From contig NZ_LGRO01000002.1 of NCBI RefSeq assembly GCF_001280565.1, positions 186,001-250,000 of the forward strand: a stretch of DNA of 64,000 nucleotides, written 5' to 3'. Positions 1-64,000 of this stretch are shown here, piece by piece; positions within the stretch are counted from its first letter, which is position 1; each line of letters begins with the position of its first letter. A model generated the notes under the pieces. The model was not told where the DNA came from. It saw nothing but the letters and a program-made list of their open reading frames with translations, and searched no databases. Source of the DNA: Sulfobacillus thermosulfidooxidans. GTDB taxonomy: Bacteria > Bacillota > Sulfobacillia > Sulfobacillales > Sulfobacillaceae. The position numbers and the translations under genes were made by a program.

Positions 1-838
1 TGTCAGTTAGCGCAGAAAATTTCAAAATATGACCCGAGAATCCTGCAGCATAGACATAGTTCTGGCCCGGGGACACAGCCAGCTGCATAAACCCGGCATT
101 GGCACCAGGAATATCTTGATAGCTGAATGAAGGATCGACTTCGGGGGTCGGAATCTGCTTTATGGCACCCGTCCGAGGATTTAACACCGTCATCACGCCG
201 GTTTTGATGTCCGCGGAAAAAATCTGGCCATGCGCCCATATGAGGTCTCCGGATTGAGGTACCGGAAATTGGCGAACAATGCGACCGGAGGGCAACGCAA
301 TTTCTGTAATCATCGAGTCCATATTGCCCCCGACAAAAGCATCATGACCATTAGGTGACACAATTACAGCGTTGCCGCCCACAGAATCTACAAAACGCTG
401 TTTATAGCCTGCGCTAAGCGAATATGCCGCAATCTGGGTAGAAGATAGCTCAAGCACCATGTGGTGATTAGGAGTCACCCGGGCAAGACGTCCCCCCGGC
501 AGAGACGGAAATGTTGCTGTGGGTTTCAAGGTCCCAGAATTCATTACCACTGTTGTACCGGCTTCTGTTGGAATGAAAATTTCATGGCGAGGAATATCAT
601 ATCCCACGAAAAAGCTGTTGCCTTCAAGGGTACTTGCCGGCGCAAAAGATGCTATGCGTGCAGTGCTTTGTCCAATACTCCAATCCACAATGGTTCCTGG
701 GCCTGGGCCCGAAGGCGGTCCCGAAAATGCACCGATCACTTGTTCCCCGTAAACGGAAGGAGGCTGTACATTAAACGAGAATCCTGTAGTCATCGAAGCC
801 GCCAAAATTAAGGCACCCATACCAGCTTTTATCATCAT
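1..838 (-). CDS. Exported beta-propeller-like protein, cut by left edge
   Basis: The first 279 codons are in the window; the 3' end lies beyond the left edge. The start is ATG at 838 (a second ATG follows at 835), preceded by AAGGAGAGG. The N-terminus is a signal peptide: a Lys followed by a hydrophobic run to about residue 22. The mature part is beta-rich with repeated motifs (SPNGHDAFVGG, SPGQNYVYAAG) like those of YncE/SMP-30/NHL-type propellers, so an extracytoplasmic binding or virginiamycin-lyase-like role is possible. No catalytic motif was identified. It begins 3 bp after the stop of the small membrane protein upstream, so the two are co-transcribed. Family assignment is by pattern only. 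Confidence 0.72.
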   Translation of the reverse strand, partial: MMIKAGMGALILAASMTTGFSFNVQPPSVYGEQVIGAFSGPPSGPGPGTIVDWSIGQSTARIASFAPASTLEGNSFFVGYDIPRHEIFIPTEAGTTVVMNSGTLKPTATFPSLPGGRLARVTPNHHMVLELSSTQIAAYSLSAGYKQRFVDSVGGNAVIVSPNGHDAFVGGNMDSMITEIALPSGRIVRQFPVPQSGDLIWAHGQIFSADIKTGVMTVLNPRTGAIKQIPTPEVDPSFSYQDIPGANAGFMQLAVSPGQNYVYAAGFSGHILKFSALTD

Positions 839-841
839 ACG

Positions 842-1183
842 TTACATCCTCTCCTTACTAAGCGTGTTTTTCGTGGAATGGCCGAGATCGGCATCGGAAT
901 CTGAGGAATTTGGAAATTTTCTCTGGCTATCTTTCCAAGTCCGTTGGGGCATCAATCCCACCGCTATCCCGATCGCTGCAAAACCCAATACAAACCAGAT
1001 CCAGTTCATGTGCAGTTCATAATAGACCAGAATAATTCCGCCAAGCCCATACAAACCGCGTGCTCCCCACGTGGCTTTGAGCCACAGATATTTGGCGCCT
1101 AGCCCATATGCCACCACCGCAAAGGCTAGTAGCCCATCATGAATAATAGGCCCCACTCCCGAACCAAAGAATTGGTACAGCAT
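842..1183 (-). CDS. Small membrane protein, three predicted TM segments
   Basis: A protein of 113 residues with hydrophobic segments at about 10-30, 40-56 and 60-77, then a charged, Ser/Asp-rich cytosolic-type tail. The ATG at 1183 has GGGAGG 6-7 bp upstream. The stop codon lies 3 bp from the start of the exported protein gene, indicating translational coupling. I do not recognise the family. A role in anchoring or exporting its partner is conceivable but not shown by the sequence. Confidence 0.7.
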   Translation of the reverse strand: MLYQFFGSGVGPIIHDGLLAFAVVAYGLGAKYLWLKATWGARGLYGLGGIILVYYELHMNWIWFVLGFAAIGIAVGLMPQRTWKDSQRKFPNSSDSDADLGHSTKNTLSKERM

Positions 1184-1261
1184 AGAACCTCCCTTTTATT
1201 CTCGTGCTTTAAATCCCCGTCCTGATCTCCCATGCCTTGCCAAAAATCCGAAAGTTTGTGT

Positions 1262-1289
1262 AAAAAGGGAGAGCCGGGGGCACTCTCCC
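1262..1289 (-). terminator. Intrinsic terminator after the Met-rich membrane protein gene
   Basis: Read on the minus strand, GGGAGAG and CTCTCCC form a 7-bp stem around a 9-nt loop, followed directly by TTTTT. It lies 15 bp past the stop of the 1304-1798 gene and 79 bp before the next start. It may end that transcript or attenuate read-through into the downstream pair. Confidence 0.75.
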
Positions 1290-1303
1290 TAGCTGGATTC
1301 CCA

Positions 1304-1798
1304 TTATTGAGCTATCTGATGACGACTTCGCCCGGCTACAACGGACGTCGAATGTAAAAGGAAGGCCGCAGCGACAATCCCAAACATCATGTGTGCGATA
1401 GCAAAAGCCCACGGCGGCATGTGAGAAGCCATTAGCGGATCAATAAGCGGTAACACCGCGAATTGGTTAATGACCCAAATCACGAGCCCGTACACCATTC
1501 CCCATACTAATCGCCCCATTCCACCGGGAATACCCAAAATCCTAAAGAGTACCGCTAATACCACACCTAAGACCATTCCCATCATCATGTGGGTCATAAG
1601 TCCCAAAATGATGACTCCAAAGGACAAATGCATTGCTGAAGCACCTAACCACACCGCCGCAATAAGTTGGACAGGTGCCCAAAACCCCATGCCACTAAAT
1701 GCCGAAACCATCATGGCCCACATGGCCATAACCACTGCCCCCACAATTCCCCCCAATATGCCGCGTCTCCATAGTTCTGTGTAATGTGAATTTGTCAT
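1304..1798 (-). CDS. Met-rich four-TM membrane protein
   Basis: About 164 residues with four hydrophobic segments. Unusually many Met and some His residues cluster in the second and third (a THMMMGM motif near residue 70) and in the fourth (SHMPPWAFAIAHMMFG). I chose ATG 1798 because AGGAGG lies 8 bp upstream; a GTG at 1807 falls inside that ribosome binding site. Met/His-rich membrane helices recall copper-handling proteins, but no metal-site family was recognised and the function is unknown. A sigma-A-like promoter containing a palindrome lies upstream (1940-1968). Confidence 0.75.
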   Translation of the reverse strand: MTNSHYTELWRRGILGGIVGAVVMAMWAMMVSAFSGMGFWAPVQLIAAVWLGASAMHLSFGVIILGLMTHMMMGMVLGVVLAVLFRILGIPGGMGRLVWGMVYGLVIWVINQFAVLPLIDPLMASHMPPWAFAIAHMMFGIVAAAFLLHSTSVVAGRSRHQIAQ

Positions 1799-1939
1799 GC
1801 TTTCCACCTCCTAGGTGGACGATATCATCCGCTGGAGAAATGTTCTGCAAGCTACCTCACATTGGCGACATATTGGAAAAACTCCTTCGGGTTATGGTCA
1901 AATCGATTGGGTTAAGACGCCTATAATAGGAGCATAATC

Positions 1940-1968
1940 ATTATAAACTACATAACGTAGTGTAATAA
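1940..1968 (-). promoter_or_regulatory. Promoter with a palindromic operator in the spacer
   Basis: On the minus strand, TTATTA (1968-1963) and a perfect TATAAT (1945-1940) are 17 bp apart. The spacer holds ACTAC-N5-GTAGT (1947-1961), which resembles the TACTA...TAGTA half-sites bound by BlaI/MecI/CopY-type winged-helix repressors. It should drive the gene starting at 1798 with a leader of about 130 nt. No such repressor is encoded in this window. Confidence 0.6.
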
Positions 1969-2041
1969 AGGAAAATTGCAACCGTTATTGGACAAAAAAG
2001 ATTTCTAAATTCTTAACAAGAAAAACAATCACCAATAGTTG

Positions 2042-2359
2042 CTAATCATACTGGACACGACTTGCGGACAAAGCTCCCCACATGGACACGGCGTACGGAA
2101 CGCAATATGTCAATCCGGTTTTCACAAACAATTCTGTTGTCCAAGGCCCCGTCCAATATGTACTGCCATGGTTGATCAGGGCGAGAATCGTGCCCACAAC
2201 CAGCGCCGTTTTTACCCCATTGCGAACCCATGGTCGATAAAGAACGGCATCCCGCCTACAGAGCCACACAACTTGGGAATCTTTGACGGTTCTGTAGCGC
2301 ACAATAGGACGGCCACACGTGTGGCAAATCATGCTGGTATTCTCTTGATCGGTTTCCAC
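2042..2359 (-). CDS. NrtS-like nitrate/nitrite transporter family protein with zinc-ribbon N-terminus
   Basis: The C-terminal part has the NrtS pattern as I recall it: VKTALVVGTILALINHG, then a second hydrophobic segment with LTYCVPY...S. NrtS proteins are small two-TM membrane proteins reported to move nitrate/nitrite in cyanobacteria. The N-terminus carries CHTC (about residues 12-15) and a later WLC, suggesting a small metal-binding knuckle. I chose GTG 2359 because GAGGTGA lies 5 bp upstream; a TTG at 2419 would add 20 residues. It lies about 75 bp downstream of the GH15 gene on the same strand. A plus-strand ORF over the same bases is a shadow. No nitrate reductase is visible nearby. Confidence 0.65.
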   Translation of the reverse strand: METDQENTSMICHTCGRPIVRYRTVKDSQVVWLCRRDAVLYRPWVRNGVKTALVVGTILALINHGSTYWTGPWTTELFVKTGLTYCVPYAVSMWGALSASRVQYD

Positions 2360-2434
2360 ATTTCTCACCTCACTCAACCTAGGACGCTTCTCCTTCCCGA
2401 CTGCTGTTTGCCAAAACAAATGAAAAACTCCATG

Positions 2435-4285
2435 CTAGGTGGCTCGCGGCCATCCCCGGCATCCTCTTAAAGGGCCATTCATCAAGGAAGATTGTGCTTG
2501 TTCTACATGCAATATCGCAGTAATGACACCCAAATGGGTAAATGCCTGCGGAAAGTTTCCCCAGAATCGTCCGGTAAGAGGGTCATATTCTTCGGCAAAG
2601 AGTCCGTGGGGTGTAATCGACAAAAATCGCTCTAACAACCTTCGTGCTTCCGCAATTTGACCAGCCAAGGCCATTGTTCCTATCAACCACGTGCTACAAA
2701 TTAAAAACGCATGCTCAGATCCAACAATGCCATCATCCATAGCACGGTAACGATATAAGAAAAGACCATCGTTATCTCCAGGCACAGCGAGATACGTCCT
2801 TATCGCCGATATCGTCGACAGCATCCGCGGGTCATTGGCAGGAACAATCCCTAACTGGGGTAACAATAGAACGCTCGCATCAAATGTGTCCTTGTTGAAG
2901 GTCTGCATAAAGCTCTGTGTATCGGAGCTGTAACCTTCGTGAAGCACCGTCTCACGAATCTCGTTGGCAATACGCTGCCAGCGGTCCAAGGGAGCCGAGA
3001 GGTGCCATTTTTGCGCTATTTTTTGGGCACGGTCAAGAGCCACCCAACACTGAGCCTTGCTATACAGAAAGTGCTGGGGCTCCCCGCGCGTTTCCCAAAT
3101 CCCTTCATCGGGCTCGGTCCAATGTAACGCCGCTTCTTCCGCGAGTTCGGTAAAAAACGGCCACAAATCGGACAAGTCCGTATCGACCTGTTGAAAGTGT
3201 TGCCATGCGGCATCCAGTACTTCCCCATACACATCAAATTGCCGCTGCGTGGCGGCCTGGTTTCCAATGCGAACAGGGTGCGCATCTTCATAGCCCTGCC
3301 ATGTAGGATGCTCCCATTCAAGGACAAGACCTCCAGGCACCACCGGGTGCAATACGAGGCGATCGACGGCGCAACAAGTTAACATCCACCGGAAAAATGC
3401 TTGCCCTTCATGGGGATGGCCTAACCATTCCAAAGCCATTAAGGTCATACTGGCATCTCTCAACCAGGAATACCGGTAATCCCAATTGCGCACCCCTCCA
3501 GGATCTTCTGGCAGTGATGTCGTAGGCGCTGCCACGATGGCTCCTGTGGGCGCATAAGTCAAGAGTTTCAGTGTCAACGCCGAACGTTCGATATGTTCCG
3601 TATAATCGCCATCATCGGGACACATTTGAATCCAATCTTGCCAAAATTTCACTGTATTGTTTAAATCGACGAGTTGTTGCTCCTGCCATCCATCACTATT
3701 CTCGTTAGGATCAAGCCCAAAGCTAAATCCGCCGGTTGTACCAGCAACCAATATTAACTCGCTATATGCATCGTTATTGATAGCATGCAAAGGAAAATCG
3801 GAAACCAAGTGCCATACGTCGGCGTGATGGGTCCATGCGAAATGAAAGGGTGAGAGTGCTGCCAATTGAGTCGTAACTAATCCATATTCGGGACGAAGTT
3901 TCACCGCTACTCGAACATGGGCGATCCCATCGATAACGCGAATACGTCGGTTTAATCGTGGCGATACCGAATCATACGACATCCAATCACGGACAATCCA
4001 TAATCCCTGGCGAGTACGGACACGTGTTTCGACCACATTGGTATGCGGCCAATACCGCCGCCATACCTCAGCAGGTTCGACAGCGGCAAGTTCAAAGGCC
4101 CCTCCATCTTTATCCAAAATCCTTCCAAACACGCTGCCGCTATCAAATTTCGGCAGGCACAACCAATCAATGCTGCCATCAGGACCAATTAAAGCACTCG
4201 TGCGCATGTCACCAAGAGCCATGTATTGGTTTATGGGCCAAAACCCGGTGCGGGGCTTTTCAAGTTTTTCATGAGTCCATGCCAT
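2435..4285 (-). CDS. Glycoside hydrolase family 15 protein (glucoamylase/trehalase-like)
   Basis: A protein of 616 residues. The N-terminal trehalase-like beta domain includes ALIGPDGSIDWLCLPKFDS near residues 31-49. The (alpha/alpha)6 barrel has the GH15 signatures RNWDYRYSWLRDA, PVRIGNQAATQ and DVYGEVLDA, and a late EHAFLICSTWL containing the usual catalytic Glu region. Family members hydrolyse alpha-glucans or trehalose. There is no signal peptide, so a cytosolic role in storage glucan or trehalose turnover is likely. The ATG at 4285 is preceded by GAAAGGA. It is transcribed away from merA across a 400-bp region holding an 18-bp inverted repeat. Confidence 0.9.
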   Translation of the reverse strand: MAWTHEKLEKPRTGFWPINQYMALGDMRTSALIGPDGSIDWLCLPKFDSGSVFGRILDKDGGAFELAAVEPAEVWRRYWPHTNVVETRVRTRQGLWIVRDWMSYDSVSPRLNRRIRVIDGIAHVRVAVKLRPEYGLVTTQLAALSPFHFAWTHHADVWHLVSDFPLHAINNDAYSELILVAGTTGGFSFGLDPNENSDGWQEQQLVDLNNTVKFWQDWIQMCPDDGDYTEHIERSALTLKLLTYAPTGAIVAAPTTSLPEDPGGVRNWDYRYSWLRDASMTLMALEWLGHPHEGQAFFRWMLTCCAVDRLVLHPVVPGGLVLEWEHPTWQGYEDAHPVRIGNQAATQRQFDVYGEVLDAAWQHFQQVDTDLSDLWPFFTELAEEAALHWTEPDEGIWETRGEPQHFLYSKAQCWVALDRAQKIAQKWHLSAPLDRWQRIANEIRETVLHEGYSSDTQSFMQTFNKDTFDASVLLLPQLGIVPANDPRMLSTISAIRTYLAVPGDNDGLFLYRYRAMDDGIVGSEHAFLICSTWLIGTMALAGQIAEARRLLERFLSITPHGLFAEEYDPLTGRFWGNFPQAFTHLGVITAILHVEQAQSSLMNGPLRGCRGWPRAT

Positions 4286-4359
4286 ACTTTCGGCGTCCTT
4301 TCATGAATCCTACTCAATGCCATACTGACAACAGGCCTGTTCAGTAGCCTTCCTACAAC

Positions 4360-4524
4360 ATATCATAAAATCACAATTTAATAATGTTATCTATCCTACA
4401 CGGAGAGATAAAATATATTTGGGTAGCCAAGAAGCAAGCAAGACAAGGGATTGGTCTGTTTCTTAACCTATTTCGCCCCTGCTAACAGTTTCCAACCCAT
4501 TTACATATTGTGATTTTATGATAT
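4360..4524. repeat. Perfect 18-bp inverted repeat in the GH15/merA divergent region
   Basis: The left arm at 4360-4377 reads ATATCATAAAATCACAAT, and its exact reverse complement is at 4507-4524. The arms are 129 bp apart in the 399-bp region between the GH15 start (4285) and merA. Each arm faces one gene, so this could be one regulator or promoter element used in both directions. I see no ORF in this region. Confidence 0.7.
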
Positions 4525-4527
4525 ATT
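4500..4527 (+). promoter_or_regulatory. Candidate promoter for merA
   Basis: TTTACA (4500-4505) and TATATT (4522-4527) are 16 bp apart, giving a leader of about 150 nt to merA. The right arm of the 18-bp inverted repeat covers the spacer and most of the -10 box, so a protein bound there would block RNA polymerase. The -35 box is one mismatch from consensus. Confidence 0.45.
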
Positions 4528-4684
4528 GGAATTAATGGTGGCTTGGTCCATTCATGGTGATGTATGGTTACGGCGCTAAAAAGGCACGTTACTTTATGAG
4601 CCTAGCGAATCTTTTGCAGAACGTAATATCGACCCATGCCATCCCTAAGGACGGCGTATTCGCACAATGAAAGGTGAGATGATG

Positions 4685-6601
4685 ATGTCCGATTCAGAAA
4701 AAAAGTTATTTGCCATGGATATTGATGGAATGACCTGCACGAGTTGTGAGCACCACGTCCAAGATGCTTTGCAATCCGTAGGTGCCACAGATGTTCATGC
4801 CGATTACAAAAAAGGGGTCGCAACGTTTATTGCGCCGTTGGATTTCCCTGTTGACAAAGCACAAGAAGCCGTGGCACAGGCTGGATACCAGCCCAAAGAT
4901 GTCAAAATTCAAGATCCCGATAATTCCTCAGAAATGGTTCCTTACCACATGGATATTCAAGGCATGACTTGTACAGATTGCGAAGTGCATATTACTAAGG
5001 CCCTAACAAAAGCCGGGGCTTCTGATGTGTCAGCCAATTTCCGACGCGGGGAGGCCACATTCTGGGCGCCTGAAACCTTATCGCTCGACACTTTGCGGCA
5101 AGCGGTATCAGAGGCCGGATACAAGCCTAAGGAAGTGCGCCCGTTATCCCGAACCGTTAATGCGCAAGGGACAGACATTAAAGGAAAAACCGGTGGTCAC
5201 CAAGACTATGATCTGATTGTGATTGGTTCGGGCAGTGCCGCCTTCGGTGCCGCCATTGAAGCACGCGGAGCCGGCTTTTCTGTCGCCATGATTGAGCGCG
5301 GCACTTTAGGCGGAACCTGTGTCAATATTGGCTGTGTCCCGTCAAAAACCCTTCTTCGCGCGAGTGATTTGCATCATTGGGCCCAAGAAAATCCCTTCCA
5401 AGGTCTTCACACTATGGCCAATCCCGCGGATCTTAAGACATTGGTCGAACAAAAAGATGAACTGGTTCAAGAACTGCGGCAGAAAAAGTATGCTGACTTG
5501 CTTCCTGAATACGAAATCGATCTCATTGAGGGCGAAGCAACATTTGTCGATGAACACCGTTTGAAAGTTGGGGATAGAATCCTCACTGCAGGACGATATA
5601 TTATTGCGACGGGTGCTAGACCCCGAATTCCTGAGATTGCCGGGCTCGATAGCGTGCCCTATTTGACGAGTACCTCCGCTCTTAATTTGACCACACGCCC
5701 TAAACATCTCCTTGTTATTGGATCGGGCTATATTGCATTGGAACTGGGTGAATTATTCCGTCACTTTGGTTCCGAGGTGACCTTGATGCAGCGCAGCCCG
5801 GCCTTGATGCCCGCTTATGACGCTGAGGTCCGGGACATCATCCAAGACGTCATGGTATCAGAAGGTATTACCGTTCTGACTGGCGTCCAATATGACCATG
5901 TTGAAAAACAAGGAAACGACATTGCCGTTCATCTAAAAATTAATGGGAAAGTTCAAACCGTAGTCGGAGACGCTTTGTTAGTCGCAGCTGGTCGGGTCCC
6001 TAATACCGAGGCGTTGAACTTACCCGCTGCCGGCGTGGAACAAGGTGCACATGGAGAACCGAAAACCGATGAGACGTTACGTACCACAAATCCTGCAATT
6101 TTTGCCGCTGGAGATGTCACCATGGGCCCGCAATTTGTCTATGTCGCGGCCTATGAAGGAAAGATCGCTGCGCAAAACGCCCTGGGGTTAAAACCCGCAG
6201 TGCAGACTCTGAAACTGGATGCCGTGCCGGCGGTCACCTTTACCCAACCTTCCATTGCTTCCGTCGGAATGACAGAAGACCAAGCTAAACAGAAGGGTCT
6301 CGCGGTAAAATCTGCTGTCCTGCCCTTAGAAGCTGTGACTAGAGCTTTAGCCAACCGCGACACGCGCGGGGTTTTTAAATTGGTGGCTGAAGAAGCTTCA
6401 GGTCGAATCGTGGGTGCACAAGTTGTCTCCGAAAATGCCGGAGATGTTATTTACGCTGCCACTTTGGCCGTTAAATTCGGTCTAACCATTGACGACCTTA
6501 CCGATTCACTGGCTCCGTACTTAACGATGGCCGAAGGTCTCAAACTCACCGCGCTAACTTTTGACAAAGACGTCAGTAAATTATCGTGCTGCGCCGGTTA
6601 A
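4685..6601 (+). CDS. merA: Mercuric reductase with two N-terminal HMA domains
   Basis: A cytosolic flavoprotein that reduces Hg(II) to Hg(0) with NADPH. Two heavy-metal-associated domains carry GMTCTSC and GMTCTDC (about residues 15-21 and 93-99). They are followed by the disulfide reductase core with the FAD motif GSGSAAFGAA, the redox pair GGTCVNIGCVPSK and the NAD motif GSGYIALELG. The C-terminal vicinal Cys pair (SCCAG) that hands Hg to the active site is intact. I chose ATG 4685 because AAGGTGA lies 7 bp upstream; ATGs at 4679 and 4682 are near, and 4667 lacks a ribosome binding site. No merT, merP or MerR-type regulator is adjacent. A terminator follows. Confidence 0.95.
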   Translation: MSDSEKKLFAMDIDGMTCTSCEHHVQDALQSVGATDVHADYKKGVATFIAPLDFPVDKAQEAVAQAGYQPKDVKIQDPDNSSEMVPYHMDIQGMTCTDCEVHITKALTKAGASDVSANFRRGEATFWAPETLSLDTLRQAVSEAGYKPKEVRPLSRTVNAQGTDIKGKTGGHQDYDLIVIGSGSAAFGAAIEARGAGFSVAMIERGTLGGTCVNIGCVPSKTLLRASDLHHWAQENPFQGLHTMANPADLKTLVEQKDELVQELRQKKYADLLPEYEIDLIEGEATFVDEHRLKVGDRILTAGRYIIATGARPRIPEIAGLDSVPYLTSTSALNLTTRPKHLLVIGSGYIALELGELFRHFGSEVTLMQRSPALMPAYDAEVRDIIQDVMVSEGITVLTGVQYDHVEKQGNDIAVHLKINGKVQTVVGDALLVAAGRVPNTEALNLPAAGVEQGAHGEPKTDETLRTTNPAIFAAGDVTMGPQFVYVAAYEGKIAAQNALGLKPAVQTLKLDAVPAVTFTQPSIASVGMTEDQAKQKGLAVKSAVLPLEAVTRALANRDTRGVFKLVAEEASGRIVGAQVVSENAGDVIYAATLAVKFGLTIDDLTDSLAPYLTMAEGLKLTALTFDKDVSKLSCCAG

Positions 6602-6607
6602 TTCACA

Positions 6608-6635
6608 AAGGGCCCAAAACTTTAGGGCCCTTTTT
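6608..6635 (+). terminator. Terminator of merA
   Basis: AAGGGCCC and GGGCCCTT form an 8-bp stem with a 9-nt loop, running into TTTTT. It begins 6 bp after the merA stop codon. Confidence 0.88.
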
Positions 6636-6692
6636 CAGTCATTTGCCGCATTAACAAGCATGTGGTTAATCGCCGATAAGGAGGCGAAAAGT

Positions 6693-7667
6693 GTGTCACG
6701 ATTCATTGCCCATGTTATCCCCTCGGATACACCTGCTACCGGGGGCAATGCCATCACCGCGGAACGAATTGTTCAAGAACTCGAACCCAAAGGTTGGAAA
6801 GGTGTCGTCACTCGTCGTCCGGCATTGCGTGGCTACGACTTTATCTTGGCCTATAATGCTTGGACGGTGGGGGTTCCCCTCATCCAATCCGGAACGAATC
6901 CTGAACGTGTCGCCGTGATTTGGACGGGAACCGATTTATGGGACGGTCTTGCCACGTTTCCCGAAATGATCTCATTATTAGAACCCGTTAAAGGTCATAT
7001 CGTCTTTACCCCAAACGCCAGGGACCGTCTCTTAAGCTTTGCACCCCACTGGGAATCCAAAGTGCATGTCATCGTCCCGGCTGTAGATCATCAACTCTTT
7101 CGACCGGATGTGATTCCACCCTCAAGTAACCTGACGTCTTTATTGATTGCTGGCGGATTACGACCAGTAAAACGAACTCACTGGGCCATAGACCTCGTTC
7201 AGGCAGTGCGCCAAAAGGGACCACAACTGGATCTCGTTATTGCCGGTCCGTCCCGGAGCGATGACGAGGATTCGCGCGTAAAAATGAAAGCGGCACCTCA
7301 TCTTTGGGTTCATTTAGTCGGAGAGATACCCCGTCAACAAATGCCTCAATACTATTGTCAAGCTGGCTGTGTTCTTAACACCTCTGCGGCCGAAGGGGTA
7401 TCCAATGCGCTGATGGAGGCCATGGCGTGTGGATCCTGCGTTATTGCCACACGTATTCCGGGTAATGCCGCCCTGATTGATCACGGAACGACAGGTTTTT
7501 TGTTTGACACCGTGGAAGAATTTGTTGACATCGTGCTATTCCTTTGGAATCATCCACAACGGCGCCAAGAAATTGGTTTCAATGCGCACCAGGTTATTCA
7601 CGAAAAGCACAATCCATGGATTGAACAATCTCAATATGATGAGCTCTTGTCCCAGTGGTTGTCCTAA
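6693..7667 (+). CDS. GT4-type glycosyltransferase, SenB-like
   Basis: About 324 residues with the GT-B fold of family GT4. The N-terminal domain has the WTGTDLW motif. The C-terminal nucleotide-sugar domain has LLIAGGLRPVKR, then AEGVSNALMEAMACG, the E-x7-E-like element, and TRIPGN. The TGTDL and IPGN motifs recall SenB, the selenosugar synthase of selenoneine synthesis, but no senA or senC is present, so the acceptor is unknown. I chose GTG 6693 because AAGGAGG lies 8 bp upstream; in-frame codons back to 6561 overlap merA and its terminator. It lies between merA and an ArsR regulator on the same strand. Confidence 0.75.
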   Translation: MSRFIAHVIPSDTPATGGNAITAERIVQELEPKGWKGVVTRRPALRGYDFILAYNAWTVGVPLIQSGTNPERVAVIWTGTDLWDGLATFPEMISLLEPVKGHIVFTPNARDRLLSFAPHWESKVHVIVPAVDHQLFRPDVIPPSSNLTSLLIAGGLRPVKRTHWAIDLVQAVRQKGPQLDLVIAGPSRSDDEDSRVKMKAAPHLWVHLVGEIPRQQMPQYYCQAGCVLNTSAAEGVSNALMEAMACGSCVIATRIPGNAALIDHGTTGFLFDTVEEFVDIVLFLWNHPQRRQEIGFNAHQVIHEKHNPWIEQSQYDELLSQWLS

Positions 7668-7729
7668 CCCATGAAATCCAGTACCTTCCGTAAGAATACG
7701 CAAGCATAAACAGAGAAAGGAAGAAATGG

Positions 7730-8104
7730 ATGTTTTTCAGCCTGTCTAATTCGCAGCAAGAAGACCTGCTGGCAGCATTTTGGCAAGCCCTGAGTAGCCC
7801 CATTCGTCTGCGTGTTTTGGACATTTTGCGCACACAAGGCCCGTTAAATGTCAGCCAGCTCGTGCAAAAATTGGAGATGGGTCAAGGACACTTATCAAAC
7901 CATCTGACGTGTCTCAAGAGTTGCGGCTTAGTACGGGCTGAAGCTCAAGGCCGTTATGTCTTTTATTCTTTAAGCGATGAACGGGTCAGTATCTTGTTAG
8001 ATGTCAGCCGGGACATATTGCATGATCATCTGCTAGGTATTGCCTCCTGCCATTTCGTTAAGTCTTCTGAGCCCCAAGACGGGGATAATGGGGGCACACC
8101 CTAG
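7730..8104 (+). CDS. ArsR/SmtB-family metal-sensing repressor, CmtR-like
   Basis: A winged-helix repressor of 124 residues. It has the ArsR signature SSPIRLRVLDIL and a recognition helix GQGHLSNHLTCLKSCGLV. Cys61 and Cys65 in that helix, with a C-terminal Cys107, match the Cys layout of CmtR, which senses Cd/Pb, rather than the ELCVCDL motif of CadC/SmtB. Hg, Cd or Pb are therefore plausible inducers. ATG 7730 is read with AAAGGA about 9 bp upstream; an ATG at 7726 is out of frame and ends after seven codons. It probably controls the neighbouring mer/glycosyltransferase genes. Confidence 0.88.
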   Translation: MFFSLSNSQQEDLLAAFWQALSSPIRLRVLDILRTQGPLNVSQLVQKLEMGQGHLSNHLTCLKSCGLVRAEAQGRYVFYSLSDERVSILLDVSRDILHDHLLGIASCHFVKSSEPQDGDNGGTP

Positions 8105-8186
8105 TTGCCAAATTTTGTACCAGCGCCATGTCCTATGCGAAACCGAAACATGGGAATTAAAGTCATGCGCCCATAGGAATAAAGTG

Positions 8187-8202
8187 GAACTCTCCAGAGT
8201 TC
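8187..8202. terminator. Weak hairpin between convergent arsR-like and lysR-like genes
   Basis: GAACTC and GAGTTC pair around a 4-nt loop, with TTT after it on the plus strand and a T-rich stretch a few bases later on the minus strand. The position between convergent genes fits a shared terminator, but the stem is short. Confidence 0.4.
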
Positions 8203-8203
8203 T

Positions 8204-9100
8204 TTAACCCCGCGGAAATCTTCGGGCTTGGGTAATAAAGGTCTGGGCAATCGCACGCACCGCACTCGTCATGGTTTCGAGAGGCCGATAGATTAGAGCG
8301 AGCTGTCTAAAGGCTGCCGGATTTAAATGCCGCACCACAATTTGTCCGACGTCTGCATAGACTCTAGCGGCTTGATTGGGGACAATCGAAATCCCTAATC
8401 CAGCCGCAACAAACCCAATTACAGTGGCTATGCTCGTCGCTTGAAAAATTAGGCGAGGTTGAATGCCGTTTTCGTGGAACAACGCTAATACATGACGTTG
8501 AAGTCCTGTCCCCACATCAAGTCCAATAAAAGGTAATCCATCAAGCTGCTTAATGGTTATCGCTTCTTCCTGAACGGAAGATGAGGGATTATCGATCAAC
8601 ACCAGCTCTTCTCGCCATAATGGGGCCACTTGCAAGTCCGTGTACATCAGAGGCAATGTGACCACCGCCAGATCTAAATCCCCATGGCGCACTTTTTCCA
8701 CTAAATCCATAGACCGTCCTTCTGTAACCATCAGATGCACATCAGGATAGCGCGTCATCAAACTGCGATACACAAATGGAAAGTGTGCCGCAGACGCCGT
8801 TTGAATGATGCCTAGACGCACTTCTCCATGAACCGTACGAATGTCGACTAAATCATCCCCTATCGACGCCGTTTGCTGCAGAATAACCCGGGCTCTATCC
8901 ACCACGATCTGCCCCTCTGGACGGACGGTAATTCCCCGGGCACTCCGGTCAACAAGACGGTAGCCCAACAAATCTTCCAAAAGCTTTAACTGATGGGTGA
9001 CGGTCGGCTGCGTCACATCTAGCGCAACGGCTGCCGCGGAAATCGAACCGTGATCAGCTACAGCCACTAAACATGCTAATTGTTTTAGAGTAATTTCCAT
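8204..9100 (-). CDS. LysR-family transcriptional regulator
   Basis: A LysR-type regulator of 298 residues. The N-terminal winged helix (residues 1-60) has SISAAAVALDVTQPTVTHQLKLLE. The C-terminal co-inducer domain starts near residue 90 with VRLGIIQT. The ATG at 9100 fits the family length of about 300. It is divergent from a DHA2 drug exporter whose start is 133 bp away, the classical layout for a LysR protein that activates its neighbour. The effector cannot be told from sequence. Confidence 0.92.
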   Translation of the reverse strand: MEITLKQLACLVAVADHGSISAAAVALDVTQPTVTHQLKLLEDLLGYRLVDRSARGITVRPEGQIVVDRARVILQQTASIGDDLVDIRTVHGEVRLGIIQTASAAHFPFVYRSLMTRYPDVHLMVTEGRSMDLVEKVRHGDLDLAVVTLPLMYTDLQVAPLWREELVLIDNPSSSVQEEAITIKQLDGLPFIGLDVGTGLQRHVLALFHENGIQPRLIFQATSIATVIGFVAAGLGISIVPNQAARVYADVGQIVVRHLNPAAFRQLALIYRPLETMTSAVRAIAQTFITQARRFPRG

Positions 9101-9151
9101 CGGTATGTCCCATAAATTATTTTTATACCTATCTATACAGAAAAATGCCTT

Positions 9152-9172
9152 GGACGTCTAGATGGGGACGTC
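9152..9172. promoter_or_regulatory. Paired GGACGTC repeats in the LysR/exporter intergenic region
   Basis: GGACGTC occurs at 9152-9158 and 9166-9172, with starts 14 bp apart. Each contains the palindrome GACGTC. They lie between the divergent LysR gene and the exporter gene and could be operator half-sites. Two copies only, so the evidence is limited. Confidence 0.35.
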
Positions 9173-9233
9173 TTTAATTAATGCTATCGAGACATAACAC
9201 GTTCGGTAAATTTGCAAAATGGGAAGTGAGACA

Positions 9234-10703
9234 ATGACAACAGGCGCCGCTCTCCCTGCCCACTACAAATGGTGGGCCCTGTCTGCCACAAGCCTTGGCA
9301 TGTTTATGGCCATGTTAAATGGCACGACGCTTCTGGTCGCGTTACCAACCCTTATCCGCGTGCTTCATATGTCGTCATTATTGGCCATTTGGGTTATGTT
9401 GGCTTATATGGTAACACAGACCGTATTAGTTCTTACCGTCGGCCGGTTTTCGGATATGTACGGACGTAAACGGTGGTATGTGGCGGGATTTGCATTATTT
9501 ACGGTCGCCAGTTTGGCCGCAGGCTTTTCACCTAATGGGCAAACATTGTTGATAATCCGTGCCCTCCAAGCGGTGGGTGGATCACTGGTCATGGGCAATT
9601 CCACAGCGATTGTCGCAGACGCCTTTCCCCGCCAACAACTGGGGCTGGCACTGGGCATTAACAGCATTGTAATTGCGCTTGGCCAAATAGCCGGGCCTGT
9701 GTTAGGGGGTTTACTGGTAACATGGTTCAGTTGGCACTGGGTATTTTGGTTCAATGTACCCATTGGAGTTATCGGTACGCTCTGGGCAGCTTACCAACTC
9801 CATGATCTAACGCCTGCTGCTCGCCATCAGCGCATTGACTATTGGGGGAACTTCACCTACATGCTAAGCTTGTTGGGAATTTTAATTGCGATTACTTGGG
9901 GTGGGCTCAGAGGCTGGCAATCCCCGGTGGTCTATACCGGACTGGCAACGGCCGGGGTAGGCTTCTACGTCTTTTTACGGTGGGAAAAGGTGGTGACAGA
10001 CCCCTTATTAAAACTCGGCTTGTTTCACATCCGGGCTTTTGCTATGGGTAACTTGTCAAACTTTTTTATCGCCATGGGACGCGGTGCTATCGTGTTGCTC
10101 TTTATCTTTTACTTCCAAGGCACACGGGGGGAAAACGCGCTACAAGCAGGTATCTCAGTCATTCCTATGGCGATCGCCATGGGATTGACTGCACCGGTAT
10201 CGGGATGGTTATCAGACCGCATGGGAGCCCGGGTACTCGCCACCTTAGGCGCGGTGATTATGGCTATCAGCCTTATGGGTTTTGCTCTGACCATTTCCTT
10301 ATCCACACCCTATGTGATTATCGCTTTGTGGCTCACGATCGCTGGAGTGGGTAATGGCCTGTTTAATTCGCCGAATACAAGCGCCATCATGGGCACGGTA
10401 GCGCCGGAAGAGCGAGGGATTGCCGCGGGCACACGCACCATGTTACTGAACACAGGCAATGTCTTTTCGGTCGGAATGGTGCTAGCATTGGTCGCAGCAA
10501 CGGTTCCCCCGTCCATTATGTTAGCCATTTTCGCGGGCCAACCCACGGCTGTCAATACCCAAGGACTCGTTCACTTTGTGCACGGCTTAAACTGGGCCTT
10601 TGTGTTTATGGCCTTCATGGCTCTCATATCAGCATTCCTTTCGTTCCTGCGCGGTCAACACGCGCCGGTCTTAGTCGAACAATCGCAGAGCGCAGTTCGC
10701 TAA
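9234..10703 (+). CDS. MFS multidrug exporter, DHA2 (14-TM) family
   Basis: About 489 residues in 14 hydrophobic segments. Motif A appears as GRFSDMYGRKR after TM2. The TM5 antiporter motif C region is GQIAGPVLGGLLVTW, typical of proton-coupled drug exporters of the EmrB/QacA group. I chose ATG 9234 because GGAAGTGAG lies just upstream; the ATG at 9219 has no ribosome binding site. It is likely controlled by the divergent LysR protein. The substrate is unknown. Confidence 0.9.
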   Translation: MTTGAALPAHYKWWALSATSLGMFMAMLNGTTLLVALPTLIRVLHMSSLLAIWVMLAYMVTQTVLVLTVGRFSDMYGRKRWYVAGFALFTVASLAAGFSPNGQTLLIIRALQAVGGSLVMGNSTAIVADAFPRQQLGLALGINSIVIALGQIAGPVLGGLLVTWFSWHWVFWFNVPIGVIGTLWAAYQLHDLTPAARHQRIDYWGNFTYMLSLLGILIAITWGGLRGWQSPVVYTGLATAGVGFYVFLRWEKVVTDPLLKLGLFHIRAFAMGNLSNFFIAMGRGAIVLLFIFYFQGTRGENALQAGISVIPMAIAMGLTAPVSGWLSDRMGARVLATLGAVIMAISLMGFALTISLSTPYVIIALWLTIAGVGNGLFNSPNTSAIMGTVAPEERGIAAGTRTMLLNTGNVFSVGMVLALVAATVPPSIMLAIFAGQPTAVNTQGLVHFVHGLNWAFVFMAFMALISAFLSFLRGQHAPVLVEQSQSAVR

Positions 10704-10704
10704 T

Positions 10705-10754
10705 ATTCCCTAGCATCCAGAGCAGATTTTATTAAGTCACTGGGTGCTGGGAAT
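10705..10754. terminator. Imperfect hairpin after the DHA2 exporter
   Basis: ATTCCC-AGCA-CCAG and CTGG-TGCT-GGAAT arms of about 15 bp with two mismatches enclose a 19-nt loop and are followed by CTTTT. It lies between the exporter and the convergent SPFH gene, so it may serve both strands. Confidence 0.5.
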
Positions 10755-10775
10755 CTTTTGACGTCCGTTTAACGG

Positions 10776-11750
10776 TTAATCAGATGTTCCTGAACTCGAG
10801 GTTTTTAAAGTGTCAATTAATCCAGCCAAACCGGTAATCTCTCCTGGCAATACCAACTTGGTAGATTGGGACTGGCCAACGGCAGTTAACGTTTCTAATG
10901 ATTTGAGTTGTAAAATTGCTTGGATTTTTTCGGGATGCCATTTGTGTGCGTCGTCTTCTGCTAATCCCAAGATGGCCCGGTTCACCACCTGCGTCGCTTC
11001 GGCTTGAGCTTCCGCTAATTTGCGAATAGCGATGGCTTCGGCTTCGGCCTCTAAAATACGAGCCTGTTTGGCCGCGTCAGCACGTAAAATCATCGCTTTC
11101 TGTTCGCCTTCCGCTTGCATAATGGCGGCTTGCCGTGCGCCCTCGGCTTGCAAAATGCTGGCCTCTTTTTGTCCTTGGGCCTGTTCAATTGCCGCCAATT
11201 TGTTGGCATCGGCCTTTTTCTGGGCTTCCATCGCCTTTTGCATTTCATCCGTCAAGTCAACTTGGCGAATGGAGGCTTGTACGATGCGAATTCCCCATGG
11301 ACCCGTTAATTCGTCGAGCTCATTACGCAAGGCCGCATTAATTTGCTCGCGGTGGGTCATCACTTCGGCCAATTTGCGTTGCCCGACTTCTGACCGTAAG
11401 GTGGATGAGACAATATTTTTGATAGCTAATTCGGGATTTTGAATTTCATACAAATAGCTTTTCGCATCGACGACTTGATATAAAAAATAGGCATCAATCA
11501 CTGGGCTAACATTGTCGGCGGTAATTACGGGTTCCGGAGATAATGCCACCGTCACGGATTTGGTACTGACAAATTTTAAATTGTCTACTAGAGGCAACTT
11601 AATCACGAGGCCTGGCGGGGCTTCATGATGAAAGCGCCCCAAGCGTTCAATAACTCCTACAGAACCTTGGGGTACAATTCGTAACGTGGAGCGCAGAGCC
11701 AAAATAATTAGGCCAATGACAATAATGGCTTCAACAAGTAATTCTAACAT
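10776..11750 (-). CDS. SPFH/Band 7 membrane protein (QmcA/stomatin-like)
   Basis: A 324-residue protein with an N-terminal TM anchor (about residues 5-25), then the SPFH core (VPQGSVGVIERLGRFHHEAPPG near 28-49). A long helical region follows, rich in Ala, Glu and Gln (QKKADANKLAAIEQAQGQKE and similar repeats, about 180-260), typical of oligomerising stomatin/QmcA proteins. These scaffold membrane microdomains and quality-control proteases. An NfeD-like partner is encoded 13 bp upstream, a pairing conserved in bacteria. Confidence 0.93.
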   Translation of the reverse strand: MLELLVEAIIVIGLIILALRSTLRIVPQGSVGVIERLGRFHHEAPPGLVIKLPLVDNLKFVSTKSVTVALSPEPVITADNVSPVIDAYFLYQVVDAKSYLYEIQNPELAIKNIVSSTLRSEVGQRKLAEVMTHREQINAALRNELDELTGPWGIRIVQASIRQVDLTDEMQKAMEAQKKADANKLAAIEQAQGQKEASILQAEGARQAAIMQAEGEQKAMILRADAAKQARILEAEAEAIAIRKLAEAQAEATQVVNRAILGLAEDDAHKWHPEKIQAILQLKSLETLTAVGQSQSTKLVLPGEITGLAGLIDTLKTSSSGTSD

Positions 11751-11763
11751 GGCTCATGCCCCC

Positions 11764-11979
11764 TTAGCCTTGGTCCGCTACCACAATGAGCGTGATTTGA
11801 TCGCGTGCACTCACCCAAATTTTGCTCCCCGCGGGAATCGGTTCGGGATTATCCGTCACTGCAGACCATTGTTGCCCATTCACTTTCACAATGCCCATCC
11901 CTATTCGGTCTGGAGGGATCACCGTGATGGCGATCCCAACTGAGCCGATTAAGCGATCAATGGAGGAACGATATCTCAT
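11764..11979 (-). CDS. Short NfeD-like OB-fold protein
   Basis: About 71 residues matching only the C-terminal OB-fold domain of NfeD: LIGSVGIAITVIPPDRIGMG, then a five-strand pattern ending SARDQITLIVVAD. The membrane and ClpP-like domains of long NfeD proteins are absent; short forms are normally paired with SPFH proteins, as here. I chose ATG 11979, which follows GGGTGAGG closely; a TTG at 12003 is the alternative. Confidence 0.8.
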   Translation of the reverse strand: MRYRSSIDRLIGSVGIAITVIPPDRIGMGIVKVNGQQWSAVTDNPEPIPAGSKIWVSARDQITLIVVADQG

Positions 11980-12046
11980 AGTCCTCACCCATACCCGCCA
12001 CAATCTCTGCTGTCTTCATTCATCATAGAAGCCCTTCACGCGATTG

Positions 12047-13843
12047 TCATTGGTGTTGCCGAAAAAATTCCGCTATTTTGCGATAGACGGCAATTTCATT
12101 CGCCTTTTTACTAAATCCATGTCCTTCGTCCTCTAAAACCATATACTCAACATCACGCCCGCGTGCCCGCAATGCTTCGACCAACTGATCGGACTCCTGT
12201 TTCACAACACGGGGATCGTTGGCGCCTTGAATTACTAACATGGGACGGGTCATAGCATCCAAATAGGTAATGGGCGAATCTTCCCGGAACTTTTCCGCTT
12301 GAGTCACAGGATTGCCTAAAAATTTGTCCATGACCGGTTTCCACGATTCCGGCACCGAATCATGAAAGGTAAACAAGTTGGAGGGGCCAAAAATATCGAC
12401 GACGGCTTTGAAATATTCAGGATGTCGTCCATGGAGCAACAAGCTCATATAACCGCCATAGCTACCCCCCATTAAAAACAACTTGTCTTTTTGAGCCATA
12501 TTCATGCGGAAAAGCCATTCGATTCCCGACACCATGTCTTTTCGGGGTCCCTCGCCCCAGTCGCCCTCCACTAATGTCGTGAATGTTTTCCCGTAACCCG
12601 TACTGCCGCGGAAGTTGGGAGCAAAAAATTGATAACCTTCATGGACAAAATATTGGACAATGCTCCGAAATTGGCGACGTTCGGCGTATTGCGGCCCGCC
12701 ATGCGGCCAAATGATCGTGTAACCGTTCCGGCGCGCCGCAGGAGGAGAAAACCACAGGGCCTCGATGATGGTTCCATCGAATGATGGATAGTGCACAACC
12801 TCGGCATGCACTGCAGTACGTGGATCAATGCCCATGGAGCGGTTATCGGTTATAGGTGTCCACAGAGTGTCGGGAGTATAACGAAACAGATTATTTGGCA
12901 TAATCTCGGACTGCCCTAGAACATATACCGTTCCCGAGCGTGCCACCGTCCAACTCGTGACCAGGCTTACAGGCAAATCAATCGGCTGTAAAGTTGGGTT
13001 GCTCACTGTCAGATCCATTACATAAAATCGGTCTTCCACTCCGGCATGAGCCAGAACATAAAGACGTTTACGCTCTTTATCCCATTTTAAGTCTGCTAAA
13101 TCTTGTCCTTCGATATGTGCCACAGGTTTAAACTGCTGCGTTGCGATATCATATTCAGCCAGATAGCTAAATTCTGCATCGTAATTGGTCGTCACATACA
13201 GATGGGTCTCGTCAATAAACTCGGCTCCATAAACAACATGGGGAGTTTGGGGACTGGGCACAATTGCGTGCCATACCCCTTCTTGCACAACAAATCCTGC
13301 GATAAAGGTATTTGCAAATAATTTCAATACGACCAATACCCGCTCGTCCGGAGAAACTTGGGCAATATAGGTGGGTCCTCCTTCGCCCTTCACAAGCAAT
13401 TCTTCCTGGCCGGTTTCTAAGTCAAGCCGATAATTATTGAAAAAAGAGGGATTCTCCCTGTCGGACGCATAATATAGACGATTACCGTCCTCGGATACAT
13501 GCAAGATCAGTTGCTTGTGGGATGGTGCTTCGCGAAGAATTTTCGCGGTTCCGCCTTGGGGCGGTAACAAATACATTTGCGTATTTTCATCGCCATCATG
13601 ATCGGCGCTAAACAAAATATACCGGCCAGCGGGATCATAATGCACATCATGCACCATTTGACCCACATGGCTTAATTGATAAGGGTAATGAATTCCAGTC
13701 TTTATCCCCCAGACATCAAAGGTCCCCCCAAGGTTTGTCGCAAGCGCAATAGACTCTTCATCGTCACTCACGCTAAACGCTGTAATATTCGCGTAACGAA
13801 AAAAATCTTCAATATCGGGTGGCCCAAATTCCCATTCACTCAT
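12047..13843 (-). CDS. S9-family serine peptidase (acylaminoacyl-peptidase/POP type)
   Basis: A 598-residue protein: an N-terminal beta-propeller (about 1-330, repeats such as SPDERVLVV) and a C-terminal alpha/beta-hydrolase domain. The nucleophile motif is GGSYGGYMSLL; Asp lies in ANDPRVVKQ and His in DEGHGFSK, so the triad is complete. There is no signal peptide, suggesting cytosolic oligopeptide or acyl-peptide hydrolysis. ATG 13843 has GAGGAGA about 11 bp upstream. A second, distantly related S9 peptidase is encoded at 35986-37992. Confidence 0.92.
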   Translation of the reverse strand: MSEWEFGPPDIEDFFRYANITAFSVSDDEESIALATNLGGTFDVWGIKTGIHYPYQLSHVGQMVHDVHYDPAGRYILFSADHDGDENTQMYLLPPQGGTAKILREAPSHKQLILHVSEDGNRLYYASDRENPSFFNNYRLDLETGQEELLVKGEGGPTYIAQVSPDERVLVVLKLFANTFIAGFVVQEGVWHAIVPSPQTPHVVYGAEFIDETHLYVTTNYDAEFSYLAEYDIATQQFKPVAHIEGQDLADLKWDKERKRLYVLAHAGVEDRFYVMDLTVSNPTLQPIDLPVSLVTSWTVARSGTVYVLGQSEIMPNNLFRYTPDTLWTPITDNRSMGIDPRTAVHAEVVHYPSFDGTIIEALWFSPPAARRNGYTIIWPHGGPQYAERRQFRSIVQYFVHEGYQFFAPNFRGSTGYGKTFTTLVEGDWGEGPRKDMVSGIEWLFRMNMAQKDKLFLMGGSYGGYMSLLLHGRHPEYFKAVVDIFGPSNLFTFHDSVPESWKPVMDKFLGNPVTQAEKFREDSPITYLDAMTRPMLVIQGANDPRVVKQESDQLVEALRARGRDVEYMVLEDEGHGFSKKANEIAVYRKIAEFFRQHQ

Positions 13844-13948
13844 ATTATGTGAAATCTCCTCTCGCCACAGAATCCATTTTAATTAATCACATCAAGCTTA
13901 ATTGCATCATGACATCGTTACAGAGCCTTGTAAAGGAGAAGAACGACG

Positions 13949-14083
13949 GTGACCAGAGATGATGAATGCCGTGACATTTTTTCGGCGAGAAAAACTCGAA
14001 ACGGCAAAAAATTTGGCCATATGGGCATGAGGCTAATTAACCCTCCCGAAAAATGGATGACGACCAGCGTGAAAATGCTCTAG
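13949..14083 (+). CDS. Possible 44-codon small ORF, unrecognised
   Basis: In the 332-bp gap upstream of the S9 peptidase, AAAGGAG is followed after about 10 bp by GTG 13949 and 44 open codons to TAG. The peptide is basic and soluble (begins VTRDDECRD, ends TTSVKML) with no known motif. The good ribosome binding site is the only positive evidence; the rest of the gap holds nothing I recognise. Confidence 0.3.
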   Translation: MTRDDECRDIFSARKTRNGKKFGHMGMRLINPPEKWMTTSVKML

Positions 14084-14110
14084 CCAGGATAATCCACATC
14101 TTATTAAGAA

Positions 14111-14147
14111 ATACCAGAAGCCCCAAACATCAAGGGGCTCCTGGTAT
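14111..14147 (-). terminator. Terminator for the 14176-14469 gene
   Basis: Arms ATACCAG-AGCCCC (14111-14124) and GGGGCT-CTGGTAT (14134-14147) form a near-perfect 14-bp stem with a 9-nt loop. On the minus strand TTTCTT follows. Confidence 0.75.
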
Positions 14148-14175
14148 CAAAGGAACTATTTAGGAGAAATTGCAG

Positions 14176-14469
14176 TTACGAGGAGCTGTTATGACGTTCC
14201 ATTTTGCGACGAGGCCGGGGCGCCATTTTATGTCCACGCTTGCCCCCGCGTATTACAGCCCAGTGGGGTGGAATCGTTCCAGAATTTGTCTCCGATGGCG
14301 GCTGAAGCCATTTAGGATATTCTTCCCCGTAGGCGACCTCTTTAGGAAACTCCTTACCCAACCATTTGACCATCCACCAACCAAAGCCAATAAATAAACC
14401 GGTTGGAATGAGAATCCAGAGGGCATCGAGAACGGAGACCCCAACTGCGTCCAATACTAGTGTGTCCAT
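14176..14469 (-). CDS. Small single-TM protein of unknown function
   Basis: About 97 residues: one hydrophobic segment (about residues 14-35, DALWILIPTGLFIGFGWWMV), then a basic, Pro-rich tail ending in a cluster of Arg/Lys. I chose ATG 14469 because GGGAGTGGG lies just upstream; an in-frame start at 14562 would add 31 poorly supported residues. It is divergent from a thioredoxin-fold lipoprotein gene. The layout resembles small accessory subunits of oxidases, but nothing identifies it. Confidence 0.6.
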   Translation of the reverse strand: MDTLVLDAVGVSVLDALWILIPTGLFIGFGWWMVKWLGKEFPKEVAYGEEYPKWLQPPSETNSGTIPPHWAVIRGGKRGHKMAPRPRRKMERHNSSS

Positions 14470-14716
14470 GCCTACCCACTCCCACCGCCATTTTCCGAAT
14501 GTTACGCCAACAGATGATATGTTTCCTATTTTATAAGGGATTCCCGGGCTAATCAAGATCATCTAGGGAATTTGAACTAGAAAGCCTAAATTGGTGGATC
14601 TTCAGGGGTTCGTTGCGTTTAGATGCCAGCCGATGCCACCAAAACCCGTCATGGTGAAATTCCATGATACAATACAGCCAAAAGAATCTGCTGTGAAGGG
14701 AGTTCACCAAGCCACT

Positions 14717-15310
14717 ATGCCTCGTTATCGCAAAAAATTTTGGCTGCCTTTTGCCGCGTCCCTTTTCTTGCTATCAGGATGTGGAACGCAAATCAGCCAG
14801 CCCCCACACTATAAAGTATGGTCTGTAAAACACAATGAGTGGGAAACGACAACCTTTGTTGGTCCCCATGGTGGTATTGTCATTAGTATGGCTTCTTGGT
14901 GTAAATATTGTGCATGGGAAGCCAAATGGCAGGAACCTGCCTTATTCCAATGGGGCCGAACCCATCAGGTGGCGGTGACGCTTCTGGATATTTCTCCTCG
15001 CGGAGGGATTGGCATTGCCGGTCCCAAAACCAACGCGGCCGCCGGAACCGACGGTTCTGGGAATTACCTAGGATCAAACCCGGGACGCGTCAAAGCATTA
15101 AGCCACGTCCTCGATCAATATTCAACCATCTATCATGTGCCGCTGCAGGATCTAACAATCGATCCTACAGACAGCACGATCTTTGCGAAAAAAACCGACC
15201 TTTTGCCGACGATCTTTCTCCTCAACGCCCACGGCACGATTATCCATACTTTTACGGGGATCAATTCGGCCAGCCTTATTGAATCCGGCTTTGCACACGC
15301 CTCCTCTTAA
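14717..15310 (+). CDS. Thioredoxin-fold lipoprotein
   Basis: About 198 residues. A lipoprotein signal (basic RYRKKF, hydrophobic run, LLSGCG lipobox) places it on the outer face of the membrane. The thioredoxin-type redox motif ASWCKYCAW follows about 60 residues later, and a TFLLNA/TIIHTF region contains the cis-Pro-like LPTIFLLN. It is likely a TlpA/ResA-like thiol-disulfide protein for extracytoplasmic cysteines, perhaps for cytochrome or CuA maturation (inferred). The ATG at 14717 fits the signal peptide, though AAGGGAG is 14 bp upstream. Its end overlaps the convergent MFS gene by 4 bp. Confidence 0.75.
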   Translation: MPRYRKKFWLPFAASLFLLSGCGTQISQPPHYKVWSVKHNEWETTTFVGPHGGIVISMASWCKYCAWEAKWQEPALFQWGRTHQVAVTLLDISPRGGIGIAGPKTNAAAGTDGSGNYLGSNPGRVKALSHVLDQYSTIYHVPLQDLTIDPTDSTIFAKKTDLLPTIFLLNAHGTIIHTFTGINSASLIESGFAHASS

Positions 15311-16635
15311 CCCTTCTGGGCCAAGGAGGTGCGCACTTCGGGCCGATGCTCAGGAACCACCATGAACACGAGGGCACCGATCACAGAAGCAATGGCGACG
15401 ACTCCATACATTCCGGTGAAACCATGAACGACTTTGGCGGCGGTCAGCAAAATGGGGCCGGCGGCTAAACCGGTTGCCCGAAATACCGCCATTAACGATA
15501 AAGCTTCCCCCGCTTGATCGGTCTGGTAGAGATCTAAAGCCAAACGATTCAAAGGCGCTCCCATTGTAAAGGCTGTCCCTAATCCGAGTGCCATCATCGC
15601 GAGGATAAATCGGAAAAATGTTAAGTGTGGCCATGCCAAAAGCACACCTCCGACACCGGCCGCCACCAGCCCGACAGCTAAAATCTTTTTGGCTCCCATT
15701 CTGTCGACCATGATACCCCCGGCCCCTGCTAACAATGCACCCGTGAAGGCCGCTGGTAATAAGGCTAATCCGGATTGCAGCACAGAGAAATGCAAATCCG
15801 ACTGCACTAATGCGGGCACAAAGATAGCAGCCGACATGTCTAGTCCAATTAACGCGGCACCAATCATCATCGCGACACCGGCTTTATTCATTAAGGGTTT
15901 GGAATCCAAAAACGGCGTCTTGGCCACTTTTTGTCGCCAAATCATTAACCCAAAGAAAAACACGGCAAGAATGAGAAAAACGAGGCGGATAATGCCTTGG
16001 CCCATGATCACTAAGAGGATACTAGCTAACCCGGCACTAAAACTCGCCCCACCTACCCAATCCGGCAAGGCGCGAGCAACAACGGTCGAGGGCGGCGCGT
16101 TGCGCAGCATGGCTAAAACAATGAGCGCAATCGGTAAGTTAATGATAAATACCGCGGGCCATCCAAATACCTGCCCTAAAATGCCTCCTAGAGTTGGACC
16201 GATCACACTGGCCAAACCAAACACGGCCCCGAACATTCCTAGAGCCATGCCATGCTTTTCCGGTGGAAACTGCTTGAGCCCTTCAGCCTGCCCATTGGGA
16301 TAGACAGCTCCTGCGCCCGCCCCTTGCACAATCCGAGCAATCACAAACAGTGCAAATTCCCGGCTCAAGGCTGCCGTAATAGACGCCACAGCAAAAAGAA
16401 TGATCCCCCAGACGAATACCTTGCGGTGTCCTAGGCGGTCACCCAACGCCCCCGCTAACACGGTGGAGGCGATATACGCCACAGTATAGGCCGTAACGGT
16501 CCACGCGGCAATTTCCAAATTGACATGGAAGCTGCGGGCGATAACGGGAAACACCGGACCCAGCACATTCGTATCTAATGCTCCGATAAAGACCCCGAGT
16601 AAGTAAACGCCTAACACTTTATAGTTCGGTCGCAA
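15307..16635 (-). CDS. MFS transporter, drug-exporter-like
   Basis: About 442 residues in 12-14 hydrophobic segments. It has DTNVLGPVFPVIARSF in TM1, motif A GALGDRLGHRK after TM2, and GPTLGGILGQVFGWP for the TM5 antiporter motif. A multidrug or small-molecule exporter is likely. I chose TTG 16635 because GGGAGG lies 6 bp upstream; an upstream TTG at 16650 precedes that site. Convergent with the lipoprotein gene. Confidence 0.87.
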   Translation of the reverse strand: MRPNYKVLGVYLLGVFIGALDTNVLGPVFPVIARSFHVNLEIAAWTVTAYTVAYIASTVLAGALGDRLGHRKVFVWGIILFAVASITAALSREFALFVIARIVQGAGAGAVYPNGQAEGLKQFPPEKHGMALGMFGAVFGLASVIGPTLGGILGQVFGWPAVFIINLPIALIVLAMLRNAPPSTVVARALPDWVGGASFSAGLASILLVIMGQGIIRLVFLILAVFFFGLMIWRQKVAKTPFLDSKPLMNKAGVAMMIGAALIGLDMSAAIFVPALVQSDLHFSVLQSGLALLPAAFTGALLAGAGGIMVDRMGAKKILAVGLVAAGVGGVLLAWPHLTFFRFILAMMALGLGTAFTMGAPLNRLALDLYQTDQAGEALSLMAVFRATGLAAGPILLTAAKVVHGFTGMYGVVAIASVIGALVFMVVPEHRPEVRTSLAQKG

Positions 16636-16729
16636 TGTTCGCCCTCCCAACTCATTACACTACTGTCCACTATACCGCCTTACTTCCAGTTTTCCCACTT
16701 TAAAATTTTACTATCACTGGTAAAGACAA

Positions 16730-16757
16730 AACAGGCCACAACGACGGGTGGCCTGTT
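16730..16757 (-). terminator. Terminator of ctaB
   Basis: AACAGGCCAC (16730-16739) and GTGGCCTGTT (16748-16757) form a perfect 10-bp stem with an 8-nt loop. On the minus strand it is followed by TTGTCTTT. It begins 14 bp after the ctaB stop. Confidence 0.85.
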
Positions 16758-16770
16758 CGAAGGAAGGCAT

Positions 16771-17673
16771 TTAATGGTGGGGTAACGCCACAATCATGGC
16801 GAAGAAAATACCCATCATATATAGCAAGGAGAATTTAAACGTCTTTTTGGCCCATTTAATCTCCGGTTCATGTTCTTGTAAGAGATAGACATGATAGCCA
16901 ATGAAGGTTACCCCTAAAACGATGGCAATAATAAGATAGATGCCTGAAACCGTACCCGTAAAATACAATCCAATCGATGCCGCCAACAAAAGCCACGCAT
17001 AGATCATACTTTGAGTTTTCGTGACCCGTTCTCCCCGAACAACAGGCATCATCGGGATACCGGCATTACGGTAATCGTCTTGTTTATATAATGCCAGGGC
17101 CCAAAAATGCGGTGGTGTCCATAAGAAAATGATGAGAAACATGAGGATAGCGGGTAGTCCCACATTACCGGTGACAGCAGCCCATCCCACTAACGGCGGG
17201 AAAGCGCCGGCAGCACCTCCGATGACAATATTTTGCGGTGTGCGCCGTTTCAGCCAAATAGTATAAATAAAAACGTAAAACAGAAAGCCGCCTAACGAAC
17301 ACAAGGCTGTGGTCCAGTTAACTAACAACCCTAATCCGACAAAAGAGATTGCTTGAAGGATAATACCAAAAATTAACGAATGTACAGCAGGAACTCGACC
17401 TTGAGCGACAGGACGCATCTTGGTCCGGCGCATAATTTGGTCAATGTCCCGGTCATACCACATATTTACCGCGTGTGCTCCTCCACTGGACAGCGTGAGC
17501 CCTAACATGGTAAGCACCGTTAGCCTCAGAGACGGAAGATGACCCGCCGCTACAACCATCGCGCAGTATGCGGTAATGAGCAACAATGAAATAATTCGCG
17601 GTTTCATCAAGGTAACATAATCCAATATAGTCGTCGTAATACTACGCGACACGGGTACTGACTGCGCGTACAT
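16771..17673 (-). CDS. ctaB: Heme O synthase (protoheme IX farnesyltransferase)
   Basis: A UbiA-family membrane prenyltransferase of 300 residues that adds farnesyl to heme b to make heme O, the precursor of heme A for the oxidase encoded next door. The Asp-rich motif is NMWYDRDIDQIMRRTKMRP near residues 71-89, and a second one lies in LYKQDDYRNAGIPMMP. About nine hydrophobic segments are visible. It is transcribed on the same strand as the cox genes but separated by a terminator, so it has its own promoter or relies on read-through. No ctaA is in the window. Confidence 0.95.
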   Translation of the reverse strand: MYAQSVPVSRSITTTILDYVTLMKPRIISLLLITAYCAMVVAAGHLPSLRLTVLTMLGLTLSSGGAHAVNMWYDRDIDQIMRRTKMRPVAQGRVPAVHSLIFGIILQAISFVGLGLLVNWTTALCSLGGFLFYVFIYTIWLKRRTPQNIVIGGAAGAFPPLVGWAAVTGNVGLPAILMFLIIFLWTPPHFWALALYKQDDYRNAGIPMMPVVRGERVTKTQSMIYAWLLLAASIGLYFTGTVSGIYLIIAIVLGVTFIGYHVYLLQEHEPEIKWAKKTFKFSLLYMMGIFFAMIVALPHH

Positions 17674-17780
17674 TATCGCTACCTCCGTCTAATCAGGTTG
17701 CGCCATACGGGCACTTATTTAGTAATCCTATCGAACTAACTATAACGTCCCGTTCCCTATTTGCCAAGTTATCTAAGAAA

Positions 17781-17806
17781 AAAGGCTGGCGATTCCGCCA
17801 GCCTTT
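17781..17806 (-). terminator. Terminator of the cox cluster
   Basis: AAAGGCTGGCG (17781-17791) and CGCCAGCCTTT (17796-17806) form a perfect 11-bp stem with a 4-nt loop. On the minus strand it runs into TTTTTTCTT. It lies 6 bp past the last small gene of the cluster. Confidence 0.93.
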
Positions 17807-17811
17807 GGCTC

Positions 17812-18051
17812 TTAACCGGGAATCGACGGGGGTTTGGGCGTGTTCGTACTGGTTCCTGGTCGTCGTGATGCGCTCTGTGACGGCTTTTCATCGCGGTCAA
17901 TACTCATTGCCACGCGTCTGAGAGTCAAGAGCAAAATTGACATCACAATGATTTGGAATATCCACCACGCCGGATCCCACCAGTGCGGCATTCCCTCACT
18001 GTACGGCATCTTTAATGGTAAGGTTGGCCAAAATCCTCCACCCATATCCAT
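17812..18051 (-). CDS. Small single-TM protein at the end of the cox cluster
   Basis: A protein of 79 residues: a Gly/Pro/Trp-rich N-terminus (GMPHWWDPAWW), one TM segment (about residues 29-46), then a basic, Ser/Thr/Pro-rich tail. It lies 40 bp after coxC and just before the terminator, so it is probably an oxidase-associated small subunit (subunit IV-like), though no sequence signature proves this. ATG 18051 fits AGGAGGG immediately upstream. Confidence 0.7.
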   Translation of the reverse strand: MDMGGGFWPTLPLKMPYSEGMPHWWDPAWWIFQIIVMSILLLTLRRVAMSIDRDEKPSQSASRRPGTSTNTPKPPSIPG

Positions 18052-18091
18052 ATCCCTCCTCTTAAATTTTTTTACAAGCTCTAATCATCTA

Positions 18092-18679
18092 TTAGAGGAG
18101 ATAAACAACAATCCAACTGGCGATCCAAGCCAAGGCCACAAAGCCCCAGAAGTACACCCCAGCTTCAACCGTCCAGTACTTTTCGGGTTTGAGATTGATG
18201 CGCCCCGCCCGGGAAATCGCTGCCCAGAGCATGATCAATCCCACTACTGCATACACAATGTCCGCACCAGTAATGGCAAAAAACATTTCACCGAATCGCG
18301 ATTGCGGTGAGGTGTACCGGCCAGACCATTGATAGAACGTCGTGAGAATCGCGAAGATCCCAAGAACCGCAGCGACTTTAAGCCGGCTTCGAATGGCTTG
18401 TTGATCACCGGATTCCCGGCTAAGCCGCATCACTCCCCATGCGACAACTAAAGAAACAAGCATGAGAGCTGCTGTCACGACTCCTAAGATTTGACTAGCG
18501 CGGGGAGAGACATAGCTCCCCGCATAAACATACTTCGCTTCGTACAGAACAACGTAAGGGACAATCTGGGTTGCTACGAAGAAAAGGAATCCGAATCGCA
18601 CGGCACGATAATTACGCGGCGTCAATTCTTTTTCCAGCCCTAATTGTTCCAACTGACTAGACACGCTAAAGTCACCCAC
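18092..18679 (-). CDS. coxC: Cytochrome c oxidase subunit III
   Basis: A five-TM protein of 195 residues. The length and helix pattern match bacterial CoxC/CyoC, including QWSGRYTSPQSRFGEMFFAIT, the counterpart of the Glu-containing helix near the O2 path, and the C-terminal helix VYFWGFVALAWIASWIVVYL typical of subunit III. It lies 15 bp downstream of coxA. The encoded protein stabilises proton pumping and does not bind heme. Confidence 0.9.
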   Translation of the reverse strand: MGDFSVSSQLEQLGLEKELTPRNYRAVRFGFLFFVATQIVPYVVLYEAKYVYAGSYVSPRASQILGVVTAALMLVSLVVAWGVMRLSRESGDQQAIRSRLKVAAVLGIFAILTTFYQWSGRYTSPQSRFGEMFFAITGADIVYAVVGLIMLWAAISRAGRINLKPEKYWTVEAGVYFWGFVALAWIASWIVVYLL

Positions 18680-18694
18680 TTTCTGCTCGCTGTT

Positions 18695-20602
18695 TTACGC
18701 TTCCGGTTGAGGCTCCCTGGTTGTTGCCGCTAACTCGCTAAAGGCCGATTGGCTAATAGCTGGTTTGGCTCCTTCGCCGTAGGTGTAAAATCCGGCAACA
18801 ATTTCCGGTTGTTCGGGGAAGTTGTAACGCGGCGGCGGCGACGAGGTAAACCATTCGGGAGTTTTGGCGTTCCACGGATTTTCTCCAGCAACCTGGCCAT
18901 TGCGCCATGTCCATCCGATGAAAATGATGTGTGCCACGAACGAGGCTCCCAAGATGAACGCGAAGATGGATACTTCGAAGTTCATGGGCTGTAAGTAGGC
19001 CGGGTACGCAGGCACCCACCGGTTCATTCCGTGCAGTCCTAAGAGGAAGAACTGGCTGAAGGTGAGGTTGAAAGCTAAGAACGTGATGATTGACAAGGTC
19101 TTGGCCCACGTTTCATTCGCAATGCGCCCTGACCATTTTGGCAACCAGTAATAGATGGCCGCCATTGCCGAGAAAACCATGGATCCGATAATCGTGTAGT
19201 GGAAGTGTCCGACTACCCAAAAAGTATCATGCAACTGCAAGTTGACAATGGGGTCGGCCAAAAACACTCCAGTCAAACCTCCGATGAGGAAGTTGAACAT
19301 ACTCATGAGCACTAACAACGCTGGAGTATTCAAGCGAATCTTGGATTTCCATAATGTCCCAATCGCTGACATGTACGCAAATCCCGTCGGAATCGAGATC
19401 ATTTCGGTGAAGAAGGAGAAGGGCAAGATTTCACTGTTTCGCAAGTTGGTGAACATGTGGTGCGCCCACACGAGTCCGGAGAGCATCATCACGAACACTA
19501 AGCCGATAACGGCCCACTGGCGGCCAAACAGCGATTTTTGCGCCATAACCGGGATAATCTCGTTCCAGATGGCGAAAGCTGGCACGGCAATGATGTACAC
19601 CTCAGGATGTCCAAACAGCCAGAAAAGCATCAGATACGTCATCGGACTGCCCGTTGCCGTAAATAAGTTCAACGGGACAATCTTGTCTAGCAATCCAAGC
19701 ACGAACGTGGTTTGAATTTCAGGGAACCAAATTAACATTAATAGGTTAACGGTGACCTGTCCCCATACAAACAAGGGGAGACGGCCCCATGTCAATCCTG
19801 GAGCTCGGCGGAACATCACTGTGGCCACTAAGTTTAAAGCCACGATGAGTGAGGACATCGTTAACGCTAACACACCCAAGTAGTAGAAAATAATCCCGTT
19901 TGCATCTTGTCCCGCTAAGGGTTCATAGCCACGCCATCCAGTAGACCACTCCCCTAAGAGAGGGCTGAAGAGCACGGTCAGAATTCCTGCAGGCACGAGC
20001 CATACTCCGATTCCCGATAATCTTGAAAATACAGTTTCGCGCGCTCCAATCATCAAGGGCACGAAGTAGTTACCCAAACCACCAATCATCATAACGGTAC
20101 CAAACGAGAACATCATAATGGTTCCGTGTATGCCCACGGCGGTTAGATAATTGCTGGGATAGTGGAAAATCGTTAAGTATGGGGTCATCAGTTCGTAGCG
20201 CATCAGCATGGCGATACCACCGGCAATTAAAAATCCGCCGGTCGCGAACATCATATACTGGAGACCAATGACCTTGTGGTCTGTACTGAGTTCAAAGTAA
20301 CGACGCCACCCTGTGGTCTTTTCTCGCCATGTTGTGGCTATGCCAAAGGTAGGTAAAATAACGCCTTCCCAGGCTCCCACTCCTAACAACCAGCCAATCA
20401 CGGCGCCGACCCAGGCTAGAGTTACCGAAGGTCCAGTGACAAATGGATGCCCGCGGAACGGGTCAACCATAACGAATAAGGCATCAACAACGATAAAGCC
20501 AATTGCCGCCCACAGGAAAGCGCGAAGTACAGGCGGCATTCCGGGTTTCCGGCGAATGGCGCCTTGGGGATCTTGCATGTCTCTCGACAAGGCTTGAGCC
20601 AC
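18695..20602 (-). CDS. coxA: Cytochrome c oxidase subunit I with N-terminal extension
   Basis: The heme-copper catalytic subunit, 635 residues. All metal ligands are visible: His159 in GIHGTIMMF for low-spin heme, HPEVY for CuB and the cross-linked Tyr, AHHMFT for CuB, and HDTFWVVGHFHYT for both hemes. The HPEVY Glu indicates an A1-type D channel. The family landmark STDHK lies at 106-110, instead of near residue 20, so about 90 extra N-terminal residues with two more predicted TM segments are present. ATG 20602 has AAGGAGG upstream. It is in a row with coxB and coxC. Confidence 0.96.
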   Translation of the reverse strand: MAQALSRDMQDPQGAIRRKPGMPPVLRAFLWAAIGFIVVDALFVMVDPFRGHPFVTGPSVTLAWVGAVIGWLLGVGAWEGVILPTFGIATTWREKTTGWRRYFELSTDHKVIGLQYMMFATGGFLIAGGIAMLMRYELMTPYLTIFHYPSNYLTAVGIHGTIMMFSFGTVMMIGGLGNYFVPLMIGARETVFSRLSGIGVWLVPAGILTVLFSPLLGEWSTGWRGYEPLAGQDANGIIFYYLGVLALTMSSLIVALNLVATVMFRRAPGLTWGRLPLFVWGQVTVNLLMLIWFPEIQTTFVLGLLDKIVPLNLFTATGSPMTYLMLFWLFGHPEVYIIAVPAFAIWNEIIPVMAQKSLFGRQWAVIGLVFVMMLSGLVWAHHMFTNLRNSEILPFSFFTEMISIPTGFAYMSAIGTLWKSKIRLNTPALLVLMSMFNFLIGGLTGVFLADPIVNLQLHDTFWVVGHFHYTIIGSMVFSAMAAIYYWLPKWSGRIANETWAKTLSIITFLAFNLTFSQFFLLGLHGMNRWVPAYPAYLQPMNFEVSIFAFILGASFVAHIIFIGWTWRNGQVAGENPWNAKTPEWFTSSPPPRYNFPEQPEIVAGFYTYGEGAKPAISQSAFSELAATTREPQPEA

Positions 20603-20655
20603 GGTTTTAACCTCCTTGTTCCATCTTAGTCAAGGTATTTAGGCTGTTAAACGAC

Positions 20656-21474
20656 TTAACCTGCCCCATTGGCTAAAGATTTTTCGTATTTAATCCACTG
20701 CGCAAATTGCGCTTGCGACACCACTTTCAAGGGTGCTTCCATCCACGGATGACCCGGTCCACACACTTCAGCACATTGCACCCGCACCATGGGATTGACG
20801 CTGAAGGACGTAATCTTGGTGGGGGTCAGGTACTCATAGCGGGTTTCCCCGGGAATCACATCTTCTTTAATCCCAAAGGCCGGAATCCAAAAACTGTGAA
20901 TCACATCGGCATATTGGTCGTAGGTGTGATAAGGGTCGTAGGACCGCAACACAAATTCTACGGGCTTGTTCACCGGCAGTTCCAACATGTCTTGCCCGTT
21001 GGCATTCACGGTTTGGGTTAGCCCATATTGGGGATAACTGAAGATCCATTCCCACTGCCGGGCCGTGACATCCACAATCAAGTCGTGGGTGTTGGCCGCG
21101 GGTTCATCTAAGGCAAACATTTGCTCCATGGCGGAGGTCGTCGGATGGAGGAAAAAGAGCAAGTTCAAAACAATACTACCGCCGACCCACACCACCACAA
21201 ACGCTTTGTTGTCCACCGCGAACCGGCGGTTCGCGGGTGGCATTTCGCCCCGTTTGGTGTGGAAGCGCACCATCGTAAAGAGCAAGAACAAGGCCACAAA
21301 CACGAAAACCGGGGTTAAGACAACCATAATAAAGTCAAACGCCTGTAGAGCCAATTCCCCTTGGTTGGAGACAATATAGTACATCGGGTTGTGATGAATC
21401 AGCACCCGGTCCCCAATTTCGGCGAGAACACTCAAAATGACCCACAGGATGGTAAAGACGACATTCTCACCCAT
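20656..21474 (-). CDS. coxB: Cytochrome c oxidase subunit II (CuA)
   Basis: A 272-residue protein with N-terminal hydrophobic segments (about 5-20, 48-70 and 92-110) and a periplasmic-side cupredoxin domain. CuA ligands are complete: His193 in DVIHSFWIP, then Cys234, Glu236, Cys238, His242 and Met245 in CAEVCGPGHPWM. The Trp-rich QWEWIFSYP loop for electron entry is present. There is no cytochrome c domain fused to it, so an external carrier is needed; the adjacent cupredoxin is the obvious candidate. ATG 21474 has AAAGGAG upstream. Confidence 0.95.
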   Translation of the reverse strand: MGENVVFTILWVILSVLAEIGDRVLIHHNPMYYIVSNQGELALQAFDFIMVVLTPVFVFVALFLLFTMVRFHTKRGEMPPANRRFAVDNKAFVVVWVGGSIVLNLLFFLHPTTSAMEQMFALDEPAANTHDLIVDVTARQWEWIFSYPQYGLTQTVNANGQDMLELPVNKPVEFVLRSYDPYHTYDQYADVIHSFWIPAFGIKEDVIPGETRYEYLTPTKITSFSVNPMVRVQCAEVCGPGHPWMEAPLKVVSQAQFAQWIKYEKSLANGAG

Positions 21475-21500
21475 GAAGGGCTCGCTCCTTTCTCATTGCC

Positions 21501-22154
21501 TTATGCCGGCAGAATTAACACTTTCCCGCGCATGCCCGTGCGGTAGTGAATGTACTGTTGCACAAAGCAGCCATAATCCCAAATGCCCGGCTTGTTGGGC
21601 ACGGTAAAGGAAATATGGATGCTGCCGCCGGGTTTTAAGGTCGGGCTAAAGTCTCCTCCACTGGCAATGTTAAAGAGCTCTTTAGGCCCGTCATAGGTCA
21701 CAATCGCTTTATTAGGCACAAAGTTGTCAACCTTATAGGGATCACTCAAGGTCACGTGGACCCCATCCCAAAAGTCTTCTGCCCAGGCATCCGCCGGCAG
21801 ATTGCCAAAGGCTTGGAAATAGGCCTCATTCACATGGCGGCCCATGGTCCATTCATGCCAGTGGGTATGACTTTGATTTTGGAAGATAATGTCCATCTGG
21901 TCGCCGACGCGCCAGGTCATGTAATTGGGGATGTAATAGTAGTCGTACGCGTAAAGATGGACCGTCCCGGAACTGACCGGCGATCCAAAGATACCGCGGG
22001 CGGCATCCACGAGCGCTTGGCGGCCAAACAACGTCACCGCGCCCGCTACCCCTAAGGCTGCACTACCCACGAGAAATTGGCGACGACTCCATTGATTTTC
22101 CTCAACATTTTCGCCATTTAGAATATTCTCTTCTTTGGCGGGATCCTTTTCCAC
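21501..22154 (-). CDS. Tat-exported blue-copper (cupredoxin) protein, probable oxidase electron donor
   Basis: About 217 residues. The N-terminus has a twin-arginine signal, SRRQFLVGSAALGVAG (RR at 24-25). The C-terminal half is a cupredoxin domain. Cys196, His203 and Met208 in CFVQQYIHYRTGM, with an upstream His in SHTHWHEW, form a type 1 copper site, as in sulfocyanin and related acidophile proteins. It opens the cox cluster 27 bp before coxB, suggesting it feeds electrons to CuA; a link to iron oxidation is inferred. I chose GTG 22154 because AAGGAGG lies 7 bp upstream; TTG 22175 is less likely. The Met/His ligand order could also fit a CoxB-like domain. Confidence 0.85.
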   Translation of the reverse strand: MEKDPAKEENILNGENVEENQWSRRQFLVGSAALGVAGAVTLFGRQALVDAARGIFGSPVSSGTVHLYAYDYYYIPNYMTWRVGDQMDIIFQNQSHTHWHEWTMGRHVNEAYFQAFGNLPADAWAEDFWDGVHVTLSDPYKVDNFVPNKAIVTYDGPKELFNIASGGDFSPTLKPGGSIHISFTVPNKPGIWDYGCFVQQYIHYRTGMRGKVLILPA

Positions 22155-22237
22155 GCCTCTTCCTCCTTCACACAATCCATACTCGGATTCATCCGAATTG
22201 GACTTATGTTATTGAGTGGTTTACCCGACAGCAATTG

Positions 22238-22251
22238 AGGTTATAAAACCT
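22238..22251. promoter_or_regulatory. Palindrome upstream of the cupredoxin-cox cluster
   Basis: AGGTT-ATAA-AACCT is a perfect inverted repeat. Flanking arms CCGACA (about 22226) and TGTCGG (about 22269) extend it into a nested dyad. It sits 84 bp from the cupredoxin start, so it could be an operator of the cluster. The rest of the 371-bp gap up to purK holds no gene that I can support. Confidence 0.4.
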
Positions 22252-22515
22252 TAATCAATTACTTCATTGTCGGTTTATCAAACCCTGGCATCCTTAAGAT
22301 ATGGTTGTAGATGCCTAGTATGCTATGCCGAATAAATCACTACTCGACATTACTAGGTGATTGTAGCACGTTTAGACTAAAAGGGATCCCATAAATTTTG
22401 CAAATCCATGTCGTTTTTACTTGAGTATAAAAATTTAACAGTGTCAGGTTATATTTTCGAAGGCTGCGTTGCATCACTCAGAGATTTTTTCAGGGAGTTT
22501 GTTGAAGAAAGTTAA

Positions 22516-22542
22516 ACCGCTCCGATTAATGCTCGGAGCGGT
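22516..22542 (-). terminator. Terminator overlapping the purK stop
   Basis: ACCGCTCCGA (22516-22525) and TCGGAGCGGT (22533-22542) form a perfect 10-bp stem with a 7-nt loop. The far arm is inside the last codons of purK. On the minus strand TTTAACTTTC follows. Confidence 0.75.
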
Positions 22543-23674
22543 GGGAGAGGCTTAGAGCATCTCGGGCTTGACGAACTCGTCTCATGGCGGTTTCCGGGGT
22601 ATCTGCCAACGCCGTAATGTGCCCCATTTTCCTGCCGGCTCGTGGCTCATCTTTCCCATAAAGATGTAAATACGTATTTAACGTTTCTAGTGCTAAACTC
22701 CAGTTCAAGTCGCCGCTTTGCCACAAATCCCCCAACAAATTGGCCATTGCTGCCGGACTCCGTTGATGCTGACGTCCCAAGGGCAATCCAGAAATTGCTC
22801 GAATATGTTGATCAAACTGTGAGTAATCAAACGCCTCGATGGTTAAATGTCCCGAATTATGAGGGCGTGGAGCCAATTCATTCACGAGTACATCATTACC
22901 CACAACAAAAAACTCCACTGTCATAGTACCGACCAGGTCCAGATCCACAGCAATCTGACGAGCATAGGAGACGGCTTTTTCCGTAATATGTTCTGGAACC
23001 CGAGCTGGAGAAATAGAAACATCTAAAATTCCGTTCTGATGGTGATTTTCGATCGTGCCAAAATCGACCATATGTTGATTTTGATCCCGGGTTAAAACGA
23101 CCGAAATCTCAACGTCGTAAGGCACAAATTGTTCCACAATAAGCGGGACATCGGGCCACGAGGCTAACGCCGTGTCTAATTCCTTAGCATTGTCTACGCG
23201 CATCTGACCTTTACCGTCATAACCGCCTCGCGCGGTTTTCACTATAGCCGGAAAGTGAGAGAAATTCCGCAACTGCTCGCGTTGTTCAAAACTCTCCGCC
23301 GACAAAAAATCGGCGGTCTTAAGACCTAGACGGCGGCACATGGTCTTTTCGTAGATCCGATTTTGAGAAATCGCCAATAACCCAGGATTAGGAAACACCG
23401 GCCGTTCATGAGCAATTATTTCTAGCTGAGGAACGCTGACATTTTCAAACTCATAGGTAATCACCGATGACAACGCCGCCAAATTTTTCACCGCATCCGT
23501 ATCGTCATAGGACGCTATAATGCGGTGATGGGCAATTTGAGCCAAAGGTGCTTCAGGATCCGGATCCAAAACCGCTACACGGTACCCTAGCTGATAAGCG
23601 GCATAGGCCATCATGCGGCCAAGCTGTCCTCCCCCAATGATGCCAATATACTCCCCGGGCTTGAGCTTAATCAC
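22526..23674 (-). CDS. purK: 5-(carboxyamino)imidazole ribonucleotide synthase
   Basis: An ATP-grasp enzyme of 382 residues; it carboxylates AIR with bicarbonate in purine synthesis, giving N5-CAIR for PurE. The N-terminal [16 protein letters not shown] and the ATP-grasp motifs [25 protein letters not shown] and [13 protein letters not shown] are all present. Its start overlaps the purE stop by 4 bp (ATGA), so the two are translationally coupled. Confidence 0.96.
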
Positions 23675-24183
23675 GATTTATCCGCTCCTTGGTCACCATC
23701 ATCCTGGCTGTTTAACGCATTCTCCGCGTTCATGACATCTTGTGCCATTCTCCGGCGCACTTGATGCAGTCGCTCTCGTAGATTGCCATCATGCACGGCA
23801 AGAATTTCTGCCGCTAAAATAGCCGCATTTTTCGCCTGACCAATGGCCACAGTAGCCACCGGTATTCCCCCAGGCATTTGGACAATCGAAAGCAGTGAAT
23901 CCAATCCTTGTAGATTTTTGGTAGGAACCGGAACGCCGATGACGGGCACCGTCGTATACGCCGCGGTCATTCCCGGTAAATGGGCGGCCCCACCCGCACC
24001 GGCTATGATTACCCCATAACCGTGGGATTCTGCTGCTTTAGCAAACTCGGCCATACGATCTGGAGTCCGGTGGGCTGACAGGATATGTGCATCCACCGCC
24101 ACGCCGATTTCGCGTAAAAAATCTACCGCTTCTTTCATCACGGGCCAATCTGATTGACTTCCCATGATGACCGCAACTTTCAC
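23671..24183 (-). CDS. purE: N5-carboxyaminoimidazole ribonucleotide mutase
   Basis: About 170 residues; converts N5-CAIR to CAIR. It has the class I PurE core: [14 protein letters not shown] at the N-terminus, SAHRTPDRM with the catalytic His, and [15 protein letters not shown] chose GTG 24183 because GAGGAGG lies 9 bp upstream and the protein then begins like the family; the ATG at 24201 overlaps the ribosome binding site. It is first in a purE-purK pair. Confidence 0.95.
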
Positions 24184-24241
24184 CCCATTTTTCCTCCTCA
24201 TCTCGACATACTTCCCCTATTATAGCAATTTCTCCAATGGG

Positions 24242-24664
24242 CTATGTCCCGAGGATAAGGTGTGAAGACAGCCGAAGCCAGTGGATTTCTTGGTGATCAC
24301 GCTTCCAATTCCCAGAAAAGGTGTTTGCCGGATTTGACAACACGGCAATGGCAGCAAAACGCAGAGGAGGCCAATGGGCTAAGACGAGATGAATCGGTGC
24401 ATTGGGGGTTCTGGCTAGGAACAGCACTGTTTTATGTGCTGGTGTCAAAACAATGCCATAAACTAAGCCCTGATTGATAAGGGACTGTAGTTCACTAGGT
24501 GACACGGTGGGAAGGCTGCCCAAATCACCGAGCTGCACCTCAGGAGGTGCAGGCGGCTTCACCATAGAACCGGGGGTCACATGGTGAAAGGAAAGCGGGT
24601 AGCGCACCCATGCAAAGGCGGCTACTAGCGCCATCATAATCAAAGCAACCAACTTGGCGCGCAT
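24242..24664 (-). CDS. Membrane-anchored hypothetical protein
   Basis: About 140 residues. An N-terminal hydrophobic segment (AKLVALIMMALVAAFAWV) suggests a signal anchor with the remainder outside. The exported part has a Pro-rich linker and a small alpha/beta domain; I do not recognise it. I chose ATG 24664, with CGGGAGTGA 8 bp upstream; the longer reading frame from 24724 has no ribosome binding site. Confidence 0.55.
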   Translation of the reverse strand: MRAKLVALIMMALVAAFAWVRYPLSFHHVTPGSMVKPPAPPEVQLGDLGSLPTVSPSELQSLINQGLVYGIVLTPAHKTVLFLARTPNAPIHLVLAHWPPLRFAAIAVLSNPANTFSGNWKRDHQEIHWLRLSSHLILGT

Positions 24665-24805
24665 ACAATGTGTCACTCCCGAGGCTTTTACACAATATAA
24701 CGCTTGAGGACTCGTTGAGGTCACAGGTCACCCAGGGGCGCATTTTTCATACGACAGCGTATCACATTAGTAGCCTTACGGATCAGCCTTTCATCATGGA
24801 ATTTT

Positions 24806-25816
24806 TTAGTATTCTAATTTGCTGTGTTGGTCGATGCGCTTGCGAAAAACCCAATAACTCCATGCTTGATATCCCAAAACAATTGGCAAGAGAAATATTG
24901 TCATAATGGTCATGACATGAAGGCTATATGGATTCGCCGCCGCATTATATATCGTCAAATTCCAAGACGGATTGAGAGAACTGATCATCACATCGGGATA
25001 GAGAGACAAAAAGATGGTAATAGTAGACAAAATAATTGTAAATCCGGTCGAAACAAACGCCCACTTTTCCTGGCCCCGCTGTAAAAACAAACGCACGGCA
25101 ATCATACTCAAAAAAGCAAACACAGGAATGGGTCCCGGATCGAGACCTAAACGCCGAACGATATCGGTTTGGTAATAGGTCATCACGACGAAAATCAAGA
25201 AAATCCCCGTGGCCGCAGGTCCAATCCGGTATGCTATCTTTTCGGCCCGTTCATGCAGCACACCTTTGGTTCGGATCATCAAAAACAAGGCTCCATGCAA
25301 TGCAAAGACAAACGCAACAGAAATCGCACCGAGGATGGAATAGACATTAACCAGTTGCAGTAAAGATCCGACAAAGTTTCCTTGGGCGTCAATGGGTATC
25401 CCTCGAACCATGTTGGCCATAATAAATCCCCATACTAAGGGAGGGACAAAACTCCCCCACACAAACAGGCTATCCCATATTTGGCGCCATCGCAGGTCCT
25501 CTACACGGCTGCGAAATTCAATGGCTACGCCGCGGACAATCAAAGCGGCCAATAGGAAAAAGAACGCCAGGTAAAAGCTACTTAAGAAACTCGCATACCA
25601 CGCCGGAAATGCCGCCAATAACGAACCGCCCGAAGCGATGAGCCATACTTCATTCCCATCCCAAAATGGACCGATGGTTGAAAGAACCAGCCGCCTGTCA
25701 TGATCATTTCGCCCAACAACAGGAAGCAACATGCCCACACCATAATCAAATCCCTCAAGAAAGAAATAGCCGATGAACAAGACCACTGCTAACACAAACC
25801 AAGTCACATTTAACAT
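24806..25816 (-). CDS. cydB: Cytochrome bd oxidase subunit II
   Basis: A protein of 336 residues with eight to nine TM segments. The signatures are FFLEGFDYGVGMLLP near residues 18-32 and GPFWDGNEVWLIASGGSLLAAFP near 49-71, both diagnostic of CydB. It pairs with CydA upstream, 74 bp away. Together they oxidise quinol with O2, giving a high-affinity, non-pumping branch alongside the aa3 oxidase. Confidence 0.95.
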   Translation of the reverse strand: MLNVTWFVLAVVLFIGYFFLEGFDYGVGMLLPVVGRNDHDRRLVLSTIGPFWDGNEVWLIASGGSLLAAFPAWYASFLSSFYLAFFFLLAALIVRGVAIEFRSRVEDLRWRQIWDSLFVWGSFVPPLVWGFIMANMVRGIPIDAQGNFVGSLLQLVNVYSILGAISVAFVFALHGALFLMIRTKGVLHERAEKIAYRIGPAATGIFLIFVVMTYYQTDIVRRLGLDPGPIPVFAFLSMIAVRLFLQRGQEKWAFVSTGFTIILSTITIFLSLYPDVMISSLNPSWNLTIYNAAANPYSLHVMTIMTIFLLPIVLGYQAWSYWVFRKRIDQHSKLEY

Positions 25817-25890
25817 GTCATTCTCACCCTCCTGTTAAAACATCAAGCGTCCTTCATGACATAGGTTCTATTCTTCTTACGCCCACCGGG

Positions 25891-27330
25891 TTAGTGAAGG
25901 TCATCATAATGAACTGGCGATTTGGCATGTCTTAATGATTCATGTCCATGGAGTAAATAGCCATGCTTTGAGGATTCCTCCTCATTTTCTTGACCTTGTT
26001 CTTGACTGGGACCTTGATGAATGATGAGTAAAAAGAGATATATGGCGGCAGCGGCGATACTGAGATACAAAATGCCATAACCTATGACTGTCGTCCACAA
26101 TTCACTAATACTGACGGTAGGCGATATGCCATTTGGGGTTTTTAACAGTCCAAAGACAGCCCAGGGCTGACGCCCTACCTCGGTCATTACCCATCCCGCC
26201 GTATTGGAAAGATACGGTAGAATCAAGGTCCACTCCATCAACACAAGTAACCAGTGCGGCCGTTTGCCTTTGATGGTTAAATAGGCTCCTATGATGGCAA
26301 TAAGCATCATAGTGGTTCCTGCAAATATCATCGTGCGAAATGCCCAAAACGTCCAAACGATAGGCGGCATGTAATTCCCGGGCCCATAGCGCAACTGATA
26401 GAGATGATTAAGTTCCAATAGCCCAGTAACCCGTCCGCTTAACCGGTTATACGCTAAGATGCTTAACAAGTAAGGAATCTGCAACACAAAGGGATCGGAG
26501 TGTGTTTTTGTATCGATCGTCCCCACAATCGTCCACGGTGCGTGAATGGGACTGGTGTGCCACAATGCCTCTGACGCCGCCATTTTCATAGGTTGGGCCA
26601 CAATTAAATGTTGAGCTTGCTCATGACCTAAAATAAAGACGGAGACACTGCCAATCAAGGCGCCAATCATGGCAATCCGAAAACTCGGTTCAAAGACCTC
26701 ATCATTGGTATGGCGAATAAGATGGTAAGAGCTGACAGCCGCCATGAAAATCGATCCGGTCGCTATCGCACCGAACAGAGTATGGGGAAACTCCAACCAA
26801 AGTTGTGGATTGGCTAAGACAGCGAAAAAATTCACCATTTCCGTGCGGCCGTGACGAAAAACAAATCCCACCGGTTCTTGCATAAAAGAATTGGCCGCTA
26901 GAATCCAAAAGGCTGACATTGCCGAACCTAAAGCCACCATCCATATGGCAAAGAGATGAACTTTGGGCGAAAGTTTTTCCCAACCAAAAATCCATACTCC
27001 CAAGAACGTCGATTCTAAGAAAAACGCCATTAATGTTTCAATTGCTAAAGGAGCCCCGAACACATCCCCAACAAAGCGAGAAAAATCGGCCCAGTTGGTG
27101 CCAAACTGGAATTCTTGGATGATTCCAGTAACCACGCCGACAGCAAAGTTGACCAAATAAATTTTCATCCAAAATTGCATAGCCTTACGGTAGACGTCAT
27201 TATGGGAGCGGTAATAGAACGTTTCCAAAATGGCAATCAGAAGTCCTAATCCAATCGTCAAGGGGACAAAGAGAAAATGGTACAGTAATGTTCCCCCAAA
27301 TTGTAAGCGAGCGAGTCCGACATTTGTCAT
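25891..27330 (-). CDS. cydA: Cytochrome bd oxidase subunit I
   Basis: About 479 residues. LARLQFGGTLLYHFLFVPLTIG carries the heme b595 ligand His18. GTNWADFSRFVGDVFGAPLA, ANSFMQEPVG and GHEQAQHLIVAQPMKMAASE are conserved. The C-terminal WVMTEVGRQPWAVFG is the quinol-site end. The short Q-loop region is of the Bacillus type. I chose ATG 27330 since the protein then begins like other CydA proteins. It is divergent from moaA, and the two starts are 150 bp apart. Confidence 0.95.
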   Translation of the reverse strand: MTNVGLARLQFGGTLLYHFLFVPLTIGLGLLIAILETFYYRSHNDVYRKAMQFWMKIYLVNFAVGVVTGIIQEFQFGTNWADFSRFVGDVFGAPLAIETLMAFFLESTFLGVWIFGWEKLSPKVHLFAIWMVALGSAMSAFWILAANSFMQEPVGFVFRHGRTEMVNFFAVLANPQLWLEFPHTLFGAIATGSIFMAAVSSYHLIRHTNDEVFEPSFRIAMIGALIGSVSVFILGHEQAQHLIVAQPMKMAASEALWHTSPIHAPWTIVGTIDTKTHSDPFVLQIPYLLSILAYNRLSGRVTGLLELNHLYQLRYGPGNYMPPIVWTFWAFRTMIFAGTTMMLIAIIGAYLTIKGKRPHWLLVLMEWTLILPYLSNTAGWVMTEVGRQPWAVFGLLKTPNGISPTVSISELWTTVIGYGILYLSIAAAAIYLFLLIIHQGPSQEQGQENEEESSKHGYLLHGHESLRHAKSPVHYDDLH

Positions 27331-27442
27331 TTTTTCATCACCGAGGACAGTGTGTGCCATCAAAGCCAGAATCATACGCGATGGCCATCTTTAAAAGGGC
27401 TTCTTCCCCCATCAAAGAAAAGGTAAAATCAATATCAAGTCC

Positions 27443-27459
27443 TGGCCATGAAATGGCCA
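27443..27459. promoter_or_regulatory. TGGCCAT-GAA-ATGGCCA palindrome in the moaA leader
   Basis: Perfect 7-bp arms around 3 bp, 20 bp upstream of the moaA start and in the divergent cydA/moaA region. It could be an operator or a small hairpin near the ribosome binding site. Confidence 0.35.
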
Positions 27460-27479
27460 AGGAAAGGGTGAGAAGTCCT

Positions 27480-28496
27480 ATGCCAACGGTAACTGACCAA
27501 CATACACGTCCCCTGCGCGATCTCCGCTTGTCCGTGACGGACCGCTGCAATTTTCGCTGCATTTATTGCATGCCGAAAGAAGTCTTTGGGGCCAAATTTC
27601 ATTTTTTGCCTAAGCATGATTTACTGACATTTGATGAATTAACGCGCACAGTTAGGGTTTTTTCTCAGTTAGGTGTGAAAAAAGTGCGTATCACCGGTGG
27701 AGAACCGCTATTACGCCAAGACTTGGATGTGTTAATTCGGCAATTAAGTGAGGTCCCGGGCATTGAAGACATTGCCATGACCACAAATGGCTACTTTTTG
27801 GACCGAGGACGCGCCGAGCGCCTTCGGCAAGCGGGCCTTAAACGTGTAACCATCAGTCTCGATGCCCTAACTGATGAGATTTTCAAGGCCGTCAATGATG
27901 TTGGTGTACCTGTCGGAAAAATACTTTCCGCTATTGATGCCGCCATTTTTGCTGGTCTTGGACCGGTTAAAGTCAACATGGTTGTGAAACGCGATGTTAA
28001 TGATCAACAAATCATCCCCATGGCACGCCATTTCCGCCATAGTAGAGTCGTTTTACGATTCATTGAATATATGGATGTAGGTAACACGAACGGATGGCGA
28101 TTAGATGATGTGGTACCGGCATCAGAAATTCTGACTATCCTCCAACAAGAATGGCCGTTAGAACCATTAGCCCCAAATCACCCCGGGGAAGTCGCACGGC
28201 GCTTCCGCTATCAAGATGGCGGGGGTGAAATCGGTATCATCGCATCCGTGACCCAGCCCTTCTGCCATCATTGTTCTCGCATTCGCCTTTCTCCTGAAGG
28301 CCGTCTCTATACCTGTTTATTTGGATCTGAGGGGTTCGATTTGCGCCATCTTTTACGAGAAGAGGGAGTGGATGATGCCCAGATTCTCGGCGCCATACAA
28401 GCGTTGTGGCATCGGCGTACCGATCAATATTCGCTACTGCGATCTCAGGCCACGTCATCCGCGCCAAAAGTGGAGATGTCGCATATCGGCGGATAA
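27480..28496 (+). CDS. moaA: GTP 3',8-cyclase (molybdenum cofactor synthesis)
   Basis: A radical SAM enzyme of about 338 residues, catalysing the first step of molybdopterin synthesis from GTP. The N-terminal cluster is CNFRCIYC, ITGGEPLL binds SAM, and the C-terminal cluster is CHHCSRIRLSPEGRLYTC. The C-terminal IGG tail needed for activity is present. I chose ATG 27480, with GGGTGA 8 bp upstream; an in-frame reading back to 27288 would run through cydA. No other moa gene is adjacent. Confidence 0.94.
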   Translation: MPTVTDQHTRPLRDLRLSVTDRCNFRCIYCMPKEVFGAKFHFLPKHDLLTFDELTRTVRVFSQLGVKKVRITGGEPLLRQDLDVLIRQLSEVPGIEDIAMTTNGYFLDRGRAERLRQAGLKRVTISLDALTDEIFKAVNDVGVPVGKILSAIDAAIFAGLGPVKVNMVVKRDVNDQQIIPMARHFRHSRVVLRFIEYMDVGNTNGWRLDDVVPASEILTILQQEWPLEPLAPNHPGEVARRFRYQDGGGEIGIIASVTQPFCHHCSRIRLSPEGRLYTCLFGSEGFDLRHLLREEGVDDAQILGAIQALWHRRTDQYSLLRSQATSSAPKVEMSHIGG

Positions 28497-28644
28497 CTTA
28501 TTGCGCTACCATTATTCACTGATCTCTCCAAAAGTTGGCTAATGCCCGCATTTCACCCCCTTTTGCGCCCGCGCATAGAGTAACCACTGATTCAGTAAAC
28601 AGATTTCTCATCCAATGGAAATCTGAAGATGAGGAGGTTAACGT

Positions 28645-30489
28645 ATGTGCGGGATTGCAGGATGGATTGACTGGCAGCAAGATATCCGAGCTCACCAGTC
28701 TTCTTTAGATGCCATGGTTCAGCCGCTAACATGCCGGGGACCAGACGGCAGCGGCACCTGGGTGACGGAACATGCCGCGATGGGACACCGGCGCCTTGTC
28801 GTCATTGATCCCGAAGGCGGTATGCAACCAATGTCCCGCCGAGAAGGTCGCCGGGTTTATACAATCGTTTACAATGGCGAATTATATAATTACCGCGAAC
28901 TCAGACAGGAACTCATCAGCTTGGGATATTCCTTCGCCAGTCAATCCGATACCGAGGTGCTCTTAACAGCCTATATTGCATGGGGACACGAATCATTAAG
29001 CCGTCTCAACGGTATTTTTGCCTTTGCAATATGGGATGCAGCGGAACAAACTCTCTTTGTGGCGCGAGATCGTCTGGGTGTTAAACCCTTGTTTTATGCC
29101 CCACTGCGCCAGGGCATCCTTTTTGGATCCGAAATTAAAGCTATTTTGGCTCATCCTGAAATGCCGCATCGGGTCAGTCGCGAAGGACTCGCTGAAGTTT
29201 TTGCGCTAGGTCCTGCCAGAACCCCGGGCCATGGAGTTTTTGAAGGCGTCTATGAACTGCGGCCAGGAGAATATCTTCAGTATAAACGGGGCCGTATTTC
29301 TACTCACCGCTATTGGCAACTCGTGTCCCATGAACATCCTGACGATGTGTTTACCACACGACAAACCATTCGCGATTTGTTAGAAGATACGGTTAAGCGG
29401 CAGTTAATTGCTGACGTGCCGGTTGTCACCTTGTTATCCGGTGGATTAGATTCCAGTGCCGTCACCGCCTTAGCGGTAAAAGCCTTTAACGATGAAAACC
29501 GTGGTCCGCTAAAAACTTTTTCTATCGACTTTGTCGATATGGAAAAACATTTTAAACCGACAGCATTCCAAACCAATCTTGATGCACCATGGGTCAATCG
29601 CGTATCAGAATATCTCGGCACCATCCATTCCCGAATTGTATTGGATACGCCTGAGCTTGTAGACAATCTCGTTGCCTCGTTGCACGCCCGAGATCTTCCC
29701 GGTATGGCAGACGTTGACACATCGTTGTTAGTGTTTGCCCGCGCCATCAAACAGCAAGCGACCGTCGGGCTTTCGGGCGAAGCTGCAGATGAAATATTCG
29801 GGGGTTACCCATGGTTTCACCATCGGGATGCCATCGAGGCACACACCTTTCCTTGGGCCCGCCGCTTGCAAGACCGGGTAAGTATTTTATCCAACGAATT
29901 CGTCCGTTATATTCGGCCGTTCGAATACGTCCAGCAGCGCTATCAAGAAGCGTTGGACGAAGTGCCTCGGTTGGCGGGTGAATCGCGTAGCGCCGCTCGC
30001 ATACGCGAAATCAGCTATTTGACGCTGACGCGCTTTTTGCCTACGCTTTTGGACCGCAAAGACCGGATGACCATGGCCGTCGGGCTGGAAGTACGCGTCC
30101 CTTTTTGTGACCACCGACTTGTCGAATACGTATGGAATATTCCGTGGTCCATGAAAACACAAGGCGAACACCGCAAGGTTATATTACGGCAGGCCATGGA
30201 AGGGATTCTACCCGATGATGTTTTGTGGCGTCAAAAAAGCCCTTATCCTTCCACGCCAAACCCCTCCTATTTCGCAAGGATGAGGGAACAACTGACAGAA
30301 ATTTTAGGTGACCGAGGTTCTGCCCTCCATCAAATCGTTGACGTCAACCGTGTCAAGGAATTGATGAACCAAGGACCTATGGCCGAGCAAATTCCGTGGT
30401 TTGGCCAATTAATGGGCAACGCTCAATTATTCGCATTCTTAATTCAAGCCCATTATTGGTTTGCTGATTACCACATCGAGCTTGGATAA
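28645..30489 (+). CDS. asnB: Asparagine synthase (glutamine-hydrolysing)
   Basis: A 614-residue protein. Cys2 in MCGIAGWID is the glutaminase nucleophile; RRLVVID and YNGELYNY complete the N-terminal Ntn domain. The synthetase domain has the PP-loop LLSGGLDSSAV (about 264-274) and GLSGEAADEIFGGY. It makes Asn from Asp, Gln and ATP. The ATG follows GAGGAGG. Length and motif order are normal for AsnB of Firmicutes. Confidence 0.95.
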   Translation: MCGIAGWIDWQQDIRAHQSSLDAMVQPLTCRGPDGSGTWVTEHAAMGHRRLVVIDPEGGMQPMSRREGRRVYTIVYNGELYNYRELRQELISLGYSFASQSDTEVLLTAYIAWGHESLSRLNGIFAFAIWDAAEQTLFVARDRLGVKPLFYAPLRQGILFGSEIKAILAHPEMPHRVSREGLAEVFALGPARTPGHGVFEGVYELRPGEYLQYKRGRISTHRYWQLVSHEHPDDVFTTRQTIRDLLEDTVKRQLIADVPVVTLLSGGLDSSAVTALAVKAFNDENRGPLKTFSIDFVDMEKHFKPTAFQTNLDAPWVNRVSEYLGTIHSRIVLDTPELVDNLVASLHARDLPGMADVDTSLLVFARAIKQQATVGLSGEAADEIFGGYPWFHHRDAIEAHTFPWARRLQDRVSILSNEFVRYIRPFEYVQQRYQEALDEVPRLAGESRSAARIREISYLTLTRFLPTLLDRKDRMTMAVGLEVRVPFCDHRLVEYVWNIPWSMKTQGEHRKVILRQAMEGILPDDVLWRQKSPYPSTPNPSYFARMREQLTEILGDRGSALHQIVDVNRVKELMNQGPMAEQIPWFGQLMGNAQLFAFLIQAHYWFADYHIELG

Positions 30490-30515
30490 AGGCCGGACAC
30501 TTCCGGCCTTTATCC
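30484..30515. terminator. Bidirectional terminator between asnB and dapA
   Basis: GGATAAAGGCCGG (30484-30496) and CCGGCCTTTATCC (30503-30515) form a perfect 13-bp stem with a 6-nt loop. It overlaps the asnB stop and ends 2 bp from the dapA stop, serving both convergent genes. Confidence 0.85.
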
Positions 30516-30517
30516 CA

Positions 30518-31423
30518 TTAACTAGCCCGGGGCCACATCCGCTCTGGGACCAACTGGTCAATCAACTGCCGCAGCATTTCAAAAGCTTGCTCATGGCGTG
30601 GGGTCACAAGTGGTAACCGCACATCGCCCGCATGAAATCCAAGATAGTTCATCGCCCATTTCACGCTAATCGGGTTCGTATAACGAAACAGTTCATGGAA
30701 TATTGGCATGAGTGTCGTATTGATTTGGCGAGCCTGCTCTAAATTTCCTTGTAATAGGCTCTCGGTCATCGTCACCAGCTCATCGCCTACCAAGTGTGAT
30801 GCCACACTGACCACGCCATAGGCACCTAAGGTCAACGCCGTAAAATACATGGCATCGTCGCCCGAATAGACCCGGATTTGCGGCGAAACCAGATTAATGA
30901 GTTCTTGCATTTGCGGCAAAGAGCCTGCAGCCTCTTTAATCGCCACAACATTATCACATTCTTGGGTAATAGTTCGCACCGTAGCGGGAAGAAGATTCAC
31001 GCCAGTTCGCCCAGGAATATTGTAGAGCATAACAGGAACGGGTAATCCCGTAGCAATCTCAACAAAATGGCGAATCAGGCCTTCTTGCGGGGGTTTATTG
31101 TAATAGGGACAAACGAGCAAAACACCGTCGGCGCCATTTTCTGCAGCTTCCCATGACAGTTCACGGCTGTGTACCGTATTATTCGTCCCGGTTCCCATCC
31201 ACAACGGAACATCATCGCCCACATGCTCGCGCACTGCCCGCAACAAATTCATCCGTTCCCGGTCCGTCAAGGCCGGGGATTCGCCGGTGGTGCCAGAAAG
31301 AATAAGACCGCCACTACCATGTTCCACAAGCCATGTAGCTAATCGCCCTGCTTCATCGTAATCCAATTGACCAGCATCGTTAAAAGGGGTGATCATCGCA
31401 GTAAAAATACGGGGTAATTGCAT
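30518..31423 (-). CDS. dapA: 4-hydroxy-tetrahydrodipicolinate synthase
   Basis: A 301-residue aldolase that condenses pyruvate and aspartate semialdehyde in lysine/DAP synthesis. The signatures are SGTTGESPALTDRER, the Tyr of YNIPGRTGVNLLP, and the Schiff-base Lys of AIKEAAGSLPQ. ATG 31423 follows AAGGAGG. A 42-codon ORF and hairpin lie between it and a strong promoter. A DapL-like aminotransferase is divergent, completing two steps of the pathway. Confidence 0.96.
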   Translation of the reverse strand: MQLPRIFTAMITPFNDAGQLDYDEAGRLATWLVEHGSGGLILSGTTGESPALTDRERMNLLRAVREHVGDDVPLWMGTGTNNTVHSRELSWEAAENGADGVLLVCPYYNKPPQEGLIRHFVEIATGLPVPVMLYNIPGRTGVNLLPATVRTITQECDNVVAIKEAAGSLPQMQELINLVSPQIRVYSGDDAMYFTALTLGAYGVVSVASHLVGDELVTMTESLLQGNLEQARQINTTLMPIFHELFRYTNPISVKWAMNYLGFHAGDVRLPLVTPRHEQAFEMLRQLIDQLVPERMWPRAS

Positions 31424-31469
31424 AAAAAAACCTCCTTAAAAGTTGTGGATGTCCCAAAATCTTGACACG

Positions 31470-31500
31470 CCGGATCGCGCGAAAATTACGCACGAGCCGG
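31470..31500 (-). promoter_or_regulatory. Stable hairpin between the small ORF and dapA
   Basis: On the minus strand CCGGCTCGTGCG and the arm CGCGCGATCCGG pair over 12 positions with one mismatch and one G-U, around a loop containing the stop codon of the small ORF. A T-rich ATTTT follows about 8 bases later. The position fits an attenuator or processing site controlled by ribosomes finishing the ORF (inferred). Confidence 0.45.
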
Positions 31501-31614
31501 CCAGGTCTTAACACCGGGCTTCTTCCACGACTTCACAGAGGCTAAGAGAGTTACAGGAGCAAAAGCATAAACGGAGACCTTTATCAAGCCATCGTGTAAA
31601 AACGAATGGACCAT
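31486..31614 (-). CDS. 42-residue small ORF upstream of dapA
   Basis: ATG 31614 has AAAGGAGA 7 bp upstream, as good as any gene here, and 42 codons to TAA. The peptide begins MVHSFLHDGLIKVSV, has a short hydrophobic middle and a basic end with four Lys (SVKSWKKPGVKTW). It lies directly downstream of a near-consensus promoter and 62 bp before dapA. It could be a leader peptide for lysine-responsive control, or a small protein in its own right. No family recognised. Confidence 0.55.
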   Translation of the reverse strand: MVHSFLHDGLIKVSVYAFAPVTLLASVKSWKKPGVKTWPARA

Positions 31615-31666
31615 GATCTGTCTCCTTTCCCTGCGTGTTCTTCGCGGTTTTTAGTATCTTGCCGTT

Positions 31667-31695
31667 ACTATATCATGCAGTGCCGCTGACGTCAA
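31667..31695 (-). promoter_or_regulatory. Promoter of the small ORF-dapA transcript
   Basis: On the minus strand TTGACG (31695-31690) and TATAGT (31672-31667) are exactly 17 bp apart, each one mismatch from the sigma-A consensus. The start of transcription would be about 45 bp upstream of the small ORF. Confidence 0.7.
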
Positions 31696-31816
31696 ATAAA
31701 AATTCATCGGGTTCGTATATATTTCGTTGCACTTTATGGAGACTTGTGTCATAACTGAGGTGTTTTGAGAATCCCACCTGACCATCACCATGGATTTTTA
31801 GGAGGTTACCTGTATT

Positions 31817-32995
31817 ATGCAACGGGCATCCAGAATGAACAAAATTCCCCCGTATTTATTCTTAGAACTCGATAAATTAATAGCCAGACAACGCGAGTTG
31901 GGACGGGATGTCATTTCTCTCGGTATTGGAGATCCCGACCAACCCACAGCATCTGTTGCTGTCGAAGCGTTGAAACGAGCGGTTGATAATCCCGAAACTC
32001 ATCGCTATCCCAATTACCTGGGAAGCCTTGATTTCCGGATGTCCATGGCTCATTGGTATCGTAACCGCTTTGGGGTGGAACTTGACCCCAGCTCAGAGGT
32101 TCTCGGACTGATCGGATCCAAAGAAGGAATTGCGCATTTGATATGGGCTATGGCTGAGCCGGGCGATATCGTCCTTGTCCCCGACCCGGCATATCCAGTC
32201 TACTATACCCAAACGATTTTGGCTGGTGCCGAGCCTTATGCTCTTCCCCTCACCGCCGAACGTCAGTTTTTGCCAGATTTATCTGCCATTCCCGAAAACG
32301 TTTGGGCTCGAGCCAAAATGCTGTGGCTGAATTACCCTAATAACCCCACCGGTGCCATTGCCACCCGCGAGTTTTATGAAGAAGCCGTACAATTGTGTTT
32401 GAAACATGATGTTCTTTTGTGCAGCGACGGCGCTTATCTCGATATCGGCTTTGATGGATATCAAGCTCCCTCCATTTTAGAGATTCCCGGAGCCAAGGAC
32501 ATTGCGATTGAATTTTATTCCTTATCCAAGCCCTTTAACATGACTGGTTGGCGCATTGCCGCGGCGGTGGGCAATCCCCTGGCTATTGAGGCCTTGGGAA
32601 CGCTCAAGAGTAACCTCGACTCCGGTCCTTTTACCGCCATCCAGGATGCTGCTATTGCAACTCTTGATTCGAATCCTATTCCTTTTATCCAATCCATGAA
32701 CGCTTTATATCAAGAGCGCCGGGATTTGGCCGTCAAAGCCCTAAATAATATGGGAATTCCCATTACACCCCCCAGGTCCACATTCTATTTATGGTTTCCC
32801 GCTCCCTTTGGCATGAGTTCACAAGAGGCGACCAATTATTTCGTTCAGTATGCGGATGTAGTACTCACCCCGGGAGAAGCTTATGGCGAACACGGGCGCG
32901 GCTGGATGCGCATTTCCTTGACGATCGAGACGGCTCGGCTTCAAGAAGGGCTAGATCGCATGGCACGTGCGTTACGCGATCATCCTCCTGTATAA
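31817..32995 (+). CDS. dapL: PLP aminotransferase, LL-diaminopimelate aminotransferase-like
   Basis: A class I/II aminotransferase of 392 residues. It has SLGIGDPDQPT, the cofactor region IGSKEGIAHLIWA, NYPNNPTGAIA, and the PLP Lys in FYSLSKPFNMTGWRIAAAVG. These fit the DapL branch, which converts tetrahydrodipicolinate directly to LL-DAP. The divergent dapA supports that role, although a general Asp/Ala aminotransferase cannot be excluded. GGAGG lies about 11 bp upstream of ATG 31817. Weak promoter boxes TTGCAC and CATAAC (31727-31755, 17 bp apart) precede it. Its end overlaps the convergent Nudix gene by 16 bp. Confidence 0.85.
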   Translation: MQRASRMNKIPPYLFLELDKLIARQRELGRDVISLGIGDPDQPTASVAVEALKRAVDNPETHRYPNYLGSLDFRMSMAHWYRNRFGVELDPSSEVLGLIGSKEGIAHLIWAMAEPGDIVLVPDPAYPVYYTQTILAGAEPYALPLTAERQFLPDLSAIPENVWARAKMLWLNYPNNPTGAIATREFYEEAVQLCLKHDVLLCSDGAYLDIGFDGYQAPSILEIPGAKDIAIEFYSLSKPFNMTGWRIAAAVGNPLAIEALGTLKSNLDSGPFTAIQDAAIATLDSNPIPFIQSMNALYQERRDLAVKALNNMGIPITPPRSTFYLWFPAPFGMSSQEATNYFVQYADVVLTPGEAYGEHGRGWMRISLTIETARLQEGLDRMARALRDHPPV

Positions 32996-33720
32996 AATCC
33001 TTGAACAATGCTTTTTAAATAGCGAACAACAGGACGTGTTTGGCTCTCCAAGACATGTAAACCCGATGGACCTATGGGGATGCCTAACACGTCTTCCAGT
33101 TCTGTTGGCCCGTGCTGGGACAGAGCGTGCAAGTATCGCCGCACATTGTTCAAAATCTCATCACATCTGTCTTCCAGAGACATAGATACAGCAATGGCAA
33201 TACGACCCATTTCGTCCTGAGTGAACCCTTTCACTTGACAGCGCGATGGGGGAATCTCAATCCCCACCTCCTCCAAAGCTTCGCGCCGAGCTGAGGAGAC
33301 GGGAAGAAAATGCCCGTCGACAATATCGTCAAAATTCGGCGACCCGCCAATAGCTTGAATCCAACCAGGTCTTGATGTTTCCGGACTCATTACCCCGGAA
33401 ATTAACCAGTTGTCACTGGTTACCAAACATGCTGCCGCAAACATCACTCGCACCTGATAAGGGTGCTGGGCAGGTAATTGCCGACTAAACAGGTAGTGAG
33501 CGTAGTCCGTGAGGACGCCTTCGATTAAAACGCTCGCCCCTTGTTCATGCACTTGACGAACACTCAATACAGGGCCACGGAAAAATGGTGTCCCGTGGCG
33601 TACTAAGCCGTCCCAATATTGGTTCACTTGTTGCTGAAGTGTCTTAGGAAGGCGCCACGGCTCCTTATCAACAATAATCTCTAAATCACTAGTGGCAACC
33701 CACCGAGTCGCTTTGGCCAT
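32980..33720 (-). CDS. Nudix-like hydrolase with degenerate box
   Basis: About 246 residues. The end of a Nudix box is clear, ARREALEEVGIEI (REUXEEXGU), after GGSPNFDDIVDGHF, but the Glu usually found seven residues before RE is missing. The N-terminal half is unusual and long, so a fused recognition domain is possible. Substrate unknown. I chose ATG 33720, since TTG 33741 has no proper ribosome binding site. Convergent with dapL and overlapping it by 16 bp. Confidence 0.7.
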   Translation of the reverse strand: MAKATRWVATSDLEIIVDKEPWRLPKTLQQQVNQYWDGLVRHGTPFFRGPVLSVRQVHEQGASVLIEGVLTDYAHYLFSRQLPAQHPYQVRVMFAAACLVTSDNWLISGVMSPETSRPGWIQAIGGSPNFDDIVDGHFLPVSSARREALEEVGIEIPPSRCQVKGFTQDEMGRIAIAVSMSLEDRCDEILNNVRRYLHALSQHGPTELEDVLGIPIGPSGLHVLESQTRPVVRYLKSIVQGFYTGG

Positions 33721-33804
33721 GGATTTCTCATCACCATACAATCCTTATCTTGACGTCATTTAAAAGAACTACAGAACCTGTTTTTGTTCTTTCCCTGGAC
33801 AGAT

Positions 33805-34239
33805 TTAGTCGCGAATGATCCACGTTTCAAGAATAAAGCCGACAATCAGTAAAATGCCGATCACCGTATTAATCATCACGGATTCGCCATGAAGATGGGC
33901 AAACCGGCTCGATGCACTGTTTAAATGATTCATAATTCCTAAAAGCCGGTTAGCGTATACCACTAATACCCACGCTAACAACGCTTCAACAAATAGTAGC
34001 CAGTTCTTACGGCTTGAGGCATACCACGCCGCTAACAGCGAACCAATGAGCGCCAAACCTCCTCCCCACAAACCGATGCCGTAATATGCGGGAAAGATGC
34101 GAACCAATAAACGTCCGGCATCGACCATGGGCAATTCTAAAAAAATGGCCGGGGCCACCACTAACGAGAAAAAAATAATAGTCCCTAACCATATCCCGCT
34201 TCCGATTCTCCATAAAAACCGCCCTACCATGACGGTCAT
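33805..34239 (-). CDS. DUF4149-like four-TM membrane protein
   Basis: A 144-residue protein with four hydrophobic segments (about 8-32, 50-70, 78-95 and 121-140). The N-terminal GSGIWLGTIIFFSLVVAPAIF and the central LNSASSRFAHLHGESVMINT resemble DUF4149/TMEM205-like proteins. The function of the family is unclear. ATG 34239 is preceded by GGGGTGAGG; ATG 34230 is an alternative. Confidence 0.7.
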   Translation of the reverse strand: MTVMVGRFLWRIGSGIWLGTIIFFSLVVAPAIFLELPMVDAGRLLVRIFPAYYGIGLWGGGLALIGSLLAAWYASSRKNWLLFVEALLAWVLVVYANRLLGIMNHLNSASSRFAHLHGESVMINTVIGILLIVGFILETWIIRD

Positions 34240-34374
34240 GTCCTCACCCCGTCCTTACTGTGGGTTTACTCTCTATCCCTAGAATATTATGTCAGACCCA
34301 AAGAAGACCGACATGTTTTTTCTAAAGGCAAGTAAAGAATCTTTTACAAGTAAAAAATCTTTGAGAGGGTAAGG

Positions 34375-34626
34375 ATGTCACGACAGCAATCTTTTTGGAT
34401 CGGCATCTCTGCCTTTCTATGGTTGCTTGTCTGGTCGGTTTTTCGTACCATTACGGAAGAGGAATTTCAGGGTTATATTGGACTTGCCCAACATTATTCC
34501 AGATTGATGTGTTCATGGGCACCAACCATGATCATATCCTGTGAACGGTCGGTGAGAAAGGACGCACCCAGTGAAGATATTGCCAGATGCTCGCTTCATT
34601 ACCATTACAGCTGCCAACAATCCTGA
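34375..34626 (+). CDS. Doubtful small ORF overlapping the lipoyl transferase gene
   Basis: ATG 34375 has GAGAGGG 5 bp upstream, and the first 25 residues include a TM-like segment (FWIGISAFLWLLVWSVF). The rest is not convincing, and the last 56 bp overlap the next gene in another frame. It may be a small membrane protein, a decayed gene or chance. Confidence 0.28.
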   Translation: MSRQQSFWIGISAFLWLLVWSVFRTITEEEFQGYIGLAQHYSRLMCSWAPTMIISCERSVRKDAPSEDIARCSLHYHYSCQQS

Positions 34627-35383
34627 AACCTTTTACTTATCACCCGTGTTAGCGGAAGTGCTCGGTCGTTGGTCGGCGAAAACAGAGTCATGGGGCATTT
34701 TAATTCGTGAACACAATCCCTATCTCTTGTTAGGTCCCAAAGATAAGCGACTACCATTTCTGGACGACGCCCTGAACTGGGCGCAAAGTCAAGGCTATCC
34801 CGTTTATATGCGTGTCGGAGGTGGTTCCGCCGTCCTTTTGGATCGTACGTGCTTGAGTTTCGCCGTATCCCGCCCTTGCCGGGATTTGACCGTATGGGAA
34901 CAAAATTTTCGGGATATGACCATTCCCATTATCGATGGATTGCGTATGCTGGGTATTCTCACCCAATTTGGACGGGCCGAAGGCTCCTATTGCGAAGGCC
35001 CCTATGATCTGGTTACTCGTGACGGCCGAAAAATTGCCGGCATTGCGCAAGCCATTCGGGGAGGATCCGCACTCGTCTCTGGCATGATCTTAGTGCAGCA
35101 AGACCCTGTGGCTACAACCCAGTTCATTCAAGAATTTTATTACCGGGCAGGAAGCCAACAGATATTGAAACCCGAAGTCGTCACGGCTCTGAATCATCAT
35201 CCGGGATTATCAGAAATCACGACTCAGGATGTGCATGACGCCTTAATTGCCGGTTTTGAACAACATTATCATCTTATTCCCGAGCCCTTTTCTTCCGAGG
35301 AATGGGAAGAAGCTCGGGAGTTAAATGCGCTACGTTGCCTGCGCGGCGATCCTATTCCCGAACCCTCAGGACGACCGGGATAA
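34571..35383 (+). CDS. Lipoyl/octanoyl transferase, LipM/LplA-like
   Basis: A protein of 270 residues of the biotin/lipoate-ligase fold. RVGGGSAVLLD (81-91) is the acyl-binding loop, and GRKIAGIAQAIRGGSALVSG holds the conserved Lys (154). Cys141 in SYCEGPYDL sits at the place of the LipM acyl-thioester Cys, favouring an octanoyltransferase or amidotransferase over an ATP-dependent ligase. It modifies lipoyl domains of 2-oxoacid dehydrogenases. GTG 34571 has GAAAGGA 8 bp upstream. Confidence 0.83.
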   Translation: MKILPDARFITITAANNPETFYLSPVLAEVLGRWSAKTESWGILIREHNPYLLLGPKDKRLPFLDDALNWAQSQGYPVYMRVGGGSAVLLDRTCLSFAVSRPCRDLTVWEQNFRDMTIPIIDGLRMLGILTQFGRAEGSYCEGPYDLVTRDGRKIAGIAQAIRGGSALVSGMILVQQDPVATTQFIQEFYYRAGSQQILKPEVVTALNHHPGLSEITTQDVHDALIAGFEQHYHLIPEPFSSEEWEEARELNALRCLRGDPIPEPSGRPG

Positions 35384-35428
35384 CTCGTCTCCAACGAACC
35401 ATTCATTTCAACATATAGGAGGAACTTC

Positions 35429-35860
35429 ATGATGCACGCAACAATTGAAACAGATAAAGGTACGATGGTCTTGGAACTCTATCCCAATGAGGCACCTGGT
35501 ACGGTCGCAAACTTTGCGAAACTCGCCCGTTCAGGATTTTATGATGGTCTCACCTTTCATCGGGTCATTCCTAATTTTGTCATCCAAGGCGGCGATCCCA
35601 ATGGAGATGGTACCGGAGGACCGGGATATACCATTAAATGTGAAACAGAAGGAAATCCTCACAAACACTTACGGGGATCATTATCGATGGCCCACCGCGG
35701 CCGGGACACCGGTGGTAGCCAATTCTTTATTTGTCACAGTCCCCAACCCCATCTCGATGGCGTCCACACCGTATTTGGCCGCGTCATCGAAGGCTTTGAT
35801 GTATTAGACAGTATTCGCCAGGGTGACCACATGACCCGAGTGACTATTCAAGAAGATTAA
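35429..35860 (+). CDS. Cyclophilin-type peptidyl-prolyl isomerase
   Basis: A minimal cyclophilin domain of 143 residues. It has the signatures [56 protein letters not shown] and [14 protein letters not shown], with the catalytic Arg in FHRVI. There is no signal peptide, so it is cytosolic. AGGAGG precedes ATG 35429; ATG 35432 is equivalent. A terminator follows. Confidence 0.95.
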
Positions 35861-35886
35861 TAAACTAAAGCCGGCCAAAACTCAAA

Positions 35887-35925
35887 AAGGGCTAGGGATT
35901 AATCCCAGCCCTCTTCCCTGTTTTT
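35887..35925 (+). terminator. Terminator of the cyclophilin gene
   Basis: GGGCT-A-GGGATT and AATCCC-A-GCCC (35889-35911) form a near-continuous stem, followed by TCTTCCCTGTTTTT on the plus strand. Confidence 0.7.
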
Positions 35926-35985
35926 AGGCCCTAAGTAGCCAACATTAGGGCAGGGATGAATTGGAACCGTATTTTTTACAAAAAA

Positions 35986-37992
35986 TTACTGCTGCAGATA
36001 GGCCGCAAACCAGATAGCAATTTGTTGAAGGCGAAATACCCGGTGCCACGGCTCTCCATTTCGTGTCATGCCATGCGATTCGTTTGGGTAAAGAATCATT
36101 TTGACGTCGCGCCCCAAGTACTTTAACGCATGATATAATTGTTCCCCTTGCTCTAAGGGCAAACGATAATCGTTCATTTGGTGTTCAATCAAAAGTGGTG
36201 TATGAATCGATGATGCATACCGTAAGGGCGATTGTTGCCAATAGGGCTCTGGATCTTCCCACCATGGTTTCGTGCCATATTGCGCAACTCGTAACCACCC
36301 TAAATCACTCGTCCCCATGGCACTAAAACGGTTTACGACCGATCGCATACTCACGGCACAACGAAAGCGGTCGGTATGCGCAATAGCCCAGTTAACCATG
36401 AAACCCCCGTAGCTTCCCCCGATAATTCCGATATTTTGGTGGTCACAACGCTCTTGGCCTGGGCCTTGTAATGCATCATCGAGAATGGCCATCACGTCGG
36501 CATAATCTTTATCACCCCAGTGGCCAATGATCGCCCGGCAAAAATCATGTCCATATCCCAAAGATCCCCGAGGATTGCCATAAATGACTGCATATCCAAG
36601 CGAGCGTAAAAATTGCATTTCAAACATGAATCGGTAACCATACATAGCCATAGGCCCTCCATGGACTTGAAGGATCATGGGAACATTTTTCTTAGGTAAT
36701 GACGGGAACAAAATCCAGGCATCGACTTTTGTGCCGTCCCTGCTTGTAGCTTGATACGCGACCGGCATGGCTAGCTCATCGTCCGTCCAAGGGAGCGGCA
36801 CGTTATGCGGTTCTGAAACAAAGGTGCCATCTTCGTCCATGATCAGGAGAGTTGAGGGACATAAGGGATTCGATGCAAGGACAACGAGTCCCGAAGGATG
36901 GGATGCATAACTATAAACCGTCCAGGCATTCTGCGTAATAGCCTTAGGAGATTTTTGGCCTGTTAAGGAAAACTTCCAGAGATTCACCCGTCCCTGGTCA
37001 CTTAAAGACATAAATACCCACTCACCATCCCGACTCACGACAGGTTTATCTAACGGCAGTCCCGCAACATCGGTTAACGTGTGATCCCCGACGGGTCGGT
37101 CTAATTCGTCCGATAAACATTTCGCTTGATCGGTTTCAAGATCATATAACCAAAGCTTTTCATTACCGTATCCTAAATCCTGCGGATCACTTGCGGTAAA
37201 CACCAGGGTTTTCCCATTGGGATGGACAATCACCCGACTTATGGCCAACCCTAAATGGGTCAATTGCTGACTCATTAGCCCAGTATAAGAAAAAATTTCA
37301 CGAATTTGGGGATTGGCATCGGCACTCATTTTTGGCCGCTGTAGATAAAATAACGTCGCGCCATCGTGAGAAAACACGGGATTAAAGACATCTTCAAGCC
37401 CAGGTGTCATGACCTGGACGGTGTTTGTTGATATATCCACACTGACGGCGGTATCAATAAAGTCCCCTAAAAATCCCGAACCGTCGAATTTATAATATTG
37501 TTTGGTAATAATTTTGACATCACGCGTAAAGCGATAGGCCAATCCGTCATCCGATTGTAAGCCAGGACTTGAGTGATCCCCTGATTTTTCATTTTCAATC
37601 AGACCCCGAAACAAATGGGCTATCACCACGACTTTTTGCCCATGAGGATGCCAAGTAAAATCCTTAATGCCTCCTTTAATCTGCGTAAGCTGGCGTGCTT
37701 CTCCTCCCTTTAGAGGCATAATCCATACTTGATTGCTGCCCGACCGGCGCGATAAAAAAGCCAAATAATGTCCATCAGGAGAGATTTGAGGTAGGGTATC
37801 GGTGGGTCCATGGGTAAAAGGTCGAGCGGAAGTCCACGAGGATCCGTTGTGCTCTATTTGCATTATCCGATGTTCTACCGAATTGGTTTGTTTATTTATC
37901 TGAGATTCAACAAAAAAGATCCGGCCATCTGGGGCGGTAACGGCTTGTCCCCAAGTTTTTAAAGCCATGAGGTCTTCCGGTTTTATAGTCAT
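35986..37992 (-). CDS. S9-family serine peptidase
   Basis: About 668 residues: an N-terminal propeller (SPDGHYLAFLSRR, HPNGKTLVFTA repeats) and a C-terminal hydrolase domain. The nucleophile is in GGSYGGFMVNW, Asp in MNDYRLPLEQGEQL, His in NESHGM; the triad is complete. It resembles acylaminoacyl-peptidases/dipeptidyl peptidases of the cytosol. I chose ATG 37992 because GGGGAGA lies 7 bp upstream; the ATG at 38007 precedes it. It is divergent from a DHA2 exporter. Confidence 0.92.
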   Translation of the reverse strand: MTIKPEDLMALKTWGQAVTAPDGRIFFVESQINKQTNSVEHRIMQIEHNGSSWTSARPFTHGPTDTLPQISPDGHYLAFLSRRSGSNQVWIMPLKGGEARQLTQIKGGIKDFTWHPHGQKVVVIAHLFRGLIENEKSGDHSSPGLQSDDGLAYRFTRDVKIITKQYYKFDGSGFLGDFIDTAVSVDISTNTVQVMTPGLEDVFNPVFSHDGATLFYLQRPKMSADANPQIREIFSYTGLMSQQLTHLGLAISRVIVHPNGKTLVFTASDPQDLGYGNEKLWLYDLETDQAKCLSDELDRPVGDHTLTDVAGLPLDKPVVSRDGEWVFMSLSDQGRVNLWKFSLTGQKSPKAITQNAWTVYSYASHPSGLVVLASNPLCPSTLLIMDEDGTFVSEPHNVPLPWTDDELAMPVAYQATSRDGTKVDAWILFPSLPKKNVPMILQVHGGPMAMYGYRFMFEMQFLRSLGYAVIYGNPRGSLGYGHDFCRAIIGHWGDKDYADVMAILDDALQGPGQERCDHQNIGIIGGSYGGFMVNWAIAHTDRFRCAVSMRSVVNRFSAMGTSDLGWLRVAQYGTKPWWEDPEPYWQQSPLRYASSIHTPLLIEHQMNDYRLPLEQGEQLYHALKYLGRDVKMILYPNESHGMTRNGEPWHRVFRLQQIAIWFAAYLQQ

Positions 37993-38108
37993 CGTGCTTC
38001 TCCCCATTTCGCAGTGATTACACGCCTCTTCACAGTGTGTCGTGAACGGTTAGGGCGATTATAGCAAGGGAAACGTCGGCAGCGTTACCATAAAACATCT
38101 TATACTGA

Positions 38109-38127
38109 TTCTTGCATTATACAAGAA
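38109..38127. promoter_or_regulatory. TTCTTG-N7-CAAGAA operator-like palindrome
   Basis: Perfect 6-bp arms in the region between the divergent S9 peptidase and DHA2 exporter genes, the size of a MarR-type site. No MarR gene is adjacent. Confidence 0.45.
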
Positions 38128-38202
38128 ATTTTAGTATTTTGATTGCATACTGCACAAAGCGAGCGTGTATCCTTTATATTAATTGTAGCAAGGAGGCTTG
38201 AC

Positions 38203-39660
38203 ATGGCTACCGCATCAGACAAGCAATCCGGCCGCGTCACTCCATTAAGTGGCCGGTCACTGTGGCTGAGTTTTGCCGCCGCTACAACCGGTACGTTTAT
38301 GGTCAACGTGGATTCCAGCGTGGTTAATGTGGCATTACCTGTGATGCAACATCAATTCAGCTTGTCCATTAACATTTTACAATGGATTGTCACCGCCTAT
38401 CTATTGGTGATTACGGGTGTTCTACCCGTCATGGGCCAATTGGCAGACCGTTTGGGACGGCGCGATGTGTTCATAGCGGGCATAGCGATTTTTATTACGG
38501 GCTCACTGTTTTGCGCCTTATCGCCAAGCTTCGGATGGCTTGTGTCCGCACGGATTTTCCAAGGCGTGGGTGGCGCGATGATTATGGCCAATGTTATGGC
38601 GATTGTCGCACTCATCTTCTCTCCCCAAGAACGAGGAAAAGCTTTGGGAATGATTGGTTCTGTGGTTGCAGCTGGCACATTAGCCGGTCCCCCCTTAGGG
38701 GGTGTATTGACCGCGGCCTTTGGCTGGCAAAGCATTTTTTGGATCAATATTCCTTTTGGATTATGGGGCTTATGGGGATCATACCGGTATTTACCCCGTT
38801 TTCCAAAAGATGAGATCTTGCGCCAACAAAAATTTGATTGGATGGGAGCATTGATGTTTTTAGTTTCTACATCACTTCTCCAATTCGGATTAGCCAATCT
38901 TCACCGGTGGTACGGATATGTTTTAGTCGTTGCCACCGCGGCATCTCTTTACCTCTTTGTCCGAATTGAGTCGCACGTACCTCATCCCTTGATTCCCCTG
39001 CGCTTATTCCATGTCCGCCCGTTCTCACTGAATATGTTGGCTGGCATTTTTTATTGGGTGCTCATGATGTTTCCCGCTTTTCTCATTCCCTTTTACTTGC
39101 GGGATGAATTGCATTTACCGGTCGGCTTAATTGGGGTCTCGCTCTTTCCCCAGGCTCTGGCCATGATCCTTTTATCTCCCTTAGGTGGAACCTTAACAGA
39201 CAAGAGGGGTGTCTTAGTACCTGCACGGGCAGGCCTTTTGATGTTTGCGTTGGTCAACTTAGGGATGGCATTATTACCCCAACATGCGCCATTATGGTGG
39301 ATTTGGATTCTTCTTGCAGGCCAAGGAGTTGCCGCGGGACTATTCTCTTCCCCCAACAGTACGGCGATTCTTAATTCGGTGCAAAAACGCGATACCGGGT
39401 TGGCATCAAGCCTTATGGCCACGCAAAGGAATTTAGGACGAGCCATCGGGGTCGGTTTAGCGACAGAAATCTTAGCGCTGGTTTGGGTATTTTCAGGCAT
39501 TGGCGCATCGCCGTCCCACAACAATCCTCATTACCCTGCCTGGTTTTTATTAGGATTCCATGGCGTTTTTTGGGCAGCCATCGGCTTTACCGCCTTAGCA
39601 TTTTTCACAACGGTATCCCCGCATCCGCATTCCTCAGGGCTCCCCCAAGACGCAAAGTAA
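38203..39660 (+). CDS. MFS multidrug exporter, DHA2 (EmrB/QacA-like)
   Basis: About 485 residues in 14 hydrophobic segments: VDSSVVNVALPVMQ in TM1, GQLADRLGRRDV as motif A, and GTLAGPPLGGVLTAAFGW as the antiporter motif. A proton-coupled drug exporter is likely. I chose ATG 38203 because AAGGAGG lies 6 bp upstream; the reading frame to 38143 lacks one. Confidence 0.9.
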   Translation: MATASDKQSGRVTPLSGRSLWLSFAAATTGTFMVNVDSSVVNVALPVMQHQFSLSINILQWIVTAYLLVITGVLPVMGQLADRLGRRDVFIAGIAIFITGSLFCALSPSFGWLVSARIFQGVGGAMIMANVMAIVALIFSPQERGKALGMIGSVVAAGTLAGPPLGGVLTAAFGWQSIFWINIPFGLWGLWGSYRYLPRFPKDEILRQQKFDWMGALMFLVSTSLLQFGLANLHRWYGYVLVVATAASLYLFVRIESHVPHPLIPLRLFHVRPFSLNMLAGIFYWVLMMFPAFLIPFYLRDELHLPVGLIGVSLFPQALAMILLSPLGGTLTDKRGVLVPARAGLLMFALVNLGMALLPQHAPLWWIWILLAGQGVAAGLFSSPNSTAILNSVQKRDTGLASSLMATQRNLGRAIGVGLATEILALVWVFSGIGASPSHNNPHYPAWFLLGFHGVFWAAIGFTALAFFTTVSPHPHSSGLPQDAK

Positions 39661-39680
39661 AAGCCAGCGACACGGCCAAA

Positions 39681-39707
39681 GTAGCCCTTCCTTATCGGAA
39701 GGGCTAC
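39681..39707. terminator. Hairpin between the exporter and the convergent zinc-ribbon gene
   Basis: GTAGCCCTTCC (39681-39691) and GGAAGGGCTAC (39697-39707) form a perfect 11-bp stem with a 5-nt loop. There is no clear T-run on either strand, but the location suits a terminator. Confidence 0.6.
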
Positions 39708-39771
39708 TATAAGGGCATTGACATTCAGATAGATTTTTGACACATCTGTCCATCAGCTATTGAACATCCGA

Positions 39772-40026
39772 TTATCGGGTGGATTCGGCTTTTTTCCTCA
39801 GGCGACGTTTGGCTAACGCTCTATTGCGCCGGGATTCCGTTAAAAAACGGATGCCAGGTGGGTACAATCGAACTAAGACCGCTTGCGGTACCATCACCTG
39901 AAGATTCCCACATAATGTGCATTGCCAACCATGGACCACTGTGATGCAAGCCCTTTCTCCTTCAATAGTCAACGGGCCCGTCATCACCACATCCTCAGAA
40001 CCACATGTCGGACATCGATCATCCAC
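39772..40026 (-). CDS. Small zinc-ribbon protein
   Basis: 84 residues. Two Cys pairs, CPTC (5-8) and CTLC (36-39), form a zinc ribbon; the C-terminal third is strongly basic (SRRNRALAKRRLRKKAE). It recalls YgiT-type zinc fingers, although the DNA-binding domain of YgiT/MqsA is absent. GTG 40026 has GGGAGGG 6 bp upstream. Confidence 0.65.
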   Translation of the reverse strand: MDDRCPTCGSEDVVMTGPLTIEGERACITVVHGWQCTLCGNLQVMVPQAVLVRLYPPGIRFLTESRRNRALAKRRLRKKAESTR

Positions 40027-40123
40027 ATTAGACCCTCCCGTCTACCTCATGCTTTATTATGTATTAGATTGTTCACATCCCATTTCTCCGCCACAGGCTG
40101 CTTTTCCTGCTTTGTTCCCGCGT

Positions 40124-40180
40124 CTATCCACAGTTTTTACACAACCTTATCCCCAATATATCCACAGTTTTCGACACAAC
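40124..40180 (+). repeat. Cluster of DnaA-box-like sequences in a near-direct repeat
   Basis: CTATCCACA (40124-40132), TTATCCCCA (40147-40155) and ATATCCACA (40158-40166) each match the DnaA box TTATCCACA at 8 of 9 bases. The first and third are parts of a near-direct repeat, TATCCACAGTTTT followed by ACACAAC or GACACAAC, starting at 40125 and 40159. They lie in a 280-bp gap between minus-strand genes with no other ORF. Binding by DnaA is inferred. Confidence 0.5.
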
Positions 40181-40306
40181 GATTCCTTTATGACATGTTT
40201 TTGTCGGGCTTAAAATCTGATAGTTCCTAAAAAGGAAAAGTTTGTCGAATACAAGAGTGCCATACGTCAATAATAGTCGATGACGAGATGCATCAACTTA
40301 ACACAT

Positions 40307-41101
40307 CTAGAAAGCACCACGATGAATGCCGCCATCGACATCAATACTGGTTCCCGTAATAAAAGCGGCACGGCGAGACATAAGAAAGAGAATAACTCCG
40401 GCAATGTCGGCGGCTGAGGGGAGGCGTCCTAAGGGGGCACGGGCTCGCATAGCCTTGAGAACATTCTCCACACTATCTCCCGACCTTTGTGCCGTAGCCT
40501 GCGCCATTGTGTCCAGTAAATCGGTTTCCGTAGCTCCTGGATTGACATTGATGATACGTACCCCATAGGCACTGACGTCATCGGCTAAGACTTTCATGAC
40601 CCCGTTTAATGCACCGTTGATGGCACTGGCAATGGGCAAATTACGGTTGGGATCTTTGCCGGCAATTCCGACTAAATTGACCACGACCCCTTTTCGTTGC
40701 TGCATCATCACAGGCAACACGGCGCGGGTCATCGCCAAATAACCAAAGAATTTCACCTGAAAATCGTCCACCCATAAAGACCATGGCGCATCTAACGCAC
40801 TAGTAATGGATGCCCCACCAGCACCATTGAGCAATAAAGTGGGTTGGCCGATAGTGTTCAGGGCATACTGCACTACAGCTTGGGCACACGCAGGCTGATT
40901 GCCCATGTCACACGCATAAAAAAATGCCTGAGCCGGAAAACGACGGTTCAACTCGTCGACACGCGCTTTTAACGCATCATGCTGGCGAGCAACTAGAAGC
41001 ACGCGAGCTCCTTGGGCCACTAATTCCTCGGCAACAGACCAACCAATGCCACGACTGCCGCCCGTAACGATTGCGCGGTCTGATTCAAATTCCTGTCCCA
41101 T
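40307..41101 (-). CDS. SDR-family protein lacking the catalytic residues
   Basis: About 264 residues. A Rossmann fold with TGGSRGIG (13-20) and the C-terminal ITGTSIDVDGG is clear. But where classical SDRs have Ser, Tyr and Lys, this one has Val144/Gly145, Ala158 and Asn162 (PIASAINGAL instead of Y-x-x-x-K), and the helix-4 Asn is Lys117. It may bind NAD(P) without classical reduction or use another mechanism. I chose ATG 41101 because AGGAGG lies 8 bp upstream. Confidence 0.85.
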   Translation of the reverse strand: MGQEFESDRAIVTGGSRGIGWSVAEELVAQGARVLLVARQHDALKARVDELNRRFPAQAFFYACDMGNQPACAQAVVQYALNTIGQPTLLLNGAGGASITSALDAPWSLWVDDFQVKFFGYLAMTRAVLPVMMQQRKGVVVNLVGIAGKDPNRNLPIASAINGALNGVMKVLADDVSAYGVRIINVNPGATETDLLDTMAQATAQRSGDSVENVLKAMRARAPLGRLPSAADIAGVILFLMSRRAAFITGTSIDVDGGIHRGAF

Positions 41102-41159
41102 TGTGCTCGCCTCCTGGTTCATCGTAAATTTTGCTCATTAACCAGTATGCAGCACGTGT

Positions 41160-42329
41160 CTATTTCATGAATTGCGTCCATGCCGCCGAGGAAGTGATAT
41201 AAAAAGCTAATCCATATCCTTGACCCACGACAATCAGATTTTTCGAAGGCGATGCCGTAATGGGAAAAAACGGTGCTTGAGCATTGAGTAAGTTGGGATG
41301 AAAAATACTATGCGGAAGAATTGTGGCGTCTCCCGTGTCGAGATTGAGCCTGGCAATGGCCACTTGATTTAATCCACTATCCCATAATGTCAGTAAAAGA
41401 TGATGCGGGCTAATCCAATCCGCGCCACTTGCTCCCGCAATGAAAGGCACTTGTTGTCTTCCAACTAACCAAGCCATCGCCAATTTATCGACGCGCAGGT
41501 GACAAGATGTAATGTCTACCACACTATCAGCGGTACCGGGCAAAGCACTGGGCGACGCGACCAGCGCTATAATAGGATTCTCAGACTGTAAAGAGGCAGA
41601 ATTTTGCGGGCTCACGAGCATCATCACACGGCCAGGCAGATTATAAGCCTGTTGAAATCTCCCCTGTCGCCATAATACTATCTGATTCGGATGGCTGGTG
41701 GCGATCCAGACTCCCCCATTTTGGGCCGCAGCCATCGCGACGACGCGCTGACCCGCCTTAAGCGGTAAAAGGGATTCGCTGACAAGTTTTTGTGAAGATA
41801 TTTTGATAATAGCCCATCCGCCTTGCGTGCCGGGTGCCACGGCATAAATCGCCTGAGTCGAAGAAGCCGTAATCCACCGAGGTGCACGCGTCATCGATGC
41901 ACTCCATGTAAACCGGTGTTGTCCCATCGTAATAACATTTTGCCCGTGTGATTCTCCACCCACAATTATTTGCGAGGAAGGAGACAGCGCCGTGGCAGAC
42001 ACATGAAAATAGGGAAGGATAGGCGGATAATTCGCACCCGGCTGCCATAATAAAAAGGACGCAGAATGAGGAACATTCGTCCATGATATTACAGCCGCCA
42101 ACTGGTTTTGGTTATTAAGCTGTAGAGCACTCACAGCACCTTCTAATTCAGGGCTGACCGCTGAAAACGAAAAGCCGGTTATAGCAGGATACTGTTTTGG
42201 CATCGCCATAACCAACCCAGAAGATGACGAAGAGGAAGAGCCTGTAAAGGTCCCACACCCCGTGATGCCCAAAAGAAGAATTCCCCAAAAAGTGGCTTTC
42301 CACCATTTTGCCGACACACTTATCACCAT
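41160..42329 (-). CDS. Lipoprotein with beta-propeller-like domain
   Basis: A protein of 389 residues. A signal peptide (WWKATFWGILLLGITGCG) with lipobox Cys at about 25 is followed by a Ser-rich linker, then a beta-rich region with repeats such as ALSPSSQIIVGGES and AMAAAQNGGVWIATSHPNQI. This suggests a propeller on the outer face of the membrane; no enzymatic motif is seen. ATG 42329 has a poor ribosome binding site, and GTG 42317 is an alternative. Confidence 0.65.
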   Translation of the reverse strand: MVISVSAKWWKATFWGILLLGITGCGTFTGSSSSSSSGLVMAMPKQYPAITGFSFSAVSPELEGAVSALQLNNQNQLAAVISWTNVPHSASFLLWQPGANYPPILPYFHVSATALSPSSQIIVGGESHGQNVITMGQHRFTWSASMTRAPRWITASSTQAIYAVAPGTQGGWAIIKISSQKLVSESLLPLKAGQRVVAMAAAQNGGVWIATSHPNQIVLWRQGRFQQAYNLPGRVMMLVSPQNSASLQSENPIIALVASPSALPGTADSVVDITSCHLRVDKLAMAWLVGRQQVPFIAGASGADWISPHHLLLTLWDSGLNQVAIARLNLDTGDATILPHSIFHPNLLNAQAPFFPITASPSKNLIVVGQGYGLAFYITSSAAWTQFMK

Positions 42330-42367
42330 AGGTTATTGTGCGTCTTCATGACAAGAATCGCAAGGTT

Positions 42368-42865
42368 CTACGAAAATTCCCGAATTCTGGCAGTTTCCGC
42401 TTGAAAAATGAGGGGCCGTTGCGCCGGCAACAGTCCGTCAGGCAAGTGATGCACTGAAAACCACGCACTCTCCAGAATTTCTCCATCGCCCGATGGATGG
42501 GATCCGTTGGCCTCGTCAACCATGGCCCAAAAGCCAATTTCCAAATGATGCCGGCCCACGACTTCCGAATAAAAATAATGCAATTGATCGATTTCTATTC
42601 CTAATTCCTCAAATACTTCACGTGAGGCGGCTTGTTGGGGACTCTCACCGGCTTTGACCCATCCCGTAACAAGTCCCCAGGGATATCGGGGGCGATAGCT
42701 ATGACGGAGCAAAAGAATTTGGTTGCCATGATATAAGACAACCACCACAGCAACCACAAATTTTGCTTGCGTCAGAACCATTAAAAATTGAGTCAAACGT
42801 TTGGGAAAGACACGGGAAATGAGATAAAACATGAACTGGCGAAACACACGGCGAAATTTGGTCAT
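42368..42865 (-). CDS. Nudix hydrolase
   Basis: 165 residues. A complete Nudix box is present: GWVKAGESPQQAASREVFEELGIEI (split here as GWVKAGES and REVFEELGI). An N-terminal amphipathic or membrane-associated stretch of about 35 residues precedes it. It hydrolyses a nucleoside diphosphate derivative, substrate unknown. It starts 9 bp after the mutase stop, so the two are probably co-transcribed. Confidence 0.9.
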   Translation of the reverse strand: MTKFRRVFRQFMFYLISRVFPKRLTQFLMVLTQAKFVVAVVVVLYHGNQILLLRHSYRPRYPWGLVTGWVKAGESPQQAASREVFEELGIEIDQLHYFYSEVVGRHHLEIGFWAMVDEANGSHPSGDGEILESAWFSVHHLPDGLLPAQRPLIFQAETARIREFS

Positions 42866-42874
42866 AAAGTCCCG

Positions 42875-44524
42875 CTAAAATACGGGGCGCTCGCGCCACG
42901 TGCCAAATACCGTTTTCATCACCGCCACGATTTCTCCTTCGGTCGCCCCTTGTCGGACAGCTTCAATAATATGTGGCATGATTTCGCCATCAGGGGTCAG
43001 ACAGGCCTGTTGTAACGCTTGTAAGGCCTCTCTGACGGCAGAATCCTGCCGATTTTTCCGCCAAGCTGCTAGGGATTCGACCTGATCTTGCTCAACTGTT
43101 GGATCGATTCGAAGCAGCGGAATCGATTCCTCACTTGGCGGTTCCACAAAGGCATTGACCCCGACCAGGATTTGCTCATGGTTTTCTAATTCTTTTTGAT
43201 ATCGATAAGCAGCATCAGCAATCTCCCGTTGAAGATATCCGTTTTCGATACACTCCAGTACGCCGCCTTGTTCCTCAATGCGGGCAAAATATTCTTCAGC
43301 TTGCTGTTCCATTTGAGTCGTCAACGCTTCAACAAAATACGAACCCGCTAACGGATCAACGGTATTAGCTACTCCCGTCTCATACGCTAAAATCTGTTGC
43401 GTACGCAGTGCAATTTTCACAGCTTTTTCGGTGGGCAAGGAAAGCACTTCATCCATCGAGTTGGTGTGCAATGATTGGGTTCCACCCAGCACAGCAGCCA
43501 ACGCTTCATAGGCTGTTCGCACAATATTGTTTTCGGGTTGTTGAGCCGTGAGCGAACATCCGGCTGTTTGGGTATGAAAGCGCATCATCCACGATTTTGG
43601 ATTTTTGGCTCCATAAATTTCTTTCATGTGCCGAGCCCATATTCGCCGGGCGGCTCGAAATTTCGCAATTTCTTCAAAAAAGTCAATGTGGGCGTTGAAA
43701 AAGAATGATAATCGCGGCGCAAAAGCATCCACATCGAGTCCTGCCTTTATTCCCGCTTCGACATAAGCAAAACCATCGGCTAAGGTAAAAGCTAATTCCT
43801 GGGCTGCTGTGGAACCAGCCTCCCGGATATGGTATCCACTAATGCTAATCGAGTTCCATTGCGGAACATAGCGAGTGGCATACGCCATCATATCGACAAT
43901 TAAACGCATTGACGGCTTAGGCGGGAAAATCCATTCTTTCTGTGCAATGTATTCTTTGAGGATGTCGGCTTGTAGGGTCCCCCGTAACTGCGTCCAATCG
44001 ACGCCTTGCCGCTCCGCGGCAACCAGATACATAGCCCAAATGATGGGAGCTGGACCATTAATCGTCATCGAGGTCGAGACCTTATTCAAGGGAATGTCTT
44101 GAAAGAGGCGTTCCATATCTCCCACATGATCAATGGCAACACCCTCGCGGCCAACTTCCCCCAAGGAATGGGGATCATCGGAGTCATAACCCATGAGGGT
44201 TGGCATATCAAACGCGACCGAGAGTCCGGTTTGGCCTTGTTCCAGTAAATAACGAAAACGAGCATTGGTTTCCTTGGCCGTTCCAAAACCCGCAAATTGT
44301 CGCATCGTCCAATACCGTCCGCGATACATCGTCGTATGAATGCCGCGGGTAAAAGGATATTGGCCTGGAGATCCAATGAGATGTTGGGGCGGTAGATCAT
44401 CTGGAGTATACGTTTCTTTAATGGGAATTCCGGACAAGGTCCGAAACATGCGGTGCCCTTGGTAGGGATCTCCGCTAGGACCCGGCCTCAAGGCTTGAGA
44501 GTGATGAAAGGCTTCTATTGCCAT
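42875..44524 (-). CDS. icmA: Acyl-CoA mutase large subunit, isobutyryl-CoA mutase type
   Basis: A 549-residue TIM-barrel subunit without the C-terminal B12 domain, so a separate small subunit is needed; none is in the window. It matches the methylmalonyl-CoA mutase family ([38 protein letters not shown]). The two substrate-gating positions are Phe77 in TMRQFAGFG and Gln195 in YIAQKEW. As I recall, methylmalonyl-CoA mutases have Tyr and Arg there (89/207), isobutyryl-CoA mutases Phe and Gln (80/198). I therefore infer isobutyryl-CoA to n-butyryl-CoA activity. A branched-chain amino acid dehydrogenase lies upstream. Confidence 0.8.
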
Positions 44525-44626
44525 GCCTAAACTCCTTTCGGATGTGCCAAGTCAATCGCCAAGCATGGTCCTCATACTGTTCTTAATAGATCTATGTGCT
44601 TAATTACTGAGCATACTATAACACCA

Positions 44627-44650
44627 TATCATGAGCTTTTTTCCATGATA
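44627..44650. promoter_or_regulatory. TATCATG-N10-CATGATA inverted repeat upstream of the mutase gene
   Basis: Perfect 7-bp arms in the 210-bp gap between the dehydrogenase stop and the mutase start, about 105 bp upstream of the latter. It may be an operator or a weak hairpin; its T-rich loop (CTTTTTTC) gives no usable T-tract after the stem. Confidence 0.35.
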
Positions 44651-44734
44651 CACTGCGCCTCTTAAGCATTCAAGATATTAGCATTTTTCGCACTCGCGCC
44701 AACAATACTATCAATTCGCGGGGGATTGGGCTGC

Positions 44735-45814
44735 CTATTTTGAAAAATGTTCAGCGTAAATGCGGTGAATGCTATGGAGCATATTAATCCGTTCCTCCAC
44801 CATCTCCATGGCCACGGACACGGTGGAGCGCTGATCCTCGTCAGCACGTTGAAAGACAGATAGCAATAATTCATAAATGTTTTCCACCTGGTGACGCACC
44901 CGGTCTTCACGGTATCCGGTCAACTCATTAGCTACTTGAATAAGGCCTCCGGCATTCGCGATGAAATCAGGAGCATATAAAATCCCACGCTGGCGCAATA
45001 CCTCTCCCATCGACACATCTTCTAGCTGGTTATTGGCCGAACCCGCGATGATTTGACAGTCCAATTTATTAATCGTTTCATGATTCACGACATTTCCTAG
45101 GGCACAAGGTGCCAGAATATCACAATGGGTCTCTAAAATGGTCCAAGGGTCAGCCGGTTCAATATGTAATTCACTAGCCGCTTTGCCCACCACGTGCGGA
45201 TTAATATCGGCAGCAACAACATCGGCGCCTTCATCATGCGCATGCCGCGCTAATTGATATCCCACTTTCCCTAACCCTTGAATCGCAATACGTCGGCCTT
45301 TCAAAGACGGTGTGCCAAATCGGTAGGTCAGCGCGGCCTGAATGGCAGCAATTACCCCCACCGCCGTCATATCTCCTGTATCGCCAGAACCTCCATAGGC
45401 TTCAGGCAGTCCCACAATATAAGAGGTCTCTTTAGCACAATGTAGAAGATCTTGTTCATTTGTGCCAACATCTTCCCCCACTAAATAGCGGCCGCCTAAG
45501 GTGTTTAAAAATCGTCCAAATGCACGAAATAACGCCTCGGATTTGTCATTGGCCGGATCACCGATAATGACAGCTTTGCCTCCACCAAAATCCAATCCCG
45601 CGGCTGCCGCTTTATAGGTCATCCCTTCCGATAATCTTAAGGCATCTTCAATCGCTTGCTCTTCAGATGCATAGGGCAGCATACGGCAACCGCCTAATGC
45701 TGGCCCCAACGTCGTATTGTGGATGGCAATAATGGCTTTGAGTCCTGTTGCCTGGTCAAAATTAAAAATTAATTGTTCATGCCCATGCTTGGCCATTTCC
45801 TTGAAAATCTCCAT
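44735..45814 (-). CDS. Leucine/branched-chain amino acid dehydrogenase
   Basis: About 359 residues of the Glu/Leu/Phe/Val dehydrogenase family; it deaminates Leu, Val or Ile to 2-oxoacids with NAD. GPALGGCRMLPY, the catalytic Lys region MTYKAAAAGLDFGGGKAVI, the second-domain GLGKVGYQLA and APDFIANAGG are all present. I chose ATG 45814, preceded by AGGAGG. Adjacent to the ICM-like mutase, it could start valine breakdown to isobutyryl-CoA; no keto acid dehydrogenase is in the window. Confidence 0.94.
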   Translation of the reverse strand: MEIFKEMAKHGHEQLIFNFDQATGLKAIIAIHNTTLGPALGGCRMLPYASEEQAIEDALRLSEGMTYKAAAAGLDFGGGKAVIIGDPANDKSEALFRAFGRFLNTLGGRYLVGEDVGTNEQDLLHCAKETSYIVGLPEAYGGSGDTGDMTAVGVIAAIQAALTYRFGTPSLKGRRIAIQGLGKVGYQLARHAHDEGADVVAADINPHVVGKAASELHIEPADPWTILETHCDILAPCALGNVVNHETINKLDCQIIAGSANNQLEDVSMGEVLRQRGILYAPDFIANAGGLIQVANELTGYREDRVRHQVENIYELLLSVFQRADEDQRSTVSVAMEMVEERINMLHSIHRIYAEHFSK

Positions 45815-46016
45815 GGAATTCCTCCTATCCCTCATATCGTCATTCTAACCCTAGCTCCCCTTGCTATTATGCTGCCTAAGCTAGGAGCAGTTTGATACGA
45901 TATTACGCAAAACATTGGACAAGAAGTTGTTGACTATACCAAAATGTCATACCGTCACCTTGCTAGTTAGACTTTAACGACAATGGGAATCGTTTGCAAT
46001 GCGTGCCTCTTATCTT

Positions 46017-46889
46017 TTAGGATTTTGACCGAGTCGATGCGATTTCATCACCCGCCCAAATGACGCCATCAGTTCCCTCACCGGGCATCGTCGCCACAAA
46101 TCCTCCTTGCACGTGAAAACTGCCACCCGTGGACGGCCAATTTTTCAGGCGCTTTTCTTGCGTCGTGGGTCGTAAAACGGCCAATGGAGTTCTTTGAGCT
46201 CCCTGACCCATGGGATTATCTCGAAGGAGTTCGCGCACCAGATTCATATCTACATGGGCCGAGGCCGCCAGGACTTCTGCCCCAATATCATTCACATCAA
46301 CAATCGCCACTTGGGTGTGTAGCACTTTGGCCAATTTATCTGCCAGATTTTGTGCGTGCCGAGGAGCCAAGACAATATACTGGTTATAAGGGGGAATAGT
46401 GGTTGGTCCCGGGCCGTCTATCGATGCCACTTGGCGTCCAGCTACGCGATAGAAATCACCTGAACGTCCCAGTACGCGATCGCACGCTCCCACACCGGCT
46501 GCAACAAGAATGCGGGCCAAACCCACTTCACGAATAGCCATCTCCATGGTTTCTGGCCGCCGTAATCCTAAGCCATAACCTAATTGCCGCACATGACGCG
46601 ATAAAAACTTGGCGGTCCATCTCGGTTTGACATGGCTGAGCAATACGGCCCGTCCCTCAGCAATCGCCACAACTTTTTCACCAATCACAACAATATCTTT
46701 AGGCGTCACCTTGCCTTGAAAATAGGGGACCAACGTTTTCATCAAATCTTCGCCAGGTTTTACTAAGTGACTGCGTACGACATATCTTAAATAGCGTTGA
46801 TTGCCGATTTCTTTGACCGGTTTTTCAAGCCATGTCCCATTTCCCTCATCCGCAATGTCTGGTGTAAAAATAGGATGATCAGCCATCAT
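46017..46889 (-). CDS. CofE-like F420-0:gamma-glutamyl ligase family protein
   Basis: 290 residues. DIVVIGEKVVAIAEGR, RVLGRSGDFYRVAGRQVASIDGPGP and VDVNDIGAEVLAAS recall the F420-0:glutamate ligase fold. The protein stands alone: no cofC, cofD or F420-dependent enzyme is nearby, and it is close to the dehydrogenase gene. In Firmicutes such stand-alone members may act on another substrate. ATG 46889 has GGAGG 6 bp upstream. Confidence 0.75.
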   Translation of the reverse strand: MMADHPIFTPDIADEGNGTWLEKPVKEIGNQRYLRYVVRSHLVKPGEDLMKTLVPYFQGKVTPKDIVVIGEKVVAIAEGRAVLLSHVKPRWTAKFLSRHVRQLGYGLGLRRPETMEMAIREVGLARILVAAGVGACDRVLGRSGDFYRVAGRQVASIDGPGPTTIPPYNQYIVLAPRHAQNLADKLAKVLHTQVAIVDVNDIGAEVLAASAHVDMNLVRELLRDNPMGQGAQRTPLAVLRPTTQEKRLKNWPSTGGSFHVQGGFVATMPGEGTDGVIWAGDEIASTRSKS

Positions 46890-47121
46890 GTTTTCCCTCC
46901 ATCATCTCTTGTCATCCCCTAAGGTATGACGCCATCAAGAATCCAGACACTCGAGATTTCGGGTTAACTTTTACCATGGACACAAAATTTTGCCCTATAT
47001 CCCATTTCTATCCAAGGTTTGACAAGCAAAAAAGTATCCTGCGGCCAAAGCATCTTCATCGACAATCCCAGGGCTTTCACGCGCAAAAACCGGTGATGAG
47101 TATGACAAAACCAAAAACGAT

Positions 47122-47168
47122 GAAGGAAGAAAAAAAGAAAGATAAGGAAGAAAGGAAGAAAGAAAGGA
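47122..47168 (+). repeat. 47-nt polypurine tract in a 330-bp gap
   Basis: Between the CofE-like start and the aldolase terminator, the plus strand is all A/G from 47122 to 47168 except T47143 (GAAGG/AAAGGAAG units). ORFs there on both strands are low-complexity artefacts. The rest of the 46890-47219 gap contains nothing recognisable. Confidence 0.6.
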
Positions 47169-47219
47169 TAACAAGTTAAAATCCTGAGCGCTCTAAACAT
47201 AATGAGATTGTTCAGTAAA

Positions 47220-47249
47220 AAGAAGCTGGTCTAAAGCGACCAGCTTCTT
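47220..47249 (-). terminator. Terminator of the aldolase gene
   Basis: AAGAAGCTGGTC (47220-47231) and GACCAGCTTCTT (47238-47249) form a perfect 12-bp stem with a 6-nt loop. TTTT follows on the minus strand. Confidence 0.93.
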
Positions 47250-47258
47250 CCCAACCGC

Positions 47259-48164
47259 TTATCCTGGATAATTCGCCAATAATTGATGAATTTGTTCACT
47301 CAATGTCATGGCATCGTGGTAAGACTGCTGCCACACATTCCGGCCAAAAATTAAGCCGGTGGCTCCACATTCCATGCATAAGCGCGCTTTTTCTAGTGCG
47401 CTTTCTTGAGAACCTTTTTCGCCCCCTGCAAAAATGACGAGCGATTTACCAGCCGAACGAATGATCTGTTGAACGGCAGATTCCAATGTCCATTCTCGCT
47501 GGTAGGCTTTGGGTGCATGCGCTAAACGGGCGGGATCAATTTTAGGCACATTCAATTTGATTACATCGGCACCTAATTCTTGGGCCACGCGAGCGGCATA
47601 ATCGATAGCGTAAATGGAATCTCTCCCACCTTTTTGTTCAATAGCCGCTCCCCGAGGATAACTCCATACAACAACAGGCAGGCCGTAACGATCAGCATCT
47701 TCACGAACACGGCGAAATTGTTCAAAATCCTCATCTTGGCGGGGAGAGCCGACATACAAGGTGTACCCAACGGCATCGGCACCAAGTCGGACGGCATCTT
47801 CAACCGACGCATTTAAGGGAGAAATCGGTTCATCATCAGAGGGAATTTCGGTCTTTCCATTCAGTTTTAAGATCAGGGGCACTTGACCGGCATAATCCGC
47901 ATAATATTTTTCCGCCAATCCAATCTGACAGGCAATGGCAGAAAAATGACCATCTAACGCAATGCGAAATTGGAACGCAGGATCTTGACTTTCGGGGGCA
48001 TCCAAAAAATCACGGGGTCCGTGCTCTAACCCTTGATCGATGGGCAAAATCATCAATGTACCATTAGCTGGCCCCGCTCCATATAGCAGACGGTATAACC
48101 GTGCCTTCTTACCCGTACTCAAATTCAATTGATCGAGATGTGCACGAATTTCTTGCGTTGCCAT
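47259..48164 (-). CDS. Class I fructose-bisphosphate aldolase (DhnA/FbaB type)
   Basis: About 301 residues. The archaeal-type class I aldolase pattern is visible: ILPIDQGLEHGPRDF, GKSLVIFAGGEKGS, a Schiff-base Lys in ADVIKLNVPK, and WSYPRGAAI. It splits fructose 1,6-bisphosphate in glycolysis and gluconeogenesis. I chose ATG 48164, preceded by AAGGAG 6 bp upstream. A strong terminator follows. Confidence 0.92.
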   Translation of the reverse strand: MATQEIRAHLDQLNLSTGKKARLYRLLYGAGPANGTLMILPIDQGLEHGPRDFLDAPESQDPAFQFRIALDGHFSAIACQIGLAEKYYADYAGQVPLILKLNGKTEIPSDDEPISPLNASVEDAVRLGADAVGYTLYVGSPRQDEDFEQFRRVREDADRYGLPVVVWSYPRGAAIEQKGGRDSIYAIDYAARVAQELGADVIKLNVPKIDPARLAHAPKAYQREWTLESAVQQIIRSAGKSLVIFAGGEKGSQESALEKARLCMECGATGLIFGRNVWQQSYHDAMTLSEQIHQLLANYPG

Positions 48165-48443
48165 AATCGCTCCTTCATCCCTTTCCATTCGGCGAGATAC
48201 ATGCCTATTCTTCCCTAATCATACCAAAGCTGGTTGCTAAAGAGAATGTCACCGAAGGGAAGTTGCAGCCAACTCACGGCGCTTGTTGGGAAATTAACAT
48301 TTTTCCGGTAAGATAAAAACGGTCGTAGTGCCATAGGCGTATGATACAAGCCTCATCACAAAAACCGTCTACACAATCAACACAAACATCATGAGAACAC
48401 CAACAGATGCATCACGTCAATACACGCACAAGGAGGTTTTCAT

Positions 48444-50202
48444 ACGGATCAGCCACTTTCACATCTTCGCTATCAGATTTCCATGCCTGAACCACAAACC
48501 CACCGGTTTCACGTGCGAATTGAATGGACAGGAACAATACCTCAAAACATGACATGGGCTTTACCAGTTTGGACACCCGGGTCTTATCTCATCCGGGAAT
48601 TTTCTCGTCATATTGACCGCATTCACGCCTCCTCGGAGTCTGCCGAACTAGCCGTGCGTAAACTCGATAAGGCCACTTGGATCCACTTGGATCTTGGAGG
48701 ATCTAGACAATATTTCCACACTGATTTTGGAATATGACGTATTTGCATATGAACTTTCTGTGCGCACCAGCTATTTAGATAGCCAACGAGGATATTTCAA
48801 CGGGGCGAATGTCTTCTTGTACCCCGACACAGACATTGCCTATAACATAGAATTAGAGGTTATTCCCTATTCCCATTGGGATGTCGCCACGGCACTCACC
48901 CGTTTGAATAAGCCGGGATATCATTATGCTGTGCCCGATTATGACACTTTAGTAGACAGCCCGGTAGAATGTGGGGTGTTTCAACGGCGCTCTTTTGTTG
49001 TCGACAATGTAGAGCATGAACTGATTTTCACGGGATTTGATGATATTGACCTCAGTGATTTGCTCCGAGATCTTCCCCCCATTATTCAGTCGGCCAAAGA
49101 CATTTTTGGCACACCACTACCCTATAATCGCTATGTTTTTCTCGTTTACGGGAGTATAGAGAGCGGCGGAGGATTGGAACACAAAAATTCTGCCAGTATC
49201 ATTTTCGATCGCTTCATGCTCCATGACCCGAGCAAGTATCCACGCGTCTTAGCCTTATTTGCCCATGAATATTTTCATTTGTGGAATGTTAAGCGTCTTC
49301 ACCCAACAAACCTCGGGCCTTTTGATTATCAGCACGAAGTTTACACGCCCTTATTGTGGGTGCTAGAAGGATGGACTGACTATTACGCCTGGATTTTATT
49401 AGTTCGGTCCGGAGTCGTTGACGTCTTTACCGTTTTGGATCACTTTGCTGAGGCACTTCGCCTCCTCGATCTGGTACCAGGTCGCCATGTTCAAAGCCTG
49501 GTTGAGGCCTCTCAAGATACCTGGATAAAATTTTACCGGCCTGAGGGTAACACCCCCAATATCACCATCAGCTACTATCATAAAGGCGCTCTGGTGGCGT
49601 TGGCCTTGGATCTGGCCTTGCGCAAAGCCACAGGTGGCCGAGATAGTTTAGATACCGTACTCCGTTTCTTATGGATGAGTTATGGCGACCAAGGCTATCC
49701 CGAAACGGCCGTTGATGATGCTCTGGTTCGAGTGGGGGGACCTTTAATGCGCCAACGATTACAGCAGTGGGTCTATGGCACCGACGACATTCCCGCCGAA
49801 CTTTTCAATGTGGTCGGTCTTAAACTGCTCAAAGAATTTAAAGATGCCCATCAAAAAGTGCCCTACACGGGCATTATCACTGAAAAATCCGGCACCGACA
49901 CCGTAATCATTAAGCATGTACTCAAAGACAGCCCGGCGGAAAAGGCGGGATTAGCACCGGGTGATGAATGGATTGCATTAAATGGATATCGCGTACGTCA
50001 TGACAATCTTCCAGGACGCCTCGCCCAATATGCAGCAAACACGAGCATCCAAGTGACCGTATTTCGCCAACACCAACTACAAACCTATTCCTTAACGCTC
50101 GGCTCACCCCGTCCGGATGCCTGGCGTTTCATCACGGACCCCAACGCTCCCGAAGAGGCTCGCCAGCAATTCAGCCAGTGGCTGGGAGCCCCTTATCCCT
50201 AA
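48444..50202 (+). pseudogene. M61-family glycyl aminopeptidase, frameshifted and lacking a normal start
   Basis: Two frames together encode one M61 peptidase. The first (from 48444, ending TGA near 48737) has the N-terminal domain PVWTPGSYLIREFSRHIDRI. The second (open from 48694) has VFAYELSVRTSYLD, the zinc site HEYFHLWNVKRLHP, and a PDZ domain (about DSPAEKAGLAPGD). The break is a 10-bp tandem duplication at 48673-48692; removing one copy rejoins the frames exactly. AAGGAGG at 48431-48437 stands 7 bp before ACG, where homologues start, and the frame downstream reads LSHLRYQISMPEPQTH, typical of M61 N-termini. An ATG at 48483 could start a truncated product. The later frame is intact for about 500 codons, so decay is recent or reversible. 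Confidence 0.85.
48673..48692 (+). repeat. 10-bp tandem duplication breaking the M61 gene
   Basis: CCACTTGGAT occurs twice in direct tandem (48673-48682 and 48683-48692). Since 10 is not a multiple of three, it shifts the reading frame by one base. With one unit, the codons read straight from KLDKATWI to LEDLDN. Confidence 0.95.
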
Positions 50203-50224
50203 ACATCACGGCCTAGGGATTCGA

Positions 50225-51172
50225 CTAATGCGTTGAAAGGTAGCGACGCGCCGATTCCACGGCGGTCGCTGCCTCGCCAAATCCAGCGGATATTAACTTG
50301 ACTTTCCCGGGATAGCTGACAATATCGCCTGCCGCAAACACCCCGGCAAGATTTGTATGCATGGCCGAATTCACGGTAATCTCATTCCCGCTGAGTTCCA
50401 ATCCCCAATCTCGGAAAATGCCGGTGCCAGGAATTAATCCAATGGCGACAATAATCCGGTCTACCTCTAAATGCGTAATAGTTTGGGACTGATTATGCCG
50501 AATTTGAGCGCTTTCGATCCGGCCCTGTCCTTGCACAGACAATAATTCATGATGGGTTAACAACGTCACATTAGGAAGTTGAGAGAGTTTGCTCAAGCTA
50601 TCGACATGACATTGAAATTGGTCACGACGGTGAATCATCCACACTTTCTCAGCGAGAGGCGCGACGGCCATAGCCCAATCCGCAGCCGAATCTCCGCCTC
50701 CCACAATTAGGACGTTGTGATTGCGAAAATCTTCTAAATGTCGGACCGTGTAATACAACCCCTGCCCTTCGAATCGGTCAATCGCTGGATTGTTAAAACG
50801 CCTGGGCAGAAATTCACCAATCCCCGCGGTGATAATCACTGATTTTGCTGCGAAAGTGTCGTGATTTGTCTCAATCTCCCACAGTGTTCCTTGGCGTCTC
50901 AATCCCAGTGCTGTGGTTTGGGTATAAACTTGATGGGGATATTGATTGGCTTGTTCCAATAGACGGCTAATCAAGTCATGCCCACTGATTTGAGGAAAGC
51001 CGCCCACATCGTAAATGGGCTTTTCGGGGTATAAATGCTCTAATTGGCCGCCTAATTGCGGGAGGCGTTCAATCATGATGGTGTTCAAATGATGCAGTCC
51101 CGTAAGATATAAGCCGTACAGTCCGACTGGCCCACCGCCAATAATCAGCACATCGGCTCTATTTGTCTCCAT
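50225..51172 (-). CDS. Ferredoxin-NADP reductase, thioredoxin-reductase-like (YumC type)
   Basis: About 315 residues. FAD motif IIGGGPVGLYG at the N-terminus, NADPH motif VLIVGGGDSAADWA, and the C-terminal FAD motif GVFAAGDIVSYPGKVKLISAGFGEAA. The CxxC of true thioredoxin reductases is missing, as expected for this family. I chose ATG 51172, with GTGAGG 9 bp upstream; the longer frame runs into the divergent HD gene. Confidence 0.92.
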   Translation of the reverse strand: METNRADVLIIGGGPVGLYGLYLTGLHHLNTIMIERLPQLGGQLEHLYPEKPIYDVGGFPQISGHDLISRLLEQANQYPHQVYTQTTALGLRRQGTLWEIETNHDTFAAKSVIITAGIGEFLPRRFNNPAIDRFEGQGLYYTVRHLEDFRNHNVLIVGGGDSAADWAMAVAPLAEKVWMIHRRDQFQCHVDSLSKLSQLPNVTLLTHHELLSVQGQGRIESAQIRHNQSQTITHLEVDRIIVAIGLIPGTGIFRDWGLELSGNEITVNSAMHTNLAGVFAAGDIVSYPGKVKLISAGFGEAATAVESARRYLSTH

Positions 51173-51314
51173 AAGTGTTTTCCTCACCATGTTGGCTTTT
51201 TTAGGAACTCCGCACGGGAATTCGCCCTCAGTGTAACGAATTGATTTTCGCCTTGTCAAAATCACGATTTCGCGGTATTGTCGTCTGAAAAGTCCTACTT
51301 TCTGAGGTGGTAAC

Positions 51315-51890
51315 ATGTCCACAATGCTGTGGCCTGGTCGTGAACAGGCTTGGCAATTGCTTAATCGTTATACCAAAAATCCCTCTTTGATCAAGCATGC
51401 ATTGGCCGTTGAAGCCGTCATGCAGGCATTAGCGGAACGCTATGGGGAAGATCCTGACTTATACGCCCGAGTCGGCTTGCTCCATGACTTTGATTATGAA
51501 GCGTTTCCCGAAATTGGCGAACATACAATTCAAGGTGGACGAATTTTGACGGAAGAAGGTTTTCCCGACATTATTGTGGAGGCGATAAAGTCGCATGTCA
51601 ATGAAAACGGCATTCCCCGTGACACCTTATTAAAACGGGCGATTTATGCAGCGGATGAACTGACCGGATTCATCGTGGCCGCCACTTTGGTACGTCCTAA
51701 TAAAAGTTTAAGTGAGCTGACTCCCAAATCCGTTATCAAAAAACTCAAAGATAAAAGCTTTGCGAAGGGCGTCAATCGCAATGATGTCTATCAAGGAGCT
51801 GAAGGATTGGGAATTGACCTTGATGAGCTTATCCAATTTATCATCAACGCCTTAATCCCACATGCCGAAACATTAGGGCTAAATCCTTAA
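51315..51890 (+). CDS. HD-domain hydrolase
   Basis: 191 residues. The metal-binding pattern is visible: IKHALAVE, LLHDFDYEAFPE with the HD pair, EHTIQGG and a later SHVNENG. It resembles small HDIG phosphohydrolases acting on nucleotides. Substrate unknown. ATG 51315 has GAGGTGG just upstream. A terminator overlaps its stop. Confidence 0.88.
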   Translation: MSTMLWPGREQAWQLLNRYTKNPSLIKHALAVEAVMQALAERYGEDPDLYARVGLLHDFDYEAFPEIGEHTIQGGRILTEEGFPDIIVEAIKSHVNENGIPRDTLLKRAIYAADELTGFIVAATLVRPNKSLSELTPKSVIKKLKDKSFAKGVNRNDVYQGAEGLGIDLDELIQFIINALIPHAETLGLNP

Positions 51891-51920
51891 TCGCGACAGT
51901 ACATTCCCTGTCGCGATTAA
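51887..51920. terminator. Bidirectional terminator between the HD and DUF2203 genes
   Basis: TTAATCGCGACAG (51887-51899) and CTGTCGCGATTAA (51908-51920) form a perfect 13-bp stem with an 8-nt loop, overlapping the stop codons of both convergent genes. Confidence 0.8.
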
Positions 51921-52342
51921 GCATCTTGGCCCGAAGCAATGCCTGGAATGAGTTTACGTCCTGCATAACCTTCTTCGAGTCCGTGATAATATTTCACGGA
52001 CTCTTCATCAACGCGCCAGCATAAATACACGGGCTGTCCGTTAATTTCAGCAGGAAAATCCACTAGCCCAATTTCTACATCGGTAACCCGGCAGCCTAAT
52101 TGATTAATTGTCGCTAAGAGCTGATTGGCCTCAGCGACGACTTGGTCAAATTCCTTTTTCGCCAGTTGATAATCGCTTAGCATGATTAAATTTCCATCTT
52201 TACGATAGCCAACTTCGCGAATGTCCCGCATTTCTTCATACTTTTTTCGTGCCTGATCTTGGAGGGAACGCAGGCGGGTTAAATGCTCCCGGAGTGCGGG
52301 TAATAGTTGATTGGCTTCTTCAAGAGTAAATTGTCGTGTCAT
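51917..52342 (-). CDS. DUF2203 family protein
   Basis: 141 residues. FTLEEANQLLPALREHLTRL at the N-terminus begins a long coiled helix; the C-terminus has GLVDFPAEINGQPVYLCWR and the EGYAGRKLIP end characteristic of DUF2203. The function is unknown. ATG 52342 follows GGGAGG. It lies 16 bp after the adenosyltransferase gene, so they are likely co-transcribed. Confidence 0.85.
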   Translation of the reverse strand: MTRQFTLEEANQLLPALREHLTRLRSLQDQARKKYEEMRDIREVGYRKDGNLIMLSDYQLAKKEFDQVVAEANQLLATINQLGCRVTDVEIGLVDFPAEINGQPVYLCWRVDEESVKYYHGLEEGYAGRKLIPGIASGQDA

Positions 52343-52358
52343 GCATCCTCCCTCGCCT

Positions 52359-52907
52359 TCAGAATTCCGCTATGATGTCTTTTACGTGGTGGGCACGATT
52401 CGCATCGCGCGCGGCCACGAACAAAAAATCAGAAAGCCGATTTAAATATTTTAAATGCAGGGCATAGGATCCGTCTGCATTGACAAGGGGCACCAACCGC
52501 CGTTCCGCCCGTCGCACCACTGTTCTGGCTTGATGCAGAAAAGCGGCGGAGGGGTGACCTCCTGGTAAAATAAATTGTTGAAGGGGCACCAAATGACCTT
52601 CCAAATCGTCAATCCATTGTTCCATGGTCTCGATTTGAACGGCTTCTAAACGATCTTCACGATCAGGACTGACATTGGACAAATCCGCTCCCAGGGCAAA
52701 TAATGTGTTTTGGATCTGACTTAACATGCCGTCCAAAGTGAGTGCATCCTGCTCCAGAAACGAACGGGCAATGCCGATCAAGGCATTGGCCTCATCAATC
52801 GTGCCATAAGCCTCCACCCGTAAATGGTCTTTGGGAACGCGTTTGATGTCGCCGTGTCCCCAAAGGCTCGTCATACCCCCGTCCCCTGTTTTGGTGTAAA
52901 TTTTCAT
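52359..52907 (-). CDS. Cobalamin adenosyltransferase, PduO type
   Basis: 182 residues. KIYTKTGDGGMTSLWG at the N-terminus and VEAYGTIDEANALIG are the PduO-type signatures; the C-terminal YLNRLSDFLFVAAR is also diagnostic. It transfers adenosyl from ATP to cob(I)alamin, making coenzyme B12. The mutase at 42875-44524 needs that cofactor. ATG 52907 has AAGG directly upstream within a repeated GAGGATT region. Confidence 0.95.
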   Translation of the reverse strand: MKIYTKTGDGGMTSLWGHGDIKRVPKDHLRVEAYGTIDEANALIGIARSFLEQDALTLDGMLSQIQNTLFALGADLSNVSPDREDRLEAVQIETMEQWIDDLEGHLVPLQQFILPGGHPSAAFLHQARTVVRRAERRLVPLVNADGSYALHLKYLNRLSDFLFVAARDANRAHHVKDIIAEF

Positions 52908-52939
52908 CCTTAATCCTCAATCCTCCCTCAATCCTCCAT
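52905..52939 (-). repeat. Tandem GAGGATTGAGG repeats before the adenosyltransferase start
   Basis: Read on the minus strand, GAGGATTGAGG occurs twice in tandem, then GATTAAGG and the ATG. Each copy includes a ribosome-binding-like GAGG. It may be a simple repeat that varies translation efficiency, but two units only. Confidence 0.45.
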
Positions 52940-53171
52940 AGCTCTATAACACAAGGCACCTCGACGATGAATTCTCTGTCATCTTGATGGCGGAGGTTTT
53001 TCTCGTTCTCTTCGGTCAATATAAGATTCTGCTTTCCAGTATAAATGAGAAGCCCCTGATTTTGTCGCCTCGATTTTGCGCAACCAGCACGCTTGAAACC
53101 CAAGCTTGCTTATGTATTGAACCTCTATGGCCCAAAAACCACCAAAAAATGTGCCGAACTCATTGAGTTTT

Positions 53172-54017
53172 TTATCGTGATACGTATAGCAGCATATCCC
53201 ATCTCGCGTCTAACGTGACAGGCGACTGGGTTAAGAGCAGCAAAATTGCACTCACTGACATAATTAGAGCTCCGAGAATTCGACGCATTGTCATCTGTTC
53301 GTGAAAGACAAATCCGCCGAGTGCGGCTAATAGTCCTGCAATGGAGGACACGGCCTCAACAATGGCTACAGGCATCTGCCGCAGTAACATCACCACACTG
53401 ACATAGCTTAACGCATTCAAAAAACCTTCAATGGTACTGAAAACCGGAAAATCTTTCACGGTCCCCAGAATTTTTCCTCGTCCTCCTGATATCGTAAGCC
53501 CGGTCAAAATCCAAAGACTTACCCATGTCATCAAATTGGCCCCGTAAGTGAGAGGAGGATAAAGGCGGTAATGAACATCGAGAAGGCGAGCCGCCGCAAA
53601 AAATACATCACTGGCCAGCATCACCCATCCAGCAAGCGATAATCTCTGTGCACCGGCTAACCACGCCCCTAGGGCAAATAAGGCAACAAACCCGATCCCT
53701 TGTGATAGACCGGGATGCCATATAAACAAAAATAGCGTGGTCGCATTGCTCCACGGGCTCACTTCGCTAATGGGTCCTTGTGACAACGCCCAGGTATATA
53801 ACGAAAAAGCTCCAGCATAGACCAAACTCGGCCACAAAATAGGCCAAAGCCATATTAGCGGTTGATGTTGCAAAACCACCCCCAGCCACAAAAATAAAGC
53901 CGCCATCACCGATGATGCACCCATAATGCCCCAGGGATCGGTATGGCGTCCCAACGCCGTTAAAACCATGCGTTCTCCACTTAGACTGAAAATACGGACA
54001 ATCAACCAGAGCCCCAA
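53172..54017 (-). CDS. DMT-superfamily (EamA-like) permease
   Basis: 281 residues with ten hydrophobic segments. The two-fold structure and helices such as SLYTWALSQGPISEVSPW and VAIVEAVSSIAGLLAALGGFVFHEQM match the EamA/RhaT drug-metabolite transporter pattern. Substrate unknown. TTG 54017 follows GAGGGGG 8-9 bp upstream. The 264-bp gap on its downstream side contains no supported gene. Confidence 0.78.
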   Translation of the reverse strand: MGLWLIVRIFSLSGERMVLTALGRHTDPWGIMGASSVMAALFLWLGVVLQHQPLIWLWPILWPSLVYAGAFSLYTWALSQGPISEVSPWSNATTLFLFIWHPGLSQGIGFVALFALGAWLAGAQRLSLAGWVMLASDVFFAAARLLDVHYRLYPPLTYGANLMTWVSLWILTGLTISGGRGKILGTVKDFPVFSTIEGFLNALSYVSVVMLLRQMPVAIVEAVSSIAGLLAALGGFVFHEQMTMRRILGALIMSVSAILLLLTQSPVTLDARWDMLLYVSR

Positions 54018-54074
54018 TCGGTCATCCCCCTCTCATCCCATCTTCATCTTATGGGACAAGAGAGGGCCCTCATG

Positions 54075-54944
54075 CTAAGAGTTCGTCGAGGAGGGTGGAG
54101 CTTTTTCGATAATCCGGGGACTTGGGCGATACCGGTCGATGCCGAGTGGCTTTATCTCGGTTCCATTCTGACCTTTAATTTCTAGCCAGTTTTGCACCCG
54201 CACCCCAGGTTGCCCGGGAGCTAGCACTTTTTCTTCTCCGGGTTTTAATGAAGCATTATAACGAACAATCGTTTTGAACGGATATGTTTGGAGAATTTTG
54301 TGGCGGACAATAATGTCCGGGCCTGGGCTTGCGCCCCAAATCTTCACCGTCATATGGCGGTCCTTAGCTTGAGCCGTTATTAATACGGGCGTGCTCCGGT
54401 TATTGCGGAATTGAAAATTGAGGTAATCACTAGCTACCGTGGCATCCTCTCCCGGTGGTAAATAGGGCACAGTCAATCCATGATTATGGCGCTCTACAAT
54501 GGGCAAACCTGTACGCAATAAGGCCGAATATAAGGTGGAAGAACCTTGACATACACCTCCTCCTACTGAAGGAACAATCCGGTCTCCGACAAAGGCCCGT
54601 CCCCATCCGTAACCGTTTTCCTCGGTATAGGGTCCGACCACGGAATAATAGGAAAAGATATGACCAGGTTTCACCACCGTCCCGTTCAGGCGCCTCGCAG
54701 CCAATTCAATATTTTGAGCTTGACTCGGGCTAGCATGAAAATAATTCGTTGTTTGCTGGCCGAGCACGTAGGGAAGTTTCAGCGCTTGTGCTCCATCACC
54801 CGCTGACGGGATGGACGACGTCAAAACAATGGGTGCTACTTGATGATATTCGCTTAAGGTCACCTCACGAGCGGGCAGACTCGCGTGGTGAGATAAAAGC
54901 TGGGGCAACAATCCAAGAAGAGCCATCACAAGCCATTGCCGCAT
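54075..54944 (-). CDS. VanW-family exported protein
   Basis: About 289 residues. A signal peptide (RQWLVMALLGLLPQLLSH) leads to a VanW domain with NYFHASPSQAQNIELAA, GHIFSYYSVVGPYTEENGY and VPSVGGGVCQGSSTLYSALL. VanW-like proteins are cell-surface proteins in Gram-positives with unsettled function. I chose ATG 54944, with AAAGGACGTGA upstream; the frame reads on to 55046. Confidence 0.87.
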   Translation of the reverse strand: MRQWLVMALLGLLPQLLSHHASLPAREVTLSEYHQVAPIVLTSSIPSAGDGAQALKLPYVLGQQTTNYFHASPSQAQNIELAARRLNGTVVKPGHIFSYYSVVGPYTEENGYGWGRAFVGDRIVPSVGGGVCQGSSTLYSALLRTGLPIVERHNHGLTVPYLPPGEDATVASDYLNFQFRNNRSTPVLITAQAKDRHMTVKIWGASPGPDIIVRHKILQTYPFKTIVRYNASLKPGEEKVLAPGQPGVRVQNWLEIKGQNGTEIKPLGIDRYRPSPRIIEKAPPSSTNS

Positions 54945-55171
54945 GCTTCTCACGTCCTTTCTTCTGCAAAATTTGCCAGTAATCCATCCATCACTGTTAA
55001 CGATTTCGAATCGTGGACATTTGTGCCGCGGTCCTATCATTCCCATCTCCGGTCATTTTGACTCATCACAAACCACGGCGTGGAAAACGTGCATGTCCAC
55101 GCAATCTGTGGCAAACTAAAGATGTTCGGCATTATTCCCGGTGAGCCACCGGAATTTATATAGGTGAAAGA

Positions 55172-56287
55172 ATGAAGACAACACATATTGGGCTTTTAGG
55201 ATTAGGAACCGTCGGCAAGGGCGTTGTCGAAGCCTTGTCTCACCAAAACACCATCGTCATTGACAAAATTTTGGTACGTGATGTGAGTCATCACCATTCC
55301 AACCTGCCTCTGACCAGCGATATTCATGACATTCTTGATAATCCAGATATTGACATTGTGGTGGAAGTCATGGGCGGTGTCGATCCGGCCTACGAATATC
55401 TGGCCACGGCATTACAAAAGGGCAAATCGGTCGTAACCGCCAATAAAGAAGTCGTGGCACGCTTTGGTCCAGAACTCATGACTCTGGCCCGTCAAAATCG
55501 CCAAGGTTTCTTATTTGAAGCCAGTGTCGGCGGAGGTATGCCCATTTTAGATGCTTTAACCTGGCATCTTAATACGACTCCTATCCATGCCGTTGAAGGG
55601 GTCGTGAATGGCACAACCAATTTTATTTTGGATCAAATGGAACAGGGCATGGACTATCAGGCTGCATTACAGCGGGCGCAAGCACTAGGTTTTGCTGAAC
55701 AAGATCCATCAGCCGATGTGGATGGATGGGATAGCGCGCGTAAACTGTCGATATTGGCTGGGCTCGCCTTCCATTCATGGATTGATGCCGAAAATGGATA
55801 TGTGGTAGGAATCACGCAGGTTAGAGCAGCGCATTTGCACCGCTTGAAGGAAATGGGGTTTGGCGTGCGACTGGTCGCACGAGCAGAACGCCATCCCTCC
55901 TCCATTGGTTTTGTTGTTGCTCCCACGGTTTATCCCTTAGGCCACCGCTACCTCAAACTCGCAGGATCCCAAAATGCTATTGGCATTTTCTCCGATGCCG
56001 GGACAACCTGGATTGAAGGACCGGGTGCTGGCGGGTTAGCGACAGCAACCAGTATTGTGGCAGATATCCAGCGTATTCGTTTTAGTGTTCCAGATCGGGA
56101 TCCCGTTCATTTTGAGTCGTTACCGGTTGAAAATATCAATGATGCCTATTTAATTTTTGCCGAAGATCCAGAAAGGCCCTTGCCAGTCATCGCAGAAGCG
56201 TTGAAGAGCGGTCCAGGATATCTCATCTTACCTTATGAATTGCCCCATGAAGAGGGTTTCGTGCAATACCGTTACCGGGCAAAATGA
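55172..56287 (+). CDS. hom: Homoserine dehydrogenase without ACT domain
   Basis: 371 residues; reduces aspartate semialdehyde to homoserine for Thr/Met synthesis. GLLGLGTVGKGV, VEVMGGVDPAYEYL, the TANKEVVA motif, GVVNGTTNFIL and the catalytic Lys region WDSARKLSILAGLAF are present. The C-terminal ACT regulatory domain of typical 430-residue enzymes is missing, so threonine feedback control may be absent. ATG 55172 has AGGTGAAAG upstream. It shares its substrate with dapA. Confidence 0.94.
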   Translation: MKTTHIGLLGLGTVGKGVVEALSHQNTIVIDKILVRDVSHHHSNLPLTSDIHDILDNPDIDIVVEVMGGVDPAYEYLATALQKGKSVVTANKEVVARFGPELMTLARQNRQGFLFEASVGGGMPILDALTWHLNTTPIHAVEGVVNGTTNFILDQMEQGMDYQAALQRAQALGFAEQDPSADVDGWDSARKLSILAGLAFHSWIDAENGYVVGITQVRAAHLHRLKEMGFGVRLVARAERHPSSIGFVVAPTVYPLGHRYLKLAGSQNAIGIFSDAGTTWIEGPGAGGLATATSIVADIQRIRFSVPDRDPVHFESLPVENINDAYLIFAEDPERPLPVIAEALKSGPGYLILPYELPHEEGFVQYRYRAK

Positions 56288-56313
56288 GGGCGGCACATCG
56301 GCCGCCCTGTTTT
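56286..56313 (+). terminator. Terminator of hom
   Basis: GGGCGGC and GCCGCCC form a 7-bp stem with a 6-nt loop, followed by TGTTTT. It overlaps the hom stop. Confidence 0.8.
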
Positions 56314-56321
56314 GTGGGGCT

Positions 56322-56489
56322 TTACAAGTGATGCTGGAGCTCTTCTTCCGCCAGGCGAATAGCTTCGCGCACGAGATTTCCGCATTGTCTAGCGGGAACG
56401 CCGCCCCATCCTTCCCGGCGAACGATGTCATCAACTCCGAGTCGCTCACCCAATTTCATTTTTGTGGCCTCTGACAGGATTTTTGCCAA
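56322..56489 (-). CDS. Small acid-soluble spore protein, alpha/beta type
   Basis: 55 residues from TTG 56489, which has a GAGGGGGG ribosome binding site; the frame runs further to 56576. It reads like the SASP core: KMKLGERLGV, a variable loop, EGWGGVPARQCGNLVREAIRLAEEEL. The Trp-Gly, R-x-x-G and V-R-x-x-I steps match PF00269-type proteins, which coat spore DNA. It diverges from the classical GPR cleavage region. It is the main evidence for a spore-former here. It follows the lytic transglycosylase gene and is convergent with hom. Confidence 0.72.
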   Translation of the reverse strand: MAKILSEATKMKLGERLGVDDIVRREGWGGVPARQCGNLVREAIRLAEEELQHHL

Positions 56490-56554
56490 GATACCACCCC
56501 CCTCTCTATTGTTCCTCTTCCGTTTACGATCATACGCACAGGGTAACCGGAGAT

Positions 56555-57166
56555 TCATGGCAACAAAGCCTGCCACAATGACGAATGCCGAGACGGCGGT
56601 GGAAAAAATCCGTAGAGCGAATGATAAAGAACCTTGTAAAACAATACCCGGTGGACAAAATGTTTCGTTTCAGGAAAAGGGATCTTTTGAGCCGAAGTTG
56701 CCGATGGGGTTAATAAGCCTTGACTTAACCAGTTGCGAACATTGCGCGAGCCGGCATTATAAGCAGCTAGGCCCAACACTTCATTTCCCGAATAACTTTG
56801 CAAAAGTTGATTTAAATACCATGTCCCTAGGTGGATGTTCAGCGCCGGATCAAATAATTCGGCTGTCTGAATACTCTTATTGTCCGCCTTTAAACTCGCC
56901 CATTTTGCCGTCGACGGGATGAGTTGCATGAGTCCAATGGCGCCTTTGCTGCTCACGGCATTGGGCCGATAACTACTTTCTACCCGAATCACCGCTGCTA
57001 CCAAATAGGGACTGAGATGGTTCACTTGGGCCTCATGCCAAATCACAGCCCGATACGGCATGGGCGCCACATAGCGGTACAACATGATAACTATAAATAG
57101 TGAAAAACTGATCCAAAAAATTCCTGATCGGCCCGCCTTCAGACGGTAGCGTTTGCGTTGCGCCAT
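56555..57166 (-). CDS. Lytic transglycosylase (SLT domain)
   Basis: 203 residues. An N-terminal TM anchor (about 14-32) leads to a soluble lytic transglycosylase domain: VIRVESSYRPNAVSSKGAIGLMQL with the catalytic Glu, then AAYNAGSRNVRNWL. It cleaves peptidoglycan outside the membrane; a role in sporulation or germination is possible. ATG 57166 follows AGGTGA. It overlaps coaE by 28 bp, so the two are translationally coupled. Confidence 0.93.
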   Translation of the reverse strand: MAQRKRYRLKAGRSGIFWISFSLFIVIMLYRYVAPMPYRAVIWHEAQVNHLSPYLVAAVIRVESSYRPNAVSSKGAIGLMQLIPSTAKWASLKADNKSIQTAELFDPALNIHLGTWYLNQLLQSYSGNEVLGLAAYNAGSRNVRNWLSQGLLTPSATSAQKIPFPETKHFVHRVLFYKVLYHSLYGFFPPPSRHSSLWQALLP

Positions 57167-57738
57167 AAACGTGTCACCTGTTCTCTTAAACGCTCCAAAG
57201 ATCCTTGATTGTCTATAACATAGTCTGCATAGCGGAGTTTTTCGTCGATAGGCATCTGTGCCTGAATACGCCGCAATGCTTCCTCTTTACCCAAATGATC
57301 ACGCTCAACGACGCGCTGTAATTGCAAGTCCAGCGGTGCATAAACGACCCAGATTTCGTCCACTACATGACGCCAATTCCCTTCAATAAGAAGGGGCATA
57401 TCAATCACGGCAACGCGATATCCCTGGTGAGATAACTCAGCTAATTGCCTAGTGATGTGCTGCTGGACCACAGGGTGCACTATGGCATTTAACCCTTGAC
57501 GTTCTAAGGGATTAAGAAAAATCCGGTGGCCTAATTTCCGCCGCAATAATTGACCATCCGGACCTAAAATACTCCACCCATAGTGTTGCCAAATGGCACG
57601 CCACACTTCTTGTCCCCGCTGTTGTAAGTGATGGGTCAATCTATCGGCATCAATCACCTGTGCGCCTAATTCTTGCAAAATGCGACTGACTTCGGACTTC
57701 CCAGTGCCAATGCTCCCTGTCAATCCTATCACTCGCAT
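57139..57738 (-). CDS. coaE: Dephospho-CoA kinase
   Basis: About 199 residues; the last step of coenzyme A synthesis. The P-loop GLTGSIGTGKSEV is at the N-terminus; VIDADRLTHHL, MPLLIEGNW and RRIQAQMP fit CoaE. I chose ATG 57738, with GGGGAGG 8 bp upstream; the ATG at 57744 is too close to it and the longer frame from 57843 overlaps the solute-binding protein gene. Confidence 0.94.
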   Translation of the reverse strand: MRVIGLTGSIGTGKSEVSRILQELGAQVIDADRLTHHLQQRGQEVWRAIWQHYGWSILGPDGQLLRRKLGHRIFLNPLERQGLNAIVHPVVQQHITRQLAELSHQGYRVAVIDMPLLIEGNWRHVVDEIWVVYAPLDLQLQRVVERDHLGKEEALRRIQAQMPIDEKLRYADYVIDNQGSLERLREQVTRLWRNANATV

Positions 57739-57793
57739 TCGCATTCCCTCCCCTTTACCTTGCACACATGCTTTATCCCCTATTTTATGACGG

Positions 57794-59071
57794 CTATGGG
57801 ACAGAATGCCATGATAAGACGTTGTGTTCCAGAATGAGAGCATGCGGAGCAGGATGAGAAAACAACCAAAAACTTACGTCAGGAACGAGAGGAATTCCTG
57901 CACCATGGGGAAATTGGTTGATGATACCGAGATAGGCAGAAATTTTTCCAGCACGCGCCAGTTGACTCAAATTAGCACTGGTCGTCGCTTGGATGCTCAC
58001 ATGCGGATCGATAGCCTTTAAGGTGTTGGCTAACTGCATAGCCTCCGCATTATTTTGGTTGACCCATACGGTCAACGTGACCGATTGGGGTCGTTTTGAT
58101 TGAATACTGCTAGGATATTGACGTGATAAGGGCGAGAGGAGGCCCAAAAAGGCTGCATGAACCCACTGCGTCAAGGAAATTCCAGGCAATGCAAAATGTT
58201 TTTGCGTGGTATTCACATAAAGTGACAAGTCGCCTGGCACGTTGAGGGGTTGCACATGGGCAAGTTCAGCCCGCGTTAACTGTTTTAACTGCCCAGGCTG
58301 CAAAGGAATGGCATTGACGAGATGATTTTGATACGCCAACAGCGCTTGTGACAAACCCGAATAAACGATCAAATTGACGGCTTTCGGGCCTTGGCCGGAA
58401 ACCTTGGAGAAACTGAGCGACGCATCCGGTGTCCATTGGGTCAAGGTATAGCCGCCTGTGCCAATCAAATTGGTGAATTGCCAATTATCTCCGCCTTGCC
58501 TTTGATCAGATGCCGGAACAATAGCCAGTGCCGGGTTCGCCAGGTTTCTAAGAAAACCCGGACCAGCAGGCTTTTTCAAGGTCAATTGCAAACTATTGGG
58601 GCCCGTCACTTGAATTCCTTGCAGATACTTCGTTTTGCCCTCTTCAAACCGTTTCACCCCGACAACTTGAGAAAGCAAAAACCTGGCCTCCTCGGAATTG
58701 ACGGGAGCAACCAAAGGCCGTACCAAGGCTTCGGCAACCATATCCGGGGTCACCACTACGCCATTTGCGAGTGTCTCGTGACGCAGCTCAATGGTGACGA
58801 TATTTCCCCGGTATGTGACTGAACTCGCGAGGCCCGGGATTATGGAACCCGTTGGTGAAATATTTAATAAGGTTTGAAAGATATTGCTTGCAACTTGCCA
58901 ATCGGCAGCATTAGAGGCCAGAGCAGGGTCCAAGTTATTGGGATTTTGAAATATTGCTTCGGTAAACACATGGCTAGATACTGGCTGTAACTTGGTCTTA
59001 GGTTCCTGGATTAACAACGCGGGTAAAAAGGCTAGTACCAGTAACAGCCACGGCCACATTCGTCCTCGCAT
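57794..59071 (-). CDS. Orphan extracellular solute-binding protein, family 5, shortened
   Basis: 425 residues. A signal peptide (WPWLLLVLAFLPALLI, no lipobox Cys) precedes a family 5 oligopeptide-binding domain: NNLDPALASNAADWQVASNIFQTLL, GSIIPGLASS and TGGYTLTQW. Family members have about 520-560 residues; here a part of the C-terminal lobe appears missing. No ABC permease or ATPase genes are adjacent, so it may work as a sensor or peptide scavenger with another transporter. Its start overlaps the 59071-59265 stop by 1 bp. Confidence 0.82.
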   Translation of the reverse strand: MRGRMWPWLLLVLAFLPALLIQEPKTKLQPVSSHVFTEAIFQNPNNLDPALASNAADWQVASNIFQTLLNISPTGSIIPGLASSVTYRGNIVTIELRHETLANGVVVTPDMVAEALVRPLVAPVNSEEARFLLSQVVGVKRFEEGKTKYLQGIQVTGPNSLQLTLKKPAGPGFLRNLANPALAIVPASDQRQGGDNWQFTNLIGTGGYTLTQWTPDASLSFSKVSGQGPKAVNLIVYSGLSQALLAYQNHLVNAIPLQPGQLKQLTRAELAHVQPLNVPGDLSLYVNTTQKHFALPGISLTQWVHAAFLGLLSPLSRQYPSSIQSKRPQSVTLTVWVNQNNAEAMQLANTLKAIDPHVSIQATTSANLSQLARAGKISAYLGIINQFPHGAGIPLVPDVSFWLFSHPAPHALILEHNVLSWHSVP

Positions 59072-59265
59072 TAGATAAGCTTCCCGGGAAGTTTTTCTAG
59101 TTGTTGTGTGCTAAGAGTTTTTTCCGAAATCACATTCAAACGGTACTTGGAGTGTTCCTGGGGAATAAGTTCCACTTCGCCCCGAACTTCCAATTGTTCC
59201 CATAACATGTCCTTTAATTCCATTGCTGCTTCCAGCGAATCTACGGCAAAGATCAAATGTTGCAC
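59071..59265 (-). CDS. Small soluble protein between mutM and the solute-binding gene
   Basis: 64 residues, from GTG 59265 with AAAGGCAGG about 10 bp upstream. The sequence begins MQHLIFAVDSLEAAMELK and looks like a small alpha/beta fold; I do not recognise it. It lies 41 bp after mutM and its stop overlaps the next gene's start by one base, so it is part of the polA-mutM transcript. Confidence 0.62.
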   Translation of the reverse strand: MQHLIFAVDSLEAAMELKDMLWEQLEVRGEVELIPQEHSKYRLNVISEKTLSTQQLEKLPGKLI

Positions 59266-59306
59266 TCGATAGTACCTGCCTTTCTGTCGCTTTCGGGTTC
59301 CTTGGC

Positions 59307-60122
59307 TTATTTCTGACAGTGTAAACAAAAATGGCTCGTACGCCCTTGAATCACTTTTGTGACAATCGGTTGTCCACATACCCGGCAGTCCGCTTGATTC
59401 CGACCATAAACCATTAAATAGTCTTGATTTTGTCCCGGATGCCCCAGAGCATCAACATAGTCGGAAAATGATGTTCCTCGATGTTCAATCGCCTCTTGTA
59501 GCACCATGCGGATGGACCGGATTAACCGCTTGATTTCCCGAAGATCCAGTGAGCCTCCGGGTCGATCAGGTCGAATTTTCGCCCGAAATAATGATTCATC
59601 GACATAAATATTTCCAAGCCCCGCAATGATGCTTTGATTGAGCAATAAGCTCTTAATCGGTGCCTGCCGCCCTTGAAGTCGTTGGCTTAGAAACTGGCTT
59701 GTCAATTGCGAGCTTAAGGGCTCCATGCCTAAATGGGGCACGAGGTCATCTCCCGCATCGATCCAGCCAATGCGCCCAAAACGCCTAGGATCAATGAGCC
59801 GTAACTGATTTTGATCAAAGCCTAGAACGACGTGCGTATGCAGCGCCCACGGTTCTTGATTTTGAATCCATATCAGCCGGCCCGACATTCCCAAGTGAAT
59901 AAGCAAATGTTCATGGGTTTCCCATTCAAGAAACAGAAATTTACCCCGTCGCTTTATGGATTTTACCACGTGTCCCGGTAATCGGCGAGCGATTTCTTCC
60001 GCAGGCAGAGATCCAGTTTTGACCATTCGTGGATCAATATGTAACACGCTTTGCACCGTTTGGCCCGGCAAAACATGATCTAAATAATAACGTATCGTTT
60101 CAACTTCCGGTAATTCAGGCAT
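59307..60122 (-). CDS. mutM: Formamidopyrimidine-DNA glycosylase
   Basis: 271 residues; removes 8-oxoguanine from DNA. The N-terminal PELPEVETIR has the catalytic Pro and Glu, RRGKFLFLEW the Lys, and the C-terminal zinc finger is CRVCGQPI...HFCLHC. A helix-two-turn-helix region (GLGNIYVDESLFRAKI) is present. Its start overlaps the polA stop by 8 bp, a DNA repair pairing. Confidence 0.96.
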   Translation of the reverse strand: MPELPEVETIRYYLDHVLPGQTVQSVLHIDPRMVKTGSLPAEEIARRLPGHVVKSIKRRGKFLFLEWETHEHLLIHLGMSGRLIWIQNQEPWALHTHVVLGFDQNQLRLIDPRRFGRIGWIDAGDDLVPHLGMEPLSSQLTSQFLSQRLQGRQAPIKSLLLNQSIIAGLGNIYVDESLFRAKIRPDRPGGSLDLREIKRLIRSIRMVLQEAIEHRGTSFSDYVDALGHPGQNQDYLMVYGRNQADCRVCGQPIVTKVIQGRTSHFCLHCQK

Positions 60123-62670
60123 TACTGTCCATCTTCCACGGTGTCATATTCTCCCAGGTTAGACCCTTTTTAAATTCCACGACCAAGGGTACACGAAGAT
60201 GCATCGCTCCGGTCATGGATTCTTGAGCTAATTGCGCGAGACTCACTATCTCGTCATCGACGGCATCCCAAATTAATTCATCATGCACCTGTAGTACCAG
60301 TTCACTGTGCAATTGTTCCGCACGGCAGCGTTTTCTCAGGTTGACCATGGCGATTTTAATCAAATCGGCTGCACTGCCTTGTATCGCCGTATTCATCGCC
60401 ATGCGTTCGGCATACATCCGCCGTGCCCGGTTCTTCGAGTGAATATCCTTCAAGGGACGGATTCGACCCATGACTGTTCGCACAATGCCTTCGTTGCGAG
60501 CCTGCTCTATAACGCCATCAAAATACTCTTTGAGTTTGGGATAACGGGCAAAATAGCGAGCAATATAATCCTTTGCCTCATGTTGGCTGACACCAGTATC
60601 CCTGGCTAAACCAAAATCAGAAATCCCGTAAACAATGCCAAAATTTACTGCCTTGGCCCGGTTTCGCCAGGTACTGTCGACTTGGTCAAACGGAATATTA
60701 AAGATTTCCGCTGCGGTGCGACGATGAATGTCTTCTCCATGCCAAAACGCCTCAATCAGGTGCTCATCGCCAGATAAATGCGCCAAAATTCTTAGCTCAA
60801 TTTGGGAATAATCAGCCGCTAAAAGCGTTCGACCCGGACTCGGCACAAACACACTGCGTACCCGGCGTCCTAAAGGTAAACGGACAGGAATGTTTTGCAA
60901 ATTGGGATCGCTGGATGATAAACGGCCCGTTGCCGTACCCGTTTGATGAAAAGTGGTATGTACCCGGTTATCAGGACCAATTAAAGGCAAAACTCCTTCC
61001 ACGTAAGTGCCCTTAATTTTCACGAGCTGACGATAAAACAAAATCTTGTCGACTATGGGATGTAATGGCGCTATCTTTTCCAAGGTTTCAGCATCCGTGG
61101 AAAATCCGCCCGTCTTGGTTCGCTTTGCACTAGGCAAGTTCAATTTCACAAACAGAATCTCTCCCAATTGCTGCGGCGAATTGATATTAAACTCGGTTGT
61201 GGCTAAATCATAGATTTCCTGTTGAACCGTGTGAATCGATTCATCCAGTTCCTGGCCCAAAGCTCTTAATTGTTCCCGGTCCACATACATGCCCACGGCT
61301 TCCATTTCCGCCAAAACACGGCTTAGTGGCAATTCTACCTCTCGATAAAGCTTATCAAGTCCCATCGCCTCTATGTCTTGGCGCTGCTTAAGAATCAAGT
61401 GCTCCGAGGTAATCAGACAGTCCTCAATTGTTGTCGGTTTATGCAGTTGGTGTAAGGCCGCCACAGATCTCAAATCATAATGTCCTTGTTCCGAGTCGAG
61501 CAGGTAGGACTGCAGTTTCCCGTCCTCTGCAAAACAGGGACCGTCCATCTGATGACGCAGCCAAAAATGGTAGATAGCCTTGCTGTCCCACGTCCACAAT
61601 GGTATTTTAGGCCATGTTTTCTCCTGGTAGCGTGCAATGTGTCCCTCTTCATCCATCACAAAGATTTGGTCCTGATCGACCCACACCACCAGATAGGAAC
61701 TTTCTTTATTAATCTCATCCCAATCAACCCATGCGCAGGAGCGATTAATAACAGTTTGCACCGGTTCCGCTGCGAGGGTTTCAGAATCTGGTAAATCCTT
61801 CATGAGTCGCCGTTTAATCGCGTGTAACTCTAACTTGTCCAACAACTGGTTGGCCTCATCATCGATATGAAAGGCAAACGGCTCGGTCATCTCCGGCCAT
61901 GTTAGAGGCACATCGCGGACAATCGTCGCCAAATTCCGGTAGGTAATAGCTTCGTCTTCGTGACCTTTTAACGCTTTGAGCCACCGTGTGTTATCGATTT
62001 CAGATAAGTGTTGAATGATATTTTCGACGGACCCGTAGCGCCGCAAAAGCTCTTTAGCCGATTGTTCGCCAATTCCGCGAACGCCGGGAATATTATCCGA
62101 ACTGTCCCCCATGAGTCCCTTTAAATCCGGAATTTGGTCCGGACGGACACCCATTTTTTCTTCGACTTTAACTTCATCCATTCGATCTAAATCGCTAATG
62201 CCCGTTCGCGTGGTGAGCAACACGATAACGTTTTTGTCCACCAGTTGTAGGAGGTCGCGATCGCCCGTCACAATTAAGGTCTGGTATCCTTTACGTTGAC
62301 CTAGTGTAGTCAAGGTGCCAATCACATCGTCCGCTTCAAATCCATCGACCATAACCGTGGGAATGCCTAAATGCCGCACAATGTCTAACGCCAACGGCAC
62401 TTGTTGGCGAAATTCATCAGGGCTTTCCACGCGGTTGGCTTTATATTCAAGATATTGTTCGTGGCGGAAGGTTTTATGAGGCCCGTCATAGGCCATAATG
62501 ACCCGGTCCGGGTGTTCATTTGTGATGACTTTGATAACCATGGACAAAAAACCATGAATAGCGCCGGTTGGCGTTCCGTCTTTCGTTTGCAGATTTTGTG
62601 TCAATAACGCATGATATGCTCGAAACAACAAACTGTGACCATCAATTAAAAGTTGGGTCGGCATCCGCAC
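60115..62670 (-). CDS. polA: DNA polymerase I
   Basis: 851 residues: a 5' nuclease domain (GHSLLFRAYHAL, DRDLLQL, GLMGDSSDNIPGVRGIG), a middle domain, and the polymerase domain (LLAADYSQIELRILAHLSGD, KAVNFGIVYG, QVHDELIWD). The proofreading metal-ligand motif DTET is not visible in the middle domain, so 3'-5' exonuclease activity is probably absent, as in Bacillus. GTG 62670 has AAGGAG 6 bp upstream. It is transcribed with mutM. Confidence 0.96.
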   Translation of the reverse strand: MRMPTQLLIDGHSLLFRAYHALLTQNLQTKDGTPTGAIHGFLSMVIKVITNEHPDRVIMAYDGPHKTFRHEQYLEYKANRVESPDEFRQQVPLALDIVRHLGIPTVMVDGFEADDVIGTLTTLGQRKGYQTLIVTGDRDLLQLVDKNVIVLLTTRTGISDLDRMDEVKVEEKMGVRPDQIPDLKGLMGDSSDNIPGVRGIGEQSAKELLRRYGSVENIIQHLSEIDNTRWLKALKGHEDEAITYRNLATIVRDVPLTWPEMTEPFAFHIDDEANQLLDKLELHAIKRRLMKDLPDSETLAAEPVQTVINRSCAWVDWDEINKESSYLVVWVDQDQIFVMDEEGHIARYQEKTWPKIPLWTWDSKAIYHFWLRHQMDGPCFAEDGKLQSYLLDSEQGHYDLRSVAALHQLHKPTTIEDCLITSEHLILKQRQDIEAMGLDKLYREVELPLSRVLAEMEAVGMYVDREQLRALGQELDESIHTVQQEIYDLATTEFNINSPQQLGEILFVKLNLPSAKRTKTGGFSTDAETLEKIAPLHPIVDKILFYRQLVKIKGTYVEGVLPLIGPDNRVHTTFHQTGTATGRLSSSDPNLQNIPVRLPLGRRVRSVFVPSPGRTLLAADYSQIELRILAHLSGDEHLIEAFWHGEDIHRRTAAEIFNIPFDQVDSTWRNRAKAVNFGIVYGISDFGLARDTGVSQHEAKDYIARYFARYPKLKEYFDGVIEQARNEGIVRTVMGRIRPLKDIHSKNRARRMYAERMAMNTAIQGSAADLIKIAMVNLRKRCRAEQLHSELVLQVHDELIWDAVDDEIVSLAQLAQESMTGAMHLRVPLVVEFKKGLTWENMTPWKMDSNA

Positions 62671-62747
62671 CTGTAGCTCCTTCTCTGATATATACTATGG
62701 TAACAAACGCATTGCAGCCCAACAAGTGACAAAAGGAGTGGCGCCTA

Positions 62748-63437
62748 ATGCCTGTGCCTTGGCTATTCATTCACGGAGCGGGTTCGACGAGCCGGTCCTG
62801 GTCCCGACAACATCGCCTGCCCTTTGCCTCCCAATTTTGTGATTTGCCGGCCAGACCACAAATTTTACCGAGTCACCTTATTACCTCATTAGCCGAGTGG
62901 TGCCTAACCCAGATCAATGAGCCAGCGATTGTGGTTGGTCACTCGATGGGAGGCGCCATAGCCCAAATGATGGCCATCCTAAAACCTCAATCGGTCAGAG
63001 CGCTCGTGTTGGTTGGAACGGGACCACGCTTACCCGTTAATCCTGAGTTGCTGGAGCAATTAGTGACGCACCCTCATCAAGCGCTGGAAAACATCGCACG
63101 GTGGTCCTTAGCCCGCCATTTTGATCCCAACTTATATGAAACGAACCTCCGGCTACTGGAAACGGTCTCGGCCGACCGGATTTTACACGAGTTAACCGCC
63201 TGTAGCCTGTTTGATAGCCGCCCGGTATTAGGGCAATATACCGGTCCTGCCTTTCTCATCCGTGGTGCCGAAGACCGGATGACACCCGAAGTCTTGTCCA
63301 ATGAATTTTTAACCATATGGCCAGATATTCCCATTTATACCATTGCGGATAGTGGTCATTTGGTCATGCTTGAACAGCCGGAATTATTTAATGAAACCTT
63401 GTTAACCATCGCGAATCGCCTCGCCGACACAAATTAA
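62748..63437 (+). CDS. Alpha/beta hydrolase
   Basis: 229 residues. HGAGSTSRSW carries the oxyanion region, the nucleophile is in VVGHSMGGAIAQ, Asp in RGAEDRMTP and His in DSGHLVMLE; the triad is complete. It resembles esterases and haloperoxidase-like hydrolases; substrate unknown. ATG 62748 has AAAGGAG upstream. It is divergent from polA. Confidence 0.92.
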   Translation: MPVPWLFIHGAGSTSRSWSRQHRLPFASQFCDLPARPQILPSHLITSLAEWCLTQINEPAIVVGHSMGGAIAQMMAILKPQSVRALVLVGTGPRLPVNPELLEQLVTHPHQALENIARWSLARHFDPNLYETNLRLLETVSADRILHELTACSLFDSRPVLGQYTGPAFLIRGAEDRMTPEVLSNEFLTIWPDIPIYTIADSGHLVMLEQPELFNETLLTIANRLADTN

Positions 63438-63450
63438 ACGGTAATGCCAT

Positions 63451-63477
63451 AAAAAAAATACGGCCAAATGGCCGTTA
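63451..63477 (-). terminator. Terminator after tRNA-Leu
   Basis: ACGGCC and GGCCGT pair around a 4-nt loop; on the minus strand ATTTTTTTT follows. It lies just past the tRNA 3' end. Confidence 0.8.
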
Positions 63478-63482
63478 AAATT

Positions 63483-63569
63483 TGGTGCCGAAGGCCGGAC
63501 TTGAACCGGCACGAGGGTGACCTCATACGATTTTGAGTCGTACGCGTCTGCCAATTCCGCCACTTCGGC
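63483..63569 (-). tRNA. tRNA-Leu (anticodon CAA)
   Basis: 87 nt including an encoded CCA. The acceptor stem GCCGAAG/CTTCGGC is perfect, the D-arm has GGCGGAATTGGCAGAC, and the anticodon stem TACGA/TCGTA holds loop CTCAAAA, giving anticodon CAA for UUG codons. The long variable arm and the T-arm (GCCGGTTCAAGTCCGGC) are typical of tRNA-Leu. Confidence 0.95.
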
Positions 63570-63622
63570 GACAACGTGGTTATTATAGCACAGGTTTTTT
63601 CCCAACTCAATAGGCAATAACA

Positions 63623-63655
63623 AACAGGGCGCTTTCCAACCGGAAGCGCCCTGTT
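63623..63655 (-). terminator. Terminator of glnA
   Basis: AACAGGGCGCTT (63623-63634) and AAGCGCCCTGTT (63644-63655) form a perfect 12-bp stem; CC/GG extend it around an unpaired T. TTGTTATTG follows on the minus strand. Confidence 0.85.
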
Positions 63656-63664
63656 AACAATGTT

Positions 63665-64000
63665 TTAGCTGTTAAAGTACAATTCGAATTCCATCGGGTG
63701 CGGTCGAAGATTAACGGCATTCACTTCGTTGACGCGTTTGTAATCGATCCATGTTTGAATCAGATCTTCGGAGAATACGCCGCCTTCCAATAAGAATGCA
63801 TGATCTTGCTCTAACGCATCAAGTGATTCGGACAAGGAACCGGGCACACTTTGGATATTGGCAAGTTCGGCCTTGCTTAGTGCGTAAATGTTCTTGTCTA
63901 AGGGCCCAAAGCCTTCCTTCACCGGATCTAAACCTTGCCGGATCCCATCAAGACCTGCCATCAGCATCGCAGCAAATGCCAAGTAGGGGTTCGATGTGGA
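63665..64000 (-). CDS. glnA: Glutamine synthetase, C-terminal part, cut by right edge
   Basis: The last 112 residues are in the window; the 5' part lies beyond 64000. The sequence STSNPYLAFAAMLMAGLDGI and the C-terminal LRPHPMEFELYFNS are typical of bacterial GlnA (type I). The enzyme makes Gln from Glu, NH3 and ATP. A strong terminator follows. The regulatory class cannot be told from this part. Confidence 0.93.
   Translation of the reverse strand, partial: STSNPYLAFAAMLMAGLDGIRQGLDPVKEGFGPLDKNIYALSKAELANIQSVPGSLSESLDALEQDHAFLLEGGVFSEDLIQTWIDYKRVNEVNAVNLRPHPMEFELYFNS

Follow-up and report, generated by a model that had tools for sequence, protein, structure and literature searches.

The interrupted M61 gene

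The window, that is, the whole 64,000-nucleotide stretch that was analysed (G000:C2:186001-250000), lies within a 3-contig genome of 3.83 Mb and contains an M61 metallopeptidase gene (48444-50202) that is put out of frame by a short duplication. The 5′ part of the gene, in its original frame (48444-48737, + strand), has a probable ACG start at 48444 and an ATG at 48483. This upstream frame reads ...RKLDKATWIHLDLGGSRQYFHTDFGI, runs through both copies of the repeat and ends at a premature TGA at 48737. The downstream frame stays open over 48652-50202, and the rest of the gene in this shifted frame (48694-50202, + strand) encodes the end of the N-terminal domain, the catalytic domain and a PDZ domain.

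Analysis of the two translations assigned both to peptidase family M61, with PF17899, PF05299 and PF13180 scoring above their cut-offs. The 5′ piece matches Peptidase_M61_N over profile positions 6-72 (E = 1.4e-17), while the 3′ piece takes up the same profile at positions 70-167 (E = 5e-23), so that the two pieces of the protein join at the repeat. The 3′ piece further matches Peptidase_M61 (E = 1.9e-42) and PDZ_2 (E = 1.3e-6), and it carries the HEYFH (HEXXH) motif with a downstream Glu. The order of the M61 N-terminal domain, HEXXH catalytic domain and PDZ domain is that of the family (PF05299 / PF17899), from which this gene differs in being split by a frameshift. Its product is predicted to be a glycyl-aminopeptidase-type M61 metallopeptidase, and the closest solved relative is 4fgm, an aminopeptidase N family protein. 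An intact M61 paralogue, 42% identical and with a 615-codon open frame, is present elsewhere in the genome (C1:2720379-2721926).

A reading of the sequence on its own (hereafter the sequence-only reading) had proposed that dropping one copy of the repeat joins KLDKATWI-LEDLDN into an M61 protein, and this junction agrees with the KLDKATWVLEDLGS of a relative. Its claim that the remainder of the gene stays open also holds, since the downstream frame continues to 50202 and no second lesion was found in the gene beyond the duplication.

A 10-bp tandem duplication derived in G000

The duplication consists of CCACTTGGAT present twice in perfect direct tandem at 48673-48692 (+ strand), as had been described from the sequence. 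Tandem Repeats Finder confirmed it at 48673-48693, with a period of 10, 2.1 copies and a 100% match. The one extra copy adds 10 nt and shifts the frame. It is located at position 234,673 of 607,459 in the contig, in unique sequence and distant from the contig ends.

Orthologues could be aligned at this site in three related genomes, G006, G002 and G001 (n = 3), at a DNA identity of 89% and lower. The G006 orthologue, which is 89% identical, is exactly 10 nt shorter at the duplication point, and those of G002 and G001 also lack the 10 nt, each of the three having one diverged copy. The frame is open over 583 codons in G006 and 580 codons in G001, and up to the contig end in G002. The lesion is thus missing from all three orthologues in the alignment that the sequence-only reading had proposed as a check, and the single diverged copy in an open frame indicates that the second copy is derived in G000. 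In a search with at most two mismatches allowed, none of the 33 other family genomes had the doubled sequence at the M61 locus. The sole other match among the 34 family genomes lies in G003, on a different contig and with two mismatches. A repeat-prone site common to the relatives is ruled out by the single diverged copies and by this search.

Perfect tandem repeats of at least 10 bp were counted at 3 per 264 kb of G000, versus 0-1 in simulated order-1 Markov sequences; such repeats are above chance expectation in this genome. Both G000 and G006 contain further perfect tandem repeats in the 9-12 bp range, and because G006 has several of its own that reach 10 bp or more, small duplications belong to the background of the lineage.

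Other repeats were observed in the window and in G006. A cobalamin adenosyltransferase-like gene is preceded, immediately ahead of its ATG, by an 11-bp tandem repeat (GAGGATTGAGG, minus strand; 52915-52937), through which a Shine-Dalgarno-like stretch is present twice; the doubling in G006 is similar but imperfect. An imperfect purine-rich repeat of AAGA type, about 46 bp long (47123-47168), separates two minus-strand genes. A G006 gene near C1:511798 (L131) contains, towards its 3′ end, a perfect tandem duplication of 23 bp, so that its length differs from that in G000 by 23 nt near the frame end.

Age of the lesion and selection on the gene

To place the frameshift among others, G000 was compared with 142 genes of G006, covering about 150 kb, and a G000 frameshift deep within a gene turned up in the M61 gene alone. 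The other 12 genes with reported out-of-frame stretches mostly had indels near automatically chosen starts (most within about 100 nt) or small compensated shifts. One deep frameshift in about 150 kb indicates that the assembly is not generally error-prone, and the survey rules out a generally frameshift-rich assembly.

Downstream of the duplication, dN/dS between G000 and G006 is 0.034/0.378 = 0.09, which falls inside the range of 0.01-0.125 obtained for eight neighbouring genes. Parsimony assignment of the changes to branches, using G002 and G001, gave 10 nonsynonymous and 29 synonymous changes for G000 versus 16 and 44 for G006, counts too small to reveal a lesion that had been present during a modest part of the branch. 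Neither dN/dS nor the branch counts, which are similar to those of the sister branch, gave any sign that purifying selection had relaxed in the remainder of the gene. The lack of secondary lesions in a gene whose selection has not yet relaxed is the pattern of a recent pseudogene and supports the recent origin suggested by the sequence-only reading; the further disabling mutations that it took as the mark of a fixed pseudogene were not found in the M61 gene. An old pseudogene is ruled out by the normal dN/dS and the single lesion. Together, the absence of a second lesion and the normal N/S ratio imply either that normal selection acted on the gene up to a very recent time, or that it still does and the assembly is wrong.

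A candidate ACG start

Upstream of the duplication, an AGGAGG Shine-Dalgarno sequence at 48431 and an in-frame ACG at 48444 are separated by a spacer of exactly 7 nt (48431-48446, + strand). The ATG at 48483 is without a Shine-Dalgarno sequence and lies within the conserved LRYQISM strand, and no in-frame ATG, GTG or TTG occurs between the upstream stop and this ATG. The start of the gene is thus probably located upstream of the ATG, near 48444.

A pattern search found AGGAGG-N7-ACG in the four Sulfobacillus-group genomes G000, G006, G002 and G001, and in none (0/4) of the other genus-set genomes. G001 carries a two-codon deletion a few codons past the ACG that keeps the frame and shows the divergence of this genome. 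This conservation suggests an ACG start for the M61 gene. In the orthologues of G007 and G005, an ATG stands behind a Shine-Dalgarno sequence in the start region. In sampled parts of G000 and G006, the codons behind AGGAGG are mainly ATG and GTG. Two other cases of ACG after AGGAGG were found in G006; one looks like a chance match within a gene and the other like an ACG directly before an ATG. The orthologous M61 gene of G006 also has, directly 5′ of its AGGAGG, an array of about 3.4 copies of the 11-bp unit ACAAACGCATC (C1, L083/L096); G000 lacks such an array there.

We tentatively propose, as a possibility somewhat short of an even chance, that, irrespective of the duplication, translation of the M61 gene and of its orthologues in three related species begins at this conserved non-canonical ACG, with a 7-nt spacer behind a strong AGGAGG; such a start may limit expression of the peptidase to a low level or to certain conditions. 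A literature search for natural bacterial ACG starts found nothing. If true, this would be a case of a natural ACG initiator that several species have retained, well suited to testing how a strong Shine-Dalgarno sequence makes up for a start codon that is very weak, and automatic annotation would set the start about 13 codons too late. The ACG start may matter more than the frameshift.

Origin and consequence of the frameshift

Taken with the relatives and the selection analysis, the duplication is probably a very recent 10-bp slippage event in an otherwise intact, selected M61 gene, giving a null allele and not an evolved switch. A single replication-slippage event would have duplicated the 10 bp very recently, in this strain or culture, the duplication being presumed present in the living strain. 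Past the first copy, the ribosome would no longer be in the original frame and would stop at 48737; the protein would be cut off after about 80 residues, as a fragment of about 84-97 residues without the catalytic domain, so that the allele is expected to be null. The intact paralogue may lower the cost of this loss. Loss of one copy would bring the frame back, as for any tandem duplication.

The main alternative is an assembly or consensus error, the cell having one copy and an intact gene. The normal purifying selection and the absence of any other lesion are as expected of an intact gene, and the duplication is read from the assembled sequence of a 3-contig genome. Assembly errors are usually homopolymer indels, whereas a perfect 10-bp duplication in unique sequence, distant from contig ends, is atypical of them. 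Perfect repeats of 9-12 bp are moreover found elsewhere in G000 and in G006, and the mid-gene frameshift is just one in about 150 kb of compared genes. That few other frameshifts were found, and that the lesion is of this type, speaks for a real mutation, and we consider an error unlikely, although it keeps appreciable weight.

Phase variation, in which the copy number of the tract would change often and reversibly and turn the peptidase on and off, was suggested by the sequence-only reading, which took the repeat as its signature. The 10-bp unit is not a multiple of three, is located early in the gene, and belongs to a tandem repeat able to lose a copy through slippage. Any tandem duplication can collapse to one copy, which is a property of the mutation and no evidence of an evolved switch. 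The tract has two units only, in place of the multi-unit iterated tract of variable copy number in relatives that characterizes a contingency locus. G006, G002 and G001 are without a repeat tract at the site, no copy-number variation was seen at the M61 locus in the 33 other family genomes searched, and a surface-antigen or similar role of the M61 protein is not evident. Mutation rates of phase-variable simple repeats exceed the basal rate by a factor of 100-10,000, and to count as phase-variable a locus must switch faster than a threshold rate in both directions (PMC11868660). Phase variation is thus very improbable here, and the M61 allele should not be taken for a phase-variable gene.

Least probable of all is continued production of the enzyme from the two-copy allele, by recoding or internal initiation: the two frames do overlap (48655-48737) and the downstream frame offers a TTG at 48694, but the overlap contains no canonical X XXY YYZ slippery heptamer, which rules out -1 recoding, the relatives need no recoding signal, which would have had to arise together with the duplication, and internal initiation would drop about half of the N-terminal domain.

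The frameshift itself is of little weight; its use is to caution readers of this assembly that the M61 allele is either null or incorrect.

Comparison with known systems

A literature search on M61 in Sulfobacillus found nothing. Other bacteria offer comparable null alleles, sporadic and at strain level: one study describes S. aureus mupA silenced by a frameshift (PMC13164555), and a comparison of M. tuberculosis Erdman assemblies describes a 4-bp insertion in lpdA (PMC12817950). The mupA and lpdA alleles resemble the M61 allele in that a small insertion or frameshift affects an otherwise intact gene, and in that a real allele is hard to separate from an assembly error without reads. They differ from it in that the M61 lesion duplicates 10 bp exactly and belongs to an environmental acidophile whose species is represented by a single genome. 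In the S. aureus agr system, reversible ‘phase variant’ mutations arise through duplication-plus-inversion and poly(A) changes (PMC6686034). Like these, the M61 allele would be a null allele restorable by slippage or recombination; reversion was measured in agr, whereas the relatives of the M61 gene are without the tract and switching is not indicated.
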